Shown here one piece after another: positions 1 through 64,000 of a stretch of 64,000 bases of DNA; the first letter of the stretch is position 1, and each line of letters starts with the position of its first letter. The translations under genes were made by a program, and so were the position numbers. The notes under the pieces are model-generated. The model worked only from the letters and a program-made list of their open reading frames with translations. It ran no database searches and was not told the DNA's origin. This stretch comes from Streptomyces albogriseolus (GTDB lineage: Bacteria > Actinomycetota > Actinomycetes > Streptomycetales > Streptomycetaceae). The stretch spans positions 1 to 64,000 of the forward strand of contig BMVA01000016.1 in the NCBI GenBank assembly GCA_014650475.1, read 5' to 3'.

Positions 1-1450
1 CGTACCGGGCGGCGAGCTCGCGGGCGCGGGCGACGGCGGTGAGCGCCCGCTCGACGCGCCGCCCGGCCCGCCGGTCGGTGACGGCGAGGGCGGCGGCGAA
101 GCCGACCAGGGCGCCGACCAGTGTGTCCACGACCCGGTCGGTGACCAGCTCGCCGGTGGGCTGGTAGCCGGGCAGCTCGGTGACGAGCAGCGCCAGCGGG
201 GTCACGCAGACGCTGCCGAGCCAGTAGTTGCGGCCGATGAGCGCCTCGGCGCCGAAGTTGCAGGCGAGGATGCACAGCACGAGGGCGAGTGGGCCGAGCC
301 GGGCGACCGGGGTGACGGCCGCGAAGAGCAGCACGCCGACGAGGTTGCCGACGACCCGCTGCACGGCCCTGCTCCAGGTGAGCGTGAGGTTGGCCTGGTA
401 GAGGGAGGCGGCGGTGACCAGCGCCCAGTAGGGACGGTCGGCGCCTAGGGCGAGGGAGACGTATCCGGCGAGGGCGCAGCCGAGAGCGGTGCGAACGGCG
501 AGGGGGGCGAGCGGCCCGAGCCGGCTCCACAACGGACGCGGCGCGACCGCCCGCTCGGCAGCCACCCCGACGAGCTCGTCCCGCTCACCGAGCGAACCCT
601 CGTCCCGCCGCGGATCCCCCGTACGCGGTACGCGCCCCGAGCCGCGTACCGCGTCGGCCCAGGCGCGGAGGCGGGCGGGGTCGGTGTCGGCGGGTGCGGC
701 GAGGGCGACCTCGGCGCGGACGACGAGGCGTTCGAGGGCGCGGCGGGTCGTGGAGGGGCGGTTCCGGGCCGCGAGGAGGGTCTGCCAGGCCGCGTGCACG
801 GCCGCGTAGGCGGCGGACCGGGCGCCGGCGCTCTCCTCGCCGCCGCGCGCGGTCTCGGCGTACGCGGCGGCCGTGTGCAGAGCCTGGGCGGTGGCCCGCC
901 GCTCCGGGCCGTGCGGGCGGAGTGGCGCGGGGGCCATGCCCACCAGCCACGCCCACGCCCCGGCCGCCGCGGCGAGCGCGAGGTGGCCGGGGACCTGGCC
1001 GAGGGTCTGCGGGACGAACAGCGTGGCGGAGCTGACGAAGGTGAGGATCACATGCGCGGGCGGCCCGACGCGGGTGGCGTCGCACACCGCCTTCTGCACG
1101 GCGGCCAGCAGAGCGCCGACGGTGACCAGGACCACGGCGTTCCGGGTGAGGGAGGCGGTGACCAGGGCCACGGCGAGGCCGCCGACCATGCCGAGGACCA
1201 CCCACGCGAGCACCTTGGCGCGGGCGGCGTACGGGCGGTGGTGCGCGTACAGGGCGCACAGCGAGCCCGCCATCGTGTACGCGGCGAGGTCGAGCCGGCC
1301 GAGCGCCACCAGGAGCAGGCTGGGCGGGGCGACGGCGGCGACCACGCTGAGGGCGGGCTTGAACCAGACGTCGGAGGGTCGCCCGAGGCGCAGCGCGCCG
1401 ACGACGGGGAGGCGCCGGACGCGCGTGGGGGTGGGGATGGCACTGCTCAT
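1..1450 (-). CDS. FUSC family integral membrane protein, C-terminus outside window
   Basis: The reading frame is open from the ATG at 1450 to the window edge, about 483 residues with no stop. It begins MSSAIPTPTRVRRL, followed by an N-terminal block of hydrophobic helices (about residues 20-150), a hydrophilic linker of roughly 120 residues rich in Arg and Ala, and a second helix block (about 300-450). This 'membrane block - cytoplasmic linker - membrane block' layout is that of FUSC/aromatic acid exporter-like proteins. Known members export small aromatic acids or have unknown cargo; the substrate here is not predictable. The upstream region carries a dyad and a direct repeat (see 1450-1489), suggesting local control. 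A second FUSC protein lies at 22282-23772. Confident in family, not in cargo. Confidence 0.85.
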   Translation of the reverse strand, partial: MSSAIPTPTRVRRLPVVGALRLGRPSDVWFKPALSVVAAVAPPSLLLVALGRLDLAAYTMAGSLCALYAHHRPYAARAKVLAWVVLGMVGGLAVALVTASLTRNAVVLVTVGALLAAVQKAVCDATRVGPPAHVILTFVSSATLFVPQTLGQVPGHLALAAAAGAWAWLVGMAPAPLRPHGPERRATAQALHTAAAYAETARGGEESAGARSAAYAAVHAAWQTLLAARNRPSTTRRALERLVVRAEVALAAPADTDPARLRAWADAVRGSGRVPRTGDPRRDEGSLGERDELVGVAAERAVAPRPLWSRLGPLAPLAVRTALGCALAGYVSLALGADRPYWALVTAASLYQANLTLTWSRAVQRVVGNLVGVLLFAAVTPVARLGPLALVLCILACNFGAEALIGRNYWLGSVCVTPLALLVTELPGYQPTGELVTDRVVDTLVGALVGFAAALAVTDRRAGRRVERALTAVARARELAARY

Positions 1451-1489
1451 GAAGAGCAAGGTTAACAGGTGTTTTACTTGTGAAGAGCA
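1450..1489. promoter_or_regulatory. Putative operator between FUSC gene and DUF5134 gene
   Basis: ACAGGT (1465-1470) and ACTTGT (1476-1481) form an imperfect inverted repeat (5 of 6 paired) around GTTTT. It is flanked by a 9-bp direct repeat TGAAGAGCA at 1450-1458 and 1481-1489, 31 bp apart (about three helical turns). The left repeat overlaps the FUSC start codon. The AT-rich composition stands out from the surroundings. Which regulator binds is unknown. Confidence 0.4.
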
Positions 1490-1608
1490 TGGCGGGAGGC
1501 CCGCCCGCGCCCCCGGGAGCCCCCCGCGTACCCCCTCGCGCTCGCGTACACGCCGCCGGGCACGGGCATCCCCTGATCGTCCGGTGGAGCGGTTCGAGGG
1601 GGGTTCGC

Positions 1609-2175
1609 GTGCACGGACCGGGATCGTCCGGCTGGCTGCTGGTGGCGCTCTGCGCGGCGACCGGCGCCTATTGCCTGCTGCGGATGCGCAGCAGCGTGGA
1701 GGAGCAGCGCCGGGCGGCGGGCGGCGAGGCGCTGATGGGGTTCGGGATGGCGGCGATGGCGGTGCCCGCGGCGGTGTTCACGCCGCCGGCGTGGGCCTGG
1801 CCGCTGTGGGCGGCGGTGTTCGGGGCGGCGGGGCTGCACGCGCTGTGGGCGGCCCGCGTCTCCGCGGGGCATCTGCACCATGTGGTGGGCGCGGGCGCGA
1901 TGGTCTACATGGCGGTGGTCATGGCGGCCGCCCCGCGGGGAGCGCACCACGGCGGTGCGGGCATACCCGCGCTGACCGCGGCCCTGCTGCTGTACTTCAC
2001 GGCGTACGTGCTGGTGACGGGCGCACGGCTGGTGCCGGTACCCGCCCTGGCGGGCGGGCCGGGCGTCGGGCCGCGTACCGGGTCCGGCACCGGGTGGGGC
2101 GACCGGCCGGAGCTGGCGCGGGCCTGCCGCCTGTCGATGGGGATCGCGATGGTGGCGATGCTGCTGACGATGTGA
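1609..2175 (+). CDS. DUF5134 domain membrane protein
   Basis: The GTG at 1609 gives 188 residues and is preceded by a G-rich Shine-Dalgarno stretch (GAGGGGGG); the open frame runs further upstream but that part is Pro/Arg-rich and unlike protein. About five hydrophobic segments cover most of the chain, with a His-rich patch (residues about 80-120: GHLHHVV, AHHGG). This matches the DUF5134 family, a short actinobacterial membrane protein of unknown function. It is often found next to M56 peptidases, as here (next gene 126 bp downstream). The clustered His could bind metal; that is inference only. Confidence 0.75.
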   Translation: MHGPGSSGWLLVALCAATGAYCLLRMRSSVEEQRRAAGGEALMGFGMAAMAVPAAVFTPPAWAWPLWAAVFGAAGLHALWAARVSAGHLHHVVGAGAMVYMAVVMAAAPRGAHHGGAGIPALTAALLLYFTAYVLVTGARLVPVPALAGGPGVGPRTGSGTGWGDRPELARACRLSMGIAMVAMLLTM

Positions 2176-2301
2176 GGCCGCGCACGGGACGATCCGAGGG
2201 CACGCAAGGGACCGTCCGGCCGCCGGCGCGGGACCGTTGTCTGCGTCACTTCGGACCGCGGGCCCGTATCCAGGGGGCGTCCGCGCTTCTAGGCTGCTGC
2301 C

Positions 2302-3237
2302 ATGATCCTCCCCGCGGTCCTGCTGCTGCTCGGCGTGCTGACCGCCGTCGTGGGTCCCCGGCTGCTCGCGCGGGCGGACTGGCCGGACCGTGAACCGGTG
2401 GTGGCCCTGTGGGCCTGGCAGTGCGTGATCGCCGCGGTGCTGCTGTGCTGCGCCCTGTCGATGACGTTCAGCGCGGCGGCGGCCTGGCGGGCGGTCGGCG
2501 GTCATGTGTTCACCGGCGCGCCGGTCGCGGTCGTGGAGGCGTACACGCTCGGCACGGCGGGCCTCTGGGCGCATGTCACCGCCGTGGTGCTGGCGTGCGG
2601 CGGGCTGTGGAGCGGGGCGATGCTGGTCCGGGAGATCGCGCGGGCCCGCGCCCGGCGCCGGGCGCGCCGCGCCGAACTGCGGCGCCGGGCTCCGCTGCTG
2701 CCCGGCGAGGAGCCGGGCTCCGACCGGCTCGTGGTACTGGAGGGCGACCGCCCGGACGCCTGGTGCCTGCCCGGCACCCCGCCCCAACTGGTGGTCACGA
2801 CAGCCGCGTTACAGCGTCTGAAGGGACGGCAGCTGGACGCCGTGCTGGCGCACGAGCGCGGTCACGCACGCGCCCGGCACGACTGGCTGCTGCACTGCTC
2901 GTCCGCGCTGGCGGACGGCTTCCCGCAGGTTCCGGTGTTCTCCGCGTTCCGGGACGAGATGCACCGGCTGGTCGAACTCGCCGCGGACGACACGGCGTCC
3001 CGCCGGTTCGGCCGGCTCACCACCGCCCTGGCCCTGGTCGAACTGAACGAGGACCGCGGGGTGTTCGGCCCCTGCCCGACCGCGCAGGCGCACGTCCCGG
3101 CACGGGTGGACCGTCTGCTGGGCTCCGGCGACCGGCTTCCCCCGAGCCGCCGGCTGCGACTGACCGCCGTCGCCTCGCTGGTACCCGCGCTCCCCGTCCT
3201 CGTGGCGTTCCTGCCCGGACTGCGGGCCCTGGGGTAA
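2302..3237 (+). CDS. M56 family (BlaR1/HtpX-like) membrane zinc metallopeptidase
   Basis: 311 residues from ATG 2302. Hydrophobic helices lie near residues 1-20, 35-60, 75-105 and at the C-terminus (about 280-308). The zinc-binding motif HERGH (HExxH type) lies near residue 189 in VLAHERGHARARHDW, and a downstream ELAADD supplies a plausible third ligand. This is the M56 peptidase architecture; family members cleave membrane or regulatory proteins in response to antibiotics or metals. No BlaI/MecI-type repressor is adjacent, so its partner is unclear. The last about 45 codons are repeated twice after the stop codon (see 3100-3543). Confidence 0.85.
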   Translation: MILPAVLLLLGVLTAVVGPRLLARADWPDREPVVALWAWQCVIAAVLLCCALSMTFSAAAAWRAVGGHVFTGAPVAVVEAYTLGTAGLWAHVTAVVLACGGLWSGAMLVREIARARARRRARRAELRRRAPLLPGEEPGSDRLVVLEGDRPDAWCLPGTPPQLVVTTAALQRLKGRQLDAVLAHERGHARARHDWLLHCSSALADGFPQVPVFSAFRDEMHRLVELAADDTASRRFGRLTTALALVELNEDRGVFGPCPTAQAHVPARVDRLLGSGDRLPPSRRLRLTAVASLVPALPVLVAFLPGLRALG

Positions 3238-3543
3238 GCCTCCCCCACCACACGGACCCACCGTCTGCCGAGCCCCGGGCCACGGCCGACCGCGGGACGC
3301 CGGCTGCCACTGACCGCCTTCGCCTCGCCGATGATGCCCGCGCTCCCCGTCCTCGTGCCTTCCCTGCCCGGACTGCGGGCACTGGGGTAAGCCTCCCCCA
3401 CCACACGGACGCACCGCCTGCCGCGCCCCGGGCCACGGCCGACCGCGGAACGCCGGCTGCCACTGACCGCCGTCGCCTCGCCGATGATGCCGGTGCTCCG
3501 CGATCTCCTGGCGTCCCCGCCCGGATTGCGGGCAGTGGGGTAG
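3100..3543 (+). repeat. Three tandem copies of the M56 gene 3' end
   Basis: Copy 1 (about 3100-3240) is the coding C-terminus of the M56 peptidase. Copies 2 (3241-3393) and 3 (3394-3543) follow directly, with a 153-bp period (51 codons) between copies 2 and 3 and one 3-bp insertion relative to copy 1. Each copy ends with the same block coding for LPGLRALG and a stop codon at the same position: TAA 3235-3237, TAA 3388-3390, TAG 3541-3543. All are in the same frame. Copies 2 and 3 share several differences from copy 1, and copy 3 is most diverged. This indicates a triplication of a gene tail rather than a separate gene. Confidence 0.9.
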
Positions 3544-3654
3544 CGACGGCCCCGACGCGGCCGGACCGTCCCGGGACCGGGCCGGTCCGCGCCCCCTGAG
3601 GACCGGGCGGGCCGGGTTCTGGCCCGGACGCCCCCGGTCGGCGAGGATCACCCC

Positions 3655-4437
3655 ATGCGAACCTCCCACGCCCCCGCACCGCCCGCGCCCCCCACACCCC
3701 GCGCGCCGGCCCGGTCGGCAGTGGCGGCGGCCGCCCTGCTCGGCGCCGCCTCCGCGCTGCTGCTGGCGCTGGTCGCCGCCGAGTGGCGGCCCCTGCTCGA
3801 CCTGGACGGCGGCATCTCCAGCACCACGCACCGCTGGGCGGTGGCGGAGGACGGGCTGACGCAGGCGGCCCGCATCCTGACGGACTGGGTGTGGGACCCC
3901 TGGACGATGCGTCTGCTGTGCGCGGTGACCGTGGTCCTGCTGCTCCGGCGGCCGGCCGCCCGGTGGACCGCCGGGTGGCTGGTCGTGGCGGTGGCCCTGG
4001 CCACGGCCGTGCAGCAGGGGCTGAAGGCGGCGCTCGGCCGGGAGCGCCCGGAGTATCCCGACCCGGTGGACACGGCGCACTACGCCGCCTTCCCGTCGGG
4101 GCACGCCATGACCGCGACGGTCGTGCTGGGGCTGCTGCTGTGGCTGCTGCACCGTCACGGCGTGGGACGCGTGCTGTGGCGTACGGCGCTGGTGGTGGCG
4201 GTGATCTCGGTGGCCGGCGTCGGTCTCACCCGGGTCTGGCTCGGCGTGCACTGGCCGACGGACGTCCTCGGCGGCTGGCTGTTCGGCGCGCTGACGGTGG
4301 TCGCGGCGGTCGCGGTGCACCGGCGGCTGCATCCCGCGGACGCGGGCACGGCACCGGGCCGGTCCGGCGGTACGCGCCCGCCGTCGTCCTCCCCCGCACC
4401 GTCCACCTCGGACGATCCCCCGCGTCGCCCGAGGTGA
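3655..4437 (+). CDS. PAP2 superfamily phosphatase (membrane)
   Basis: 260 residues with about six hydrophobic helices. The three PAP2 catalytic motifs are complete: KAALGRERP (KxxxxxxRP), PSGH, and TRVWLGVHWPTD (SRxxxxxHxxxD with Thr for Ser). Family members dephosphorylate lipid phosphates such as phosphatidic acid or undecaprenyl pyrophosphate at the outer face of the membrane; the exact lipid cannot be told from sequence. The N-terminus is Pro/Ala-rich and cytoplasmic; the C-terminal 40 residues are a Pro/Ser tail. A hairpin terminator follows at 4448-4472. Confidence 0.9.
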   Translation: MRTSHAPAPPAPPTPRAPARSAVAAAALLGAASALLLALVAAEWRPLLDLDGGISSTTHRWAVAEDGLTQAARILTDWVWDPWTMRLLCAVTVVLLLRRPAARWTAGWLVVAVALATAVQQGLKAALGRERPEYPDPVDTAHYAAFPSGHAMTATVVLGLLLWLLHRHGVGRVLWRTALVVAVISVAGVGLTRVWLGVHWPTDVLGGWLFGALTVVAAVAVHRRLHPADAGTAPGRSGGTRPPSSSPAPSTSDDPPRRPR

Positions 4438-4447
4438 ACGGCAGCCC

Positions 4448-4472
4448 GAAGAGGGCCCGCGAGGGCCCTTCC
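4448..4472 (+). terminator. Hairpin after PAP2 gene
   Basis: AGGGCCC (4452-4458), loop GCGA, GGGCCCT (4463-4469), with extra GA/TC pairing around it. There is no U-tract, which is usual for Streptomyces. It separates the PAP2 gene from the tetR promoter. Confidence 0.55.
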
Positions 4473-4484
4473 AGGTGCGCTGAG

Positions 4485-4509
4485 TATAGTTGGCTGGCAG
4501 CCAGTCAAC
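4485..4509 (+). promoter_or_regulatory. tetR -10 box overlapped by a 21-bp dyad operator
   Basis: TATAGT at 4485-4490 is a near-consensus -10. The dyad GTTGGCTGGC (4489-4498), central A, GCCAGTCAAC (4500-4509) pairs at 9 of 10 positions and covers the expected transcription start. The Shine-Dalgarno AGGAG (4512-4516) follows immediately. This is the usual arrangement of an autorepressing TetR gene. Confidence 0.7.
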
Positions 4510-4522
4510 GCAGGAGTCCAGC

Positions 4523-5200
4523 ATGTCCCCGCGCAGCGCCCTGGTCAATGAAGAGTTGCGTCGGCGTTCCAAGGAGCGGCTGCTGCACGCGGCCGTCGAA
4601 CTGGTCGACGAGCGCGGGTACGAGGCGACCACGCTGGGCGACATCGCCGACCGGGCGGGCTCCGCGCGGGGGCTCGTGTCGTACTACTTCCCGGGGAAGC
4701 GCCAGCTCGTGCAGTCCGCCGTGCACCGGCTGATGCACCGCACCCTGGAGGAGGCGCTGGAGCGGGAGCCGCGCACCGACGACGGCGGGGAGCGGATGGC
4801 GCGGGCCATCGACGCGATCCTGGGCCTGGCGCGGGACCGGCCGGTGCTGATGCGCCAGCACATGGCGGGGCTGCTGCAGGCCGAGGGGTTCCTGCCGTGT
4901 CCCGAGCAGCGGCGGCTGGCCGAGCTGCTGAGCGACACCGTCGCCCGGCACGGCTCGCGGGACGTCGAGTCCGACTACCCGATGCTGCGGGCGCTGCTGA
5001 TGGGCGCCGTGTACGCGGCGGTGATGCCGGGCGCGCCCATGTCCGTGCCGATGCTGCGCGCCGAGCTGTTCAAGCGCTACCGGCTGGACTGGGAGATGGG
5101 TGTCCCGCCGGACCCCGGGGGGACCGGCGGGACGAAGGAGAAGGACCGGACGGACATGGCCCGGTTCTTCGCGACGGACCCGGAGACTCAGTCGAAGTAG
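4523..5200 (+). CDS. TetR/AcrR family transcriptional regulator
   Basis: 225 residues from ATG 4523, chosen because AGGAG lies 6 bp upstream; a longer in-frame start would fall inside the operator. The N-terminal helix-turn-helix (about residues 12-60) reads ERGYEATTLGDIADRAG then RGLVSYYFPGK, the standard TetR DNA-binding domain with its YYxF recognition helix. The C-terminal ligand-binding domain is all helical and of unknown specificity. A strong dyad over its own promoter supports autorepression. It converges on and overlaps the LVIVD gene by 13 bp. No obvious target lies next door except itself and possibly the upstream PAP2 gene. Confidence 0.9.
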   Translation: MSPRSALVNEELRRRSKERLLHAAVELVDERGYEATTLGDIADRAGSARGLVSYYFPGKRQLVQSAVHRLMHRTLEEALEREPRTDDGGERMARAIDAILGLARDRPVLMRQHMAGLLQAEGFLPCPEQRRLAELLSDTVARHGSRDVESDYPMLRALLMGAVYAAVMPGAPMSVPMLRAELFKRYRLDWEMGVPPDPGGTGGTKEKDRTDMARFFATDPETQSK

Positions 5201-6690
5201 TCCGGCTGCGTCTGCACGTTGAGCTCCTGCATACGGACCCAGCGGGCCGCGTCCGTGCGCTTGTCGTCGATCTTCAGGACGTCGAAGCCCTTGGCGATGT
5301 CGTTGGAGTAGATGTAGCCGTTGTAGTAGTACGCCGACCACGAACCGCCGGTGACGATCCGGTCCGTGGTGAGCGGACCGCGCTCGAAGTAGGCGATCTC
5401 CTTCGGCTTGGACGAGTTGGTGAAGTCCCACACCGAGATGCCGCCCTGGTACCAGGCCTGGACCATCAGGTCACGGCCGCGGACCGGGATCAGCGAGCCG
5501 TTGTGGGCCACGCAGTTCTCGGTGTCCGCCTGGTGGCGGGGGATCTTGTAGTAGCTGCGGAACACCAGCTTGCTGCGGTCGCCCTTGCCGACGATGTCGT
5601 AGATGCCGTCCGCGCCGCGGTTCGGACCGATCTCCGCGTTGCAGGTGGCCGCGCCGCCACCGCCCAGCTCGTCGGTGAAGACGACCTTGTCGGCCCTCTG
5701 GTTGAAGGTCGCCGAGTGCCAGAACGCGAAGTTCACATTGTCCTGGACGCGGTCGATCACGCGCGGACGCTCGGGGTTCTTGATGGAGAACAGGATGCCG
5801 TCGCCCATGCACGCACCGGCGGCCAGGTCCTTCGAGGGCAGCACGGTGATGTCGTGGCAGCCGGTGGTCTTGGAGACGCCCGGGTTGGTGGGCGCGCCCG
5901 GGTTGCCGCCGCCGTCCGGGCCCTCACCCGGGAACAGCACGGGGAATCCGACCACGGCGGCCTTGTGCGGGGCCTTGCGCGGCACCTTGATCACGGAGAT
6001 GCCGTCGTGCGGCGGCTGACAGTCCGGGTAGGCCGCGTTGGGCGAGTAGGAGGAGACGTAGACGTAGACGTTCTTGCGGTCGGGCACCAGCGTGTGGGTG
6101 TGCGAGCCGCAGGCGGTCTCGACGGCGGCGACGTAACGCGGGTTGCGCTTGTCGCTGATGTCGAAGACCTTCATGCCCTCCCAGGAGGACTTCTCGGTGG
6201 CGGGCTGCGTGGTGCTGTTGCAGCTGCTGTCGCTGCGCGAGGAGTCCGTGGACAGGAACAGCAGGTTGCCCGAGACGGAGATGTCGTTCTGCGATCCGGG
6301 ACACAGCACCTGGGCCACCGTCTCGGGCTTCTCCGGGTTGCTGATGTCGAAGACGCGGAAGCCGTCGTAGTTGCCGGCGAAGGCGTACTTCCCCTGGAAG
6401 GCGAGGTCCGAGTTGGTGCCGGACAGCACGTCCTTGGGGATGTTGGCCACGTGCTCGATGTTGGCGGAGTGGACGATCTCGTCCTGGCCGGGTATCTCGC
6501 CGCTCTCGATGGCGGCGCGGGCCTCGGCCTGGTCGCTGCGGGACACTTCCTTCGCGGCGGCGGGCGAGTCCCCCGGGTCGGGAATCGCCGCGGCGGGCGC
6601 GGCGGTGAGCAGCGCGGCCAGCAGGCCGCCCGCGGCCGCGGCAACTCCCAGCCGTCTCCGCCGGGTTCGGGAAACGCTCAACAGGATCAC
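5188..6690 (-). CDS. Secreted LVIVD-repeat beta-propeller protein
   Basis: 500 residues from GTG 6690, with a GGAGG box 8 bp upstream. A signal peptide is clear: Arg-rich n-region (RTRRRRLG), Ala/Leu core, and an APAAA cleavage site near residue 35. The mature part contains repeated blocks such as YDGFRVFDISNP, MKVFDISDKRNP and GISVWDFTNSSKP, which are LVIVD repeats predicted to build a beta-propeller. Conserved His (GCHDI, WHSATF) and four or more Cys suggest a metal site or disulfides. Function is unknown. It is divergent from a DUF305 lipoprotein gene and shares its intergenic region, so the two extracytoplasmic proteins may be co-regulated. Confidence 0.8.
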   Translation of the reverse strand: MILLSVSRTRRRRLGVAAAAGGLLAALLTAAPAAAIPDPGDSPAAAKEVSRSDQAEARAAIESGEIPGQDEIVHSANIEHVANIPKDVLSGTNSDLAFQGKYAFAGNYDGFRVFDISNPEKPETVAQVLCPGSQNDISVSGNLLFLSTDSSRSDSSCNSTTQPATEKSSWEGMKVFDISDKRNPRYVAAVETACGSHTHTLVPDRKNVYVYVSSYSPNAAYPDCQPPHDGISVIKVPRKAPHKAAVVGFPVLFPGEGPDGGGNPGAPTNPGVSKTTGCHDITVLPSKDLAAGACMGDGILFSIKNPERPRVIDRVQDNVNFAFWHSATFNQRADKVVFTDELGGGGAATCNAEIGPNRGADGIYDIVGKGDRSKLVFRSYYKIPRHQADTENCVAHNGSLIPVRGRDLMVQAWYQGGISVWDFTNSSKPKEIAYFERGPLTTDRIVTGGSWSAYYYNGYIYSNDIAKGFDVLKIDDKRTDAARWVRMQELNVQTQPDYFD

Positions 6691-6782
6691 TGTTTTCCTC
6701 CCTGGTTCCGTTCACCTCGGAACGGTGTGGCACCGGCAGTATCGTCTTCGGCATGCACATACCAACAGGGGCTCCACGTCAT

Positions 6783-6811
6783 CGCAACAAAGTTTTTTGA
6801 TCGAAGTTGCG
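6783..6811. promoter_or_regulatory. Inverted repeat in the LVIVD/DUF305 divergent region
   Basis: CGCAAC (6783-6788) and GTTGCG (6806-6811) are perfect inverted arms around an unusually AT-rich 17-bp centre containing TTTTTT. The position, 90 bp upstream of the DUF305 start and 93 bp upstream of the LVIVD start, suits a shared operator. No regulator gene is adjacent. Confidence 0.35.
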
Positions 6812-6898
6812 CGGAAGCGTGCTAGGACGGTCATCGACACTCACGAGGTGTTCCGCACCACTGCCGAGCGGGAATACCGCCAGTCACAGGAGGTCCAT

Positions 6899-7561
6899 GT
6901 GCACAACCGCCGCGTGCCACGCCTGTCCGCCGTCGCCGCCGGGCTGACCGCACTGGCCGTCCTCGGGCTCGTGGGCTGCGACTCCGGCGAGGACGACCCC
7001 AAGTCGGCCCCCGCGAGCGGCCCTTCGGTGATCGCGCCCGGCGCTCCCGGGGAGGAGAACCGCACCCTGTCGGCCGAGGAGGCCGAGCAGGAGCGCAAGG
7101 AGGACGACTCCCCCAACGCCGCGGACGTGTCGTACGCGCGGATGATGATCCAGCACCACGCGCAGGCGCTGGAGATGACCGAACTGGTGCCGGGGCGCGC
7201 CGAGTCGCCGAAGGTGGTCAAGCTGGCCGAGCGCATCGCCGCCGCGCAGAAGCCCGAGATAGGCGCGATGAAGGGCTGGCTGCGCACCCACGGCAAGACG
7301 GAGGCGGACGCGGGCCACGGGCACGACCACGCGACGATGCCCGGCATGGCGACCGAGGCCCAGCTGAGGCAGTTGCGGGCGGCCGAGGGCAAGGCCTTCG
7401 ACCAGCTGTTCCTCACGCTGATGATCACGCACCACCAGGGCGCGATCACCATGGCCACCGAGGTGAAGGGCCAGGGGAACAACATCCTGGTCGAGGAAAT
7501 GGCGGACGACGTGGTCGCGCAGCAGACCAGCGAGATCAACCGGATGCGCGACCTGCTGTGA
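6899..7561 (+). CDS. DUF305 lipoprotein (ferritin-like, His/Met-rich)
   Basis: 220 residues from GTG 6899, with AGGAGG five bases upstream. The N-terminus is a lipoprotein signal with lipobox LVGC near residue 25. The mature protein contains two DUF305 hallmark blocks, MMIQHHAQALEM and MITHHQGAITMA, paired helices with His and Met that form a ferritin-like bundle, plus a linker HGHDHATMPGM. In cyanobacteria a DUF305 protein (CopM) binds copper; a copper or other metal role here is inference from that and from the His/Met content. It is divergent from the LVIVD propeller gene. A small GC hairpin follows the stop. Confidence 0.85.
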   Translation: MHNRRVPRLSAVAAGLTALAVLGLVGCDSGEDDPKSAPASGPSVIAPGAPGEENRTLSAEEAEQERKEDDSPNAADVSYARMMIQHHAQALEMTELVPGRAESPKVVKLAERIAAAQKPEIGAMKGWLRTHGKTEADAGHGHDHATMPGMATEAQLRQLRAAEGKAFDQLFLTLMITHHQGAITMATEVKGQGNNILVEEMADDVVAQQTSEINRMRDLL

Positions 7562-7565
7562 CGTT

Positions 7566-7580
7566 CCGCCGGGACGGCGG
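7566..7580. terminator. Short hairpin between convergent genes
   Basis: CCGCCG (7566-7571), loop GGA, CGGCGG (7575-7580). It lies in the 24-bp gap between the DUF305 stop and the end of the convergent DUF6214 gene and may terminate both. Confidence 0.4.
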
Positions 7581-7585
7581 TCCGC

Positions 7586-8098
7586 TCAGCGGCGGGCGTG
7601 GCGCGGGGACAGCAGCCCCGCGTCGCGCGTCCGCCCGATGAGGCGGAGCGCCCCGCGCCGGCTGTAGCCGGTCTGGTCCATCACGGCGAGCACCGGGTCG
7701 GCGCCCCGCTCCTGCGCGGCCCGGTACGCCCGGGCCACGACCGGCCACCCGGCCCGCCCGCCCGGGGGCTCCTCCCGGTGCGTGCCGCCGGTGCCCTCCC
7801 CCTCCCCCGGCTCCGGCTCGGCGCCGCAGGCGCGCGCCAGCGGGCCCTCGATCCAGTCGGCGAACACGGCCAGGTCCTCCAGTGCGAGCGCGGGGCGGGC
7901 CTGGACGTCCTCCACACAGACCCAGCCCTCGCCCACGGACGCCAGCGCCTCGATCGTGGCCCCGTCACGGAAGGCCAGCCGCACATGGAGCCACCGGGTG
8001 GAGCGCTCGCCCTCCCGCACCTCCCACGCGGGCCACACGGACACCGCACCCTCCGCCGGAGAGCGATCGGAAAGTTGAAGAAAAGATGCCTCGAGCAC
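7586..8098 (-). CDS. DUF6214 family protein
   Basis: 170 residues from a GTG at 8098; no strong ribosome binding site is seen, so the start may lie nearer WPAWEVREGER (about residue 22). Recognisable family features are that WPAW block, a central acidic FADWIEGPL segment, a Pro/Gly/Glu low-complexity linker, and a C-terminal helix-turn-helix-like end (AVMDQTGYSRRGALRLIGRTRDAGLL) that could bind DNA. The family is Streptomyces-specific and uncharacterised. It converges on the DUF305 gene. Confidence 0.7.
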   Translation of the reverse strand: MLEASFLQLSDRSPAEGAVSVWPAWEVREGERSTRWLHVRLAFRDGATIEALASVGEGWVCVEDVQARPALALEDLAVFADWIEGPLARACGAEPEPGEGEGTGGTHREEPPGGRAGWPVVARAYRAAQERGADPVLAVMDQTGYSRRGALRLIGRTRDAGLLSPRHARR

Positions 8099-8247
8099 AC
8101 AGGCAACGTAACGGGGCGATCAGTTTCCCTCCGTAGGAACACGCACCCCGGACGGCGGACGGCACCCTGTCAGCGGAGCGCGGGCGGTGCCATGCTGGGA
8201 GGCGCCGGCGGTCCCCCGCCGGTCCCCCTCGGGGTGAGGAGTTCCCC

Positions 8248-9606
8248 GTGCTGCGTGTCGCCGTCGTCGGAAGCGGGCCCAGCGGGTGCTACACGGCCCA
8301 GCATCTCGTCCAGCTCGATCCGGGGGCCCGGGTCGACGTCCTGGACCGCCTGCCCTGCCCCTACGGTCTGGTCCGCTACGGCGTGGCCCCGGACCACGAG
8401 AAGATCAAGTCCCTGCAGGGCAGCCTGCGCGCGGTGCTGGAACACGAGCGGGTGCGGTTCCTCGGCGCGGTGCCGGTCGGGCCGGACGGGGTGCCGGCGG
8501 CCCGGCTGCGGGAGCTGTACCACGCGGTGGTGTACTGCGTGGGCGCCGCCGCGGACCGGCATCTGGGCGTCCCGGGCGAGGGCCTTCCGGGGAGCTGGTC
8601 GGCGACCGAGTTCGTGTCCTGGTACAGCGCGCACCCGGACGCCGCCGACGCCGGGTTCCTGCGCGGGGCGCGGTCGGCCGTGGTGGTCGGCGTGGGGAAC
8701 GTGGCCGTGGACGTCACGCGCATGCTGGCGCGCGGGGCGGGCGAACTGCGCCCGACCGACATGCCGCACGCGGCGCTGACCGCCCTCGCGGCGAGCGAGG
8801 TCGAGGAGATCCACATGGTCGGCCGGCGCGGCCCCTCACAGGCCCGCTTCACCACCAAGGAGCTGCGCGAACTGGGCACCCTGCCGGACACCGCCGTCCA
8901 GGTCGACGCGGCCGAGGCGGCGCTCGACCCGTCGTTCGCCGACCCGTCCGGCCTGCCTCCGCCCCGGCGCCGCAACGTCGAGGTGCTGCGCGGCTGGACG
9001 GCGCCGCCGCGACCGGACGCCCGGCGTCTGATCCGTCTGCGGTTCTTCCTCCGCCCGGTCGAACTGCTCGCCCGCGACGGCCGGGTGGGCGCCGTGCGCT
9101 TCGAGCGGACGGCGCCGGACGGCCGGGGCGGGGTCACCGGGACGGGCCGCTTCGAGGAGGTCGAGGGGCAGCTGGTGCTCCGCTCGGTCGGGTACCGGGG
9201 GGTGCCGCTGGAGGGGCTGCCGTTCGACGCGGCGACGGGCACGGTGCCGCATCTCGGCGGGCGGGTGCTGCGCGGGGGCGCCGTCGCGCCGGGCGAGTAC
9301 GTCGCGGGCTGGATCAAGCGGGGCCCGACCGGCGTCATCGGCACCAACCGCTCGTGCGCGAAGGACACGGTGACGTCCCTGCTCCAGGACGCCCCGTCCC
9401 TCACCGCCCGCGCCCTCCCCGACGACCCGCTGCCGGCCCTGCGCGCCGAGGGCGTGGACCCGGTCCCCTGGCAGGGCTGGCAGGCCATCGAACGCGCCGA
9501 GTCCCGCCTGGGCGCCTCCCTCGGCCGGGGCGTCGTCAAGCTCCCCGACTGGGAGTCGCTGCTGACGGCGGCCCGGGGCGGGGACGCGTCCGTCCCCCGG
9601 TCGTAG
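8248..9606 (+). CDS. FprA-like ferredoxin/adrenodoxin-type NADP+ reductase
   Basis: 452 residues from GTG 8248. The FAD-binding Rossmann motif VGSGPSGCYTAQHL is at the N-terminus, followed by CPYGLVRYGVAPDH, the signature of adrenodoxin reductase/FprA enzymes. The NADP-binding motif VGVGNVAVDVTRML and MVGRRGPSQARFT are also complete. The C-terminal GWIKRGPTGVIGTNR closes the FAD site. These enzymes move electrons from NADPH to ferredoxins feeding cytochromes P450 or biosynthesis. No ferredoxin or P450 is adjacent, so the partner is unknown. Length agrees with mycobacterial FprA. Confidence 0.9.
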   Translation: MLRVAVVGSGPSGCYTAQHLVQLDPGARVDVLDRLPCPYGLVRYGVAPDHEKIKSLQGSLRAVLEHERVRFLGAVPVGPDGVPAARLRELYHAVVYCVGAAADRHLGVPGEGLPGSWSATEFVSWYSAHPDAADAGFLRGARSAVVVGVGNVAVDVTRMLARGAGELRPTDMPHAALTALAASEVEEIHMVGRRGPSQARFTTKELRELGTLPDTAVQVDAAEAALDPSFADPSGLPPPRRRNVEVLRGWTAPPRPDARRLIRLRFFLRPVELLARDGRVGAVRFERTAPDGRGGVTGTGRFEEVEGQLVLRSVGYRGVPLEGLPFDAATGTVPHLGGRVLRGGAVAPGEYVAGWIKRGPTGVIGTNRSCAKDTVTSLLQDAPSLTARALPDDPLPALRAEGVDPVPWQGWQAIERAESRLGASLGRGVVKLPDWESLLTAARGGDASVPRS

Positions 9607-9612
9607 CCCTGC

Positions 9613-9958
9613 CTAGCGCGTGACGGCCGCGGCCGCCGGCCGGGGGTCGACCGGTGTCAGCACGCCCAGGCGGTCCTCGATCTCCTGGGCGGCGGCCAGA
9701 CACAGGTCCTCCCGGAACGCACGGCCCACCACCTGCACGCCGCACGGCAGTCCGTCGCGGAGCCCGGTCGGCACGGCCACCGCGGGCACCCCGACGAAAC
9801 TGGTCACCGTGCAGAGGCGCATGCCGACGGCGACCCGCTCGCGTCCCGCCGCGTCCCGCGACTCGAGTCCCGGCTCGACGGGCGGCTCGGTGAAGACCGG
9901 CCCGAGCAGCAGCGGGAAGGCGTCGAGGAACTCCGCCCAGGAGCGGCGGGAGGGGCGC
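9613..9958 (-). pseudogene. Amidase C-terminal remnant
   Basis: The frame ending at 9613 encodes a typical amidase (GatA-like) C-terminus: AFPLLLGPVFTEPP, TSFVGVPAVAVPTGL, GVQVVGRAFRED and a final LGVLTPVDPRP. About 115 residues are recognisable. The frame continues only to about 9958, where similarity ends at the junction with a TetR remnant. The catalytic Ser-cisSer-Lys region and the start codon, which should lie to the right, are missing. A truncated, presumably dead gene. Confidence 0.8.
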
Positions 9959-9970
9959 GTAGCTGCTCCT

Positions 9971-10171
9971 CAGCTGCGGACCGCCGCCGCCTGGTCGGCC
10001 GCGCCCGACGCGGTGCGGGAGGCCCGCACGCTGCTCGCCCTCACCGACGGCCTCACCAGCCATGTCCTCATCGGCCATCTGACGCCGAAGGAGGCCGAGG
10101 ACGTGCTGCACGCCCACCTGTCCGGACTGTGGGAGCGCCTCGGCGTCACCGCTCCGGGGCAGACGGGCTGA
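9971..10171 (+). pseudogene. TetR-family C-terminal remnant
   Basis: From about 9971 the plus strand encodes LRTAAAWSAAP, then LALTDGLTSHVLIGHLTP and LHAHLSGLWERLG to a stop at 10171. This is the C-terminal effector domain end of a TetR-type regulator. The DNA-binding half, which should lie to the left, is absent. It abuts the amidase remnant, whose missing half would also have been on this side, so one deletion could have removed both 5' ends and the shared promoter. Confidence 0.7.
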
Positions 10172-10233
10172 TCGCGCGCCCCAGGCACGATCACCTGCCG
10201 ATGATGCCGCCATCGGCCGAATAAATCCCCAGG

Positions 10234-10243
10234 CCTGTACAGG
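10234..10243. promoter_or_regulatory. Palindrome upstream of APH-like gene
   Basis: CCTGTACAGG is a perfect 10-bp palindrome, 90 bp before the kinase start and just after an AT-rich patch (AATAAAT at 10220-10226). It could be an operator for this gene. Confidence 0.3.
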
Positions 10244-10324
10244 TCCCGCTTTGCGATGCTTGTCGCCGGTCCGGGGGTTGGCCGCCGAATGATGTTCACG
10301 AAGACATCGATGAGGGAGAACGGT

Positions 10325-11173
10325 ATGGAGCCGGCAGAACTCCGCCGCGCGGTTGAGGCAGGACGGGCGACTGCTTCGGAGCTGGGCCTTCAGGTCGACG
10401 ACGCGGTCGTCGTCCACAACTCGGACCGCGTCGCGCTGCGCCTGGTCCCTTGCGATGTCCTGGCCCGGGTCGCACCGTTGGGGCATCTGACCGATTCCGA
10501 GTTCGAGGTAGAGGTTGCCCGCCGTCTCGCCGACGTCGACGCGCCGGTGGCCGAGCTCGATCCTCGGGTCGAGCCCCGGGTCCATGTGCGTGACGCCTTC
10601 GCCGTCTCGCTATGGACCTACTACGAACCGGTGGGATCAGAGATCGCGCCGGCCGACTACGCAGACGTGTTCGTGCGGCACCACGCCGCCCTCCGGCAGA
10701 TCGATCTGGACGCACCGCATTTCACCGCCCGAGTCGCCGTGGCACTGAGGGAGGTGAACGACCGGGAGCAGTCTCCCGAGCTGCCCAAGGGTGACCGGGC
10801 ACTCCTCAGCGACACGCTCAGTGGACTGAGCGCCGCGATCGGCAGCGACAAAGCCGGCGACCAGCTGCTGCACGGGGAGCCTCACCCGGGCAACCTCCTG
10901 AACACGAGGAGAGGGCCGCTTTTCGTAGACCTCGGCACCTGCTGCCGCGGGCCGGTCGAGTTCGACCTCGCCCATGCGCCCGAGGACGTGGGGAAACACT
11001 ATGCGGGGGCTGACCCCGACCTGATCCGCCGGTGCCGCGCCCTGAACTGGGCGATGTTCTCCGCCTGGCGCTGGCGCCGGGAGGACCAGATGCCCGACCG
11101 GGATCACTGGAGAATGGAGGGCCTCAACCAGGTGCGCGCCGCACTCGACCGCTGCGGACCGGGCCGACCCTGA
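10325..11173 (+). CDS. Aminoglycoside phosphotransferase (APH)-like kinase
   Basis: 282 residues from ATG 10325, with GGGAG nearby upstream; in-frame ATGs at 10289, 10292 and 10310 are alternatives. The phosphotransferase core is visible: catalytic loop LHGEPHPGN (usual form HGDxxxxN, so Asp is replaced by Glu), and the metal-binding loop VDLGTCCRGPVEFDLAH. The N-lobe Lys region is poorly defined. Such genes phosphorylate small molecules, lipids or are silent; resistance should not be assumed. The Asp to Glu change recurs in some homologues as I recall them, so activity may persist. Base composition is slightly less GC-rich than the neighbours, and the gene sits next to a deletion scar, hinting at later acquisition. 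Confidence 0.75.
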   Translation: MEPAELRRAVEAGRATASELGLQVDDAVVVHNSDRVALRLVPCDVLARVAPLGHLTDSEFEVEVARRLADVDAPVAELDPRVEPRVHVRDAFAVSLWTYYEPVGSEIAPADYADVFVRHHAALRQIDLDAPHFTARVAVALREVNDREQSPELPKGDRALLSDTLSGLSAAIGSDKAGDQLLHGEPHPGNLLNTRRGPLFVDLGTCCRGPVEFDLAHAPEDVGKHYAGADPDLIRRCRALNWAMFSAWRWRREDQMPDRDHWRMEGLNQVRAALDRCGPGRP

Positions 11174-11213
11174 GACAGAGGGGCCGCTGTCCCGGCCGGA
11201 CACGTCCCAGGTG

Positions 11214-11567
11214 TCAGGCCCGCGCGCCCCGTGCCGTCTGGCGGCGTGACGCGGTGAGGAGGGCGTTGAGGAGGCCCGGGAACAGGGCGTCCAGGTCCTC
11301 GCGGCGCAGGCCGTTCATCTTGGCGGTGCCCTCGTAGACCTGCTGGATCACGCCGCTCTCGCGCAGCACGCGGAAGTGGTGCGTGGTGGTGGACTTGGTG
11401 ACCGGGAGGTCGAAGCGGGAGCAGGACAACGCGGCCTCGGCGTCGGCGAGTTCGCTGACGATGCGCATCCGGACGGGGTCGGACAGCGCGTGCAGCACTG
11501 ACTCCAGCCGGATCTCGTCCCGCGCGGGATGCGGCAGAACGCGGGGGCTGGGAGGGGCGGTCGTCAC
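11214..11567 (-). CDS. ArsR/winged-helix transcriptional regulator
   Basis: 117 residues from GTG 11567, with GGAG five bases upstream. The core reads LHALSDPVRMRIVSEL, then FDLPVTKSTTTHHFRVLRESG, the ArsR wHTH with its recognition helix, and VIQQVYEG as the wing. The metal-binding ELCVCDL motif of metal sensors is absent (ELADAEAALSCS instead), so it probably senses something else. It is divergent from an Old Yellow Enzyme gene, and two similar operators sit in the shared region. It is a likely repressor of that enzyme and of itself. Confidence 0.88.
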   Translation of the reverse strand: MTTAPPSPRVLPHPARDEIRLESVLHALSDPVRMRIVSELADAEAALSCSRFDLPVTKSTTTHHFRVLRESGVIQQVYEGTAKMNGLRREDLDALFPGLLNALLTASRRQTARGARA

Positions 11568-11600
11568 GGCGTCTCCATGGTGCTCCGGGAGCCTTCATTG

Positions 11601-11650
11601 TACGAGAACCCTCGTAGTTTGACATCTTCCGTACTACGATGGCTATCGTA
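11601..11650. promoter_or_regulatory. Paired operators and promoter between arsR and OYE genes
   Basis: Two related dyads occur: TACGAG-AACC-CTCGTA (11601-11616) and TACGAT-GGCT-ATCGTA (11635-11650). Both are perfect 6-4-6 inverted repeats, centres 34 bp apart. A consensus -35 TTGACA (11619-11624) lies between them, and the second dyad overlaps a possible -10 TATCGT (11644-11649). The layout suggests cooperative repression of the OYE gene, probably by the divergent ArsR protein. Confidence 0.75.
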
Positions 11651-11691
11651 CGAGTCGCCCACCCGTCGTCCCCTTCCCCCCGGAGCCCCTC

Positions 11692-12771
11692 GTGAGCACG
11701 CTCTTCGAGCCGTACACCCTGCGCGCCCTGACGATCCCCAACCGCGTGTGGATGGCGCCGATGTGCCAGTACTCGGCCGCGCCGGACGGCCCGGAGGCCG
11801 GCGTGCCGCACGACTGGCACTTCGCGCACTACGCCGCCCGCGCCACCGGCGGCACGGGACTGATCGTCGTCGAGGCCACGGCGGTGTCACCGGAGGGCCG
11901 CATCTCGCCGTACGACCTCGGGATCTGGAACAACACCCAGGCCGAGGCGTTCCGCCGGATCACCCGCTTCCTCGCCGCGCAGGGCACCGTGCCGGCCATT
12001 CAGCTGGCGCACGCCGGGCGCAAGGCGGCGACCGACCGGCCCTGGAAGGGCGGGGCGCCACTCGGGCCGCGTGACCGCGCCTGGCAGCCGGTCGCGCCCA
12101 GCGCGGTCCCCTTCAGTGAGCGCCACCAGGTGCCGGACGAGCTGAGCACGGAGCAGATCCGGGAGATCGTCGGCGACTTCCGGGCGGCCGCCCGCCGTGC
12201 CCTGGCCGCCGGTTTCGAGGTCGTCGAGATCCACGGCGCCCACGGCTACCTGATCAACGAGTTCCTCTCGCCGCACTCCAACCACCGCACCGACGCCTAC
12301 GGCGGTTCGTACGAGAACCGCACGCGGTTCGCGTTCGAGGTGGTGGACGCCGTACGTGAGGAGTGGCCGGACGACAAGCCGCTGTTCTTCCGCGTCTCCG
12401 CCACGGACTGGCTGGACGCGGACGGCTGGACCCCGGACGACACCGTGCGTCTCGCCGCCGGTCTGCACGCCCGGGGCATCGACCTGCTCGACGTCTCCAC
12501 CGGCGGCAACTCCCCCGGCGTCCGCATCCCGGCCGGCCCCGGCTACCAGGTGCCGTTCGCCGCGCGGGTGCGCCAGGAGACGCCGATGCCGGTCGCCGCC
12601 GTGGGTCTGATCACGGACGCCGGGCAGGCGGAGAAGATTCTCGCCAACGGCGAGGCGGACGCCGTGCTGCTGGGCCGTGAGCTGCTGCGCAACCCCTCCT
12701 GGGCCCGGCAGGCCGCCCGCGAGCTGGACGCGCGGGTCCGTGTGCCGGACCAGTACCACCTCTCCGTCTGA
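11692..12771 (+). CDS. NADH:flavin oxidoreductase, Old Yellow Enzyme (YqjM-like)
   Basis: 359 residues from GTG 11692, with GGAG six bases upstream. The FMN TIM-barrel landmarks are present: PNRVWMAPMCQYSA with the YqjM-type Cys in MCQYS, IQLAHAGRKA, EIHGAHGYLINEFLSP with the His/His substrate pair region, and NHRTDAYGGS. OYEs reduce activated C=C bonds of enones and nitro-compounds using NAD(P)H. The divergent ArsR regulator and twin operators suggest induction by an electrophile; this is inference. A 21-bp perfect hairpin follows. Confidence 0.92.
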   Translation: MSTLFEPYTLRALTIPNRVWMAPMCQYSAAPDGPEAGVPHDWHFAHYAARATGGTGLIVVEATAVSPEGRISPYDLGIWNNTQAEAFRRITRFLAAQGTVPAIQLAHAGRKAATDRPWKGGAPLGPRDRAWQPVAPSAVPFSERHQVPDELSTEQIREIVGDFRAAARRALAAGFEVVEIHGAHGYLINEFLSPHSNHRTDAYGGSYENRTRFAFEVVDAVREEWPDDKPLFFRVSATDWLDADGWTPDDTVRLAAGLHARGIDLLDVSTGGNSPGVRIPAGPGYQVPFAARVRQETPMPVAAVGLITDAGQAEKILANGEADAVLLGRELLRNPSWARQAARELDARVRVPDQYHLSV

Positions 12772-12792
12772 TCTGCTCACCGCTTCCGTCTC

Positions 12793-12839
12793 ACGCCGGC
12801 GGCCCGGAAACCCGCTCAGGGTTTCCGGGCCGCCGGCGT
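12793..12839 (+). terminator. Strong hairpin terminator after OYE gene
   Basis: A perfect 21-bp stem (12793-12813 paired with 12819-12839) with loop GCTCA. It begins 21 bp after the stop codon. There is no T-tract. Confidence 0.8.
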
Positions 12840-12875
12840 CGGTCGTTCCTGGCCGAATACGGACCACGCGAGGCG

Positions 12876-12904
12876 TTGACCAGAAAGCGCTTTCCCTCTA
12901 CGTT
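12876..12904 (+). promoter_or_regulatory. Pectate lyase promoter with a LacI-type operator in its spacer
   Basis: TTGACC (12876-12881), 17-bp spacer, TACGTT (12899-12904). The spacer holds the perfect 12-bp palindrome GAAAGCGCTTTC (12883-12894), with a central CG as in LacI-family operators. Binding there would block the polymerase, giving sugar-responsive repression; the identity of the regulator is unknown. Confidence 0.65.
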
Positions 12905-12967
12905 CCGTTCATCGACGTGACCGGGACGTGACCGTTGAACGGATTCGGCCCGCACGTCGTACAGAGT

Positions 12968-12984
12968 GATGAACATTGTTCATC
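12968..12984 (+). promoter_or_regulatory. 17-bp perfect palindrome in the pectate lyase leader
   Basis: GATGAACA-T-TGTTCATC is a perfect 8-1-8 dyad, 42 bp before the start codon. It resembles the TGAAACA-N-TGTTTCA core of the KdgR (IclR-family) box that controls pectinolysis in enterobacteria. It may be a second, pectin-derived-signal operator. The resemblance is from memory. Confidence 0.5.
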
Positions 12985-13025
12985 CACATGGCTCAACACC
13001 CCCACACCTCGACAGAAGGAACGAC

Positions 13026-13829
13026 ATGACATCCGCGACACGACCGCGCACCCCACGGCGCGCACTGACGGGCGCGCTCGCCACCCTCGGCCTCTCGGTT
13101 GGCATGGTCCTGACGACCGCGGCCCCGTCCGCGCAGGCTGCCACCTGGCCGTCCCCGAACGGCAGCCAGGGCGTCTCCTCCACCATCTCGGTGTCCGGCA
13201 CCAAGGACTACGGGATGAAGCGCCTCTACGGCACCGGTGACCTGGGCTCCGGCGGCCAGGACGAGGACCAGGGCCCGCTCCTTAAGCTGGCCGACGGCGC
13301 GGTGCTCAAGAACGTGATCCTCGGCGCCCCCGCCGCCGACGGCGTCCACTGCGAGGGCTCCTGCACGCTGCAGAACGTCTGGTGGGAGGACGTCGGCGAG
13401 GACGCCGCCACCTTCAAGGGCAAGTCGTCCGGGGCGGTCTACACCGTGAGCGGCGGCGGCGCGAAGGAGGCCAGCGACAAGGTCTTCCAGTTCAACGGCG
13501 CGGGCACGCTGAACGTGTCCAACTTCGCCGTCCAGAACTTCGGCACCTTCGTCCGCTCCTGCGGCAACTGCTCCACGCAGTACAAGCGGACGATCAACCT
13601 CAACTCCATCGAGGTGACCTGGAAGGGCGGCCGCATCGCCGGCATCAACACCAACTACGGCGACAGCGCGACCCTGCGGAACATCACGATCGTCGGCGAC
13701 AGCAGCAAGAAGATCGTGCCGTGCCAGAAGTACATCGGCAACAACACCGGCAAGGAGCCGAGCAGCAACGGCTCCGGCCCCGACGGCACGTACTGCAAGT
13801 ACAGCTCGTCCGACATCACCTACCGGTAG
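13026..13829 (+). CDS. Secreted pectate lyase, polysaccharide lyase family 3 type
   Basis: 267 residues from ATG 13026, with AGAAGGAA upstream. A long signal peptide (Arg-rich RPRTPRRALTG then a hydrophobic core, ending SAQA) directs export. The mature enzyme is about 225 residues, the usual PL3 size, and shows the parallel beta-helix style with many Asn and Gly turns, plus Cys pairs (HCEGSCTL, SCGNCS, PCQK, YCK) that should form disulfides. Blocks such as DGVHCEGSCTLQNVWWEDVGEDA and the following FKG lysine region are characteristic of PL3. It cleaves polygalacturonate by calcium-dependent beta-elimination outside the cell. It has two candidate operators upstream. Confidence 0.9.
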   Translation: MTSATRPRTPRRALTGALATLGLSVGMVLTTAAPSAQAATWPSPNGSQGVSSTISVSGTKDYGMKRLYGTGDLGSGGQDEDQGPLLKLADGAVLKNVILGAPAADGVHCEGSCTLQNVWWEDVGEDAATFKGKSSGAVYTVSGGGAKEASDKVFQFNGAGTLNVSNFAVQNFGTFVRSCGNCSTQYKRTINLNSIEVTWKGGRIAGINTNYGDSATLRNITIVGDSSKKIVPCQKYIGNNTGKEPSSNGSGPDGTYCKYSSSDITYR

Positions 13830-13843
13830 TCCCCCCACGGGCA

Positions 13844-13883
13844 GCGGCCGTACGGGCGTCCCGCGCGGCGCCCGTACGGCCGC
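13844..13883. terminator. Hairpin between convergent pectate lyase and paaX-like genes
   Basis: A perfect 15-bp stem (13844-13858 with 13869-13883) and 10-nt loop, 15 bp after the lyase stop. It probably works in both directions. Confidence 0.75.
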
Positions 13884-13912
13884 GGGCCTTCTCCCCGTCC
13901 GCACGCGTGCGG

Positions 13913-14677
13913 TCAGGTCCCGCCCACCAGCGAGCGCACCTCGCCCTCCAGCCCCCGCCGGTAGTCCGCGTACGCGGCCCGCAGCGCGTCGCCCGGCCAG
14001 CCGGCGGGGAGCAGGGAGGGCGGCAGCACGGGATCGGCGAGCAGCTGGCGTACCACGGCCGCGAACAGGGTCAGCCGCTCGGCCGGACGCCCGGTGCGCC
14101 CCACGTGCCCGAGCAGCTCGCGGGCCTCGTCCGACCAGGCGTCCAGCGGCCAGAGCCGTGCGGCGAGTTCGGCGGCGGGCCGCGCGGGGCGGGCCGTACC
14201 GCGTTCGGCCACCTCGTCGAGAGCGGCGGGCAGCGGGCGTTCCAGATTGGCCGGGCGCAGCCACACCCCCTCGCGCAGCTCGGCGAGGCGCAGTCCGGCC
14301 AGCCGGGTGCGCAGCTCCGCCCGTTCGGCGGGGCCGCGCCCGGTCGCGGTGACGACCACCAGCTCCCAGTCCCCGTCCCACGCGCGGGTGCGCGGCCGTA
14401 CGGACTCGTCCTGGCGGCGCTGGCGTTCCAGGAGCCGGTCGCTGAGGCGGTAGCCGGTGTCCGTGCGGCGCAGGTCCCCGGCGGCGACCATCCGGCTCAG
14501 CGCCGCCCGCAGCGTCGACCCGCCGAGGTCGAAGCCCTCCATCAGCCGTCCGAGCTCCCGCGCCGGAAGCTCCGGCGGATGGGCGCCCAGCAGCAGGCTG
14601 AGGACGACCGACCGCGCGGAGAGCGGGCGCAGCCGCGGCCCGTCCGGTGCCGGCTCCGCCGGGTCGTCGCTCCGCAT
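13913..14677 (-). CDS. PaaX family transcriptional regulator
   Basis: 254 residues from ATG 14677; a GTG at 14731 would add 18 residues but its Shine-Dalgarno spacing is poor. The N-terminal winged helix reads SARSVVLSLLLGAHPPELPARELGRLMEGFDL then STLRAALSRMVAAGDL. The middle WDGDWELVVVT block and the C-terminal all-helical part (LWPLDAWSDEARELLGHV) are those of PaaX proteins, which repress phenylacetyl-CoA catabolism in proteobacteria. No phenylacetate genes are in the window, so its target is unknown. It converges on the pectate lyase gene. Confidence 0.85.
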   Translation of the reverse strand: MRSDDPAEPAPDGPRLRPLSARSVVLSLLLGAHPPELPARELGRLMEGFDLGGSTLRAALSRMVAAGDLRRTDTGYRLSDRLLERQRRQDESVRPRTRAWDGDWELVVVTATGRGPAERAELRTRLAGLRLAELREGVWLRPANLERPLPAALDEVAERGTARPARPAAELAARLWPLDAWSDEARELLGHVGRTGRPAERLTLFAAVVRQLLADPVLPPSLLPAGWPGDALRAAYADYRRGLEGEVRSLVGGT

Positions 14678-14769
14678 GAGCCGTACTTTAGGCCCCCGTT
14701 CGGGCCCGGTTCCCTTCAGGTGTTCTCGCACCGCTCCCGCACGGCTCCCGCACTGCCCCCCGCCCGCAC

Positions 14770-14775
14770 TAGTCT
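14770..14775 (+). promoter_or_regulatory. Possible -10 box of padR-like gene
   Basis: TAGTCT fits TAnnnT and lies 23 bp before the start codon in a short AT-rich stretch. AGTC/GACT arms six bases apart surround it and could be part of a PadR operator. No good -35 is seen. Confidence 0.3.
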
Positions 14776-14798
14776 ATTTGGACTGATAGAGTTCGACC

Positions 14799-15398
14799 AT
14801 GCCTCGTCGCGCTCTCGACAATCCGATCGTCCTGCCCGTCCTGGGCCTGCTGCTCGAACAGCCCACCCACCCTCATCAGATGCTCGCCGAGCTGCGCAGA
14901 CGCAGCGACGCGCACGCCGCCGCGATCACGCGCGGCACGCTCTACAACACCGTCGCCGCGCTGACCGAGGCCGGATGGCTCGCCCCGTTGGAGCGGCAGC
15001 GGTCGGGCAACCGTCCGGAGCGGACCGTCTACACGCTCACGGAGGCGGGGCGCGACGAACTCGTGCGCCGGCTGGACTCCCAGATCCGCACGCCCAAGCG
15101 GGAGTTCTCCCAGTTCCTGGGCGCGGTCGCCTATCTCGGCGCCCTCGGCCGCGACGGCGCGGTGGAGGCGCTGACCGAGCGGGGACGGCGGCTGCGGCAG
15201 CGCACGGCGGAGGACGAGCAGCAACTCGAGGACGCCCTGGCGGCGGGAGTCCCGCGCATGCATGTCATCGAGGCGGAGTACGCGCTGAGCCTCGCGCGTG
15301 CAGAGATCGCGTGGGTCGACTCGGCGGCCGAGGAGCTGCGGAGCGGGGCGTTGACGTGGCCCACGGGGGCTGCGCCCGAACCGGAGGAGGACGCGTGA
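14799..15398 (+). CDS. PadR family transcriptional regulator
   Basis: 199 residues. The PadR winged helix occupies residues 8-80: VLPVLGLLLEQPTHPHQMLAELRRRSD, then TRGTLYNTVAALTEAGWL and RPERTVYTLTEAGRDEL. The C-terminal helices (about 90-185) form the dimerisation domain. PadR proteins repress neighbouring genes in response to small molecules. Its stop codon overlaps the start of the next gene (TGATG), so the regulator and the TIM-barrel protein are translationally coupled and probably work together. Confidence 0.9.
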   Translation: MPRRALDNPIVLPVLGLLLEQPTHPHQMLAELRRRSDAHAAAITRGTLYNTVAALTEAGWLAPLERQRSGNRPERTVYTLTEAGRDELVRRLDSQIRTPKREFSQFLGAVAYLGALGRDGAVEALTERGRRLRQRTAEDEQQLEDALAAGVPRMHVIEAEYALSLARAEIAWVDSAAEELRSGALTWPTGAAPEPEEDA

Positions 15399-16372
15399 TG
15401 CCGCATCGTCTGCTGTTCGGTGTGTATCCGGGCGGCGTCGCCGGTGACGACTCCGGGGGTCTGGCGAGCGGGCCGCCCGACGATCCGGACCGGGTGGCGG
15501 AGGCCTTGGACCGTCTGCAGGGGCGGCCGGGGCGGCCGTTCCTCGTGCGCGCCTACACCGGGTTCGACGAGACCACGCGCCTCGGCGGGCCGCACCCGAC
15601 GGCGACGCCGCAGGACGCGAGGCGGTACGCCGTGCGGGGCCGCCACCTGGACCTGGTGGCGCAGTACCGGTCAGCGGCCGGGGATGTGGACGGCTACTGC
15701 CGGTTCCTGCGCGAACTGGTCGAGCAGTACGGAGCGGTGACGCGCACCCTTCAGGTGACGGAGGAGCCCAACGACACGGCCAACCCGATCCTCGACGGCT
15801 GCTACCCGTCGGTGCGGGATGCGATCGTCCGCGGGGTCTCGGCGGCGAAGGAGCGCGCACGGGAGCTCGGGTACGACGAGCTGCGCGTCGGGTTCAACAC
15901 CACGCCGCTGTTCGGTCCGTCGGTGTCCTTCATCTCGGAGCTGACCGCACTGGGCGGCCCGGCCTTCGTCGGCGAACTCGACTATGTGGGGCTGGACTTC
16001 TTCCCCGACGTCTTCCGGCCCGTCGCTCCGGCCGGCCTCGCGTCCGCCGTCGAGGGGCTGCTGCGTCATCACCGCGACACCGTGCTGACGCCCGCGGGAC
16101 TGGGACACCTGCCGCTGCACATCACCGAGCACGGCTGGCCCACCGGCGAGGAACGCCCGCCGCACCGGCAGGCCGAGGTCGTCGCCACCGTGGTAGGGGC
16201 CGTCGTCGAGCTGGCCGAGGAGCTGTCGCTGAGCGGCTACACGCACTTCGCACTCCGGGATGCCGACAGCTCGCAGCCGGGACTGTTCCACCGCTTCGGG
16301 CTCACCACGGACGACTACACGCGCAAGCCCGCCTTCGACACGTACAGGACGCTGATCGACCGGCACGGCTGA
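15398..16372 (+). CDS. Glycoside hydrolase clan A-like TIM-barrel protein, substrate unknown
   Basis: 324 residues from ATG 15398, overlapping the PadR stop. There is no signal peptide, so it acts in the cytoplasm. The chain reads as a TIM barrel: FGVYPGG at the start, PFLVRAYTGFDE, then TLQVTEEPNDTANP, DYVGLDFFPDVF, and LHITEHGWPTGEERP. The Glu residues in TEEPN and ITEHGW sit where clan-A glycosidases place acid/base and nucleophile (after strands 4 and 7). I do not recognise the exact family; a cytoplasmic glycosidase or a related lyase is possible. Coupling to PadR suggests a small-molecule glycoside as substrate. Low confidence on function. Confidence 0.6.
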   Translation: MPHRLLFGVYPGGVAGDDSGGLASGPPDDPDRVAEALDRLQGRPGRPFLVRAYTGFDETTRLGGPHPTATPQDARRYAVRGRHLDLVAQYRSAAGDVDGYCRFLRELVEQYGAVTRTLQVTEEPNDTANPILDGCYPSVRDAIVRGVSAAKERARELGYDELRVGFNTTPLFGPSVSFISELTALGGPAFVGELDYVGLDFFPDVFRPVAPAGLASAVEGLLRHHRDTVLTPAGLGHLPLHITEHGWPTGEERPPHRQAEVVATVVGAVVELAEELSLSGYTHFALRDADSSQPGLFHRFGLTTDDYTRKPAFDTYRTLIDRHG

Positions 16373-16386
16373 ACACATGCGGCGAG

Positions 16387-16426
16387 GTGTTGCACTATTG
16401 CTGCACTCGCAGGAATAGTGCAACAC
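16387..16426 (+). promoter_or_regulatory. 13-bp inverted repeat upstream of AidB-like gene
   Basis: GTGTTGCACTATT (16387-16399) and AATAGTGCAACAC (16414-16426) are perfect arms separated by 14 bp, ending 6 bp before the start codon. The AT-rich arms look like an operator rather than a terminator. No T-tract follows. A regulator binding here would block translation initiation or transcription of the acyl-CoA dehydrogenase gene. Confidence 0.65.
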
Positions 16427-16432
16427 TCAGGC

Positions 16433-18121
16433 ATGACCATCACGCGTGCCGACGAGTCGCAGCAGACCCCCTACGGACTCGGCGCCCTCGGCGGCGTCAC
16501 CCACGACGTCACCAACCAGCCCCCTCACCCGGCGCCGTACGACGCCTCGGACGACGTCGCCCTGCTCGAAGGGGTGCGGCGGGAAGGCGCGGGCTGGGCG
16601 GAGGAGGACCTGCGGCGGCTGGGACGGCTGGCGGGGAGCGAAGAGGCGCAGGAGTGGGCCGAGCAGGCCAACCGTCACGAGCCCGAGCTGCGCACCCACG
16701 ACCGGTACGGGCACCGCGTCGACGAGGTCGACTTCCACCCGAGCTGGCACCACCTGATGCGCACCGCCGTCGCGGAGGGGCTGGCCGGCGCGCCCTGGGC
16801 GGACGACCGTCCCGGCGCGCACGTGGCCCGGACCGCCGGCGGCCTCGTCTGGGGCCACACCGACGCGGGACACGGCTGCCCCACGTCGATGACGTACGCG
16901 GCGGTCCCGGCCCTGCGCAAGCAGCCCGAGCTGGCGAAGATCTACGAGCCGCTGCTGACCAGCCGTGCGTACGACCCCGGGCTGCGCGTGCCGGCCGAGA
17001 AGCGCGGGCTGCTGGCCGGCATGGGGATGACCGAGAAGCAGGGCGGTTCCGACGTCCGTACCAACACCACCGCCGCGACGCCGACCGCCGAGCCCGGTGT
17101 GTACACCCTGCGCGGCCACAAGTGGTTCACCTCGGCGCCGATGTGCGACGTGTTCCTGGTGCTGGCCCAGGCGCCGGGCGGGCTGTCCTGCTTCCTCGTG
17201 CCGCGGGTGCTGCCCGACGGCACCCGCAACACCTTCCGCATCCAGCGCCTCAAGGAGAAGCTGGGCAACCGCTCCAACGCCTCCTCCGAGCCGGAGTTCG
17301 ACGGGACGGTGGCCTGGCTGGTGGGGCCCGAGGGCCAGGGTGTGAAGACCATCATCGAGATGGTCAACTGCACGCGCCTCGACTGCGTCATGATGTCGGC
17401 GGCCCTGATGCGTAAGACGCTCGTCGAGGCGGGCCATCACGCGCGGCACCGCAGCGCCTTCGGGGCGCGCCTGGCCGACCAGCCGCTGATGCGCAACGTG
17501 CTGGCCGACCTCGCGCTGGAGTCCGAGGCCGCCACGACGCTCACCCTGCGGCTGGCGGGCGCGGCGGACCGCGCGGTGCGCGGGGACTCCGGGGAGGCCG
17601 CGTTCCGGCGGATCGCGACGGCGGTCGGCAAGTACTGGGTCACCAAGCGCGGCCCGGCCTTCACCGCCGAGGCGCTGGAGTGCCTGGGCGGCAACGGGTA
17701 CGTCGAGGACTCGGGGATGCCCCGCCACTACCGGGAGGCCCCGCTGCTGTCGATCTGGGAGGGCTCGGGCAACGTCAACGCCCTCGACGTGCTGCGGGCG
17801 CTCGGCCGCGACCCGGCGACGGCACAGGCGCTGTTCGACGAACTGTCGCTGACGCGCGGCGCGGACGCCCGGCTGGACGCGGCCGTGGCCGGGCTCGAGG
17901 ACCAGCTGGCCGAGGGATCGCAGGTGACGGCCCGGCGGCTGGTGGAGCGGATGGCGCTGACGCTGCAGGCGTCCCTGCTGGTGCGGCACGCGCCGGCCGC
18001 GGTCGCCGACGCGTTCTGCGCGACGCGGCTCGGCGGCGACTGGGGGCACGCCTTCGGCACGCTGCCGGCGGGGGCCGGGCTGGACGCGATTCTGGAGCGG
18101 TCGCTGCCGGGGCGGGAGTGA
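16433..18121 (+). CDS. AidB-like acyl-CoA dehydrogenase
   Basis: 562 residues from ATG 16433. The length is typical of the AidB/adaptive-response subgroup and longer than catabolic acyl-CoA dehydrogenases. Family features: an N-terminal extension with TNQPPHPAPYD, GMGMTEKQGGSDVRTNTT in the FAD-binding region, KWFTSAPMCD, and ECLGGNGYVEDSGMPRHYREAPL followed by IWEGSGNVNALDVLRAL. In E. coli AidB is linked to alkylation damage and binds FAD and DNA; its reaction is not settled. This protein may share that role or act on an isovaleryl-CoA-like substrate. The inverted repeat at 16387-16426 probably controls it. Confidence 0.88.
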   Translation: MTITRADESQQTPYGLGALGGVTHDVTNQPPHPAPYDASDDVALLEGVRREGAGWAEEDLRRLGRLAGSEEAQEWAEQANRHEPELRTHDRYGHRVDEVDFHPSWHHLMRTAVAEGLAGAPWADDRPGAHVARTAGGLVWGHTDAGHGCPTSMTYAAVPALRKQPELAKIYEPLLTSRAYDPGLRVPAEKRGLLAGMGMTEKQGGSDVRTNTTAATPTAEPGVYTLRGHKWFTSAPMCDVFLVLAQAPGGLSCFLVPRVLPDGTRNTFRIQRLKEKLGNRSNASSEPEFDGTVAWLVGPEGQGVKTIIEMVNCTRLDCVMMSAALMRKTLVEAGHHARHRSAFGARLADQPLMRNVLADLALESEAATTLTLRLAGAADRAVRGDSGEAAFRRIATAVGKYWVTKRGPAFTAEALECLGGNGYVEDSGMPRHYREAPLLSIWEGSGNVNALDVLRALGRDPATAQALFDELSLTRGADARLDAAVAGLEDQLAEGSQVTARRLVERMALTLQASLLVRHAPAAVADAFCATRLGGDWGHAFGTLPAGAGLDAILERSLPGRE

Positions 18122-18126
18122 GGCGG

Positions 18127-18160
18127 GGGTCCGGGCCCGGGTGAGGCGGGGCCCGGACCC
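18127..18160 (+). terminator. Hairpin after AidB-like gene, built from tandem repeats
   Basis: A perfect 12-bp stem (GGGTCCGGGCCC, 18127-18138, with 18149-18160) and 10-nt loop. The sequence is itself two and a half copies of a 22-23-bp repeat starting GTGAGGCGGGG (18118, 18141, 18163); the stop codon lies in the first copy. Confidence 0.65.
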
Positions 18161-18343
18161 GGGTGAGGCGGGCGGGTCCTTGCCGCGTGGGCGGGCGGTC
18201 GATCAGGCCGTCCGCCGCGGGGCCCGCCGCACCGCTCTGACCTGCGGTCATGCCGTGTCCGACGGTGACTGTCAGTGGCGGGGTGCACACTGGCCGGTGT
18301 CCTGATCGAGGACGTCGAAGGCGATGTCACGGAGGTGATCGGC

Positions 18344-19429
18344 ATGACCGAGGTAGTGCTCGCCGTGGGCACCCGCAAGGGCCTGTTCATCGGACGCCGG
18401 CGAGGCGGCTCCTGGGAGTTCGACGAGTCCCCCTACTTCAAGGCGCAGGCCGTGTACTCGGTCGCGGTCGACACCCGGGGGAAGCGCCCTCGGCTGCTGG
18501 CCGGCGGGGACAGCGCGCACTGGGGGCCGTCGGTGTTCCACTCCGACGACCTGGGCCGCACCTGGACCGAACCGGCCCAGCCGGCCGTCAAGTTCCCGCC
18601 CGACACCGGCGCTTCGCTGGAGCGGGTGTGGCAGCTGCACCCGGCGGCGGCCGAACCGGACGTGGTGTACGCCGGTACGGAACCGGCCGCGCTGTACCGC
18701 TCGGAGGACCGCGGGGAGTCCTTCGAGCTGGTCAGACCGCTGTGGGAGCATCCCACCCGCTCCAAGTGGGTGCCGGGCGGCGGCGGTGAGGGGCTGCACA
18801 CCGTGCTGACCGACGCGCGCGACCCGCGGGCGGTCACGGTGGCCGTCTCCACCGCGGGCGTGTTCCGCACCCTGGACGGCGGCGCGAGCTGGGAGCCGTC
18901 CAACCGCGGGGTGTCCGCGGTCTTCCTGCCCGACCCCGACCCGGAGTTCGGGCAGTGCGTGCACAAGGTCGCCCGGGACGCGGCCGACCCGGACCGGCTG
19001 TACCTGCAGAACCACTGGGGGGTCTACCGCAGTGACGACGCGGGCGCGCACTGGACGGACATCGGCGAAGGGCTGCCCTCGACGTTCGGGTTCGCGATGG
19101 TGACGCACCCCCACCGCGGCGACACGGCGTACGTGTTCCCGATCAACGCCGACTCCGACCGGGTCCCGGCCGGCCGGCGTTGTCGCGTCTACCGGACCGG
19201 GGACGCGGGACGCCGCTGGGAGCCGCTGTCGGCGGGGCTGCCGCAGGAGGACCACTACGGCACGGTGCTGCGCGACGCGATGTGCAGCGACGACGCCGAC
19301 CCCGCGGGCGTCTACTTCGGCAACCGCAACGGCGAGGTGTACGCGTCCGCGAACGACGGTGACACCTGGGAGCAGTTGGCCTCCCATCTGCCGGACGTGC
19401 TGTGCGTGCGCGCAGCGGTCGTCGGATGA
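18344..19429 (+). CDS. BNR/YVTN beta-propeller protein (sialidase-like fold)
   Basis: 361 residues from ATG 18344, with GGAGG upstream. At least four Asp-box repeats are visible: [43 protein letters not shown] and [10 protein letters not shown]. These mark a six- or seven-bladed propeller. There is no signal peptide and no sialidase Arg triad that I can recognise, so it is not a convincing sialidase. Homologues are annotated as glycosyl hydrolase or exo-alpha-sialidase; function unknown. It stands alone between the AidB-like gene and ung. Confidence 0.8.
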
Positions 19430-19502
19430 AGTCGGTGCGGATCCGGCCGGGTTCGGGCCACGGGTTGATGGCCGCTGCCGGCACGGCAGTAGGGTGACGC
19501 CC

Positions 19503-20180
19503 GTGGCACCACGACCCTTGAACGAGATCGTCGAAGCGGGCTGGGCGCAGGCCCTCGAACCGGTGGCGGGGAGAATCGCCGCGATGGGGGACTTCCTCCG
19601 CGCGGAGATCGCCGCGGGACGCACCTACCTCCCGGCGGGGGCGAACGTCCTGCGGGCCTTCCAGCAGCCCTTCGACGAGGTACGCGTCCTGATCGTCGGG
19701 CAGGACCCGTACCCCACGCCGGGGCACGCGGTGGGCCTGAGCTTCTCCGTCGCGCCCGATGTGCGCCCCCTGCCCGGCAGCCTGATCAACATCTTCCGCG
19801 AGCTGAACAGCGACCTGGGCCTGCCCCAGCCGTCGAACGGCGACCTGACCCCGTGGACCGAGCAGGGCGTGCTGCTGCTCAACAGGGCGCTGACGACGGC
19901 CCCGCGCAAGCCGGGCGCCCACCGCGGCAAGGGCTGGGAGGAGGTCACCGAGCAGGCGATCCGCGCACTGGCCGCACGGGGGAAGCCGCTGGTCTCCGTC
20001 CTGTGGGGGCGGGACGCCCGCAACTGCCGTCCGATGCTCGGTGATCTGCCCGCCGTGGAGTCGGCGCACCCGTCGCCGATGTCCGCGGACCGCGGGTTCT
20101 TCGGCTCGCGCCCGTTCAGCCGGGCCAACGACCTGTTGATCCGTCAGGGCGGGCAGCCGGTGGACTGGCGCCTGCCGTGA
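19503..20180 (+). CDS. ung: Uracil-DNA glycosylase, family 1
   Basis: 225 residues from GTG 19503. Motif [19 protein letters not shown] carries the catalytic Asp; motif [15 protein letters not shown] supplies the catalytic His and the DNA-intercalating loop. LLLNRALTT gives the uracil-binding Asn region. The usual His after GQDPY is Pro here, as in many actinobacterial enzymes. It excises uracil from DNA to start base excision repair. Its stop overlaps the next start by four bases (GTGA), so the kinase-like gene downstream is co-translated. Confidence 0.95.
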
Positions 20181-21184
20181 CCGGAGCCGGCTACCTCGCC
20201 GTGGACTCCGGCGGCTCCGGACTGCGGGCCGTCGTCGGGGCGCCCGGGCGCGGTCCGCTGGCCCGGGCCGCCTCGGACGTGCCGGTGCGCACGGGCGGGC
20301 GAGGGCTCGACCCGGTGCACTTCATGGAGCAACTGGTGCCGATGGCGCGGGCCTTGTGCGCCGAGGCGGGTCTGGAGCAGGTGGACACGGCCGCGATCGG
20401 CGCGGCGGGGATGGCCAGCCTGGGCGACGCCCTGCGCGCGGAGCTGCCGGACGGGTTGGCCCGGGAACTGGGCGTCACACGGGCGGCGTTGGCGGCCGAC
20501 GCGGTCACGGCCTACGTGGGCGCCCTCGGGCCGCGCCCCGGCGCGGTGATCGCGGCGGGCACGGGCCTCATCGCGATCGGCACCGATCTGTCCTGCTGGC
20601 GGCGGGCGGACGGCTGGGGTCATCTGCTCGGCGACTGCGGCGGCGGCGCGTGGATCGGGCGGGCCGGACTGGAGGCCGCGCTGCGCGCGCACGACGGGCG
20701 GGACGGCGGTTCCGTGCGGCTGCTGGCGGACGCGGAGGAGATGTTCGGTCCGGTGACCGGGCTGCCGGGGCAGGTGTACCCGCGCGCCGACCGGGCGGCG
20801 GTGCTCGCCTCGTTCGCCCCGCGCGTGGGCGCGTGCGCGGAGGACGGAGACCCCGTGGCGCTGGACATCGTGCGGACGGCGGCCCGGCACATGGCCGGCT
20901 CGGCCGCCGCGGTGTGCCCGGCGGAGGGCGCGCCGGCGGTCGGCTGCACCGGCGGGCTGTTCGGGCTCGGGGAGGTGCTGCTGGCGCCGCTGGACGAGCG
21001 GCTGGCGGAGTTGCTGCCGGGCGCGCGGCGGGTGCCCGCCGAGGGCGGTCCGCTGGACGGGGCGGTGCGGCTCGCCGAGGACCTTTCCGCTGGTCCGCTC
21101 GCTCTTCCGGGTGACGAGAGGATGCTGTGCGTGACGAGCACGGGGGGACCGGACATCACCCTCACGGCCGACACCCGTACGTAA
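20177..21184 (+). CDS. BadF/BadG/BcrA/BcrD-type ATPase, N-acetylglucosamine kinase-like
   Basis: 335 residues from GTG 20177, overlapping the ung stop by four bases. The actin-like ATPase fold is recognised by the phosphate-1 motif [14 protein letters not shown], the phosphate-2 motif [11 protein letters not shown] with [18 protein letters not shown], and the adenosine motif [13 protein letters not shown]. This layout matches eukaryote-like N-acetylglucosamine kinases in Streptomyces, which phosphorylate amino sugars from chitin or peptidoglycan. The substrate is inferred from the family only. The link with ung is likely historical. Confidence 0.8.
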
Positions 21185-21268
21185 CTCATCCGACAAAACC
21201 GGACGGATACCGCTCACCTGCACCCTCCCCGAACAGGAGGCCCCCGGAAGCCACTAACATGCGGCAAC

Positions 21269-22192
21269 ATGAGCACCCCCACTGGGCCCGCGTCCGGCCT
21301 GCCCGTACGAATGCCGCGCCCCCGCCAGCCCGGACGGCACCGCCGTCCCGAACCCCTGGTGGCTCCCGAGGACGCGCCCGCGCTCGTCCTCGCCGTGCCG
21401 GGTAAGCCCAGTAGTGCCACCCGCTCGCTCGCCGACGAGGTCGTGAGCATCGCACGGTCCGAGCTGCCCGGTCTCGACGCCCGGATCGGCTACCTCGACG
21501 GGGGTGACGAGGAGTTCCCCTCGCTGACCTCCGTCCTCGCGCACGCGGCCGAGGAGCGCACCGCCCGCTACGAGCAGGCGCGTGCCGCCGGTTCCGACGT
21601 CAAGGAGCCCGACGGCCCCGTCGCCGTCGTCGTGCCGCTGCTCGCCGGCCCGGACAGCGCGCTGCTGCGCCAGGTCCGCCAGGCCGTCATGGACAGCCGC
21701 GTCGCCGCCGAGCTGACCGACGCCCTCGGCCCGCACCCGCTGCTCGCCGAGGCGCTGCACGTGCGGCTCTCCGAGGCCGGTCTGGCCCGCGCCGACCGCG
21801 CCCGTCTGTTCACCGTGGCGACCGCCGCGGACGGCATCATCCTGGCCTCCGTGGGCGGCGACGAGGCGGTGCAGGCGGCCGGCATCACCGGCATGCTGCT
21901 CGCCGCGCGCCTCGCCGTGCCGGTGATGGCGGCGGCCCTCGACCAGGAGGGCTCCATCGCCTCCGTGGCCGAGCAGCTGCGCAACGCCGGTTCGCAGCAG
22001 CTGGCGCTGGCGCCGTACCTGATCGGCCCGGAGATCGACGCCTCGCTCGTCGAGGAGGCCGCGAAGGAGGCGGACTGCCCGGCGTCCGAGCCGCTCGGTC
22101 CCTACCCGGCGATCGGCAAGCTGGCCCTGGCCAAGTACACGACCGCCCTGGGGATCGCGCCCCAGCAGCCCCAGAGCACCCCGGCCCGCTGA
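21269..22192 (+). CDS. CbiX/sirohydrochlorin chelatase-like protein with altered active site
   Basis: 307 residues from ATG 21269. The fold is that of CbiX/SirB: ALVLAVPGKPSSATRSLADEV at the start, GYLDGGDEEFPSLTSVL, VAVVVPLLAGPDSALLRQV, LGPHPLLAEALHVRL, and FTVATAADGIILASVGG. In true chelatases the first strand ends AHGS with a catalytic His; here it reads AVPGKPS, so that His is missing. A His remains in LGPHPLL and ALHVRL. It may not insert metal into sirohydrochlorin, or may use other residues. No sirohaem genes are adjacent. A strong terminator follows. Confidence 0.75.
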   Translation: MSTPTGPASGLPVRMPRPRQPGRHRRPEPLVAPEDAPALVLAVPGKPSSATRSLADEVVSIARSELPGLDARIGYLDGGDEEFPSLTSVLAHAAEERTARYEQARAAGSDVKEPDGPVAVVVPLLAGPDSALLRQVRQAVMDSRVAAELTDALGPHPLLAEALHVRLSEAGLARADRARLFTVATAADGIILASVGGDEAVQAAGITGMLLAARLAVPVMAAALDQEGSIASVAEQLRNAGSQQLALAPYLIGPEIDASLVEEAAKEADCPASEPLGPYPAIGKLALAKYTTALGIAPQQPQSTPAR

Positions 22193-22220
22193 CGCGGGCG
22201 ACTCATCCGCAGGACGCCTG

Positions 22221-22253
22221 AAGGGCCCGCTCCGGTGACCGGAGCGGGCCCTT
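22221..22253 (+). terminator. Hairpin after CbiX-like gene
   Basis: A perfect 15-bp stem (22221-22235 with 22239-22253) closed by TGA, followed by a single extra T. It sits 29 bp after the stop codon and 29 bp before the end of the convergent FUSC gene. Confidence 0.8.
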
Positions 22254-22281
22254 TGGCGTGGGGTGCGGGCGTCCCGGCCGG

Positions 22282-23772
22282 TCAGCGGGCGGCCGCGCCG
22301 GCCCTCACGCGCCTGCCAGGGGAGCCCGACGGTGTCCGCAGCGGGGCCGACAGCTCCGCGAGGGTGCGTTCCAGGCTGTGGAGGTGGGCCAGGGCCGGTT
22401 CCGTCGTGGAGGGCGCCGTGCGCGGTTCGACGTCGCGGCCCGTCGTGAGGGCCTCGACCGCCGCCTCGACGCGCCAGCAGGCCGCGGCCAGGCGGGCGTC
22501 GTGCGAGGCCTCCGGGTCGGCGGCGACGGCGACCAGGCCGCGGATCTCGCGGGCGCAGTCGTCGAGCAGGGCGAGCACCTGGCGGGCCCGCCGCTTGCGG
22601 CCGAGCATCGGGTTCAGCGGGTGGACGAGGGGCGCCACGGACTGGCGTACCCGGGCGAGGAGCTGTTCCAGCTCCGCGGCCTTGGGCGCCGGGTCCGCGT
22701 CCGGGTCGCCGGCCAGCCGTGCGGCCGTCCGCGCCGTGCAGGCGTGCACGCAGCGCAGCGCCCGCTGGATCCAGGCGTCGGTGACGCTGTGCGTGGACAC
22801 GGGCAGCACGAGGACCACCGCCAGCGCCGCGCCGAGCGCGCCGACGCCGGTCTCCGCCATGCGCAGGGCGAGCAGGGACGGGGTGAGCACGCCCAGCAGG
22901 CCGTACAGCATGGCGGCGAGGACCGTCACCCAGAGCATCATCCAGGTGTACGAGAGGGCCGCCGTGTAGAAGATGCCGAAGACGGAGACGGCGACGACCA
23001 GCACGGTGAGCGCCGCGTCGCCGTGTGCGGGGACGGCGACGAGCAGGGCGAGACCGGCGCCGATGACCGTGCCCAGCACGCGGCGGAAGCCGCGCACCAG
23101 GGTCTCGCCGCGCGAGGTGGTGTTGACGAACGCCCACCATGTCGCGCCGACGGCCCAGTACCAGCGCTCCCCTGACACCAGCTGGCCCACGAGCAGGGCG
23201 AACCCGGCGCCGGCCGTCGCCTGGACGGCCTGCCGGGTGGTGATGCGGGCGAGCCCCGTGCCTCCGGGCGGCGCGGGCACGGCCACCGGGGGCAGCCGCC
23301 GCTCGTAGCACCACAGGCCGAAGCGCACCGCGCCCGCGGTCGCCACGGACAGCAGCACGGAGGCGGACAGCTCGGCGAGCTGGCCGGTCCGGGCGTGCAG
23401 GAACTGCGCCGCGAAGAAGGTCATGAAGGCGAAGATGCCGAGGGCGTGTCCGCGCGGCCCCCAGCGCCTGGCGTACACGCCGGTCCCGACCACGGCGAGG
23501 AAGGCCGCGTCCCGGGCCACCGGGTGGTCCTGGAGGACCGCGGCGGCGGCCAGTACGGGCAGGCCGGCGGCGGGCAGGAGGGCCGTGGTGACGGCCTGCC
23601 CGCGGACGGTGGCGTCGGTGACGGTGAACAGGGCGAGGAGCGCGGCGAGCCCGCCGGTGATCGCGCCGGTGAGGGAGTGCCCGGCGAGCCCGCAGGCGAC
23701 GACGGCCAGCCCGATGCCGAGCACGGCCCGCGTCGCGAACCGCAGCCGGATCCGTCCCGGATCCGGAGCCAT
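22282..23772 (-). CDS. FUSC family integral membrane protein
   Basis: 496 residues from ATG 23772, chosen for the AGAAGG box five bases upstream; GTG 23790 is an alternative. Two membrane blocks of about five helices each (residues 15-165 and 190-320) flank a short loop, and a C-terminal soluble region (about 340-496) rich in helices follows. WYWAVGATWWAFVNTT and LVRGFRRVLGTVIGAGLA are characteristic of FUSC_2. Likely an efflux protein for small organic acids or of unknown cargo. Divergent from an Lrp regulator with a perfect palindrome between them, so Lrp may control it. Confidence 0.85.
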   Translation of the reverse strand: MAPDPGRIRLRFATRAVLGIGLAVVACGLAGHSLTGAITGGLAALLALFTVTDATVRGQAVTTALLPAAGLPVLAAAAVLQDHPVARDAAFLAVVGTGVYARRWGPRGHALGIFAFMTFFAAQFLHARTGQLAELSASVLLSVATAGAVRFGLWCYERRLPPVAVPAPPGGTGLARITTRQAVQATAGAGFALLVGQLVSGERWYWAVGATWWAFVNTTSRGETLVRGFRRVLGTVIGAGLALLVAVPAHGDAALTVLVVAVSVFGIFYTAALSYTWMMLWVTVLAAMLYGLLGVLTPSLLALRMAETGVGALGAALAVVLVLPVSTHSVTDAWIQRALRCVHACTARTAARLAGDPDADPAPKAAELEQLLARVRQSVAPLVHPLNPMLGRKRRARQVLALLDDCAREIRGLVAVAADPEASHDARLAAACWRVEAAVEALTTGRDVEPRTAPSTTEPALAHLHSLERTLAELSAPLRTPSGSPGRRVRAGAAAR

Positions 23773-23812
23773 GAACACCTTCTTCAGCACCTACCGCCCC
23801 CTGGCATCTCGT

Positions 23813-23826
23813 ACGACATGTGTCGT
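23813..23826. promoter_or_regulatory. 14-bp palindrome between FUSC and lrp genes
   Basis: ACGACATGTGTCGT is a perfect 14-bp palindrome 41 bp upstream of the FUSC start and 168 bp upstream of the lrp start. Lrp/AsnC proteins bind such short dyads in divergent regions. The remaining leader (23827-23993) has scattered AT-rich patches but no gene that I can support. Confidence 0.5.
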
Positions 23827-23993
23827 GGCATGAAAAAGGCGCCACGGTTTCGCAGCGCCATCGACACACCTATATCAGCATCTCTGCCGCCAGTGGCTCA
23901 ACCGAGCGCTGTCGGAGTGGGCCGTTGGTACAGTCTTCACGGCATCCCTTGGGCCATCGCCGTGCCAATGGCCGACTTCGGAGCGACGACCTC

Positions 23994-24470
23994 GTGGCCG
24001 TGGACGAACTCGACACCCGCATCCTGCGGCTGCTGCTGGAGCAGCCGCGCACCAGCGTGCGTGAGTACGCGCGGATCCTCGGCGTGGCGCGCGGCACGCT
24101 CCAGGCGCGGCTCGACCGCATGGAGCGCGAGGGTGTGATCACCGGCACCGGCCCGGCCCTCTCCCCCGCCGCGCTGGGCCACCCGGTGCTGGCGTTCGTG
24201 CACATCGAGGTCACCCAGGGGCATCTCGACGAGGTGGGGGACGCGCTGGCCGCGGTGCCGGAGATCGTGGAGGCGTTCTCCATCACGGGCGGCGGCGACC
24301 TGCTGACCCGGGTGGTGGCCCGGGACAACGCCCATCTGGAGGATGTGATCCAGAAGCTGATCGGGATGCCGGGCGTGGTCCGCACCCGTACCGAGGTGGC
24401 ACTGCGGGAGCGGGTGCCGCACCGGCTGCTGCCGCTGGTGGAGTCGATCGGCCGGTCGGCACGGAGCTAG
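23994..24470 (+). CDS. Lrp/AsnC family transcriptional regulator
   Basis: 158 residues from GTG 23994 (GTG 24000 is an alternative); the frame is open further upstream but lacks similarity. N-terminal HTH: LDTRILRLLLEQPRTSVREYARILGVARGTLQARLDRM. The C-terminal RAM domain begins LAFVHIEVTQG and includes VPEIVEAFSITGGGDLLTRV, the ligand-binding part that senses amino acids or related molecules and drives octamer assembly. It is divergent from a FUSC transporter, a common arrangement for Lrp-controlled exporters. Ligand unknown. Confidence 0.9.
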   Translation: MAVDELDTRILRLLLEQPRTSVREYARILGVARGTLQARLDRMEREGVITGTGPALSPAALGHPVLAFVHIEVTQGHLDEVGDALAAVPEIVEAFSITGGGDLLTRVVARDNAHLEDVIQKLIGMPGVVRTRTEVALRERVPHRLLPLVESIGRSARS

Positions 24471-24489
24471 CCCCTGCCATGCTGGACGC

Positions 24490-25185
24490 ATGAGCGCACT
24501 CGGCACCCTCTCGGTCGTCTTCGATCTCGACGGAACACTCGTGGACAGCGAGCCGAACTACTACGAGGCCGGGCGCCGCACGCTCGCCGAGTACGGCGTC
24601 CCGGACTTCACCTGGGCGGAGCACGAGCGGTACGTCGGGATCAGTACCCGCGAGACCGTCGCCGACTGGCGCCTCCGCCACGGCCTGTCCGCGTCGGTGG
24701 ACGAGCTGGTGGCGGTCAAGAACCGCCACTACCTGGAGCTGGCCCGGACGAAGACGACGGTGTTCCCCGAGATGCGCGCGTTCGTGGAGCGGCTGGCGGA
24801 CGAGGGCGTCCGGATGGCCGTGGCGTCGGGATCCTCGGCCGAGGCGATCGACGTGATCCTGTCCGGCACCGGCCTGGACACGTGTCTGCGCACCGTGGTG
24901 TCGGCCGACGAGGTCGCCCACGGCAAGCCGGCCCCCGACGTGTTCCTGGAGGCGGCGCGGCGGCTCGGCGCGGAACCGGCGGACTGCGTGGTGGTCGAGG
25001 ACGCCGCGCCGGGCGCGGCCGCCGCGCACGCGGCCGGAATGCGCTGCATCGCCGTGCCCTACGTCGCCGCGCAGGCGGACGCGCCGGAGTTCGCCACGGC
25101 GGGTCTGCTGCTGCGCGGCGGCCAGACGGAGTTCACGGCGCGGGCGGCCTGGGACTGGCTGACCGGGGCCGCCCGACGGAGCTGA
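24490..25185 (+). CDS. HAD superfamily phosphatase, beta-phosphoglucomutase-like
   Basis: 231 residues from ATG 24490. All HAD motifs are present: VFDLDGTLVDSEP (motif I with both Asp), VASGSSAEAID (motif II Ser), the Lys in HGKPAPDVF (motif III) and VVVEDAAPGAAAA (motif IV). The cap is the helical C1 type as in beta-phosphoglucomutase and phosphoglycolate phosphatases. Substrate is probably a small sugar phosphate; not resolvable. It starts 19 bp after lrp and may be co-transcribed. Confidence 0.9.
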   Translation: MSALGTLSVVFDLDGTLVDSEPNYYEAGRRTLAEYGVPDFTWAEHERYVGISTRETVADWRLRHGLSASVDELVAVKNRHYLELARTKTTVFPEMRAFVERLADEGVRMAVASGSSAEAIDVILSGTGLDTCLRTVVSADEVAHGKPAPDVFLEAARRLGAEPADCVVVEDAAPGAAAAHAAGMRCIAVPYVAAQADAPEFATAGLLLRGGQTEFTARAAWDWLTGAARRS

Positions 25186-25328
25186 CCGGCTCGGGCTCGG
25201 GAGCCGCCGGACGCCGTGCACGAGGTCCGCTTCCCCGAGCGGCCGAAAATTCTTTCCCGGACGGTGATTGTTACGCGCTCCGCGTCCGTACTTCCTGGTG
25301 TTGGGCCGTTCATCACCCAGGAGGCACG

Positions 25329-26078
25329 ATGCGCATCTCGCGCGGCACGGCAGGAACCGCGTTCGTGGGCGGAGCCATGATTCTGACCCTCACCGCGCTC
25401 GCCTATCCCACCATGCTGGGCGTACAGACCTCATCCACCTCGCAGGACCGGGTGGTGGCCAACACGAACTACGGCCCCCTGACCGAGCAGGACCGTGACT
25501 TCGTGGTGAAGGTGCGTGCGGCCGGACTGTGGGAGCACCCGCTGGGGCTGCTCGCGATGGAGCGCGGTACGACGCCGGAGATGAAGGAGGCGGGCGAGCA
25601 TCTGGTGGTCGGGCACGGCCGGCTGGACGCCAGCTGCCGCAAGATCTCCCTGGAGCTCGGCATCACGCTGCCGAACCAGGCGTCGCCGCAGCAGCAGGGG
25701 TTCGTGGAGACGGTGAAGGCCACGAGCGGCAAGGAGTTCGACTCCACGGCGGTGAACATCATGCGCGTGACGCACGGGCAGATCTTCCCCGCGATCGCCA
25801 AGGTCCGCGCGAACACCCGCAACACGCTGATCCGCCAGCTGGCGGACCAGGCCAACGACACCGTGCTCGACCACATCACGGTCCTGGAGAAGACCGGTCT
25901 GGTCAATCACGAGCAGGTGAACTTCCAGCAGACCAGCCCGCCGAAGCTGCCGAACGAGCAGGTGACGCCGCCGGCGCCGCAGGCGGGCGCACCGGTGCTT
26001 GCCCTTCCGATCCCGAAGGAGCTGGAGGACCTCAACACGGCCTCCCCGGCGCCGTCGCCCTCCGGCACGGTGCGCTGA
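25329..26078 (+). CDS. DUF4142 exported ferritin-like protein
   Basis: 249 residues from ATG 25329, with AGGAGG upstream. An N-terminal signal/anchor (RISRGTAGTAFVGGAMILTLTALAY) leads to an extracytoplasmic helical bundle: LTEQDRDFVVKVRAAGLWEHPLG, MKEAGEHLVVGHGRLDASCRKI, STAVNIMRVTHGQIFPAIAKV and VLDHITVLEKTGLV. These His-bearing helices are DUF4142, a ferritin-like domain of unknown function. The C-terminus is a Pro-rich tail. The upstream 140 bp contain an AT-rich patch (about 25245-25275) that is the likely promoter. Convergent with the LysR-like gene. Confidence 0.85.
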   Translation: MRISRGTAGTAFVGGAMILTLTALAYPTMLGVQTSSTSQDRVVANTNYGPLTEQDRDFVVKVRAAGLWEHPLGLLAMERGTTPEMKEAGEHLVVGHGRLDASCRKISLELGITLPNQASPQQQGFVETVKATSGKEFDSTAVNIMRVTHGQIFPAIAKVRANTRNTLIRQLADQANDTVLDHITVLEKTGLVNHEQVNFQQTSPPKLPNEQVTPPAPQAGAPVLALPIPKELEDLNTASPAPSPSGTVR

Positions 26079-26096
26079 CGCGTCCGCGGTCCGCGG

Positions 26097-26879
26097 TCAG
26101 GACCTGCGGCGGGGCTTGCCCCGTCGCGGGTCCTTCGCCGTTCCGCCGCCGGCGCCCCGCCGGGCACGGCCCGCGGCCCCGGCGGACGGCTGCCGACGGC
26201 GTCCGCCGTCGCCCTGAGCGGACCGGTCCTTCTTCTGCTTCGCCTGCTTCTCCTGCGCGGGCTGCGGCCGGCGGCCGCGGGTGCTGTTGACGGTGCGGCC
26301 GCGCACGATGCCGATGAAGTCCTCGACCAGGTCCGTGGTCGCCGCCTCCGGCCAGGCCAGACCCACGCTCGAGGCGGGCGCGTCCTCCAGGGGGCGGTGG
26401 GTGAGGTCCTTGCGGTGGTGCAGCCGGGCCAGCGACAGGGGCGCCACGAGCACGCCGATCCCGGCGGCGACCAGCTCGATCGCGTCGGCGGTGGTGGCCG
26501 GGCGTTCCAGGGCGGGGCGGCCGGGCAGGGTCTCCCAGGCGAGCACGTCGTCGAGGGGGTGCAGCACGATGTCGTCCGCGAGGTCCTCGACGGTGACCGA
26601 GTCGGCGGCGGTGACCAGATGGTCCTTGGGGACCACGACGACGGTCTGCTCGGTGTAGAGGGGGATGGCGCTGAGCACCGTCCGGTCGACGGGGAGCCGG
26701 ACGAGACCGGCGTCGGCCTCGCCGTCCAGCAGCATCCCGTGCGCCGGCACCGGGGGCGCCTGGGTGAGGGTCAGCGGGACGTCGGGCTGCCGCTCGTTCC
26801 AGACGCGCACCCACTTGTCGGGCATCACGCCGGGGACGTACACGAGGCGGAACGAGGGGGACACTTCCGGGCCGGTCAC
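26097..26879 (-). CDS. LysR-type effector-binding domain protein lacking an HTH, with basic tail
   Basis: 260 residues from GTG 26879. The chain begins directly in a LysR substrate-binding fold: FRLVYVPGVMPDKWVRVWNERQPDVPL, GMLLDGEADAGLVRLPVD, ETVVVVPKDHLV-like TEQTVVVVPKDH, and VAAGIGVLVAPLSLARL. There is no N-terminal winged helix. The last about 60 residues are a Lys/Arg-rich tail (KQAKQKKDRSAQ, KPRRRS) that could bind nucleic acid. Homologues of this form occur in Streptomyces. It is divergent from DUF5997, and a 26-bp palindrome covers its start codon. Function unknown; a ligand sensor is the best guess. Confidence 0.8.
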   Translation of the reverse strand: MTGPEVSPSFRLVYVPGVMPDKWVRVWNERQPDVPLTLTQAPPVPAHGMLLDGEADAGLVRLPVDRTVLSAIPLYTEQTVVVVPKDHLVTAADSVTVEDLADDIVLHPLDDVLAWETLPGRPALERPATTADAIELVAAGIGVLVAPLSLARLHHRKDLTHRPLEDAPASSVGLAWPEAATTDLVEDFIGIVRGRTVNSTRGRRPQPAQEKQAKQKKDRSAQGDGGRRRQPSAGAAGRARRGAGGGTAKDPRRGKPRRRS

Positions 26880-26896
26880 CTGGCCAGGTTACCGGC
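26871..26896. promoter_or_regulatory. 26-bp near-perfect palindrome at the LysR-like/DUF5997 divergent region
   Basis: GCCGGTCACCTGG (26871-26883) and CCAGGTTACCGGC (26884-26896) pair at 12 of 13 positions, with a perfect 12-bp core ACCTGGCCAGGT. It spans the start codon of the LysR-like gene and lies 42 bp upstream of the DUF5997 start. It looks like a strong operator. Confidence 0.65.
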
Positions 26897-26937
26897 CGTG
26901 GTCGGCGGCCGTGCACACGCTCGATACCCTGGACGCC

Positions 26938-27330
26938 ATGACGCAGCACCAGAGCACCCAGACGATGAAGCCCGCGACCGCGGCGAAGAAACTGGGTGTG
27001 TACCTCGAGGCCACCCCCGCCGAGTTCCGGGAGGGCGTGGTCTCGCGCGCGGAACTGAACGCGCTCCAGACCGACCCTCCGCAGTGGCTGCGGGACCTGC
27101 GGCGCGACGGCCCGCACCCCCGCCCGGTCGTCGCGGCCAAGCTGGGCGTCTCGATCTCCGGTCTGGCCCGTGGCGGCGTGACCGAGCCGCTCACCACCGA
27201 GCAGATCGAGGCGCTGAAGCAGGAGCGCCCCGAGTGGCTGGAGCGGGAGCGCGCCACCCAGGCCGAGGTCCGCAAGGAGGCGGCCCGGCTGAAGAAGCGC
27301 GGGAGCGAGAGCACCGAGGGCGGCGCCTGA
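26938..27330 (+). CDS. DUF5997 family protein
   Basis: 130 residues from ATG 26938. The family is recognised from TAAKKLGVYLEATPAEFREG, ISRAEL-like VSRAELNALQTDPPQWL, and KLGVSISGLARGGVTEPLTTEQI, a segment that resembles a helix-turn-helix and may bind DNA. The C-terminus is Lys/Glu-rich. The function is unknown. Its constant neighbour is the HTH-less LysR-like protein on the other strand; one could imagine that DUF5997 supplies DNA binding and its neighbour ligand sensing, but this is speculation. Confidence 0.85.
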   Translation: MTQHQSTQTMKPATAAKKLGVYLEATPAEFREGVVSRAELNALQTDPPQWLRDLRRDGPHPRPVVAAKLGVSISGLARGGVTEPLTTEQIEALKQERPEWLERERATQAEVRKEAARLKKRGSESTEGGA

Positions 27331-27526
27331 GGTCCGCCTCCGAGGGCACAGACACCCCCGGCCGGGTCCCCGGTCCGGGGGTGTTCCGCTTCCGTTCGCC
27401 CGCATGGCGGGACATGACGGGAAGCGGACACCGTCCCACCCCTTCCGGAGAACAGATATATGCACCACCATGTGGCGCTATCGCACGCGCCCGTGGCGGC
27501 GCGGCCGACCGTGCCCGGGGTGGGAC

Positions 27527-28015
27527 ATGCACGACACCAGGTGGAAGCAGGCCGTCGAATGGCTGGCCGCGGCGGCCACGGACCCGCAGGAGTGCAAACG
27601 CCAGTGGGACCGCGGTCAGGGCACGGCCCTGCTCGCGGCCGGGCGGTACTGGGACGTGCTGAGCGTGCCCGACCGCCTCGGGCTGCTGGCCCTGGATCTG
27701 CTGTGGAGCGATCCGCTGGAGATGCCCGGGCCCACGCTGGTGGACGTCACGGCACGCCGTGTGGGCTTCTTCCTGCCGCCCGACCCGGGCAGCGAGTGGG
27801 TGGGCTTCGGGGTACGGCACGTGGGACGCGGGTCCTGGGTGGCCGTGCCGCCGCCGTACCGGCCCTCCGGACGGCTGGAGTGGCTGGTCCCGCCGGACGG
27901 CACCGGCACGCTGCACGCGGCGGAGCCGCTGGAACGGGCGCTGCGGCGGGCGACCGGGACGCTCGCGGTGCTCGCCCCGGTCAGCGCGGAGCCGGCCGGT
28001 CCGGACTGCTGGTGA
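27527..28015 (+). CDS. Conserved hypothetical protein, primase/polymerase-like family
   Basis: 162 residues from ATG 27527, with GGGGTGGG upstream. Recognisable blocks are WKQAVEWLAAAATDP, GRYWDVLSVPDRLG, RVGFFLPPDPGSEWVGFGV, SWVAVPPPYRPSG and LEWLVPPDGTGTL. As far as I recall, similar short Streptomyces proteins are labelled as bifunctional DNA primase/polymerase N-terminal-like, but I see no catalytic Asp pair, so enzymatic activity is doubtful. It overlaps the convergent next gene by 35 bp. Function unknown. Confidence 0.65.
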   Translation: MHDTRWKQAVEWLAAAATDPQECKRQWDRGQGTALLAAGRYWDVLSVPDRLGLLALDLLWSDPLEMPGPTLVDVTARRVGFFLPPDPGSEWVGFGVRHVGRGSWVAVPPPYRPSGRLEWLVPPDGTGTLHAAEPLERALRRATGTLAVLAPVSAEPAGPDCW

Positions 28016-28373
28016 GCTCCGGTTCCGGCGCCTCCTCGGCCGCGGCCGCCTCGGACGACTCACGGGAAGACATCCCCTCGGGCGTCTCGCCGGACGGCAT
28101 GGCCCCGGACGTCTCCGTCTCCGGGGCCAGCAGGGGGACCGGGACGCGGAACGGCACGGTGGGCGCCGGGCCGTGGTCGTTCGCGGTCATGACGGCGAAC
28201 GACGCCCACGGCCCGTCCCTGTGCCCCGGGACGGTGCATCCCTTCGCCCGCCACTCCGCGACGAGTTCCGCGTAGATCGGTGTGTTCGCCACATGGCCGC
28301 CGGTCAGTTGCGCGTACGGCCGGTTCACGGCGCCGTGCCCGAGAAGGCGCCGCGCCGTCTCAGTGCTGTCCAT
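27981..28373 (-). CDS. Conserved hypothetical protein
   Basis: 130 residues from ATG 28373 (a GTG at 28421 would add 16). The N-terminal 75 residues look like a folded domain (TARRLLGHGAVNRPYAQLTGG, NTPIYAELVAEWRAKGCTVPG, WASFAVMTAND); the rest is Pro/Glu/Ser low complexity. No family function is known to me. It lies next to and divergent from the MerR-clamp gene. The third-codon position is strongly GC, supporting coding on this strand. Confidence 0.6.
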   Translation of the reverse strand: MDSTETARRLLGHGAVNRPYAQLTGGHVANTPIYAELVAEWRAKGCTVPGHRDGPWASFAVMTANDHGPAPTVPFRVPVPLLAPETETSGAMPSGETPEGMSSRESSEAAAAEEAPEPELTSSPDRPAPR

Positions 28374-28481
28374 GCCGGAGCAACGCGCCGCCGTGCGCCG
28401 GTGGTACGCCGTGGGCTCCACCTCCGCCCCGCGGGGGTGACATCGTCACCCGGTCGGCCGTACGCGTCGGGGAGGCGGGGT

Positions 28482-28512
28482 TTGACCCTCGACCTGGTCG
28501 AGGCGTCAGGGT
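28482..28512 (+). promoter_or_regulatory. MerR-type promoter with dyad in a 19-bp spacer
   Basis: TTGACC (28482-28487), 19-bp spacer, CAGGGT (28507-28512). The dyad CCTCGAC-CTG-GTCGAGG (28487-28503) fills the spacer. The overlong spacer with a central dyad is the hallmark of promoters activated by MerR proteins, and the gene immediately downstream is a MerR regulator, so autoactivation is likely. The -10 is poor by itself. Confidence 0.55.
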
Positions 28513-28531
28513 CCGAGGTGTGGAGAGCGAG

Positions 28532-29605
28532 ATGCGCAGCATTGGTGAGATGGCCCGCGAGAGCGGGCTGGGCGTCAGCGCCCTGCGGTTCTACGACCGT
28601 GCCGGTGTCCTGGTCCCCGACCAGGTCGATCCGGTCACGGGCTACCGCTGGTACGCGCCGGAGCAGCTCGGCGAGGCCCGGGTGCTGGCCCGGCTGCGCC
28701 GTGCCGGTATGCCGCTGGCGGACGTCCGGCTGGTCCTGGCCGGCTGGACGGCCGCCGACACCGAACTCGTACGCCGGCTCCTCGAGGCGCATCTGCGCCG
28801 GCTGGAGAAGGGGCTGTCGGCCGCCCGTGCCGAGTTCTCCGCGCTTCGTGACCTTCTCGACGACAGGGAGGACCCCCTCATGACCTCACCCCTTTCCGCC
28901 GCCCGGCTGTCCGTGTCCGGCCCCGGTCTGGCCGCCGCGCTGGACGCGGTCCGCTTCGCGGCCGGGACCGACCCGGAGCTGCCGGTGCTGGCCGGCGTCC
29001 ATCTCGACGCCGAGGGCGACGCCCTGCACCTCGTGGCGACCGACCGCTATCGGATGGCGGTGGCCCGCACCGCGGCGAGCGGGCAGGGGGGCGGCCGCGT
29101 GCAGGCGACCGTGCCGCTGCCGCTCGCCGACGCGATGCGGTCGCTGCTGGACGGCGAGGACGAGGTGCGCCTCACCGTGGACGACGGGCGCGTGACCCTG
29201 GAGGCCGGTGACCGGCAGACGGGCGGGCGCTGTCTGGGGCAGGACTTCCCGGACTACCGGCGCCTGGTGCGGCTGCCCGCCGGACGTCGTGCGGAGGTGA
29301 AGGTGCCCGCGTTCACGGAGGCGGTGCGCACGGGTCCGGTGCGGCTGCACGAGGACGGCGGGGCGACGTGCGAGCTGACGGTGCTGGAGGTGTCGGAGGA
29401 CGGCCGGGTCGCGCCGGTCCCGGAGGGCGCCGACGGCCCGGACCTCGTCGCGGTGAACCGGGCGTTCCTGCTGGACGCGCTGGCCGCGGCGGCCGACGAC
29501 CGGCTCGTCCTGGAGTTCGGCGCCCCGACGGCCCCGCTCGTGATCCGCGGGGCCGGCGACGAGCACACGTTCTCGCTGCTGATGCCGGTGCGACTGTCCG
29601 ACTGA
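28532..29605 (+). CDS. MerR regulator fused to DNA polymerase III beta (sliding clamp)-like domains
   Basis: 357 residues from ATG 28532. Residues 1-70 are a MerR winged helix: SIGEMARESGLGVSALRFYDRAGVL, then GYRWYAPEQLGEARVLARL. A coiled-coil helix (about 75-112) follows. The rest resembles two of the three domains of DnaN: PVLAGVHLDAEGDALHLVATDRYRMAVAR corresponds to the 'ATDRYRLAVR' block of the second clamp domain, and DLVAVNRAFLLDAL with the C-terminal TFSLLMPVRL corresponds to the end of the third. MerR proteins usually carry a small ligand domain instead. Similar proteins are known in Streptomyces but uncharacterised. An internal ATG at 28880 with a strong Shine-Dalgarno could make the clamp part alone. 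Confidence 0.88.
   Translation: MRSIGEMARESGLGVSALRFYDRAGVLVPDQVDPVTGYRWYAPEQLGEARVLARLRRAGMPLADVRLVLAGWTAADTELVRRLLEAHLRRLEKGLSAARAEFSALRDLLDDREDPLMTSPLSAARLSVSGPGLAAALDAVRFAAGTDPELPVLAGVHLDAEGDALHLVATDRYRMAVARTAASGQGGGRVQATVPLPLADAMRSLLDGEDEVRLTVDDGRVTLEAGDRQTGGRCLGQDFPDYRRLVRLPAGRRAEVKVPAFTEAVRTGPVRLHEDGGATCELTVLEVSEDGRVAPVPEGADGPDLVAVNRAFLLDALAAAADDRLVLEFGAPTAPLVIRGAGDEHTFSLLMPVRLSD
28865..28882 (+). promoter_or_regulatory. Internal Shine-Dalgarno and ATG inside the MerR-clamp gene
   Basis: AGGGAGG (28865-28871), 8 bp, ATG (28880-28882) in frame, exactly at the boundary between the MerR coiled coil and the clamp-like domain. Initiation here would yield a 241-residue protein lacking the DNA-binding part. 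Confidence 0.4.
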
Positions 29606-29633
29606 GCCGGACGTCTTGTCCCCGGAGCGCACG

Positions 29634-29673
29634 ACGGCCCGGGCGGCTCCCTCGCGGGGGCCGTCCGGGCCGT
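29634..29673. terminator. Hairpin between convergent MerR-clamp and antiporter genes
   Basis: ACGGCCCGG-G-CGGC (from 29634) pairs with GCCG-T-CCGGGCCGT (to 29673), with one internal mismatch and a loop of about a dozen bases. Confidence 0.6.
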
Positions 29674-29691
29674 ACGCACGGGCGGCGGGGG

Positions 29692-30939
29692 TCAGCGGTC
29701 GCGGCCGCTGTCCTCCATCGGCTCCAGCGCCTCCGCGGCGGGCGTGCCGCGCTGGGCCGGCAGGCTGTCGGGCGGGGGCGTGCCGCGTCCGGCCAGGCGC
29801 ATCGCGATCGGCTCGGTGTAGCGGGCGGTGAGCGGTCCGAGCACCACCAGGACCAGGACGTACGCGGTGGCCAGCGGGCCGAGCTGGGGCTCGATGCCGG
29901 CGGTGACGGCGAGTCCGGCGATGACGATGGAGAACTCGCCGCGCGCCACCAGCGTGCCGCCCGCGCGCCAGCGGCCCTTGACGGAGATGCCGGCCCGGCG
30001 GGCCGCCCACCAGCCGGTGGCGATCTTCGTGAGGACGGTGACGACGGCCAGGCCCAGCGCCGGGAGGATGACCGGCGGGATGGACTGCGGGTCGGTGTGC
30101 AGGCCGAAGAAGACGAAGAACACCGCGGCGAACAGGTCGCGCAGCGGGGCGAGCAGGTTGTGCGCGCCCTCCGCGACCTCGCCGGACAGGGCGATGCCGA
30201 CGAGGAACGCGCCGACGGCGGCCGACACCTGGAGCTGCTGGGCGATGCCGGCGACCAGCAGGGTCAGGCCGAGCACGACGAGCAGCAGCTTCTCCGGGTC
30301 GTCGCTGGAGACGAAGCGGGAGATCACGCGTCCGTAGCGGACGGCGACGAAGAGCACGAGACCGGCGACGCCCAGCGCGATGGCGAGGGTGACGCTGCCC
30401 GCGGCGAGGCTGACGCCGGCCAGCAGGGCGGTGATGATCGGGAGGTAGACGGCCATCGCCAGGTCCTCGAGCACGAGGATGCTGAGAATGACCGGGGTCT
30501 CTCGGTTGCCGAGCCGGCCCAGGTCGCCGAGGACCTTGGCGATGACGCCGGAGGAGGAGATCCAGGTGACGCCCGCGAGCACCACGGCGGCGACAGGGCC
30601 CCAGCCCATGAGCAGGGCGAGGGCGGCGCCGGGCAGGGCGTTGAGCGTCATGTCGACGAGACCGGCGGGGTACTGCGTCTTGAGGTTGGAGACGAGGTCG
30701 CTGGCCGTGTACTCGAGGCCGAGCATGAGGAGCAGCAGGATGACGCCGATCTCGGCGCCGATCGCGACGAACTCCTCGCTGGCGCCGAGCGGCAGCAGGC
30801 CGCCCTCGCCGAACGCGAGGCCGGCCAGCAGGTAGAGGGGGATGGGCGAGAACTGGAGGCGTCCGGCGAGGCGGCCGAGCAGGCCGAGACCGAGGATGAT
30901 CGCGCCGAACTCGATGAGGAAGATCGCGGAAGAGTGCAC
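29692..30939 (-). CDS. CPA2-family K+(Na+)/H+ antiporter, KhtU-like
   Basis: 415 residues from GTG 30939, four bases after the stop of the upstream khtT-like gene. About 12 transmembrane helices make up nearly the whole protein. CPA2 hallmarks include FGAIILGLGLLGRLAGRL, GVILLLLMLGLEYTASDL, LVLEDLAMAVYLP with the Glu-Asp pair that carries protons, and FFVFFGLHTDPQ. A short cytoplasmic C-terminal tail has no TrkA_N domain; the regulatory RCK_C part is encoded separately upstream, as in Bacillus KhtTU. It likely expels K+ in exchange for protons under alkaline or electrophile stress. Confidence 0.88.
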   Translation of the reverse strand: MHSSAIFLIEFGAIILGLGLLGRLAGRLQFSPIPLYLLAGLAFGEGGLLPLGASEEFVAIGAEIGVILLLLMLGLEYTASDLVSNLKTQYPAGLVDMTLNALPGAALALLMGWGPVAAVVLAGVTWISSSGVIAKVLGDLGRLGNRETPVILSILVLEDLAMAVYLPIITALLAGVSLAAGSVTLAIALGVAGLVLFVAVRYGRVISRFVSSDDPEKLLLVVLGLTLLVAGIAQQLQVSAAVGAFLVGIALSGEVAEGAHNLLAPLRDLFAAVFFVFFGLHTDPQSIPPVILPALGLAVVTVLTKIATGWWAARRAGISVKGRWRAGGTLVARGEFSIVIAGLAVTAGIEPQLGPLATAYVLVLVVLGPLTARYTEPIAMRLAGRGTPPPDSLPAQRGTPAAEALEPMEDSGRDR

Positions 30940-30943
30940 GCGC

Positions 30944-31414
30944 TCACTCCCGCCCGAGGATCTCGGCGGCGGCGTCGATGCCTTCGCGGGTGCCGATCAC
31001 GATCAGGGTGTCGCCGCCGGCGAGCCGGAAGTCCGGCGCGGGCGACGGGATCGCCTCCGCGCGACGCAGGACGGCCACGATCGACACTCCCGTGTCGGTG
31101 CGCATCCGCGTCTCGCCCAGCAGGCGTCCGTTCCAGTGGGAGACCGAGGACAGCTCGATGCGCTCGGCGACCAGGCCCAGGTCGGTGGTGTGCAGCAGGT
31201 TGGGGCTGTGGTGGGCCGGCATCAGCGCGTCGATGAGCGCGGCCGACTCGGCGACGCTGAGCCGCAGCGAGCGGGCGCAGGCGTCCGGGTCGTCGGAGCG
31301 GTAGACGTTGACCGTACGGGCGCCGTCGCGGTGCGCGATGACGGACAGGTGCTCGTGCTCACGCGTGGTGAGGTCGTATTTGACACCGATGCCCGGCAAC
31401 GGTGTCGCGCTCAT
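30944..31414 (-). CDS. TrkA-C (RCK_C) regulatory subunit of K+/H+ antiporter, KhtT-like
   Basis: 156 residues from ATG 31414. N-terminal half: GVKYDLTTREHEHLSVIAHRDGARTVNVY, typical of KhtT-type subunits. C-terminal half is an RCK_C domain: LRLSVAES..., SVSHWNGRLLGETRMRTDTGVSIVAVLR, FRLAGGDTLIVIGTREGIDAA. Such subunits bind nucleotides and sense pH to gate the partner antiporter. The antiporter gene starts 4 bp after this stop, with its Shine-Dalgarno inside this gene, so the two are translated together. Confidence 0.88.
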   Translation of the reverse strand: MSATPLPGIGVKYDLTTREHEHLSVIAHRDGARTVNVYRSDDPDACARSLRLSVAESAALIDALMPAHHSPNLLHTTDLGLVAERIELSSVSHWNGRLLGETRMRTDTGVSIVAVLRRAEAIPSPAPDFRLAGGDTLIVIGTREGIDAAAEILGRE

Positions 31415-31720
31415 CCGTGGAGCAGGCACAGCCCGTCCCCTTCCCGTCTTCTTCTCAAGCCGTCCGATGTGCGGGGGCTGAACGGACCGGCGCACGGCAC
31501 CAGGTGGCCACCCTCACTGCCGTAATGGTGCCATCCCGCCATTCGGCCGGAACATGGGTGTTGCCACGGATGGACAGCCCGCGGGACCACGGCGAGGATC
31601 TCCGAGGACGTCGTGTCCCCGCAGGTCAGCGGGGTGTACCGGACAAAGCGCAGGAATCGGATGCGTAGCGGACCGCCCGCGTGGGTACTCGGTGGCATCT
31701 TCCGGGGACGGGAGTGTGTG
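31415..31720. other. Non-coding region between khtT-like and USP genes
   Basis: About 306 bp with no supportable gene. It holds promoters for both divergent units, a palindrome GGTGGCCACC (about 31502-31511), and a hairpin CCCCGC-AGGTCA-GCGGGG (31617-31634) about 85 bp before the USP start. The hairpin could act in the USP leader. The first half is pyrimidine-rich on the plus strand. Confidence 0.5.
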
Positions 31721-32554
31721 GTGGACGACACGGTGATCGTCGGAGTGGACGGCTCCTCCTCCAGCCTCGCCGCCGCCGACGTGGCGGCCGAGGAGGCTCG
31801 GCTGCGTGGGGCCCGGCTGCGCATCGTGCACGCGTTCACCCGGCCCGCGGACCTGGATCCGATGATCCACGGGGTGCTGGCCGAGACGGAGCAGCGGATC
31901 CACGAGCGCGTCCCCGGACTGGAGATCACCCGCACCGTGGTGTCCGGCGACGCCCTGACGGTGCTGGGGACCGAGTCGCGGCACGCGGTGCTGACCGTGC
32001 TGGGGCGGCGCGGCCGGAGCCTCTTCGGCGACCTGCTGCTGGGCTCGACGGCCATGCAGCTGGCGGCGCACGGGCACGGCCCTCTCATGGTGATGCGCGG
32101 GCGGCCCGACCCCCAGGGTCCCGTACTGCTGGCCGCGGACGGCTCGCCCGCCGGGAACGCCGCCGCGTCCTTCGCGTTCACGGAGGCAGAACTGCGCGGG
32201 GCGCCGCTGACGGCCATGCACGTCTGGAACACCTGGAGCGAGCCCACGCCGTACGAGGCCCCGGGCGATCCGCTGAGCGTGGTGGTGGACCTCGATCAGC
32301 TCGAACTGCGTCACCGGCGGCTGCTGGAGGACGCGATGCGGCCCTGGATGGCCGCGCACCCTGAGGTCGTCGTCCAGCCGCGCCTCGAGCGGGGCCGGGT
32401 CCGGCAGGCGCTGCTGGAGGCGACGCGCGAGGCGCAGCTGGTGGTGGCCGGAGCACGCGGCCACGGCGGGGTCGCCGGCATGTTGCTCGGCTCGGTCAGC
32501 CAGGCCCTGCTGCACCACGCGGACTGCCCGGTCACGGTGGTGCGGTCACTGTGA
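31721..32554 (+). CDS. Tandem universal stress protein (two UspA domains)
   Basis: 277 residues from GTG 31721 (GTG 31718 is an alternative; GGGAG lies upstream). Domain 1 (about 3-130) starts VIVGVDGSSSSLAAA and ends in the ATP-binding motif GRRGRSLFGDLLLGSTA; domain 2 (about 140-277) starts VLLAADGSPAGNAA and ends GARGHGGVAGMLLGSVSQ. Both G-2x-G-9x-G(S/T) motifs are intact, so both domains may bind ATP. Such proteins accumulate under hypoxia or stasis in actinobacteria. The terminator overlaps the stop codon. Confidence 0.92.
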   Translation: MDDTVIVGVDGSSSSLAAADVAAEEARLRGARLRIVHAFTRPADLDPMIHGVLAETEQRIHERVPGLEITRTVVSGDALTVLGTESRHAVLTVLGRRGRSLFGDLLLGSTAMQLAAHGHGPLMVMRGRPDPQGPVLLAADGSPAGNAAASFAFTEAELRGAPLTAMHVWNTWSEPTPYEAPGDPLSVVVDLDQLELRHRRLLEDAMRPWMAAHPEVVVQPRLERGRVRQALLEATREAQLVVAGARGHGGVAGMLLGSVSQALLHHADCPVTVVRSL

Positions 32555-32582
32555 GCTGAGGGGGCGTCAACCCCCTCAGCTC
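32553..32582. terminator. Bidirectional hairpin overlapping the USP stop codon
   Basis: GAGCTGAGGGGG (32553-32564), loop CGTCAA, CCCCCTCAGCTC (32571-32582): a perfect 12-bp stem. It begins inside the TGA stop and ends 8 bp from the end of the convergent DUF1254 gene. Confidence 0.85.
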
Positions 32583-32589
32583 CGTTCCG

Positions 32590-34122
32590 TCAGCCGACGC
32601 GCTTGATGGGCGGGCAATGCCATCGCGCGTCGATGACCTCGGGGCGCGGGAGGTACATGCGCAGCGCGACGTACCAGATGCCCTGCCGCGGCGTGGGCAG
32701 CCAGTTGGACTCCCGCTCGGGCCCCGGCGAGTCCGGCTGCAGATAGAGGGTCAGACTCCCGTCCTCGTCTGTGACCAGCCCTCGGGTGCGGTCTCCGACG
32801 GAGTACCGGTTGATCGGGTTCGGGATCAGGTTCCGGTCCTCGTCGTAGGCGGTCAGCGACCAGAACGCGTCGACCGGGGGCATCGACCCCGCCTCGAAGC
32901 GCAGCTCGTAGCGGCCGGTGGTCAGCGTCTCGTCGGCGTCGTCGGTGAAGGCCGTCAGGTAGACCGCTTCCTCGGGATCGTTGACGGCGATGCCCACCAG
33001 GGACTGCTCCGCGGCCCGCCTGAGAAAGTCGTCCCCGTAGTGCCCGACCTCCCCCTGCGGGTAGCGCCAGCCGTTGACCAGCTCGGCCCACTGGCCGCTG
33101 AGCAGCTGCTGTTCGAGCATGGGCACGGCGGTGGCGGCGGCCCGGATCAGGCCCTCCTTCACCGGCTCCGGCTGCGCCTCGACGCCCAGCCCCGGGCCGA
33201 TGCCGATCTCCGCGAACTGCCGGAGCAGGACGTCGTGGTGCGTCGGCAGAGGGTTCTCGGCCAGCGCCGCGTTGAGCGTCTTCCACGGACCGAGCGGATC
33301 CTCGGCGGGGTCGACCGGTACCGGTACGTCGCGGCGTTCCGGGAGCGTGGCGCCTTCCTCGCCGAACAGGTGGAGCGGTGTCAGCCGGTACTGCCGCTGC
33401 AGCGCGTGGACGGCTGGGAGGTCCTCCTCGCCCTCGACGAGGGTGCGCCCGACGATCAGGACCCACGGGGTGGGGGCGGTCGCCGTGCGGCGCACGCCCT
33501 CCGGGAGGTCCCCGCTCCAGCCCGGGCCGATGAGGGCGAAGTCACCGGCCTGCGATCCGGTCGCCCGCATGCCCACGTAGTCGTAGTTGTCGGAGGTGAA
33601 GGCAACCAGTTCGAAGGTGAAGTAGCGGGCGCCCATGTCCGGATGCGAGAGAATGAGGGGCTCCTCCCGCAGGTCCGCCCACGCCCAGGAATACAGCGTG
33701 TCGATGTTGGGTGACACGCCCGCCCTGTCCGAGACGTCCCAGAGACCGCGCGCATGCCAGAAGTGGTTGACGGCCATGTAGGGCGTCGTTTCCGTCTCGG
33801 GCTTCTGGGTCACCCAACGGTGGCGAAGCTCTGCGTTGTAGAGGTAGGGGAAGCCGTAGACGAAGGCCTGTTGCCCCAACGTGTACGCGTACTCGCGGCG
33901 CCAGTCGTCCACCCGGCCGGTCAGCGTCGGCTTCACCGAGTGCCATGCCACGGGCAGGGCCCGCGTCACCTTCCGGGCGCGGTCGATGGTGTCCCCCGGG
34001 TGACGTACGGCCGCCGCGGTGGCCTTTCCGGTGGCGGCCGCCGCCTGGCCGATGCCGGCTGCCGCCGCGGCGAGACCGTGGCGCAGCCCTCGCCCGGGAT
34101 GGTTGCTGTTGGTTGAGGCCAT
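32590..34122 (-). CDS. DUF1254/DUF1214 domain protein
   Basis: 510 residues from ATG 34122, with GAGAGGAA upstream. An Ala-rich N-terminus (about 10-45) lacks a clear signal peptide. DUF1254 (about 70-230) contains GQQAFVYGFPYLYNAEL, NHFWHARGLWDVSDRAGVSPNIDTLYSWAWADLR and EPLILSHPDMGARYFTFEL. DUF1214 (about 370-495) contains YLTAFTDDADETLT..., FWSLTAYDEDRNLIPNPINRYSVGD and the C-terminal NWLPTPRQGIWYVALRMYLP. This pairing is widespread; the function is unknown, although some members sit near stress or lipid genes. It converges on the USP gene. Confidence 0.9.
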   Translation of the reverse strand: MASTNSNHPGRGLRHGLAAAAAGIGQAAAATGKATAAAVRHPGDTIDRARKVTRALPVAWHSVKPTLTGRVDDWRREYAYTLGQQAFVYGFPYLYNAELRHRWVTQKPETETTPYMAVNHFWHARGLWDVSDRAGVSPNIDTLYSWAWADLREEPLILSHPDMGARYFTFELVAFTSDNYDYVGMRATGSQAGDFALIGPGWSGDLPEGVRRTATAPTPWVLIVGRTLVEGEEDLPAVHALQRQYRLTPLHLFGEEGATLPERRDVPVPVDPAEDPLGPWKTLNAALAENPLPTHHDVLLRQFAEIGIGPGLGVEAQPEPVKEGLIRAAATAVPMLEQQLLSGQWAELVNGWRYPQGEVGHYGDDFLRRAAEQSLVGIAVNDPEEAVYLTAFTDDADETLTTGRYELRFEAGSMPPVDAFWSLTAYDEDRNLIPNPINRYSVGDRTRGLVTDEDGSLTLYLQPDSPGPERESNWLPTPRQGIWYVALRMYLPRPEVIDARWHCPPIKRVG

Positions 34123-34275
34123 CACCGCGTTCCTCTCTCCTGAGGCTGGACGGCACAACGTGCGGCCACGTTCGCGGGGTTGCCGGGCCGGTGCTCGAAC
34201 AAGCACCTCCTCTTCGAGTAGATCACCACGTCCATACCCCGGCAAATGGGGCTCGTGGGCCGGTCCGCACCCTCG

Positions 34276-34698
34276 TCACGCGAGGAACGACAGCCGCACC
34301 CGACGCTCGGCGTTGTCCTTGTTGGTGTCGACCAGGCAGACCGACTGCCAGGTGCCCAGTTCCAGGCGGCCGTTGATCACCGGGAGGGTCGCGTGCGGCG
34401 GGACGAGGGCCGGGAGGACGTGGTCGCGGCCGTGGCCGGGGCTGCCGTGGCGGTGCTGCCAGCGGTCGTCGGCGGGCAGCAGGGTGTGCAGCGCGGAGAG
34501 CAGGTCCTCGTCGCTGCCGGCGCCGGTCTCGATGACGGCGATGCCGGCCGTGGCGTGCGGCACGAACACGTTGAGCAGGCCGTCCCGGCCGGCCGCGGTG
34601 TCCCGCAGGAAGGTCTCGCAGTCGCCGGTGATGTCGACGACCCGCTCGGCGGAGCCGGTGGTGAGGGTCAGGACTCGGGTGGTGAAGGCGTCGGACAT
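34276..34698 (-). CDS. YjbQ/UPF0047 family protein
   Basis: 140 residues from ATG 34698. The fold markers are all present: VFVPHATAGIAVIETG (conserved His and Thr), WQHRHGSPGHGRDHVLPALV (His-rich metal site) and INGRLELGTWQSVCLVDTN near the end. Family members have been assigned secondary thiamine-phosphate synthase activity on the basis of genetic complementation; the physiological reaction is uncertain. It is divergent from the flavin monooxygenase gene 90 bp away. Confidence 0.93.
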   Translation of the reverse strand: MSDAFTTRVLTLTTGSAERVVDITGDCETFLRDTAAGRDGLLNVFVPHATAGIAVIETGAGSDEDLLSALHTLLPADDRWQHRHGSPGHGRDHVLPALVPPHATLPVINGRLELGTWQSVCLVDTNKDNAERRVRLSFLA

Positions 34699-34788
34699 GC
34701 GCCCATCCTGACGCACGCGGCGCGCTTCCCGCGTTCCCGGTGGAGCGCGTCCGGGAAGATCCACCGCACCTCGGGTGTTGGTGGAAGC

Positions 34789-35865
34789 GTGAACCATGTG
34801 CGCGAGGTCGAGGTGGTCGTCGTCGGCGCCGGGCAGGCCGGACTGTCGAGCGCCTATCACCTGCGGCGCACCGGCTTCGAGCCGGACCGCGACTTCGTGG
34901 TGCTGGACCACTCCCCCCGGCCCGGCGGCGCCTGGCAGTTCCGCTGGCCCTCGCTGACGTACGGCAAGGTGCACGGGATGCACGCGCTGCCCGGGATGGA
35001 GCTGACGGACGCCGATCCGCTGCGGCCCTCCGCCGAGGTGATCGGCGCGTACTTCGACCGCTACGAGCGGATGTTCGACCTGCGGGTGCGCCGCCCGGTG
35101 GACGTGCGCGCGGTGCGGGAGGGGTCCGGCGGGCGGCTGCTGGTGGAGACCTCGCACGGCACCTGGGCGACCCGCGCGCTGATCAACGCGACCGGCACCT
35201 GGGACCGGCCCTTCCGGCCCCGCTACCCGGGCCAGGAGACCTTCCGCGGACGGCAGTTGCACACCGCGCAGTACCCAGGTCCGCAGGCGTTCGCCGGGCT
35301 GCGGGTGGTCGTGGTGGGCGGCGGCGCGTCCGGCACCCAGCATCTGCTGGAGATCGCCCCGTACGCGGCGGCCACCACCTGGGTGACGCGGCGGCCGCCC
35401 GTCTGGCGGGAGGAGCCCTTCGACGAGAACGCGGGCCGTGAGGCCGTGGCCCTCGTAGAGGAACGCGTCCGGCAGGGGCTGCCCCCGCGCAGCGTGGTCT
35501 CCGTGACAGGGCTGCCGCTGAACGACGCGATCCGGCGGGGACTTTCGGACGGGGTGCTCGACCGCCTGCCGATGTTCGACCGGATCGAGCCCGAGGGTGT
35601 GGTGTGGGACGACGGGCGCCGGGTCGCGGCGGACGTGATCCTGTGGGCGACCGGGTTCCGGCCCGTGATCGGCCATCTCGCTCCGCTGCGGCTGCGGGAG
35701 CCCGGCGGCGGGATCCGCGTGGAGGGCACCCGGGTGGTCGGCGACCCGCGGATCCACCTGGTCGGCTACGGTCCCTCGGCCAGCACGATCGGCGCCAACC
35801 GGGCCGGGCGGGCGGCCGTGCGGGACATCCGGCGGCTGCTGGCCGAGGAGCCCGCCGCGGCCTGA
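34789..35865 (+). CDS. Flavin-containing monooxygenase-like FAD/NADPH protein
   Basis: 358 residues from GTG 34789 (GTG 34798 possible). Two Rossmann motifs: VVVVGAGQAGLSSAYHL for FAD and VVVVGGGASGTQHLLEI for NADPH. Between them, PRPGGAWQFRWPSLTYGKVHG and INATGTWDRPFRPRYPGQETF are characteristic of class B flavoprotein monooxygenases, and ILWATGFRPVI is the conserved ATG motif. The FxGxxxHxxxW/Y fingerprint appears degenerate as FRGRQLHTAQY. Oxidises a nitrogen or sulfur atom or a ketone in an unknown substrate. It ends 8 bp from the convergent mltG gene. Confidence 0.85.
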   Translation: MNHVREVEVVVVGAGQAGLSSAYHLRRTGFEPDRDFVVLDHSPRPGGAWQFRWPSLTYGKVHGMHALPGMELTDADPLRPSAEVIGAYFDRYERMFDLRVRRPVDVRAVREGSGGRLLVETSHGTWATRALINATGTWDRPFRPRYPGQETFRGRQLHTAQYPGPQAFAGLRVVVVGGGASGTQHLLEIAPYAAATTWVTRRPPVWREEPFDENAGREAVALVEERVRQGLPPRSVVSVTGLPLNDAIRRGLSDGVLDRLPMFDRIEPEGVVWDDGRRVAADVILWATGFRPVIGHLAPLRLREPGGGIRVEGTRVVGDPRIHLVGYGPSASTIGANRAGRAAVRDIRRLLAEEPAAA

Positions 35866-35872
35866 ACGGCGG

Positions 35873-36730
35873 TCACGGTGAGGACGGCCGCGCGGACTTC
35901 TCCGCGGTCTTCTTCCGTTCGGCCTCCGCCTCCGCCACATTGCGCTGGTGCTCCGCGAGGTCCGCGGTGAAGCGGGTCTCCCCCGGCCGGACCGTGACGA
36001 AGTACAGCCAGTCGCCCGGGGTGGGGTTGATCGCGGCGCGCACGGCGTCCTCGCCGGGGTTGTCGATGGGGGTCGGCGGCAGCCCCATGCGCCGGTAGGA
36101 GTTGTACGGGCTGTCGACCTCGGTGTCGGCGGGGGTGGTGCGCGCCGTGGTGCGGCTGAGGGCGTAGTCGACGGTGGAGTCCATCTGCAGCGGCATGCCG
36201 CGCTCCAGCCGGTTGAAGATCACCCGGGCCACCTTGCCCATGTCCGCCCGGGTGGCGGCCTCGGCCTGGACGATGCTGGCGACGGTGACCGCCTGGTAGA
36301 CGTTCATCGCGTTGCGCTGCGCTCCGGCGGCGACGGGGGCGCCGTTGAACTTCTTGTTGGCCGTGTCGACCATGCGGGCCAGCAGCTTCTGCGGAGTGGC
36401 GTTCTCCGGGAGCGGATACGTGTCCGGGAAGAGATAGCCCTCGGGGTTGCCCTCCGCCTCGTTCGGCAGCTTCAGATGCAGCTTGGCGAGGGACTTCTTC
36501 GTGGTGCCCGCGGGCAGGTCGAGGGTCTTGTCGATGGCGGCGTAGACCTGGCTCGCCCGCCATCCCGCGGGGACGACCAGGGTCTCGGGGCGGGGCTCCT
36601 CCTCGTCGGCCATGATCAGCAGCGGCACCGCCACGGCGGTGCCGGCCACGACGGCCCCGAGCGTCGCCAGGGCGAGACGGCCGCGGCGCGTCAGTCGGAT
36701 CGAGTTCCGTGACGGAGTGTTCGTCTGCAT
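35873..36730 (-). CDS. Endolytic transglycosylase MltG-like (YceG) protein
   Basis: 285 residues from ATG 36730. A cytoplasmic N-terminus with Arg residues, one transmembrane helix (about 20-40), and an extracytoplasmic YceG domain. Core blocks: GNPEGYLFPDTYPLPENATP, AVTVASIVQAEAATRADMGKVARVIFNRLERGMPLQMDSTVDYAL and PYNSYRRMGLPPTPI. The Glu in VQAEA aligns with the conserved Glu of the VEKET block that holds the catalytic residue. MltG cuts nascent glycan strands. It is shorter than the main Streptomyces MltG and is not next to ruvX/aroE, so it is probably a second paralogue. Confidence 0.88.
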   Translation of the reverse strand: MQTNTPSRNSIRLTRRGRLALATLGAVVAGTAVAVPLLIMADEEEPRPETLVVPAGWRASQVYAAIDKTLDLPAGTTKKSLAKLHLKLPNEAEGNPEGYLFPDTYPLPENATPQKLLARMVDTANKKFNGAPVAAGAQRNAMNVYQAVTVASIVQAEAATRADMGKVARVIFNRLERGMPLQMDSTVDYALSRTTARTTPADTEVDSPYNSYRRMGLPPTPIDNPGEDAVRAAINPTPGDWLYFVTVRPGETRFTADLAEHQRNVAEAEAERKKTAEKSARPSSP

Positions 36731-36773
36731 GCGGGCACGGTAACCCGCATATGGTCATAAACCCGGCATATTT

Positions 36774-38576
36774 TCAGCTTGTCGGCTCCAGTCGGGCGTC
36801 CCGTCGCACGAGGGCCGCGTAGCGCCCTTCGCGCTCCAGCAGCTGCTCGTGGGTGCCGCGTTCCACCACGCGGCCGGAATCCAGGACGACGATCTGATCG
36901 GCGCCGCGGACGGTGGACAGCCGGTGGGCGATGGTGAGGGTGGTGCGGTCGGCCGACAGCGCGTCGATGGCGGCCTGCACCGCCGCCTCGGTACGGGTGT
37001 CCAGCGCACTGGTGGCCTCGTCGAGGACGAGCACCGGAGGGTCGCGCAGGATGGTCCGCGCGATCGCCAGGCGCTGCTTCTCGCCGCCGGAGAAGCGGTG
37101 GCCCCGTTCGCCGACGACGGTGTCGTACCCGTCCGGCAGGGCCGCGATGTGGTCGTGGATCTGGGCGGCCTTCGCCGCCGCGTGCAGCTCCTCGTCGGTG
37201 GCGTCGGGCTTGGCGAAGCGCAGGTTGTCCGCGACCGACGCGTGGAAGAGGTACGTCTCCTGGGAGACGACGCCCACCGCGCGGGCCAGGGTGTCGAAGT
37301 CGAGGTCGCGCACGTCCACCCCGTCGAGGGTGACCCGCCCGCCCGTGACGTCGTACAGCCGCGGCACCAGGTGGCCGAGCGTGGACTTGCCGGCGCCGGT
37401 CGGGCCGACCACGGCGAGGCTCCCGCCCGGCGGGACGGTGATGTCGATGCCGTCGAGGACCGGGCCGCCCTTGCCGTCGTAGCCGAACGAGACGTTCTCG
37501 AAGCGGACCTCGCCCTTGACCCGATCCAGCCGCACCGGGTCCTCGCGCTCGGTGATGTCGACCGGCAGGTCGAGGTACTCGAAGATGCGCTGGAAGAGGG
37601 CGAGCGAGGTCTGGATCTGCACGCCGGTGGACAGCAGGCTCACCGCCGGGCGGAACAGGCCCTGCTGGAGCGAGACGAACGCGACGATGGTGCCGATCGA
37701 CACCCCCGGGCCGCCCGAGTGCAGGGCGAGGCCGGCCGTCCAGTAGATGACCGCCGGCATGGCGGCCATGACGATCGTGATGACCGCCATGCGCCAGCGG
37801 CCGGCCATGTTCGACCGCACCTCCAGATCGACGAGGCGCTCGGACTCGTCGGCGAAGGCGGCGGTCAGCGAGTCGGAGCGGCCCATCGTGCGGCCGAGCA
37901 GGATGCCGCTGACCGACAGCGACTCGGTGACCGTGGCCGCCATCGCGGCCATCTGCTTCTGACGCCGGGTGGTGATCTTCTTGCGTTCGTTGCCGACGCG
38001 GCGGCTGATCCAGACGAAGACCGGCAGCAGCGCCAGCGACACGACCGTCAGACGCCAGTCGAGCGCGAGCATCGCCACGATCGTCGCGACCACGCTCGTG
38101 AGGTTGGAGACCAGCGAGGTCGCCGTGGAGGTCACGGTGGCCTGCATGCCGCCGATGTCGTTGGCGATGCGGGACTGCACCTCGCCGGTGCGGGTGCGGG
38201 TGAAGAAGGCGAGCGACATGCGCTGCAGACGCCCGTAGACGGCGGTGCGCAGGTCGTGCATGACGCGCTGGCCCACGGTCGTGGAGATCAGGGTCTGCAG
38301 CACGCCGAAGACGCTGGTGAGCACGGCGCTGAGGATCATGCCCAGCGCCAGCAGGCTGAGCAGGCCGGTGCGGCCCTCGGGCAGCGCGACGTCGAGGATC
38401 GCCTTCAGCAGGAACGGCGAGGCGACCGACACGAGCGACGACGCCCCGACGAGCAGTCCGACGATCGCGAGGCGGCCCCGGTAGGGACGGAAGAGACGCA
38501 GGATGCGCCGCACCTGCCGGGGTTCCTGCTCGGCTCCGGCGGGCGGCGTCCATGCGGGTGCGTGGTCGGGGTGCAT
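36774..38576 (-). CDS. Multidrug-type ABC exporter (fused membrane and ATPase domains)
   Basis: 600 residues from ATG 38576. Six transmembrane helices (about 35-330) precede the ATPase domain: Walker A GPTGAGKST, Q-loop VSQETYLF, signature FSGGEKQR, Walker B VLVLDEATSALD, and the H-loop AHRLSTV. All motifs are consensus, so it can act as a homodimer. It resembles LmrA/MsbA-type exporters. It is divergent from a MarR gene with a perfect dyad between them, and so is probably repressed by MarR and induced by its substrates. Confidence 0.93.
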   Translation of the reverse strand: MHPDHAPAWTPPAGAEQEPRQVRRILRLFRPYRGRLAIVGLLVGASSLVSVASPFLLKAILDVALPEGRTGLLSLLALGMILSAVLTSVFGVLQTLISTTVGQRVMHDLRTAVYGRLQRMSLAFFTRTRTGEVQSRIANDIGGMQATVTSTATSLVSNLTSVVATIVAMLALDWRLTVVSLALLPVFVWISRRVGNERKKITTRRQKQMAAMAATVTESLSVSGILLGRTMGRSDSLTAAFADESERLVDLEVRSNMAGRWRMAVITIVMAAMPAVIYWTAGLALHSGGPGVSIGTIVAFVSLQQGLFRPAVSLLSTGVQIQTSLALFQRIFEYLDLPVDITEREDPVRLDRVKGEVRFENVSFGYDGKGGPVLDGIDITVPPGGSLAVVGPTGAGKSTLGHLVPRLYDVTGGRVTLDGVDVRDLDFDTLARAVGVVSQETYLFHASVADNLRFAKPDATDEELHAAAKAAQIHDHIAALPDGYDTVVGERGHRFSGGEKQRLAIARTILRDPPVLVLDEATSALDTRTEAAVQAAIDALSADRTTLTIAHRLSTVRGADQIVVLDSGRVVERGTHEQLLEREGRYAALVRRDARLEPTS

Positions 38577-38611
38577 GGTCTCCTTCGGGGTGCGGCTCTC
38601 GGTGAACGGTA

Positions 38612-38638
38612 TTCATTGTTACCCATACTCACAATGAA
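38612..38638. promoter_or_regulatory. Operator between ABC exporter and marR genes
   Basis: TTCATTGT (38612-38619) and ACAATGAA (38631-38638) are perfect 8-bp inverted arms separated by 11 bp, in an AT-rich island between the two start codons. The spacing suits a MarR dimer. A possible -10 GATAAT (38648-38653) lies 8 bp before the marR ATG, so the marR mRNA may be leaderless. Confidence 0.75.
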
Positions 38639-38661
38639 CGACATCCTGATAATGTTCCCGC

Positions 38662-39150
38662 ATGACCGCCCCCGACCCCGACGGCCTGCTGGCCGAGCAA
38701 CTGCTCCGGCTCACCCGCCGGGTGCATCGCATCCAGAAGCGCCATCTGGAGCGGCGCGAGCTCGGCATCACTCCTGCCCAGTCCCGGCTGCTGCGCACCC
38801 TCGCGCACTACAGCTCACCGCCCCGCATGGCCGACCTCGCGGAGCGGCTGGAGGTGGTGCCCCGCGCGGTGACCACGCTGGTCGACGGGCTGGAGGCGCA
38901 CGGCACGGTACGCAGGGTCCCGGATCCGGCCAACCGGCGCGTGATCCGCATCGAGCTGACCGACGCGGGCCGCGAGACGCTCCGGGAACTGCGCGCGGCA
39001 CGGCGGGCGGCCGCGTCGGAGATCCTCGCCCCGCTGGGGGAACGGGAGCGGGAGCAGCTCGGTCAGCTGCTGAACACGCTGGTCGACGGTCCCACGGGCC
39101 CGCCCTGCGGGGAGGGGCCTGCCGGGCGGCCGGATCCGGTGGAGGGCTGA
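38662..39150 (+). CDS. MarR family transcriptional regulator
   Basis: 162 residues from ATG 38662. The winged helix reads GITPAQSRLLRTLAHYSSPPRMADLAERLEVVPRAVTTLVDGLEAHGTV, then VPDPANRRVIRIELTDAGRE as the wing. N- and C-terminal helices form the dimer interface. It is divergent from a multidrug ABC exporter and upstream of a second, heterodimeric exporter pair on the same strand. It is the likely repressor of the divergent exporter through the dyad at 38612-38638. Confidence 0.92.
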   Translation: MTAPDPDGLLAEQLLRLTRRVHRIQKRHLERRELGITPAQSRLLRTLAHYSSPPRMADLAERLEVVPRAVTTLVDGLEAHGTVRRVPDPANRRVIRIELTDAGRETLRELRAARRAAASEILAPLGEREREQLGQLLNTLVDGPTGPPCGEGPAGRPDPVEG

Positions 39151-39190
39151 CGTCCCGGAGGGCGTGGCCGAGGCCCCGCCCGGGGCGTGG

Positions 39191-39240
39191 CCGGTAAAAA
39201 CCGGTTGCCCGTGGATGCGTGACGGAGTCAACCTGTCACG
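39191..39240 (+). promoter_or_regulatory. Two small dyads before the heterodimeric ABC genes
   Basis: CCGGT-AAAA-ACCGG (39191-39204) could be the marR terminator, and CGTGAC (39218-39223)/GTCACG (39235-39240) a perfect 6-bp dyad with an 11-bp spacer. The 11-bp spacing matches that of the MarR-type dyad upstream but the sequence differs. Confidence 0.35.
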
Positions 39241-39297
39241 GTTTGCTGCCGCCGTCCGAGGACGGCCGCGGCCCCTGCTCCGAGCCACTGGGACGCC

Positions 39298-41136
39298 ATG
39301 CAGATTCACGACCTTCCGTATCCCGATCCGGGTGTGCCCGACGCCCGTTCGGGTCCTCGATTCCTGTGGTGGCTCTTCCGCAACCAGCTGGGCGGACAGC
39401 TGAAGTCGCTGGCCTGGGGCCTGCTGCACTTCGCGTCCGTGGCCTCGCTGCCGTTCTGCGTCGGCGTCGCCGTCCAGGCCGCGGTCGACCGTTCCGGCGG
39501 CCGGCTCGCACTGGCGGGTGGTCTGATGGCGCTGGCCTGCGTGGGCAACGCCGTCGGCGACACCTTCCTGCACCGCTCCGCCGTCACCAACTGGATCACC
39601 GCCGCCGCACGCGTGCAGCAACTGCTGGGCCGCAAGGCCGCCGTGCTGGGCTCGGTGCTGACCCGGCGCGTGGCGGCGGGCGAGGTCGTCGCCGTCTCCA
39701 CCGGTGACGTGGAGAAGATCGGCTGGTTCGTGGAGGCCCTGTCGCGGTTCACCGCCGCCGCGGTCACCGTCGTCGCGGTCACCGTCGGGCTCCTCGTCCA
39801 CCAGCCCGCCCTTGGCGTCGTCGTCGCCGCCGGGCTGCCCGTGCTGGCGCTCGCGGTGCTGCCGCTGCTGCCCAAGGCCACCCGGCGGGCCGACGTCCAG
39901 CGCGAGAAGGCGGGACGGGCCACCGAGCTGGCCTCCGACACCGTCGCCGGACTGCGGGTGCTGCGCGGCATCGGCGGCGAGGACCTGTTCCTCGACCGCT
40001 ACCGGCGCGCCTCGCAGGAGGTCCGCCACGCGGCCGTGCGCAGCGCGCGGATGTGGTCGCTGATCGCCGCCGTCCAGGTGCTGCTGCCGGGCCTGCTGCT
40101 GATCACGGTGGTCTGGTACGGCGTCCAGCTGGCCCGCGACGGCCGGATCGCCGTCGGTGAACTGGTCACCGTCTACAGCTCGGTGATGCTCCTCACCTAT
40201 CCTTTGCGGCATTTCGAGGAGATCGCGATGGCGTACTCCTTCTCGCGCCCCTCGGCCCGGCGGGCCGCGCGGGTGCTGTCGCTGGAGCGGGCCACGGACA
40301 CCGCCGGCACACGCGCCGCCGAGACGCCGGCGGGCGACCTGTACGACCCGGAGACGGGACTGTGCGCCCCGTCCGGCCTGCTCACCGCCGTGGTGTGCGG
40401 CGACCCGGACGCGGCGGGACGGCTGTCCGAACGGCTCGGCGGGCACGCCGCGCAGGAGGGCACCTCGGTGCTGCTCGGCGGGGTGCCCCTCGACGAACTG
40501 CCGCTGGACAGCGCCCGTACGGCCGTGCTGGTGCAGGACAAGGACCCGGTGCTGCTCTCCGGCACGCTGGGGCAGCTGCTCGACGTGCCCGCGTCCGGCG
40601 CGGTGGACCCGCGGGCGGCGCTGGAGGCCGCGCAGTGCCAGGACGTGCTGGCCGCGCTGGTGCAGGGGTCGCTGGGCGCGGAGGACCCGATGGACGCCCG
40701 CATCACCGAGCGCGGCCGGTCGCTGTCCGGTGGGCAGCGCCAGCGGCTCGCGCTCGCCCGGTCGCTGGTCACGGACCCGGAGGTGCTGGTCCTCGACGAA
40801 CCCACCTCGGCCGTCGACTCGCACACCGAGGCGCGCATCGCCCAGGGCCTGCGCGGCCTGCGGTCCGGGCGCACCACCGTGGTGTTCACCTCGTCCCCGC
40901 TGCTGCTGGACCGCGCCGACCGGGTGGTGTTCCTGCACGAGGGGACCGTCGTCGCGGTCGGCGGCCACCGGGAGCTGGTGCGCACCGAGCCCCGGTACCG
41001 GGCCGTGGTGACCCGCGAGACGGAGGAGGAGACGGCGTCGGCCGCCGGGCTCCGCGCCGACGGGCCGGGCACGGACATGGTCCCGCACGGCCTTGAGGAA
41101 CTGGAAGAGCTCGAAGAGATCGAGGAGACGGCATGA
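39298..41136 (+). CDS. ABC exporter half-transporter with degenerate Walker A (first subunit)
   Basis: 612 residues from ATG 39298. Six helices (about 35-300) are followed by an ATPase domain in which Walker A is lost: the place of GxxGxGKST is VVCGDPDAAGR. The signature LSGGQRQ and Walker B VLVLDEPTSAVD are consensus. The H-loop position reads FTSSPLLL, so its His is also lost. The C-terminus is an acidic Glu-rich tail (LEELEELEEIEE). Such decay of one ATP site is typical of asymmetric heterodimeric exporters. The partner starts in the overlapping ATGA at 41133. Confidence 0.9.
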   Translation: MQIHDLPYPDPGVPDARSGPRFLWWLFRNQLGGQLKSLAWGLLHFASVASLPFCVGVAVQAAVDRSGGRLALAGGLMALACVGNAVGDTFLHRSAVTNWITAAARVQQLLGRKAAVLGSVLTRRVAAGEVVAVSTGDVEKIGWFVEALSRFTAAAVTVVAVTVGLLVHQPALGVVVAAGLPVLALAVLPLLPKATRRADVQREKAGRATELASDTVAGLRVLRGIGGEDLFLDRYRRASQEVRHAAVRSARMWSLIAAVQVLLPGLLLITVVWYGVQLARDGRIAVGELVTVYSSVMLLTYPLRHFEEIAMAYSFSRPSARRAARVLSLERATDTAGTRAAETPAGDLYDPETGLCAPSGLLTAVVCGDPDAAGRLSERLGGHAAQEGTSVLLGGVPLDELPLDSARTAVLVQDKDPVLLSGTLGQLLDVPASGAVDPRAALEAAQCQDVLAALVQGSLGAEDPMDARITERGRSLSGGQRQRLALARSLVTDPEVLVLDEPTSAVDSHTEARIAQGLRGLRSGRTTVVFTSSPLLLDRADRVVFLHEGTVVAVGGHRELVRTEPRYRAVVTRETEEETASAAGLRADGPGTDMVPHGLEELEELEEIEETA

Positions 41137-42914
41137 TCGGCGTCGCGCCCCCGGCGTACGACCCGGCGGCCCCGACGGCGGCCAGCACGCTGCCGGTGGG
41201 CGCGCCCGCGACCGTACGCGCGTACGTGGCCGAGCTGCTGCGCCGGCACCGGCGGGCCTTCCTGCTGCTGGTCGCCGTCAACACGGTGGCGGTGATCGCC
41301 TCGATGGTGGGCCCGTACCTGCTGGGCGGGCTCGTGGAACGGGTGTCGTCCGGGGAACGGGAGCTCCACCTGGGGCTCACGGCGACGCTGTTCGTGGCCG
41401 CCCTGGTGGTCCACGCGGGGTTCGTCCGGCAGGTGCGGCTGCGCGGGGCGATGCTCGGCGAACGGATGCTCGCCGACCTGCGCGAGGACTTCCTGGTGCG
41501 GTCCGTCGGACTGCCGCCGGGCGTGCTGGAACGGGCCGGCACCGGCGACCTGCTCTCGCGGATCACGACCGACATCGACCGGCTCGGCAACGCCATGCGC
41601 GAGGCCGTGCCCCAGCTGGCGATCGGCGTGGTGTGGGCGGCCCTGCTGCTCGGCGGCCTGGTCGTCACCGCGCCGGAACTGGCGCCGGCGGTGCTGGTCG
41701 CCGTGCCGCTGCTGGTGGCCGGATGCCGCTGGTACTTCCGCCGGGCGCCGGGCGCGTACCGCTCGGAGGCGGCCGGGTACGCGGCGGTGGCCGCCGCGCT
41801 CGCCGAGACCGTGGACGCCGGGCGGACGGTGGAGGCGCACCGCCTCGGCCCGCGCCGCGTGGCGCTGACGGACCGGCGGGTGCGGGAGTGGACGGCCTGG
41901 GAGCGCTACACGCTGTGGCTGCGCTCGGTCCTGTTCCCCGTCGTCAACATCACCCATGTCACGGTCCTCGGATCGGTCCTGATGATCGGCGGGGTGTTCG
42001 TGCTGCGGGGGTGGATCGGCGTCGGCCAGCTCACGACGGCCGCGCTGATCGCGCAGATGCTGGTGGACCCGGTCGGGCTGATCCTGCGCTGGTACGACGA
42101 GCTGCAGGTCGCGCAGGTGTCGCTGGCCCGGCTGGTCGGCGTGCGGGACATCGAGCCCGGCGCCGGGGACCCGGCCGTGACGCCCGAGGGGCGGCGGATG
42201 CGGGCGGACACCGTGCACTTCGGCTACGTGGAGGGCGTGGACGTCCTGCGGAAGGTGTCCCTCGAGGTGCCGCCGGGGACCCGGATGGCCCTGGTGGGTC
42301 CCTCGGGCGCGGGCAAGTCCACACTGGGCCGGCTGCTCGCGGGGATCTACGCGCCCCGGGAGGGACACGTCACCCTCGGCAACGCGGAACTGTCCCGCAT
42401 GACCGCGGAACGGGTCCGCTCCCACGTCGCCCTGGTCAACCAGGAGCACCACGTCTTCGTCGGCTCCCTCCGCGACAACCTGCGCCTCGCCCGCACCGAC
42501 GCGGAGGACGCCGAGCTGTGGGCGGCGCTCGGCGCGGTCGACGCGGACGGATGGGCGCGGGCGCTGGAGGACGGCCTGGACACGGAGGTCGGCTCGGGCG
42601 GGTTCGCGCTCACCCCGGCTCAGGCGCAGCAGATCGCGCTGGCCCGGCTGGTGCTGGCCGACCCGCACACGCTGGTCCTCGACGAGGCGACCTCGCTGCT
42701 CGACCCGCGTGCGGCCCGTCATCTGGAACGCTCCCTGGCCCGCGTCCTCGACGGCCGCACCGTCGTCGCCATCGCCCACCGCCTGCACACGGCCCACGAC
42801 GCGGACGTCATCGCCGTCGTCGAGAACGGCCGCATCAGCGAACTGGGCAGCCACGAGGAACTGGTCGCGGCGGACGGGGCGTACGCCGCCCTGTGGCGCA
42901 GCTGGCACGGCTGA
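41133..42914 (+). CDS. ABC exporter half-transporter with intact Walker A (second subunit)
   Basis: 593 residues from ATG 41133, overlapping the first subunit by four bases. Six helices (about 40-320) and an ATPase domain: Walker A GPSGAGKST, Q-loop VNQEHHVF, Walker B TLVLDEATSLLD and the H-loop AIAHRLHTA are intact, but the signature is LTPAQAQQ instead of LSGGQ. Combined with the first subunit, one composite ATP site is fully consensus (this Walker A plus the partner's LSGGQ) and the other is doubly degenerate. Substrate unknown; these pairs often export lipids, drugs or peptides. Confidence 0.9.
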   Translation: MIGVAPPAYDPAAPTAASTLPVGAPATVRAYVAELLRRHRRAFLLLVAVNTVAVIASMVGPYLLGGLVERVSSGERELHLGLTATLFVAALVVHAGFVRQVRLRGAMLGERMLADLREDFLVRSVGLPPGVLERAGTGDLLSRITTDIDRLGNAMREAVPQLAIGVVWAALLLGGLVVTAPELAPAVLVAVPLLVAGCRWYFRRAPGAYRSEAAGYAAVAAALAETVDAGRTVEAHRLGPRRVALTDRRVREWTAWERYTLWLRSVLFPVVNITHVTVLGSVLMIGGVFVLRGWIGVGQLTTAALIAQMLVDPVGLILRWYDELQVAQVSLARLVGVRDIEPGAGDPAVTPEGRRMRADTVHFGYVEGVDVLRKVSLEVPPGTRMALVGPSGAGKSTLGRLLAGIYAPREGHVTLGNAELSRMTAERVRSHVALVNQEHHVFVGSLRDNLRLARTDAEDAELWAALGAVDADGWARALEDGLDTEVGSGGFALTPAQAQQIALARLVLADPHTLVLDEATSLLDPRAARHLERSLARVLDGRTVVAIAHRLHTAHDADVIAVVENGRISELGSHEELVAADGAYAALWRSWHG

Positions 42915-43283
42915 GCCGGCGCTCGCCGCGGGGCTGTGCGGGGCAGGGCGAGGGTGCGGCACGCGTCCCGCACAGGACGGCCGCCCCCGCCGCCCCGGCG
43001 ACTCCGCGCCTGGGAGGCGCCGCGCACCGCGCGGGACTGCGTGCCTGGCGCGTCCCGCCTCGCAGGCGCCGCCTCCCGGCCGGGGACAGCGGGCCGGCGT
43101 CCGCCGGTCACCGCCTGTGGCGTTGCGGGGTCGGGAGATCCGGTGGAAGGCTGGAAGAAGGCATCGGCTACGGGAGCGTCCGGGGCCCGGTCGATCGGGG
43201 CCTGGCGGGTCCGGTGCCCGTGGAGTCGGCCCGGTGCGGGCCACGGCGGGCGACGCGGCCCGCCCCACCCCCTGGAGGTGTCC
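42915..43283. other. Non-coding region before the DUF5709 gene
   Basis: About 369 bp without a supportable gene on either strand. It is extremely GC-rich in its first 220 bp, with imperfect inverted repeats such as GGGAGGCG and CGCCTCCC (about 43011-43080). The last 80 bp contain the leader of the DUF5709 gene. No recognisable riboswitch or Zur box is seen. Confidence 0.4.
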
Positions 43284-43754
43284 GTGAACAGCGGTGACGG
43301 TTGGGGAGACGACGTCTACCAGCCCGACGCGTCCGAGATCCAGGACGACGCCGGACTCCTGGACGCCGAGGACACGCTGGAGACCGACGGTGTCGCCGAC
43401 CCTCTCGACCGGGGCTGGTCCCCTCCCGAGCGGCCCTGGGCCGTGGAGCACCACGGTGTGACCGCCGCCGAGCAGCACAGGGGCGAGACCCTGGACCAGC
43501 GGCTGGCCGAGGAGCTGCCGGACCTGCCCGTGCCGGACGGCGACGACCTCGGTGATTCCACCGGCACCGACGGGGAACTCCTGGACAACGAGGTCGGTGC
43601 GGCACGCTCCGGCCGGCTCGTCGCCCCCGACGAAGGGGCGCACGAGGACGAGGAGGAGGCGCTGGTCGCCAGCGACATCGGCATCGACGGCGCCGCCGCC
43701 TCCGCCGAGGAGGCCGCCGTGCACATCGTCGACGAGGACAGCCTGCCCGGCTGA
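43284..43754 (+). CDS. DUF5709 domain acidic protein
   Basis: 156 residues from GTG 43284, with GGAGG five bases upstream. The protein is very acidic, with family blocks VYQPDASEIQDDAGLLDAEDTL, DRGWSPPERPWAV and GETLDQRLAEELPDL, and ends ASAEEAAVHIVDED. It is soluble and probably largely disordered. DUF5709 proteins are common in Streptomyces, often in several copies, with no known function; the acid character suggests a stress or nucleic-acid mimic role, which is conjecture. The L31 gene follows 51 bp downstream. Confidence 0.88.
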   Translation: MNSGDGWGDDVYQPDASEIQDDAGLLDAEDTLETDGVADPLDRGWSPPERPWAVEHHGVTAAEQHRGETLDQRLAEELPDLPVPDGDDLGDSTGTDGELLDNEVGAARSGRLVAPDEGAHEDEEEALVASDIGIDGAAASAEEAAVHIVDEDSLPG

Positions 43755-43805
43755 CCCCGCCGTGCCCGGCCGCGGACGCGGAACCCAGCCGCCCGAGGAG
43801 CACCC

Positions 43806-44060
43806 ATGCAGAAGGACAAGCACCCCGAGTACCGTCCGGTCGTCTTCCGCGACCGGGCCGCCGGATACGCCTTCCTCACCCGGTCCACCGCGTCCAGCGA
43901 GCAGACCATCGAGTGGGACGACGGCGAGACCTACCCGGTGGTGGACGTGGAGATCTCCTCGGAGAGCCACCCGTTCTACACGGGCAAGGCCAGGACCGTG
44001 GACACCGAGGGCCGCATCGCCCGCTTCGAGCGCCGCTACGGCGGCGAAGGCGGCGGCTGA
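43806..44060 (+). CDS. rpmE2: 50S ribosomal protein L31 type B
   Basis: 84 residues from ATG 43806, with GAGGAG upstream. The sequence has the type B blocks [47 protein letters not shown] and [13 protein letters not shown], and no CxxC zinc ribbon. Type B L31 replaces the zinc-containing L31 when zinc is scarce and is usually Zur-repressed. I see no clear Zur box in the 51 bp upstream, so it may be transcribed from the DUF5709 promoter or regulated differently. Confidence 0.95.
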
Positions 44061-44089
44061 CCGACGGCCGCCCGTCCGCCGCACCTCGC

Positions 44090-44884
44090 CTATATGACGT
44101 TGAGCGCCGCCGCGCAGCCCACCCCGCCCAGCAGCATGAACGCCGGCATCAGCACCTTCAGCTCCACCCAGCTGCCGGCGCGGAACCGCAGCGCCTTCGG
44201 CGGGCCGACCGGGTACCAGCGCTTACGGCCCACGGGTATGGGCCACAGGACCGGGCAGCCGGAGACGGTCAGCGCGTCCCCGATGTCGTGCACCAGGGCG
44301 CCGAGGACGATCGGCAGGCCGAGCCACAGGTACTCCTGGCCCGGCTCGGTGAACAGCCAGCTCGCGCCGTTGCCGGGCTCGTCGAGGATGCCCGCGATGA
44401 TCCAGGCGCTGGCCGCCGCCAGCAGCCACACCAGCACGTCGCTGCTGGAGCCGCGCGTCGCCCGCCACAGCAGGCCCTCGATGGCCAGCACCATGTGCAC
44501 GAAGAGGATGAACAGGACCGCCCAGCGGCCGCCGGTGATCGCCAGGGCCGAGGCGCCGCCGCCGATGAGGACCGCCCACAGCCAGGTGTGGGTCAGGGTG
44601 CGGTGACCGCCGGAGCGACGGGGGTCGGCCGGCTTCTTCGTCGCTTTGTAGACCGCGTAGGACAGCTTGTCGACGATCTCGCACAGCCAGCGGGAGACGG
44701 GACCGAACGACCGCGAGATGGTGGCGGCCTTATGGTCCAGGTCGGGGGCGAGCGCGGCCCCGGCGCAGATCAGCGCACCGGCCAGCAGCACGGGCCAGGG
44801 CATCGGACGTCCGGCCGCGGCCGTCGCCGCCCCGACCCCGAGCCAGGCCGCCGCGCCCGACAGTGAGTGTGCTGGTCCCATCAT
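44090..44884 (-). CDS. Membrane-bound metal-dependent hydrolase (YdjM/DUF457 type)
   Basis: 264 residues from ATG 44884 (ATG 44881 equally possible). The N-terminus MMGPAHSLSGAAAWLG has the conserved early His; ALAPDLDHKAATISRSFGP has the DLDH metal motif; GGHRTLTHTWLWAV has the HRTxTH motif; and GALVHDIGDALTVSGCPVLWP the last His and Asp. About six to seven hydrophobic helices are interspersed. E. coli YdjM belongs to the SOS regulon; here no LexA box is obvious. Catalytic function undefined. Divergent from, and overlapping slightly with, the leader of the helicase gene. Confidence 0.88.
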   Translation of the reverse strand: MMGPAHSLSGAAAWLGVGAATAAAGRPMPWPVLLAGALICAGAALAPDLDHKAATISRSFGPVSRWLCEIVDKLSYAVYKATKKPADPRRSGGHRTLTHTWLWAVLIGGGASALAITGGRWAVLFILFVHMVLAIEGLLWRATRGSSSDVLVWLLAAASAWIIAGILDEPGNGASWLFTEPGQEYLWLGLPIVLGALVHDIGDALTVSGCPVLWPIPVGRKRWYPVGPPKALRFRAGSWVELKVLMPAFMLLGGVGCAAALNVI

Positions 44885-45027
44885 GGCCTGTGCCCGCCCA
44901 TTCCTCTTTCGCCGCCGCCCTGTTGACGGGGACGTTGACGCCGCGCCGGCGACACAGCGTAGCGGTAGTGATCTTCGAGCCGACAGCCGATTCCCGCATC
45001 AGGTGGGCGGGCAGGCAAGATGGGGTG

Positions 45028-47541
45028 GTGACCCTCATCGATCAGCTGCCGCCGACCGCCGACCCCGACGCCCTGTACGAAGCCTTCGAGTCGTGGGCGC
45101 GGGAGCGCGGTCTCACTCTCTATCCCCACCAGGAGGAGGCGCTGATCGAGGTGGTGTCGGGGGCGAACGTGATCGTCTCGACGCCCACCGGCTCCGGCAA
45201 GAGCATGATCGCCGCGGGCGCCCACTTCGCGGCGCTGGCGCGGGACGAGGTCACCTTCTACACGGCCCCCATCAAGGCGCTGGTCTCGGAGAAGTTCTTC
45301 GAGCTGTGCAAGATCTTCGGTACCGAGAACGTCGGCATGCTCACCGGCGACGCGTCCGTGAACGCCGACGCCCCGGTGATCTGCTGCACCGCCGAGGTGC
45401 TCGCCTCGATCGCGCTGCGCGACGGCAAGGACGCCGACGTCGGCCAGGTCGTGATGGACGAGTTCCACTTCTACGCGGAGCCGGACCGCGGCTGGGCCTG
45501 GCAGATTCCGCTGCTGGAGCTGCCGCAGGCGCAGTTCGTGCTGATGTCGGCGACGCTCGGCGACGTCTCCTTCTTCGAGAAGGACCTCACCCGGCGCACC
45601 GACCGGCCCACCGCCGTGGTCCGCTCGGCCACCCGGCCCGTGCCGCTGTCGTACGAGTACCGGTACACGCCGCTCACCGAGACGCTGACGGATCTGCTCG
45701 AGGCCCGGCAGGCGCCGGTGTACATCGTGCACTTCACGCAGGCGCAGGCGGTGGAGCGGGCGCAGGCGCTGATGAGCATCAACATGTGCACGCGGGAGGA
45801 GAAGGACAAGATCGCCGACCTGATCGGCAACTTCCGCTTCACCACCAAGTTCGGCCGCAACCTGTCCCGTTACGTGCGGCACGGCATCGGGGTGCACCAC
45901 GCCGGCATGCTGCCCAAATACCGGCGGCTGGTGGAGAAGCTGGCGCAGGCGGGTCTGCTGAAGGTCATCTGCGGCACCGACACCCTCGGAGTGGGGGTCA
46001 ACGTGCCCATCCGCACGGTGCTCTTCACGGCGCTCACCAAGTACGACGGCAGCCGGGTGCGCACGCTGCGGGCGCGGGAGTTCCACCAGATCGCGGGGCG
46101 CGCCGGGCGGGCCGGCTTCGACACCGAGGGTTTCGTGGTGGCCCAGGCGCCGGAGCACGTCATCGAGAACGAGAAGGCGCTGGCGAAGGCGGGCGACGAT
46201 CCGAAGAAGCGCCGCAAGGTGGTGCGCAAGAAGGCTCCCGAGGGGTTTGTCGCATGGAGCGAGCAGACCTTCGAGAAGCTCATCGGGTCCGAGCCGGAGC
46301 CGCTGACCTCCCGCTTCCGCGTCACCCACACCATGCTGCTGTCGGTCATCGCCCGGCCGGGCAACGCCTTCGAGGCGATGCGCCGTCTGCTGGAGGACAA
46401 CCACGAGCCGCGCAAGCAGCAGCTCCGCCACATCCGGCGGGCGATCGCCATCTACCGGTCGCTGCTGGACGGCGGCATCGTCGAGAAGCTGGACGAGCCG
46501 GACGCGGAGGGGCGCATCGTGCGTCTCACCGTCGATCTGCAGCAGGACTTCGCGCTCAACCAGCCGCTGTCCACGTTCGCGCTGGCCGCTTTCGAGCTGC
46601 TGGACCCCGAGTCGCCGTCGTACGCGCTGGACATGGTGTCCGTGGTGGAGTCCACGCTGGACGACCCGCGGCAGATCCTCGCCGCCCAGCAGAACAAGGC
46701 GCGTGGCGAGGCGGTCGCCGCGATGAAGGCCGACGGGGTGGAGTACGAGGAGCGCATGGAACGCCTCCAGGACATCACCTACCCGAAGCCGCTGGAGGAG
46801 CTGCTCTTCCACGCGTACAACACGTACCGCACGTCCCACCCCTGGGTCGGCGACCATCCGCTGTCGCCGAAGTCCGTGGTCCGGGACATGTACGAGCGGG
46901 CGCTGTCCTTCACGGAGCTGGTGTCCCACTACGAGCTGGCCCGCACCGAGGGCATCGTGCTGCGCTACCTCGCGAGCGCCTACAAGGCGCTGGAGCACAC
47001 CATCCCCGACGACCTGAAGTCGGAGGACCTGGAGGACCTGATCGCCTGGCTGGGCGAGACGGTGCGCCAGGTCGACTCCAGCCTGCTGGACGAGTGGGAG
47101 CAGCTGGCGAACCCGGAGGAGATGACCGCCGAGGAGGCCCAGGAGAAGGCCGACCAGGTCAAGCCGGTCACGGCCAACGCCCGCGCCTTCCGGGTGCTCG
47201 TCCGCAACGCCATGTTCCGGCGGGTGGAACTCGCCGCCCTCGACCGGGTGGACGAGCTGGGCGAGATGGACGGCGAGTACGGCTGGGACGCCGACGCGTG
47301 GGGCGAGGCGATGGACACGTACTGGGACGAGTACGAGGAACTCGGCACCGGTCCCGACGCCCGCGGCCCGAAGCTGCTCATCATCGACGAGCAGCCCGAG
47401 AACGGACTGTGGCGGGTCCGCCAGATCTTCGACGACCCGAACGACGACCACGACTGGGGCATCAGCGCCGAGGTCGATCTGACCGCCTCCGACGCGGAGG
47501 GCCGTGCGGTCGTGCGGGTCACCGCTGTCGGCCAGCTGTGA
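45028..47541 (+). CDS. DEAD/DEAH-box helicase with DUF3516
   Basis: 837 residues from GTG 45028 (GTG 45025 equally possible). Helicase motifs in order: Q-like YPHQEEAL, Walker A TPTGSGKS (about 52-59), motif Ib-type APIKALVSEKF, DExH box DEFHFYAE, motif III LMSATLG, HHAGMLPKYR, GTDTLGVGVNVP, and motif VI QIAGRAGRAG. The C-terminal half is the actinobacterial DUF3516 region, with no winged-helix or WYL domain that I see. It is related to Ski2/Mtr4-like and HelY helicases, which suggests RNA processing or decay. It seems to be a single transcription unit with tesB 19 bp downstream. Confidence 0.9.
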   Translation: MTLIDQLPPTADPDALYEAFESWARERGLTLYPHQEEALIEVVSGANVIVSTPTGSGKSMIAAGAHFAALARDEVTFYTAPIKALVSEKFFELCKIFGTENVGMLTGDASVNADAPVICCTAEVLASIALRDGKDADVGQVVMDEFHFYAEPDRGWAWQIPLLELPQAQFVLMSATLGDVSFFEKDLTRRTDRPTAVVRSATRPVPLSYEYRYTPLTETLTDLLEARQAPVYIVHFTQAQAVERAQALMSINMCTREEKDKIADLIGNFRFTTKFGRNLSRYVRHGIGVHHAGMLPKYRRLVEKLAQAGLLKVICGTDTLGVGVNVPIRTVLFTALTKYDGSRVRTLRAREFHQIAGRAGRAGFDTEGFVVAQAPEHVIENEKALAKAGDDPKKRRKVVRKKAPEGFVAWSEQTFEKLIGSEPEPLTSRFRVTHTMLLSVIARPGNAFEAMRRLLEDNHEPRKQQLRHIRRAIAIYRSLLDGGIVEKLDEPDAEGRIVRLTVDLQQDFALNQPLSTFALAAFELLDPESPSYALDMVSVVESTLDDPRQILAAQQNKARGEAVAAMKADGVEYEERMERLQDITYPKPLEELLFHAYNTYRTSHPWVGDHPLSPKSVVRDMYERALSFTELVSHYELARTEGIVLRYLASAYKALEHTIPDDLKSEDLEDLIAWLGETVRQVDSSLLDEWEQLANPEEMTAEEAQEKADQVKPVTANARAFRVLVRNAMFRRVELAALDRVDELGEMDGEYGWDADAWGEAMDTYWDEYEELGTGPDARGPKLLIIDEQPENGLWRVRQIFDDPNDDHDWGISAEVDLTASDAEGRAVVRVTAVGQL

Positions 47542-47560
47542 GCACAGGAGACACCCACCC

Positions 47561-48427
47561 ATGACGAACCCGGCCGAGAGCCTTGTCGATCTGCTCGACC
47601 TGGAGCAGATCGAGGTCGACATCTTCCGCGGCCGCAGCCCGCAGGAGTCCCTGCAGCGGGTCTTCGGCGGGCAGGTCGCGGGCCAGGCGCTGGTCGCCGC
47701 GGGCCGCACCACGGAGGGCGACCGCCCGGTCCACTCGCTGCACGCGTACTTCCTGCGCCCGGGCCGGCCCGGGGTGCCGATCGTGTACCAGGTGGAACGG
47801 GTGCGGGACGGCAGGTCGTTCACGACCCGCCGGGTCACCGCCGTGCAGCAGGGCCGCACGATCTTCAATCTGACCGCCTCCTTCCACAAGCCTGAACAGG
47901 GGAGTTTCGAGCACCAGTTGCCGCCGGCCCGCGAGGTGCCGGACCCCGAGTCGCTGCCGACGGTCGCGGACGAGATCCGGGAGCATCTGGGCGCGCTGCC
48001 GGAGCAGTTGGAGCGGATGGCGCGCCGCCAGCCCTTCGACATCCGCTACGTCGACCGGCTGCGCTGGAAGCCGGACGAGATCGAGGGCGCGGAGCCGCGC
48101 AGCGCGGTGTGGATGCGCGCGGTCGGGCCGCTCGGGGACGACCCGCTGGTGCACACCTGCGCGCTGACCTACGCCAGCGACATGACACTGCTGGACGCGG
48201 TGCGGATCCCGGTGGAGCCGCTGTGGGGTCCGCGCGGGTTCGACATGGCGTCGCTGGACCACGCCATGTGGTTCCACCGGCCGTTCCGTGCGGACGAGTG
48301 GTTCCTGTACGACCAGGAGTCGCCCATCGCCACGGGCGGCCGCGGACTCGCGCGCGGCCGGATCTACGACCGGGAGGGGCGCATGCTGGTCTCGGTCGTG
48401 CAGGAAGGGCTCTTCCGGGCGCTCTAG
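47561..48427 (+). CDS. tesB: Acyl-CoA thioesterase II
   Basis: 288 residues from ATG 47561, with AGGAG upstream. Double hot-dog fold: first half contains FRGRSPQESLQRVFGGQVAGQAL and VHSLHAYFLRPG, second half contains SLDHAMWFHRPFRADEWFLYDQESP and RGLARGRIYDREGRMLVSVVQEGL. The Asp of SLDH, the Ser/Thr near ESPIATGG and the Gln of VVQEG correspond to the Asp-Thr/Ser-Gln triad of TesB. It hydrolyses medium- and long-chain acyl-CoAs. It lies 19 bp after the helicase stop and is probably co-transcribed with it. Confidence 0.95.
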   Translation: MTNPAESLVDLLDLEQIEVDIFRGRSPQESLQRVFGGQVAGQALVAAGRTTEGDRPVHSLHAYFLRPGRPGVPIVYQVERVRDGRSFTTRRVTAVQQGRTIFNLTASFHKPEQGSFEHQLPPAREVPDPESLPTVADEIREHLGALPEQLERMARRQPFDIRYVDRLRWKPDEIEGAEPRSAVWMRAVGPLGDDPLVHTCALTYASDMTLLDAVRIPVEPLWGPRGFDMASLDHAMWFHRPFRADEWFLYDQESPIATGGRGLARGRIYDREGRMLVSVVQEGLFRAL

Positions 48428-48455
48428 GTCCGCGGACGCACAGGGGCCTCCCGCT

Positions 48456-49457
48456 TCACCGGGCGCCGCCGGCTGAGGGGCGCGGCGCGGCCCGGCGGGT
48501 TCTGTGGCGCAACCGTGCGAGCAGGCCTCGGCGTCCGGCGCGGTCGGTGGCGGTCGGGGTGTCCGGACGGGCCGGCGCGGCAGGCCGGGCCGGCGGGGGT
48601 GAGAGCACCGGCCTGCGGGACGCGGGCGGCCGGGGCGCCGGGCGGTGGGCCCGGGCCTCGTCCACCAGGCGGGTCAGGTCGGCCCGCAGCCAGGCGATCT
48701 CGTCCGGGTCGCGGGCCGTCATGAGGTCCGCCGCGATCTGCGCCCCCGGCGAGTCAGGGTGTGCGCCGCCGGGCGGACGGCGGCGGAACCCGTCGAGGTG
48801 GGACCGGTCGTAGGGGTCCCGTACCACCTGCGTCATGTGCGGCGGGTCGAGGAACGACGCGACCGCGCCCGCGCGGGCCCAGGGGTCCTCGGCCTCCCGG
48901 AGCAGGAAACCCAGGTGTCTGCTGCGCCAGTTGCGGGGCCGCAGGTCGATCCCGGAGTCCAGCAGACCGCGCAGCCCTTCAGGCATGCGTCCGGTCAGCA
49001 GCGGAGCGTTCTTCCCGTCGTCGCCGAACAGCCGCAGCTCGTCGGCGAGATAGAGCCAGACCACGGCACGGTAGCGGTTCAGGTGGAACGCCACCGGGAC
49101 CAGCAGGCCGAGCCTCGCCAGCCGGGCGAACCGTGACTTCGCCACCCCCAGCAGCGCGGCGCCCTCCGCGGTCCCCACGGCGTGCACGCTGCGGCGCAAC
49201 GTCTCGGGGAACCCCGGTCCTGCGCGCAGCCGTTCGATCTCCGCCCGCGCGACCCGCCGCTCCCCCGCCGACCCACCGGGCTCCGTGCGGATGCGGCCGA
49301 GGCGCACGGCCAGGTCGAACTCCGCGCGCCGCAGGCCCAGTTCCCTGGCCGCTCCACCGGTCGTGACCCAGGAGTCGTCCTTCGCCACGACCGGTCCGGC
49401 CTCCAGGTCGAAAGCCGTGACCGTCCGCTGTGTGGTGGTCGTCCGCTGTCGGGACAT
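48456..49457 (-). CDS. DUF6397 family protein, MerR-like helix-turn-helix motifs
   Basis: 333 residues from ATG 49457, with GGGGGAGA upstream. N-terminal region: WVTTGGAARELGLRRAEFDLAVRLGRIRTEPG, then VGTAEGAALLGVAKSRFARLARLGLLVPVAF, two helix-turn-helix-like segments resembling excisionase/MerR folds. The middle has VVWLYLADELRLF and RNWRSRHLGFLLREAEDPWARAGAVASFLDPP. The C-terminal 80 residues are Pro/Arg/Ala low complexity. A Streptomyces family of unknown function; DNA binding is inferred only from the HTH-like parts. Confidence 0.8.
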   Translation of the reverse strand: MSRQRTTTTQRTVTAFDLEAGPVVAKDDSWVTTGGAARELGLRRAEFDLAVRLGRIRTEPGGSAGERRVARAEIERLRAGPGFPETLRRSVHAVGTAEGAALLGVAKSRFARLARLGLLVPVAFHLNRYRAVVWLYLADELRLFGDDGKNAPLLTGRMPEGLRGLLDSGIDLRPRNWRSRHLGFLLREAEDPWARAGAVASFLDPPHMTQVVRDPYDRSHLDGFRRRPPGGAHPDSPGAQIAADLMTARDPDEIAWLRADLTRLVDEARAHRPAPRPPASRRPVLSPPPARPAAPARPDTPTATDRAGRRGLLARLRHRTRRAAPRPSAGGAR

Positions 49458-49584
49458 GCTCGTCTCCCCCGTGCGTCTGGCGGGCCGGCGCCGGTTGCGC
49501 CCGCTCCGGGAAAGACGGTAGCCGTTCCGTCACGCTACGTGGCGGCCCTGTGGACAACCTTCGGCGGGACGGTGAATCCGCAGG

Positions 49585-49992
49585 TCAGTCCCCCGCACCC
49601 GGCTCCGGTCGACGGGTGTCGACGTCCAGATGCTCGCCGACCCGGTTGACGAGCAGCGTCATCTCGTAGGCGATGTGCCCGATGTCGGCCTCGGCGCCGC
49701 TGAGGACGCACAGGCAGCTTCCCGAACCGGCGGCGGTGACGAAGAGCACCGCTTCGTCGAACTCGATCATCGTCTGGCGCACCCCGCCCGCGCCGAAGTG
49801 CCGCCCCGAGCCCTTGGCGAGGCTGTGCAGCCCGGACGAGACGGCGGCCAGATGCTCGGCGTCCTCGCGGCGCAGGCCCGTGCTGGCCCCTGTCACCAGG
49901 CCGTCGTTCGAGAGGATCAGCGCGTGCCGTACGTGTTCGACGCGCTGGGTCAGGTCGTCCAGCAGCCAGTCGAGTCCCTGGTTCTGCCCCAT
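49585..49992 (-). CDS. Roadblock/LC7 domain protein, conservon CvnB-like
   Basis: 135 residues from ATG 49992, with GGGGGAGA upstream. Sequence features of CvnB proteins: LDWLLDDLTQRVEHVRHALILSNDGLVTGAS, then REDAEHLAAVSSGLHSLAKGSG, MIEFDEAVLFVTAAGSGSCLCVL and IAYEMTLLVNRVGEHL. In complete conservons (cvnABCD) this protein pairs with a sensor-like ATPase, a DUF742 protein and a GTPase. None of these is adjacent; the only relative is a broken cvnD-like remnant 600 bp away (50591-50940). It may serve a GTPase encoded elsewhere. Confidence 0.9.
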   Translation of the reverse strand: MGQNQGLDWLLDDLTQRVEHVRHALILSNDGLVTGASTGLRREDAEHLAAVSSGLHSLAKGSGRHFGAGGVRQTMIEFDEAVLFVTAAGSGSCLCVLSGAEADIGHIAYEMTLLVNRVGEHLDVDTRRPEPGAGD

Positions 49993-50106
49993 GTCGTGTG
50001 TCTCCCCCTGTGTCCCCGTGTGCCCCGTGTGTCGTCCCCTCCGGTCGGGAGGGTCCCTGCGCCAGCCTTCCCCACGACCGGGCGGCGGGCAAGGAAGATG
50101 AGAGCC

Positions 50107-50535
50107 ATGGGACAGAAGATGACCGAGGAAGAGTGGCGGGCGTTCGTCTCGCACGGCACCCGCACCGGGAAGCTGGCCACCGTCCGGGCCGACGGGCGTC
50201 CGCATCTGGCGCCGGTCTGGTTCGTGCTCGACGGGGACGAGGTGGTGTTCAACACCGGCGCGGCGACCGTGAAGGGACGCAACCTGGCCCGTGACGGGCG
50301 GATCGCCCTCTGCGTGGACGACGACCGGCCGCCCTTCGCGTACGTGATCCTGGAGGGCCGGGCGCGTCTCTCGGAGGACCCCGGGGAGCTGCGGCACTGG
50401 GCTGCCCGGATCGGCGCGCGGTACATGGGCGAGGACCGCGCGGAGGAGTTCGGCGCCCGCAACGGCGTGCCGGGCGAGCTGCTGGTCCGGGTGCGGATCG
50501 ACAAGGTGCTGGCCGAAAAGGGCGTGGCGGACTGA
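50107..50535 (+). CDS. PPOX class F420-dependent oxidoreductase
   Basis: 142 residues from ATG 50107. Split beta-barrel flavin fold: GTRTGKLATVRADGRPHLAPVWFVLDGDEVVFNTGAATVKGRNLARDGRIALCVDDDRPPFAYVILEGRA covers the conserved core, with KLATVRADGRPHLAPV and KGRNLARD being cofactor-binding blocks. Such small proteins bind F420 or FMN and reduce diverse substrates or sequester F420. It stands alone between the orphan roadblock gene and the cvnD remnant and appears to have been placed between them. A long hairpin follows. Confidence 0.85.
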   Translation: MGQKMTEEEWRAFVSHGTRTGKLATVRADGRPHLAPVWFVLDGDEVVFNTGAATVKGRNLARDGRIALCVDDDRPPFAYVILEGRARLSEDPGELRHWAARIGARYMGEDRAEEFGARNGVPGELLVRVRIDKVLAEKGVAD

Positions 50536-50543
50536 CACCGGGC

Positions 50544-50583
50544 GGGGGTGCCGGCCGGGCACGCCGTGCGGGCCGGCGCCCCC
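50544..50583 (+). terminator. Hairpin after PPOX gene
   Basis: GGGGGTGCCGGCC (50544-50556) pairs with GGCCGGCGCCCCC (50571-50583): 13 bp with one G-U pair. The inner GCAC/GTGC adds a second small stem. It ends a few bases before the end of the cvnD remnant. Confidence 0.75.
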
Positions 50584-50590
50584 GTCGCGG

Positions 50591-50940
50591 TCATCCCACC
50601 GAGTCGAGCAGCCGGGCGGTGTGCATGCGTCCGGCGTACTCGACGAGCTGGATGAGCACCTCCTTGCCCGAGTCGCGCTCGCGGGCGTCGCACAGCGCCA
50701 CGGGCGTCCCCGGGTCGAGGTCGAGGGCCCGGCAGACGTCGCGCGCGTCGTGCCGCCGGGCGCCTGCGAAGCAGTTGACGGCGACGACGAAGGGAATCTT
50801 CCGGTGCTCGAAGTAGTCGACCGCCGGGAAGCAGTCCTCCAGCCGCCGGGTGTCCGCCAGGACGACCGCGCCGAGCCGAGCGCGCCCTGCGCGAGTTCGT
50901 CCCACAGAAACCAGAAGCGGTCCGGGCGCAGGCGCATGAA
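50591..50940 (-). pseudogene. Broken conservon GTPase (CvnD-like) remnant
   Basis: The 50591-50875 frame encodes a CvnD-type C-terminal half: GAVVLADTRRLEDCFPAVDYFEHRKIPFVVAVNCF, PVALCDARERDSGKEVLIQLVEYA. The preceding piece, in another frame (about 50876-50940), encodes DRFWFLWDELAQGALG, which should run straight into GAVVLADTRR. The two are separated by a 5-bp tandem duplication, CCGAGCCGAG at 50871-50880 on the plus strand; removing one unit restores one frame. The P-loop and the rest of the N-terminus are missing. Dead by truncation and frameshift. Confidence 0.8.
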
Positions 50941-51051
50941 GGGGGCGCGTTTCGGAAGCGGCGCGAAGTTGACGCACCGGTGGCGTGGTGCGACCGCATT
51001 GCGCTCGAACGTGCGCGGTGTCGCCGGTTCCGGTGAGGGATCATGCGGTGC

Positions 51052-51651
51052 ATGAGCGACGACCACACACATGTGCAGGAGTTCTTCAGCGCCCGCGCCG
51101 CCGACTGGGACCGCCGGTTCCCCGACGACGGCCCGGCCTACGCCGCTGCGGTCGCCGAGCTGGGGCTGCGCGAGGGCGGCCGGGTGCTGGACGCCGGCTG
51201 CGGCACCGGGCGGGCGCTGCCCGCGCTGCGCGCGGCGGTGGGCCCGTCCGGTGTGGTGCTGGGCGCGGATCTGACGCCGGCGATGCTGCGGGAGGCCGCG
51301 CGGGCCGGCCGTGACCGGGACGGGACGCTGCTGCTGACGGACGTGGCGGCGTTGCCGTTGCGCTCGTCCTCGCTGGACGCCGTGTTCGCGGCCGGGCTGA
51401 TCGCGCATCTGCCGCAGCCGGGCGAGAACCTGCGGGAGATCCGGCGCGTCGTCCGGCGGGGCGGGGTGCTCGCCCTGTTCCACCCGATCGGACGGGCCGC
51501 CCTCGCCGCACGCCAGGGGCGCGTACTCACCCCCGACGACCTGCGCGCCGAGCCGAACCTGCGGGCGCTGCTCACGGGCGCGGGCTGGCGCATGACGTCG
51601 TACGCCGACGAGGACACGCGGTTCCTGGCGCTGGCGGTACGGGACGCCTGA
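51052..51651 (+). CDS. Class I SAM-dependent methyltransferase
   Basis: 199 residues from ATG 51052 (ATG 51043 possible). Motif I VLDAGCGTGRALPAL binds S-adenosylmethionine; VVLGADLTPAMLREA is motif II with the acidic residue; LPLRSSSLDAVFAAGLIAHLPQP is motif IV; RVVRRGGVLALFHPIG is post-motif. It belongs to the ubiE/COQ5-like group. The substrate is unknown. The gene begins about 100 bp from the broken cvnD and is transcribed divergently from it. Confidence 0.88.
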   Translation: MSDDHTHVQEFFSARAADWDRRFPDDGPAYAAAVAELGLREGGRVLDAGCGTGRALPALRAAVGPSGVVLGADLTPAMLREAARAGRDRDGTLLLTDVAALPLRSSSLDAVFAAGLIAHLPQPGENLREIRRVVRRGGVLALFHPIGRAALAARQGRVLTPDDLRAEPNLRALLTGAGWRMTSYADEDTRFLALAVRDA

Positions 51652-51828
51652 GGCGTCTTCCCCGTCCGCCTGGCCGTCGTCCAAGGCGGCGAACAGGCCC
51701 GCGCACCGGGTCGATTCGCCCCGTCCGGCCGGAAACCTGCAGCTCCGGGCGCGTGTGCGGGGTCGTGACAACGGGCGCGGGGTCGGCATATGGTGCGCGC
51801 CGACGGACGAACCGATGGGGAGGCTGGG

Positions 51829-52677
51829 ATGGCCGGGACGGACCAGGAAGCCGTCGCCGCCGACGACGACGCGCTCTATGTGCTGACGGCGGCGCTGCTG
51901 ACGCCCGCGAAGTTCCCCAGCGTGCTGGGCGACGACTACCCCGAGGCCTGCGCGGCGCTCGGCCTTCCGCCCGTGGCCGACGGCTACGGGCTGGTGCTCG
52001 GCCAGGACGGGGAAGGCGCCCGGTGGACCGTGGTCGTCGACGACGTCTCGCTGGTCGCGGTCGCGATCGCGTCCTGGGACTGCGGCATGGAGCACGATCT
52101 GTCGCCGGAGGAGCGCACGGTCGTCGCCGCGCTGCCCGGCTGGCCCCTCGCGGTGGCCGTGGCGGCGCCGCATGTGCCCGCGCCGCACGATCCCTCCCCC
52201 GACGTGGCGGACATGCCGCCGCTGTCACCGCCGGACGCGGAGGTGTGGGGGCCGGCCCAGCGGCGTCTGGGGGCCGACGAGATCGCGCTGCAGTGGGCGA
52301 CGTGGCGGGAGCAGGTGGACGACTCGGCGTTCCCGACGCCGGACTCGGCGCCGTCGGGCGCCGACGGGACAACGGAGAGCGGCGACGGCGGGGCTGCCTC
52401 TGCGGGCGGGCACGGCGGGATCCGCCGGGTGCTGGCCGAGGCGCGCGCCTACATCGACTCGCCGCCGCCGCTGGGGCGGGTGCGGTCGTCCTTCGCACCG
52501 GGCGGTGCGCGGACGCTGCGCGCGGACGGACCCGGGTGGTCGCTGGTCGCGCGGACGGACGACATCGCCTTCGTCCTGCTCGACGACGAACCCGGCGAGG
52601 TGCTTCCCGTGGGCCGGGGGCCGGAACTGCCGGGGCTGCTCAAGGCGCTGGACGAGATGGCCGTACGGCCGTTGTGA
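51829..52677 (+). CDS. Conserved Streptomyces hypothetical protein
   Basis: 282 residues from ATG 51829, with GGGAGG upstream. No transmembrane helices. Recognisable blocks are DDDALYVLTAALLTPAKFPSVLGDDYPEACAALGLP, GYGLVLGQDGEGARWTVVVDD, VAVAIASWDCGMEHDLSPEE and the C-terminal RTLRADGPGWSLVARTDDIAFVLLDDEPGEVLPVGRG. The chain has two similar alpha/beta halves separated by a Pro/Asp/Gly linker. I do not recognise a function. The flanking 51652-51828 region holds no gene that I can support. Confidence 0.75.
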   Translation: MAGTDQEAVAADDDALYVLTAALLTPAKFPSVLGDDYPEACAALGLPPVADGYGLVLGQDGEGARWTVVVDDVSLVAVAIASWDCGMEHDLSPEERTVVAALPGWPLAVAVAAPHVPAPHDPSPDVADMPPLSPPDAEVWGPAQRRLGADEIALQWATWREQVDDSAFPTPDSAPSGADGTTESGDGGAASAGGHGGIRRVLAEARAYIDSPPPLGRVRSSFAPGGARTLRADGPGWSLVARTDDIAFVLLDDEPGEVLPVGRGPELPGLLKALDEMAVRPL

Positions 52678-52864
52678 GCCGAGGGGGCGGGGCAGGACGC
52701 CCGGAGCCGGAGTCTGGGCGTGCGCCACGCGCGGCGCCGGGCCGGGGACGCGCACGCGCTGCGGCCCGCCGGGCAGGCGTGCCCGCAGCGCGCGGCGGGA
52801 CGCGCATCCCGGCCCGCGCCTCGGGCACCTGCCCCTTCCCCGACGCGTCAGTACGTACCCCGTC

Positions 52865-53047
52865 TCAGCGGCCCAGCTCCTTGCGGGTGGCCCGCCGCAG
52901 GCGTTGCCGCTGGGACGGGTCCAGGGTCAGGTAGGCGGCTGCCGGGACTCCCAGGATGATCAGGAGCGCCGCCCACCAGGGCAGCCAGATGAGCAGGATG
53001 AGCCCGACCGCCACACCTCCCGCGGCGATCTTCGCGTTCTTCGACAT
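52865..53047 (-). CDS. Small membrane protein
   Basis: 60 residues from ATG 53047, with GGAGG eight bases upstream. A short Lys-containing N-terminus (MSKNAKIAAGG), then two hydrophobic segments (about 8-25 and 28-46) with tryptophans (LIWLPWWAALLII), and a basic C-terminus (SQRQRLRRATRKELGR). It is probably inserted in the membrane as a hairpin. No function known. The 187 bp after it (52678-52864) contain no supportable gene. Confidence 0.7.
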   Translation of the reverse strand: MSKNAKIAAGGVAVGLILLIWLPWWAALLIILGVPAAAYLTLDPSQRQRLRRATRKELGR

Positions 53048-53238
53048 GTGCGTCGCCTCCTTCGCGGCCACTGCCGCTCTCTGTCGTGAAAACGGGTCCG
53101 CGTCGGCGGCGGTTCCTGGCCGCCACCCTGAGACGTCCCTGAGATGCGCCCCCTAAGGTCTCGGGCGGCCCACGGTCTCCTCCCTCACCATGGTGACCCA
53201 CCTCACAGCACAGGGGTACCCGCGGGACGCGCCGGACG

Positions 53239-53706
53239 TCAGGGAGCGTCCACGCCGTCCAGCCCCGGCAGCAGCGACTCCAGTCCGCTGGGCAGGGCGG
53301 TGGGCAGGCCGCTCGGCCAGTCGCTGGGCAGCGCGGTCGGGAGGCCGGAGGGCAGTTCCGTGGGGAAGTCCGAGGGCAGCAGCCCGGTCGGGAACTCCGA
53401 CGGCAGGTCCAGCGACGGGCCTCCGGTGGCGGTCTCGGCGGGCTCCGTGTCCGGGCCGTCCTCGTCCGACGTGACGAGCACGGCGAGGGAGACGACCAGG
53501 GCCGCCACGATCACGGCGAGCACCAGGATCAGCAGGCGGCGCCGTCCGGGGCCGCGTCCTGGTCCGCCCCCGTCTCCGCCGTCGTCGGGCGGGCCGGAGG
53601 AGGACCCGTCCTCGTAGGGGGGCGGGCCGAAGCTTCCGCCGTGCGGCGGGGGCGCGTCGTCCGGCGGGCCGGGCGGCTGCTGGGGCGGTACGGGTGGCGT
53701 GGCCAT
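53239..53706 (-). CDS. Membrane-anchored protein with Pro-rich cytoplasmic part and LPS/FP repeats outside
   Basis: 155 residues from ATG 53706. Residues 1-60 are Pro/Gly/Asp-rich (PPVPPQQPPGPPDDAPPP); a basic stretch (GRGPGRRR) precedes one transmembrane helix (about 62-84, LLILVLAVIVAALVVSLAVLV). The outer part ends in a degenerate repeat of about 10 residues: LPSEFPTGL, LPSDFPTEL, LPSGLPTAL, LPSDWPSGL, LPTALPSGL. No family function known to me; low-complexity ends mean it could be a cell-wall-associated anchor. Confidence 0.65.
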   Translation of the reverse strand: MATPPVPPQQPPGPPDDAPPPHGGSFGPPPYEDGSSSGPPDDGGDGGGPGRGPGRRRLLILVLAVIVAALVVSLAVLVTSDEDGPDTEPAETATGGPSLDLPSEFPTGLLPSDFPTELPSGLPTALPSDWPSGLPTALPSGLESLLPGLDGVDAP

Positions 53707-53883
53707 GGACACATCGTCGCCGCGGGTCCCCGCCCGCGCGAGAAGACGGCGGTGAAACCGCCCGCCAGTCGTGGCACCCGCACCCGGAACACCCCGCTCC
53801 CCGCGCAGAGCGCACACCCGGCGCGCGGGTGCTCATGGCACCCCGGACCCGCCCAGGCCGGGTGCGGGTCGTCGTGGGTTGCT

Positions 53884-53952
53884 CGCGCAGTTCCCCGCGC
53901 CCCTGAGGGTGCTGCGGTGGACGCGCCCCGAAGGGGCGCGGGGAACTGCGCG
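53884..53952. repeat. Intergenic 21-bp inverted repeat, Streptomyces repetitive hairpin
   Basis: 53884-53904 and 53932-53952 are perfect 21-bp inverted arms (CGCGCAGTTCCCCGCGCCCCT and its complement), 27 bp apart. A small hairpin GCGCCCC-GAA-GGGGCGC is nested in the right part. The GTTCCCCGCGCCCC/GGGGCGCGGGGAAC motif is, to my knowledge, a frequent intergenic repeat in Streptomyces genomes. The region 53707-54044 contains no supportable gene. Confidence 0.75.
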
Positions 53953-54006
53953 CCAAGCCCCCACCGCGCCGCGGCCGGTACGGTCACCGGACGCGAACGC
54001 CCCGCC

Positions 54007-54032
54007 GGGGCCCGCCCTCAAGAGCGGGCCCC
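54007..54032 (-). terminator. xylA terminator
   Basis: GGGGCCCGC (54007-54015), 8-nt loop, GCGGGCCCC (54024-54032): a perfect 9-bp stem 12 bp downstream of the xylA stop. Confidence 0.7.
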
Positions 54033-54044
54033 GCCCAGGGGGCC

Positions 54045-55325
<1,281 letters not shown>

Positions 55326-56771
55326 ATGTCAGCAGCCGAGGGTCCGCTCGTCGTCGGCGTGGACACATCCACCCAGTCCACCAAGGCCCTGGTCGTCGAC
55401 GTGGCGACCGGCAGGGTCGTCGCAAGCGGCCAGGCGCCGCACACGGTGACCTCGGGCGCGGGACGGGAGAGCGACCCGCGACAGTGGTGGGACGCCCTGA
55501 CCGAAGCGCTGCGGCAGTGCGGCGTGGCCGCGCACGAGGCCGCGGCGGTGTCGATCGGCGGGCAGCAGCACGGTCTGGTCACGCTGGACGAGCACGGCGA
55601 GCCGGTCCGCCCGGCGCTGCTGTGGAACGACGTGCGGTCCGCCCCGCAGGCGAGCCGGCTGGTGGAGGAGCTGGGCGGCGCGAAGGCGTGGGCCGAGCGG
55701 ACCGGAAGCCTGCCCACCGCGTCCTTCACGGTCACCAAGTGGGCCTGGCTGGCGGAGCACGAGCCGGACGCGGTGCGCGCCACCAAGGCGGTGCGGCTCC
55801 CCCACGACTACCTGACCGAGCGGCTCACCGGACAGGGCGCCACCGACCGCGGCGACGCCTCGGGCACCGGCTGGTGGGCGTCCGCGACGGAGGCGTACGA
55901 CGAGGAGATCCTGGCGCACGTGGGGCTCGACCCGGCGCTGCTGCCGCGTGTGGTGCGGCCGGGCGAGGTGGCCGGCACCGTGCGCGACGGGCACGACCTG
56001 CCGTTCTCCAAGGGGACGCTGGTGGCGTGCGGTACGGGTGACAACGCAGCCGCCGCGCTGGGTCTCGGGGTGCGCCCCGGCACGCCGGTGATGAGCCTCG
56101 GCACCTCGGGCACCGTGTACGCGGTGTCGCAGCACCGGCCCGCCGACCCGACCGGCACCGTGGCCGGCTTCGCCGACGCGCGCGGCGACTGGCTGCCGCT
56201 GGCCTGCACCCTCAACTGCACGCTCGCCGTGGACCGGGTCGCCGCCCTGCTCGGCCTGGACCGTGAGGCCGTGGAGCCGGGCCTGGGCGTCACGCTGCTG
56301 CCCTTCCTGGACGGCGAGCGCACCCCCAACCTCCCGCACTCCTCCGGCCTGTTGCACGGTCTGCGGCACGACACCACCGGCGGCCAGCTGCTCCAGGCCG
56401 CCTACGACGGCGCCGTCTACTCCCTGCTGGCCGCGCTCGACCTGGTGCTCGACGAGGACGCCGACCCGTCGACGCCGCTGCTGCTGATCGGCGGCGGCGC
56501 CCGCGGCACGGCCTGGCAGCAGACCGTACGGCGGCTGTCCGGGCGGCCCGTGCAGGTGCCCGAGGCGAAGGAACTGGTCGCGCTGGGCGCGGCGGCCCAG
56601 GCGGCCGGGCTGCTCACCGGGGAGGACCCGGCCGCGGTGGCCCGGCGTTGGGGCACCGCGGAGGGGCCGGTGCTGGAGGCGGTGGAGCGGGACGAGGAGA
56701 CCCTGTCCCGGCTGGCCGGGGTACTCTCCGACGCGGCCCCGCTGCTGGAGCGCGCCCCGGGCAACGGCTGA
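55326..56771 (+). CDS. xylB: Xylulokinase
   Basis: 481 residues from ATG 55326, with GGGAGA upstream. FGGY-family kinase: GVDTSTQSTKALVVDVATG (ATP phosphate-binding), AVSIGGQQHGLVTLDEHG, LLWNDVRSAPQ, CGTGDNAAAALGLGV, SLGTSGTVYAV and LLIGGGARGTAWQQTVRRL. It phosphorylates D-xylulose to xylulose 5-phosphate, feeding the pentose phosphate pathway. Divergent from xylA. The ROK regulator gene begins 97 bp downstream on the same strand. Confidence 0.96.
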   Translation: MSAAEGPLVVGVDTSTQSTKALVVDVATGRVVASGQAPHTVTSGAGRESDPRQWWDALTEALRQCGVAAHEAAAVSIGGQQHGLVTLDEHGEPVRPALLWNDVRSAPQASRLVEELGGAKAWAERTGSLPTASFTVTKWAWLAEHEPDAVRATKAVRLPHDYLTERLTGQGATDRGDASGTGWWASATEAYDEEILAHVGLDPALLPRVVRPGEVAGTVRDGHDLPFSKGTLVACGTGDNAAAALGLGVRPGTPVMSLGTSGTVYAVSQHRPADPTGTVAGFADARGDWLPLACTLNCTLAVDRVAALLGLDREAVEPGLGVTLLPFLDGERTPNLPHSSGLLHGLRHDTTGGQLLQAAYDGAVYSLLAALDLVLDEDADPSTPLLLIGGGARGTAWQQTVRRLSGRPVQVPEAKELVALGAAAQAAGLLTGEDPAAVARRWGTAEGPVLEAVERDEETLSRLAGVLSDAAPLLERAPGNG

Positions 56772-56868
56772 CGACGCCCCGGCGGGCGTCGCCCCACGGC
56801 GGCCCGCTGCCGGCCGCCGTGGACGTCCGCCGGGTGCGGACGGCACCGAACCGAGGATTGACGGAGGA

Positions 56869-58077
56869 ATGAGCGCACCGCTGCACAAGGCCCGCCCGGC
56901 AGGTCAGGGCCGTGCCCTGCCCGACACCCAGCAGGGCATGCGCCGCCGCAACCTGTCGCGGGTGATGCACACCGTCCAGGACGAGGGGCCGCTGTCCCGG
57001 GCCGCCGTCGCCTCCCGCATCGGGCTGACCCGCGCGGCGGTGTCCACGCTGGTCGACGAACTCATCCGCGCGGGGCTGCTGGAGGAGCTGGGCCCGGAGC
57101 GGCCCGGACGCGTCGGCCGGCCCGGTTCCGCCCTCGCGGTCAGCGGGCGGGGACCGGCCGGCATCGGCGCCGAGGTGGGCGTCGACCACCTCGCGGTGTG
57201 CGCGGTCGACCTGCGCGGGGAGGTCCGGGCGCGGGCGGTACGGCATGTGCCGAACCGGGGCCGCTCCCCCGAGCCCGTGCTCGGTGAACTCGCCGGGCTG
57301 ATCGACCGGGTGGTGGCCGAGGCGGAGGGCGAAGGGCTGTGGCCGGCCGGGCTCGCGGTCGCCGTGCCCGGCCTGGTGGCCCGCGACGCCCGCACCGTCG
57401 TCCGCGCGCCGAACCTCGGCTGGCTCGACACGGACCTCGGCCCGCTGCTCCCCGGGAAGCTGCCGCTCACGGTCGCCAACGAGGCCAACTTCGGCGCGCT
57501 CGCCGAACTGTGGCTCGGTGTGGACACCCCGCGTGACTTCCTGCACGTCTCGGCCGAGATCGGCATCGGCGCGGCGGTCGTCGTGGACGGGCGGGTGCTG
57601 CACGGCAACCGGGGGTTCGCGGGCGAGCTGGGCCACGTCCCGGTGTGGCCCGACGGCCCGCCGTGCGCCTGCGGCGGCCGGGGCTGTCTGGAGCAGTACG
57701 CGGGCGAGGACGCGGTGCTGCGCGCGGCCGGCCTCGAATCCGGCGAGGACCGCGTCGGCCTGCTCGCGGGCCGCGCCGAACAGGGCGACGCCGCGGTCCG
57801 GCGCGCCCTGCACGACGCGGGCACAGCGCTGGGCATCGCCCTGACCGGGGCGGTCAACCTCCTGGACCCCGAGAACGTGGTGCTGGGCGGCGCGCTGTCC
57901 GGGCTGTCGCCCTGGCTGCTGCCCTCGCTCCGCTCGGAGCTGGCCCGGCGTACGGCGGGCCGGCCCTGCCCGGTCTCCGTGTCCGCCCTGGGCCCGGAGG
58001 GGCCGTTGCTGGGCGCCGCCCACTCGGTGGTGCGAGGCGTCCTGGACGACCCGGCGGCGGTGGCGGAACGGGGCTGA
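56869..58077 (+). CDS. ROK family transcriptional repressor, probable xylose regulator
   Basis: 402 residues from ATG 56869, with GGAGG upstream. N-terminal winged HTH: MRRRNLSRVMHTVQDEGPLSRAAVASRIGLTRAAVSTLVDELIRAGLL. The sugar kinase-like domain follows, with IGAEVGVDHLAVCAVDL, LHVSAEIGIGAAVVVDG and the ROK zinc motif CACGGRGCLEQY. ROK repressors of this form (XylR, NagC) lose DNA binding on sugar binding. Its place after xylB and the lack of any transporter here make it the likely regulator of xylA/xylB and of an unlinked xylose transporter. Confidence 0.92.
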   Translation: MSAPLHKARPAGQGRALPDTQQGMRRRNLSRVMHTVQDEGPLSRAAVASRIGLTRAAVSTLVDELIRAGLLEELGPERPGRVGRPGSALAVSGRGPAGIGAEVGVDHLAVCAVDLRGEVRARAVRHVPNRGRSPEPVLGELAGLIDRVVAEAEGEGLWPAGLAVAVPGLVARDARTVVRAPNLGWLDTDLGPLLPGKLPLTVANEANFGALAELWLGVDTPRDFLHVSAEIGIGAAVVVDGRVLHGNRGFAGELGHVPVWPDGPPCACGGRGCLEQYAGEDAVLRAAGLESGEDRVGLLAGRAEQGDAAVRRALHDAGTALGIALTGAVNLLDPENVVLGGALSGLSPWLLPSLRSELARRTAGRPCPVSVSALGPEGPLLGAAHSVVRGVLDDPAAVAERG

Positions 58078-58223
58078 GTCCCTACGGGGTCGCCCGTGGG
58101 CGACCTCCCTGCCGCGCGGGCCGCCTCAGCGGTGCGCTGCCGTGCGACCTCCCGGGCCGCGCGGCCGTCGGCCCCGCGACCGGCGAGGCCACCTGGCGGC
58201 CGTGGGCCCAGCGGGCCGCGCGC

Positions 58224-58418
58224 TCACGGCCGCAGACCGCTGACGATGTCCGCCGTGGCCGTCAGGCCGCTGTGGATCGTGGGGGCGATGCTCGTGCTGG
58301 CCAGGTAGAAGCCCAGCAGCAGGCAGACCAGGGCATGCGAGATCTTCAGCCCGCCGTTGCGCAGGAAGATCACCGCCAGGACCGAGAGCAGCAGCACCAC
58401 AGAGATGGAAATGGCCAT
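58224..58418 (-). CDS. Small conserved membrane protein
   Basis: 64 residues from ATG 58418, with GGAGGAGG upstream. Two hydrophobic segments: residues 2-19 (AISISVVLLLSVLAVIF) and about 28-46 (LVCLLLGFYLAST), separated by a short basic loop (LRNGGLKIS). The C-terminus (SGLTATADIVSGLRP) is characteristic of a 64-residue Streptomyces family, to my recollection often multi-copy in the genus. Function unknown. The 146 bp downstream contain no gene that I can support. Confidence 0.75.
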   Translation of the reverse strand: MAISISVVLLLSVLAVIFLRNGGLKISHALVCLLLGFYLASTSIAPTIHSGLTATADIVSGLRP

Positions 58419-58519
58419 CGTCAACCTCCTCCGCCACGCCTGTTTCGCGGCGTTCGGCCGCAAGTGTGGCGTAGCGAAGGGTTCGTCCGGGCGGCTGACC
58501 TGTCCGCCGAACGTGTGGT

Positions 58520-59383
58520 TCACACCGTCCGGTGGGCGTCGAGGAACGTCTCCAGTCCCGCGAGGTCGTCGGTGTTGAGGTGGTCGACGTCCGCCGCGAC
58601 CAGTTCGCCCCACAGCGCGTCCCGCGCGGGACCGGGCACGTCCGGGGTGGCCCAGAACCGCACCCGCTGTCCACGGGCGTGGGCCGCGCCCACCAGCGTG
58701 CGCAGTTTCCGGCGTTCCGCCGAGGGGAACGCGCCGACGCCCCGCCAGGTGAAGTGGAGCGTCCAGTTGTCGCTGATGAGCGGCGCGAAGGAGGCCGGGG
58801 CGGGGCCGCCGAGGTCGGTGAGCCGGCCGTCGTAGAAGGCATGGCGGACCCGCTGGGCCTCCATGGGCGCGCGGGCGGCGCGGTCGCCGGAGACGACGGC
58901 GGTGACCGGCCCGGGGAACACCCTGCCGTGGGCGTACGTCGTGAACAGGCCCTTGTAGCGGCGCAGTCGGCGGTCGAGCTCCGCGTACGTGGACGCGCCC
59001 TCCGTCTTGAGGTCGATCAGCAGCTGGAGCGAGCCGCGGTCGCCGCGGTACACCGTGCCGCGGTTGGCGCGGACCCGGGCCGCGAGCGGGTCCAGGTACA
59101 GCAACTCCAGGGTGCGGGCGGGGTCGAGGTCCTCGGGGTCGTGGGCGACCAGCAGCTGTCCGCCGACGAGGTGGACGTCCGCCTCGACGCTGCCGAAGCG
59201 GTGGTCGAGGGCGTCGAACAGCGGGCGGGGGTGCTCGTAGTCGTTGTGGGCGTGGGCGCGCCACAACGGGCGGGGGCGGTGCGGACGGTGGCCCGCGAGG
59301 GCCTGCGCCGCGGGAAGGGCGACCGGGCTCGCGAGGGCGGCGCCGAGGGCGGTGAGGGCTCTGCGACGGGTGGTGAGGGCCAT
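58520..59383 (-). CDS. Tat-exported phosphodiesterase-like (GDPD/PI-PLC family) protein
   Basis: 287 residues from ATG 59383, with GGGAGG upstream. Signal peptide with a twin-Arg stretch TTRRRALTALG, a hydrophobic core, and an ALA cleavage region near residue 28. The TIM-barrel starts WRAHAHNDYEHPRPLFDALDHRFGSVEADVHLV, the His-Asn and Glu-Asp pairs of the glycerophosphodiester phosphodiesterase/PI-PLC superfamily. AHDPEDL and LLIDLKT follow. The form is that of the AIM6-like subgroup; substrate not known. It probably acts outside the cell on phosphodiesters. Confidence 0.85.
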   Translation of the reverse strand: MALTTRRRALTALGAALASPVALPAAQALAGHRPHRPRPLWRAHAHNDYEHPRPLFDALDHRFGSVEADVHLVGGQLLVAHDPEDLDPARTLELLYLDPLAARVRANRGTVYRGDRGSLQLLIDLKTEGASTYAELDRRLRRYKGLFTTYAHGRVFPGPVTAVVSGDRAARAPMEAQRVRHAFYDGRLTDLGGPAPASFAPLISDNWTLHFTWRGVGAFPSAERRKLRTLVGAAHARGQRVRFWATPDVPGPARDALWGELVAADVDHLNTDDLAGLETFLDAHRTV

Positions 59384-59561
59384 GCTCTGCCTCCCTGAGG
59401 TGCCGTACGGGGTCCCCGCGAGTATGGGGTCCCGTGGCACGCGAAAAGCAGAGGCGTGCGAGGAGTTGGCCGGTTCGCCGTCGCCCGTTCACCGGAGCCG
59501 CACGCGAACGGCGGCGGCCCGTCCCCTCGGGGGGAGGGACGGGCCGCCGGCTTCTCCTCCG

Positions 59562-60638
59562 TCAGGGCGCCCGCAGATCCACCAGCTTCGCCAGTGCCTC
59601 CCGGTGGGCGCCCGCCGTGCCGTAGGCGATCGAGTCGGCCTTGGCGCGCTTGAGGCGCAGATGCACCGGGTGTTCCCAGGTCATGCCGATGCCGCCGTGC
59701 AGTTGCAGGGCCTCCTCGGCGGCGCGGACGGCGACGGGCGCCGCGTAGGCCTGGGCCACGGTGACCGACACATCCGTGTCCTCGCCGGTCGCGAGGGCGT
59801 CGGCGGCGGCCCGTGCGGCGGCGCGGAGGCTGACGACCTCCAGCCACAGCTGGGCGAGCCGGTGCTTGAGCGCCTGGAACCCGCCGACGGGCCGGTTGAA
59901 CTGCTTGCGGTCCTTCAGGTACCGCACGGTTTCGGTCAACGCCCACTCGGCGACGCCGAGTTGCTCCGAGGCGAGCAGTCCCGCCCCGGCGCGCAGGGCG
60001 CGTCGCACGGCGGGCTCCGCGTCGCCGACGCGGCGGCCCGGTGCGGCGTCGAGGGCGACGCGGGCGAGGGGCCGGGTGAGGTCGAGGGACGTCTGCGGGG
60101 TGACGGTGACCGCGTCGGCCGTCACCGCGTAGAGCCCGCCGTCGTCCGCCGGTACGAGCAGGACGTCGGCGACGACGGCGTCCGCGATGCCCGTCAGCTC
60201 GCCGTGCAGGGCGCCGCCGTCCGCGCGGACGGCGGCAAACGCGGCGCCGGGGGCGGTGTGCAGGCCGACGGCGAGCGCGCCGATCACGCGTCCGGACGCC
60301 AGGCCGCCGAGCAGGTCGTCGCCGTCCGCGCAGGCCAGCAGCGCCTCGGTGGCCACCACGGCGCTCGTCAGGTACGGCACGGGAGCGACCGCGCGCCCCA
60401 ACTCCTCCAGGACGACGGCGGCTTCGCGGTGGGTCGCGCCCTGGCCGCCCCGGTCCTCGGGGACCAGCAGCCCGGCGAGGCCCATGCCGTCGGCGAGGGT
60501 CTTCCACAGGGCCGGGTCGTGCGGGGCGTCCGACTCGGCGCGGGCGAGCACGGACGTCGTGTCGCAGTGGTCGGTGAGCAGGTCCCGGACGGCGGCGCGC
60601 AGCGCCTCTTCCTCCTCCGAGTACAGAAGATCGCTCAT
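59562..60638 (-). CDS. Acyl-CoA dehydrogenase (short partner)
   Basis: 358 residues from ATG 60638, overlapping the upstream gene by four bases (ATGA). N-terminal helical domain (LLYSEEEEALRAAVRDLLTDHCD, GLAGLLVPEDRGGQGATHREAAVVLEELGRAVAP), a reduced beta-domain, and the C-terminal helices with LQLHGGIGMTWEHPVHLRLKRAKAD. The FAD-binding WITN block of typical enzymes is not clear, so it may act as the partner of the larger neighbour in an alpha2beta2 enzyme, as known for actinobacterial steroid side-chain dehydrogenases. Confidence 0.9.
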   Translation of the reverse strand: MSDLLYSEEEEALRAAVRDLLTDHCDTTSVLARAESDAPHDPALWKTLADGMGLAGLLVPEDRGGQGATHREAAVVLEELGRAVAPVPYLTSAVVATEALLACADGDDLLGGLASGRVIGALAVGLHTAPGAAFAAVRADGGALHGELTGIADAVVADVLLVPADDGGLYAVTADAVTVTPQTSLDLTRPLARVALDAAPGRRVGDAEPAVRRALRAGAGLLASEQLGVAEWALTETVRYLKDRKQFNRPVGGFQALKHRLAQLWLEVVSLRAAARAAADALATGEDTDVSVTVAQAYAAPVAVRAAEEALQLHGGIGMTWEHPVHLRLKRAKADSIAYGTAGAHREALAKLVDLRAP

Positions 60639-61816
60639 CGGGCGAGGTCCTTCCAGGCGACGTCCTTGTCGGTGCGCGGCTCGGCGGGCAGGCCCAGGAC
60701 GCGCTCGGCGACGATGTTCAGCAGGACCTCGCTGGTCCCGCCCTCGATGCTGTTGCCCTTGGAGCGCAGATAGCGGTAGCCGGCGTCGCGTCCGGTGAAG
60801 TCGACCAGTTCGGGGCGGCGCATGGTCCAGTCGTCGTACAACAGCCCTTCTTCGCCGCGCAGTTCCACCTCCAGGCCGCTGATCTCCTGGTTGAGGCGGG
60901 CGAAGGCGAGCTTCATGCCGGCGCCCTCGGGGCCGGGCTGTCCTGCGACGAGCTGCTGGCGCAGGCGTTCACCGGTGAGCCGGGCGACCTCCGCCTCGAC
61001 CCACAGCTTCAGCAGCCGCTGGTGCAGGTCGTGGGTGCGCAGTCCGGGGCGTTCGCGCCAGGTACTGGCGACCGGGCCGATCATGCCGCCCTCGCGGGGC
61101 AGCCGCATGCCGCCGATGGCGACGCGCTCGTTGTTCAGGGTGGTCTGGGCGACCCGCCAGCCGTCGCCGGTCCCGCCGAGGCGGCGGTCGTCGGGGATGC
61201 GGACGCCGGTGAGGAACACCTCGTTGAACTCGGCCTCGCCGGTGATCTGGCGCAGCGGCCGCACCTCGACGCCGGGGTCGGTCATGTCGCACACGAAGTA
61301 GGTGATGCCCCGGTGCTTGGGCACGTCCGGGTCGGTGCGGGCGATGAGGATGGCCCAGCGGGCGAGGTGGGCGCTGGACGTCCACACCTTCTGCCCGTTG
61401 ACCACCCAGCCGTCGCCCTCACGCACCGCGCGCGTGCCTAGCGCGGCCAGGTCGGAGCCGGCGCCGGGCTCGCTGAACAGCTGGCACCAGACCTCCTCCC
61501 CGGTCCACAGCGGCCGCAGGAAGCGCGCCTTCTGCTCGTCGGTGCCGTACTGGAGGATGGTGGGGGCGGCCATGCCCAGACCGATGCCGATGCGGCGCGG
61601 GTCGTTGTCGGGGGCGCCGGCGGCCTCCAGTTCGGCGTCGACGACGGCCTGGAGGGAGCGCGGCAGGCCGAGCCCGCCGAGTCCCTCGGGGAAGTGGACC
61701 CAGGCGAGTCCGGCGTCGAAGCGGGCGCGCAGGAAGTCCAGGCGCCCGGTCTCGGCGGGCGGGTGCGCGGCCAGCAACTCCTGGGTGCGGCGGCGCAGTT
61801 CGTCTGCGTCGGTCAT
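60635..61816 (-). CDS. Acyl-CoA dehydrogenase (long partner)
   Basis: 393 residues from ATG 61816; start and stop overlap the neighbouring genes by four bases each. FAD/substrate region: QLFSEPGAGSDLAALGTRA, GWVVNGQKVWTSSAHLARWAIL, and the C-terminal YRYLRSKGNSIEGGTSEVLLNIVAERVLGLP with the flavin adenine-binding segment. It resembles long-chain or steroid-type FadE enzymes paired with shorter subunits. Together with the preceding and following genes it forms a compact operon read from about 62790 to 59562. Confidence 0.92.
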   Translation of the reverse strand: MTDADELRRRTQELLAAHPPAETGRLDFLRARFDAGLAWVHFPEGLGGLGLPRSLQAVVDAELEAAGAPDNDPRRIGIGLGMAAPTILQYGTDEQKARFLRPLWTGEEVWCQLFSEPGAGSDLAALGTRAVREGDGWVVNGQKVWTSSAHLARWAILIARTDPDVPKHRGITYFVCDMTDPGVEVRPLRQITGEAEFNEVFLTGVRIPDDRRLGGTGDGWRVAQTTLNNERVAIGGMRLPREGGMIGPVASTWRERPGLRTHDLHQRLLKLWVEAEVARLTGERLRQQLVAGQPGPEGAGMKLAFARLNQEISGLEVELRGEEGLLYDDWTMRRPELVDFTGRDAGYRYLRSKGNSIEGGTSEVLLNIVAERVLGLPAEPRTDKDVAWKDLAR

Positions 61817-62790
61817 GCGGCGGCTCCGTTCTCCCGCGACGGCAGCACGGTGACGCGGCCGGTGGTGACGCCGTCGGCGACCCGCTGCACCGCGTCGGCG
61901 GCCCCGGCCAGCGGCACGCGTTCGCTCACCAGCGGCTTGATCGCGCCCCGGGCGGCGAGTCCGGTGAGCTGTTCGTGGCAGTGCTGGACCAGCTTGGGGT
62001 TCTTGGTGTTGTACAGGCCCCAGTGCAGGCCGAGGACCGCGTAATTCTTGATCAGGGCGTGGTTGAGGGCGGGGCTCGGGATGGCGCCGCTCGCGAAGCC
62101 GACGATCACGATGCGGCCCTCGAAGGCGACGGTCTTGGCGGACTGGGTGTACGCCTCGCCGCCGACCGGGTCGAAGATCACGTCCGCGCCGCGTCCGCCG
62201 GTGGCCTCCTTGACCGCGGCGACGACGTCCTGTTCCCGCCGGTCGATCACCACGTCGCAGCCCAGGTCGCGGGCCACGGCGGCCTTGCCTGCGCCGCCCG
62301 CCACGCCGATGACGGTGGCGCCGGCCGCCTTGCCGAGCTGCACGGCGGCGCTGCCCACCCCGCCCGCGGCGGCGTGCACGAGCAGGGTCTCTCCGGCCTC
62401 CAGGCGGGCCCGCCGGTGCAGGGCGAACCAGGCCGTCTGGTAGCCGATGTGCAGGGCGGCGGCCTCGGCGTCGTCCAGCGCGTCCGGCGCGGGCAGCAGT
62501 GCGGCGGCGTCCGCGACGGCGTACTCGGCGAAACCGCCGTGCGGCAGCGCCGGGTTGGCGATCACCCGGCGGCCGTCCTCGGTCTCGCCGCAGATCTCGA
62601 CGCCCGGTGTGAACGGCAGCGGCGGCCGCACCTGGTACTGGCCCCGGCACATCAGGGCGTCCGGGAAGTTGATGTTGGCGGCGCGTACCCGGAGCAGCAC
62701 CTGCCCCGCGCCGGGGGTCGGCCGTTCGACGTCCGCGAGGCGCATCACCTCGCCCGGCTCGCCGAGTTCGTGCACTTGCCATGCCTGCAT
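61813..62790 (-). CDS. NADPH:quinone oxidoreductase-like zinc-less alcohol dehydrogenase family protein
   Basis: 325 residues from ATG 62790. MDR superfamily: GroES-like first half (LADVERPTPGAGQVLLRVRAANINFPDALMCRGQY, FTPGVEICGETEDG), then the Rossmann motif LVHAAAGGVGSAAVQLGKAAGA. No zinc ligands are seen. QOR-like enzymes reduce quinones or enoyl-thioesters, and the pairing with acyl-CoA dehydrogenases suggests an enoyl substrate. First gene of the operon, about 105 bp from the XRE-cupin gene on the same strand. Confidence 0.92.
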   Translation of the reverse strand: MQAWQVHELGEPGEVMRLADVERPTPGAGQVLLRVRAANINFPDALMCRGQYQVRPPLPFTPGVEICGETEDGRRVIANPALPHGGFAEYAVADAAALLPAPDALDDAEAAALHIGYQTAWFALHRRARLEAGETLLVHAAAGGVGSAAVQLGKAAGATVIGVAGGAGKAAVARDLGCDVVIDRREQDVVAAVKEATGGRGADVIFDPVGGEAYTQSAKTVAFEGRIVIVGFASGAIPSPALNHALIKNYAVLGLHWGLYNTKNPKLVQHCHEQLTGLAARGAIKPLVSERVPLAGAADAVQRVADGVTTGRVTVLPSRENGAAA

Positions 62791-62895
62791 GCGGGGCCTC
62801 CACGGGACGGTGAACGTCGTCTTCGCTGACCGGGTCCCCGCATACTAAGCGGTCGCTTGCCTCAAGGGAACCGTCCCGCTCCCTCGGGCCGCACC

Positions 62896-63468
62896 TCATC
62901 CCTTCCTCGGCCGCGCCCGCACGTGCATCCGCTCCCCCTGCGGCCCGAAGAGGCTGAGGAACTCCACCGGCCCCTCCCCCGTCGACCCGAACCAGTGCGG
63001 CACGCGCGTGTCGAACTCGGCCGCCTCGCCCGCCGTCAGCACCACGTCGTGGTCGCCCAGGACCAGACGCAGTTTTCCGGAGAGCACGTACAGCCACTCG
63101 TAGCCCTCGTGCGTGCGCGGGTCGGGCTCCAGCTTCCGCTTCGGTTCGAGCACCTTGTACGCCTGGAGCCCGCCGGGCTGCCGGGTGAGCGGCCAGTGGG
63201 TGCGTCCGCCGCGCTCGATCGGCCGGGCGCGCACCCGAGGATCGCCCACCGGGGGCGCGCCGACCAGCTCGTCCAGCGACACCTGGTGGGCCTGGGCGAT
63301 GGGCAGCAGCAGGTCCAGGCCGGGTTTGCGCTGTCCGGACTCCAGCCGGGACAGGGTGCTCACGGAGATGCCGGTCGCCTCCGCCAGCGCCGCGAGTGTC
63401 ACCTCCCGCTCCTTCCGGATCCGGCGCAGCCGGGGGCCCACTTCCGCGAGAACGTCGTCCGTCACCAT
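62896..63468 (-). CDS. XRE-family regulator with C-terminal cupin
   Basis: 190 residues from ATG 63468. HTH (about 9-63): GPRLRRIRKEREVTLAALAEATGISVSTLSRLESGQRKPGLDLLLPIAQAH. Cupin (about 110-180): EGYEWLYVLSGKLRLVLGDHDVVLTAGEAAEFDTRVPHWFG, lacking several of the metal His, so it may bind a ligand without metal. Such regulators control catabolic or antioxidant genes. Promoter sequences indicate a leaderless mRNA. It is divergent from the flavoprotein gene and upstream of the acyl-CoA dehydrogenase operon, both possible targets. Confidence 0.9.
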   Translation of the reverse strand: MVTDDVLAEVGPRLRRIRKEREVTLAALAEATGISVSTLSRLESGQRKPGLDLLLPIAQAHQVSLDELVGAPPVGDPRVRARPIERGGRTHWPLTRQPGGLQAYKVLEPKRKLEPDPRTHEGYEWLYVLSGKLRLVLGDHDVVLTAGEAAEFDTRVPHWFGSTGEGPVEFLSLFGPQGERMHVRARPRKG

Positions 63469-63474
63469 GCGGAC

Positions 63475-63503
63475 ATTGCAGGTTCGGCAAACTTGTTTGT
63501 CAA
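63475..63503 (-). promoter_or_regulatory. Promoter of the XRE-cupin gene with a dyad over its -35
   Basis: On the minus strand, TTGACA (63503-63498), 17 bp, TGCAAT (63480-63475), then six bases to the ATG at 63468, so the transcript should start at or beside the start codon. The dyad GGCAAAC-TT-GTTTGTC (63486-63501, one mismatch) overlaps the -35 and is a good candidate for self-binding. Confidence 0.7.
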
Positions 63504-63546
63504 TCCGCGGCTGCCGGAGCGACCGTCGGCAGTGGAGGTGGTCACG

Positions 63547-64000
63547 ATGACCGAGCAGGACTCGAACGACAGCCGCTACGACGTGGTCGTGGTGGGCGGA
63601 GGAGCGGCGGGGCTGTCCGCCGCGCTGGTGCTGGGGCGGGCCCGGCACCGCACGCTGGTGGTCGACGCGGGCGAGCCGCGCAACGCGCCGTCGGCGCACA
63701 TGCAGGGCTACCTGAGCCGGGACGGTATGCCGCCGGCGGAGTTCCTGGCGCTCGGCCGGGAGGAGATCGCGCGCTACGGCGTGGAGCTGGTCCGGGACCG
63801 GGTGACGGACGTCGCCCGGGGTGAGGACTTCACGGTGGCGCTGGAGCGGGGCGGGAGGGTGCGCGCCCGGCGGCTGGTCGTGGCGACGGGGCTGAAGGAC
63901 GAGATGCCGGACGTCCCCGGGGTCGCCGAGCGGTTCGGGCGGGACGTGCTGCACTGCCCGTTCTGCCACGGCTGGGAGGTGCGCGACGAGCCCTTCGGGG
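63547..64000 (+). CDS. Thioredoxin reductase-like FAD-dependent oxidoreductase, C-terminus outside window
   Basis: About 151 residues are visible from ATG 63547, with GGAGG upstream. FAD motif VVVVGGGAAGLSAALVLGRARHRTLVVDAG, the MQGYLSRDG block, LVVATGLKDEMPDVPG, and the redox motif CPFCHGWE with the CxxC pair of thioredoxin-reductase-like enzymes. Similar proteins act alone or with an arsenite/Trx partner. It is divergent from the XRE-cupin gene, which may control it. The NADPH domain would continue beyond the window. Confidence 0.9.
   Translation, partial: MTEQDSNDSRYDVVVVGGGAAGLSAALVLGRARHRTLVVDAGEPRNAPSAHMQGYLSRDGMPPAEFLALGREEIARYGVELVRDRVTDVARGEDFTVALERGGRVRARRLVVATGLKDEMPDVPGVAERFGRDVLHCPFCHGWEVRDEPFG

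Follow-up and report, generated by a model that had tools for sequence, protein, structure and literature searches.

What might a transcription factor do with part of a replicative sliding clamp? The question is raised by a gene in the 64,000-nucleotide stretch of Streptomyces albogriseolus DNA analysed here (the window), whose product consists of a MerR helix-turn-helix and coiled coil joined to domains II and III of DnaN, with DnaN domain I absent. The initial annotation of this gene had described a MerR regulator with two clamp domains, and had proposed either a link between replication status and transcription or the reuse of the clamp domains as a ligand- or protein-binding module. We know of no other transcription factor with a sliding-clamp sensor, and the fusion would be the first. 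The titles and abstract openings of the literature matches listed contained no account of such a fusion or of clamp-based regulation, with subscription papers and preprints lying outside the search.

Domain architecture and distribution of the family

The full-length protein (361 aa) is encoded on the forward strand at 28520..29605, starting from a predicted leaderless GTG; an alternative ATG at 28532 (+) gives a 357-aa form with the same end at 29605. The MerR winged helix-turn-helix lies at 28538..28741 (+; residues 3-70 of the 357-aa form) and was identified by Pfam MerR_1 with an E-value of 3.8e-12, over the cut-off. It is followed by a long helix in the secondary structure of the model (residues 77-113, 28760..28870, +), which is predicted to be the usual MerR coiled coil, through which the protein would dimerise. 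The DnaN domain II-like part was placed at 28901..29254 (+; approximately residues 124-241; Pfam 5.5e-17) and the domain III-like part at 29285..29596 (+; approximately residues 252-355; Pfam 8.1e-07 for residues 306-354), both with a fold match. The alignment to TIGR00663 started at position 127, with a score below the DnaN equivalog cut-off, and the predicted structure aligned with clamp residues from 121-122 onward; the linker residues 114-120 of the model had a pLDDT of <50. Prediction of the C-terminal part and its comparison with DnaN structures, as proposed in the initial annotation, matched the clamp fold, and the assignment of MerR plus two clamp domains was confirmed by the Pfam matches to MerR_1, DnaN domain II and domain III. 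The TipAS domain (PF07739) was not found among the Pfam matches of the window protein at E up to 1.

The first scan of genome contigs yielded 50 loci, comprising 45 fusion genes (L011-L055) and five loci that matched MerR only or DnaN only. L055 is a divergent fusion gene from Nesterenkonia, and L052 is broken; other disrupted frames among the relatives were the fusion of L168 (G881) and the TPR partner of L152. Subfamily I was present in 78 of the 296 Streptomyces genomes (score of at least 398 bits). These were counted by score from the rows of the 117 genomes with a match at 1e-38; G023 was included even with its 5' side cut, G455 holds a fragment, and G439 and G624 gave MerR-only matches. 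The other matches among the 117 were divergent fusions, complete or partial. The divergent subfamilies II and III were found in Streptomyces and in other Actinomycetes, and a search with the subfamily-II alignment matched 31 of 394 genomes of the class at 1e-45, from several families and with subfamily I included.

Pfam matched MerR_1 and DnaN domain II in 20/20 aligned members of subfamilies I, II and III, and domain III at 0.01 in only 4/20. The model of a subfamily-II member had a pLDDT of 92.1, and its best structural matches were clamps (2.0e-18). In a tree of 55 clamp-half sequences, subfamilies I, II and III and DnaN each formed one group (supports 100/100, 100/98, 95/95 and 89/95, respectively), and subfamilies II and III joined with a support of 99/98; one and two fusion events are not separable in this tree, since it was rooted by midpoint only. 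The MerR-half-clamp is thus a real family and not an accident.

The gene was carried at full length on five large plasmid records and in part on one more, and no relative was found in any of 50,697 phage records. Subfamily I had no widely shared neighbours: the largest neighbour clusters spanned 9/46 loci, mostly close relatives, although neighbours may have been missed, as the simple gene picker recovered the fusion gene in only 39/46 loci. Phage proteins that target the clamp exist, and a role as decoy and sensor for phage-encoded clamp-binding proteins would suit the patchy occurrence in Streptomyces, the five plasmid records and the presence of a Gp168-clamp structure among the structural matches listed. 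We regard such an anti-phage role as very improbable, given the lack of relatives in phage records and of a widely recurring neighbour gene, and the confinement of the PADLOC matches to the helix-turn-helix and helix region. The anti-phage models concerned, mad1 (1.1e-08) and BrxA (0.011), match outside the clamp half and were rejected.

Retention of the peptide pocket and loss of the ring interface

The 18 peptide-pocket residues and the dimer-interface residues of the clamp, as listed in the excerpts of PMC11139829, were mapped by alignment with 16 DnaN sequences and E. coli DnaN. The window protein was identical to the host DnaN at 16/18 pocket positions compared with 55/203 other positions (p 3e-7), which is a contrast and not proof, because the fusion and the host DnaN share ancestry. 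The pocket conservation that the initial annotation had suggested checking was thus found. Over 36 subfamily-I rows, a mean of 14.1/18 pocket positions equalled DnaN, compared with 23% elsewhere. At the positions of R152 and G174 the common DnaN letter is replaced in the window protein, yet the host DnaN has the same residue.

Six of the 11 invariant clamp-half columns fell in the pocket (p 3e-5; 20 members, three of subfamily I and 17 of II/III). The pocket motif TDRYRM (29039..29056, +; E. coli 172-177) holds the columns of E. coli T172, G174 (R here) and R176, and MPVR (29582..29593, +; E. coli 362-365) those of M362 and P363, all of which were invariant in these 20 aligned members. R365, which contacts mycoplanecin, was retained in 75% of the 36 subfamily-I rows and missing in 25%. 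Subsite I was mostly retained in subfamilies I and II; subsite II was changed in subfamily II, where N320 and Y323 were lost and R365 was mostly lost (six rows). When compared with equally conserved DnaN columns, the pocket was kept at 12/16 against 41/91 positions in subfamily I (p 0.025) and at 10/16 against 35/91 in subfamily II (p 0.065). This excess is modest, and fold constraint may partly account for the retention.

The ring interface showed a different pattern. L273 was replaced by Arg in 78% of the 36 subfamily-I rows, and the columns of E298 and E304 were gaps in 100% and 94% of them, respectively. At the domain III interface positions I272, L273, E298 and E304 the window protein has V, R, gap and gap, the gaps being alignment-dependent. 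The conserved DnaN arginines 198, 205, 268, 269 and 282, which we take to line the clamp channel, were also lost in the fusion. A ring of fused clamps was rejected, and the ring or trimer form raised in the initial annotation is unsupported, because the chain lacks domain I and has a changed interface on domain III. In common with DnaN, the fusion has domains II and III as well as the pocket residues; it differs in lacking domain I, in its altered dimer interface, in the loss of several conserved arginines and in scoring below the equivalog cut-off. Being one domain short and without a conserved interface, it does not qualify as a sliding clamp. Of the two roles proposed in the initial annotation, the binding module is the better supported, the pocket being kept and the ring-interface and presumed channel residues lost.

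Such a module need not bind clamp ligands. The clamp fold may instead serve to bind an unrelated small molecule, or be no more than a protein-interaction scaffold, with the pocket kept only to hold the two domains together; the many non-pocket columns that are also kept (41/91) and the drift of subsite II in subfamily II would agree with this. The concentration of invariant columns in the pocket and the loss of interface residues, when most pocket residues were not lost, make this explanation distinctly unlikely.

The predicted promoter, operator and internal start

Upstream of the gene, a predicted MerR-type operator, TTGACCCTCGACCTGGTCGAGG, was located at 28482..28503 (+), with the -35 box at 28482-28487 and the dyad CCTCGACCTGGTCGAGG at 28487-28503. 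The -10 box CAGGGT follows at 28507..28512 (+) after a 19-bp spacer, giving the layout TTGACC-CTCGACCTGGTCGAGGCGT-CAGGGT (28482-28512), in which the dyad lies within a spacer as long as expected of MerR-activated promoters. With up to 3 mismatches allowed, the operator occurred once in the window and in none of 100 shuffles. It was present upstream of 45/46 aligned subfamily-I loci (the exception being L054, with a variant in L055), and a variant operator adjoined the gene in 17/19 subfamily II/III rows. Among 78 distinct subfamily-I promoters the -10 box was CAGAGT in 39 and CAGGGT in 28. An in-frame ATG or GTG was found 37-39 nt from the first T of the -35 box in 78 distinct subfamily-I regions (76 at 38), and 37-38 nt from it in 18 subfamily-II/III promoters; these counts cover regions with an operator match, leaving L054, L162 and L167 outside. 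Since the -10 box ends about 7 nt before this start codon, which falls at the expected transcription start, the GTG at 28520 is probably a leaderless start of the long form. Rfam gave no match in window positions 28000-30000.

In 12 of the 12 gene-carrying genomes searched, the operator pattern was found at the fusion promoter, with 0-2 mismatches in nine and 3 in three. The 36 places recovered comprised these 12 promoters, one opposite-strand reading of a fusion site and 23 others, all with exactly 3 mismatches; a reversed control pattern gave 5 matches. Thirty of the 36 places were read as loci, and 13 of the 17 non-fusion ones lay inside long open reading frames; L104 and L114, from one genome, looked promoter-like. 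One subfamily-II operator pattern recovered the fusion promoter in 4/6 genomes at up to 3 mismatches. The adjacent predicted operator suggests autoregulation of the fusion gene.

A second translation signal was identified within the gene. The Shine-Dalgarno sequence AGGGAG (28865..28870, +), which includes the rare Arg codon AGG, precedes an internal ATG from which a free half-clamp of 241 aa is predicted (28880..29605, +). An in-frame ATG or GTG after a GGAG-type sequence was present in the linker in 45/45 subfamily-I genes (L011-L054 and the window, without L055, which has no internal start; for L052, broken further downstream, the upstream part alone was counted) and in 29/29 newly fetched genes. 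After 93 loci were merged to 79 distinct subfamily-I sequences, with the 5'-truncated L067 and L055 left out, 78/79 had the Shine-Dalgarno sequence and start at this place; the single miss and two of the matches came from genus g8, and outside g8 the count was 76/76. The sequences in these counts are related and not independent.

The codon before Glu at the internal Shine-Dalgarno sequence was Arg-AGG in 64, Arg-CGG in six, Lys-AAG in four, Gln-CAG in two and Glu-GAG in two, so that the GGAG core persists where Arg is replaced by Lys, Gln or Glu. Arg at this position was encoded by AGG in 64/70, compared with 45/1750 Arg codons elsewhere in the 45 genes, and no other conserved Arg column of the subfamily-I genes was mostly AGG (highest 10/35). 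In-frame starts with such a Shine-Dalgarno sequence occurred elsewhere in the 45 genes at 1.5 per gene (66/14130 codons); the case for an internal start is therefore made by its constant position and by the codon. The signal sits in the low-confidence linker of the model, where protein structure would give little reason for its conservation. By duplex energy the internal Shine-Dalgarno sequence was stronger than that before ATG 28532 in 35/45 genes, a comparison that is moot if GTG 28520 is leaderless, and it was not extreme within genes (median 8th percentile). With a looser Shine-Dalgarno rule that also allowed TTG, the internal start was found in 18/31 loci of genus g8 and missing in 13/31. 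Subfamilies II and III had no recurring internal start, and most members were without one.

This arrangement resembles that of TipA (TipAL/TipAS) of Streptomyces lividans and AlbA of Klebsiella oxytoca, which, in the excerpts of PMC7762955 and PMC6078987, have a MerR head and a C-terminal ligand domain, with a second in-frame product consisting of the ligand domain alone, and of which TipA induces itself. The fusion has the same MerR head and a putative C-terminal ligand domain, with a predicted second in-frame product, and the layout of its operator is the same as that of the TipA-class operators (TTGACCCTCACG...) given in the excerpts of PMC7762955. It differs from TipA in that the ligand domain is half of a sliding clamp and not the TipAS fold, and in that the ligand and both products are putative. 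The effector domain sets the fusion apart from the TipA class, even if it works like TipA and AlbA.

From the fusion, its fold, the retained pocket, the lost interface, the predicted operator and the conserved internal start signal, all read from sequence, we infer ligand binding, activation, two protein products and sequestration, as follows. The MerR part would sit on its own long-spacer promoter, and the sensing part would be the pocket-bearing domains II and III of a former sliding clamp, unable to form a ring. A ligand that docks in the clamp peptide pocket would bind the half-clamp, upon which the MerR dimer would remodel the promoter. More of the sensor would then be made, joined in most of subfamily I by the free half-clamp translated from the internal start; this half-clamp would sequester the ligand and protect DnaN, much as TipAS acts on its drugs. 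We give about even chances to the protein being a sensor that detects ligands of the clamp pocket, regulates its own gene and responds by producing pocket-bearing protein. If so, the half of an essential drug target that binds drugs and peptides has been made into a sensor. The fusion would then supply a ready reporter for antibiotics aimed at the clamp, which are being pursued against tuberculosis, and would allow a direct test of clamp-occupancy sensing in bacteria.

Candidate ligands, the dnaA-dnaN site and partner genes

According to the excerpts of PMC10817943, clamps bind griselimycin and mycoplanecin in the same pocket, and the producer of griselimycin is a Streptomyces (excerpts of PMC11139829). 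With some reservation, we favour as the likeliest ligand an inhibitor that binds the pocket, such as a clamp-targeting natural product resembling griselimycin and mycoplanecin, over host clamp-binding proteins. GriR and MypR are second DnaN copies of the griselimycin and mycoplanecin clusters, located near transposase genes (excerpts of PMC10817943). Like these, the fusion would be a clamp-related protein possibly handling clamp-targeting antibiotics; as far as the descriptions of the two go, it is set apart from them by the MerR fusion, the half clamp and the lack of widely shared neighbours. Second dnaN copies, possibly self-resistance clamps, were noted at L267 (G104), L268 (G335), L269 (G023) and G1023:C1:709462-709815; upstream of L267-L269 there was no fusion operator (best 7-8 mismatches).

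Genus g8 belongs to another family of the same class, and a fusion match was found in 31/31 of its genomes (29 with >350 bits). The regions upstream of dnaN were compared in 31 loci, 30 from the 31 searched genomes (G1026 gave none) and L265 of G973. An operator-like site at up to 5 mismatches was present in 21/31, and 0/1550 shuffles (50 per region) reached 5 or fewer. At up to 7 mismatches, 28/31 regions had a site at the same place, 688-704 nt ahead of the match to domain I (none in L277, L279 and L266); seven of these 28 have 6-7 mismatches, a level reached by 115/1550 shuffles (6: 17; 7: 98). The dnaA stop was located in 30/31 regions, and 27/28 sites lay 51-365 nt behind it; the DnaA motif and DnaA-box pattern used are our assumption. 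The sites point towards dnaN, have a -10-like CANNAT, and are conserved at 1.42 bits, compared with 0.41 in the upstream flank and 0.82 downstream. The candidate MerR-type promoter lies at about base 800 in the series L264 and L277-L304, oriented to dnaN. The dnaA-dnaN interval is the usual place of the chromosome origin, and this candidate promoter would send transcription across the origin region into dnaN; the protein that binds it may be the fusion or a MerR paralogue. In genus g8, the real clamp DnaN might thus be induced along with the fusion. No such site was found upstream of dnaN in 17 genomes of other genera (14 Streptomyces and three others). In G327, a further operator-like site was found 39 nt before the start of an MFS transporter gene. 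The sensor, the free half-clamp, possibly DnaN and one transporter would be an expected survival output against a clamp-targeting inhibitor.

A TPR-like gene was located directly downstream of the fusion in 9/12 subfamily-II and 5/6 subfamily-III loci, not counting loci selected by the TPR gene. This small TPR-like family occurs downstream of the fusions L070-L075 and L151-L168, with relatives at L229-L243. Seventeen of the 21 more distant TPR loci (L226-L246) were inspected, and in 13 of these 17 other places the TPR relative follows a UDG-like (uracil-DNA-glycosylase-family) gene, assigned by eye with one confirmed by Pfam. L071/L151 (G315:C6) is a naturally occurring triple fusion, with MerR, half-clamp and TPR in a single open frame of 544 aa. 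Three subfamily-II members lack an intact TPR partner; two of these, L160 and L162, differ from their TPR-linked relatives in having a strong Shine-Dalgarno sequence and a GTG or ATG in the linker; in subfamily II, the TPR partner and the internal start are perhaps alternatives.

These observations bear on the link between replication status and transcription that the initial annotation had considered: it gained unexpected support from the operator-like site between dnaA and dnaN in g8 and from the UDG-family neighbours of relatives of the TPR partner (II/III). They also speak for a replication or repair homeostat, in which the half-clamp pocket would bind the clamp-binding motifs of polymerases or repair proteins when these outnumber free clamps, and more clamp or repair partner would be made. 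A pocket almost identical to that of the host DnaN should bind host proteins too, and a fusion match in every g8 genome searched is unusual for a resistance gene; both count against a drug sensor and for the homeostat, and the TPR partner of subfamilies II and III is left unexplained by a drug sponge. The homeostat is nevertheless rather unlikely in our estimate. It meets no dnaN-upstream site in the 17 genomes of other genera, no subfamily I in most Streptomyces and no widely recurring neighbour gene in subfamily I, and any free half-clamp would be a competitor of the real clamp for binding partners. The inhibitor sensor is ranked above it because homeostasis explains neither the release of a free half-clamp nor an autoregulated gene with an operator that was not closely matched anywhere else in the Streptomyces genomes searched. 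A broader reading, which we consider conceivable but doubtful, is a factor that reads the occupancy of the clamp pocket by drugs or host proteins and feeds back through decoy half-clamps and, in g8, the dnaA-dnaN promoter.

Two genes downstream of the fusion in the window (29692-31495, -) were assigned by eye as a cation antiporter-like gene and a TrkA-like partner; the cluster of the antiporter-like gene spans 8 loci. A MerR-PP2C fusion was also observed in Streptomyces, at G000:C27:29676-30749 (L005/L187, where L187 repeats L005), L056 and L188-L207. It shares with the MerR-half-clamp the MerR head, a similar operator (15/16 loci found by motif search, which missed 7/23 loci) and an in-frame ATG with an SD-like sequence directly after the coiled coil (16/16 loci), and differs in having a phosphatase-like effector (Pfam PP2C_2). 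A design with two products may be widespread in MerR fusions of Streptomyces.
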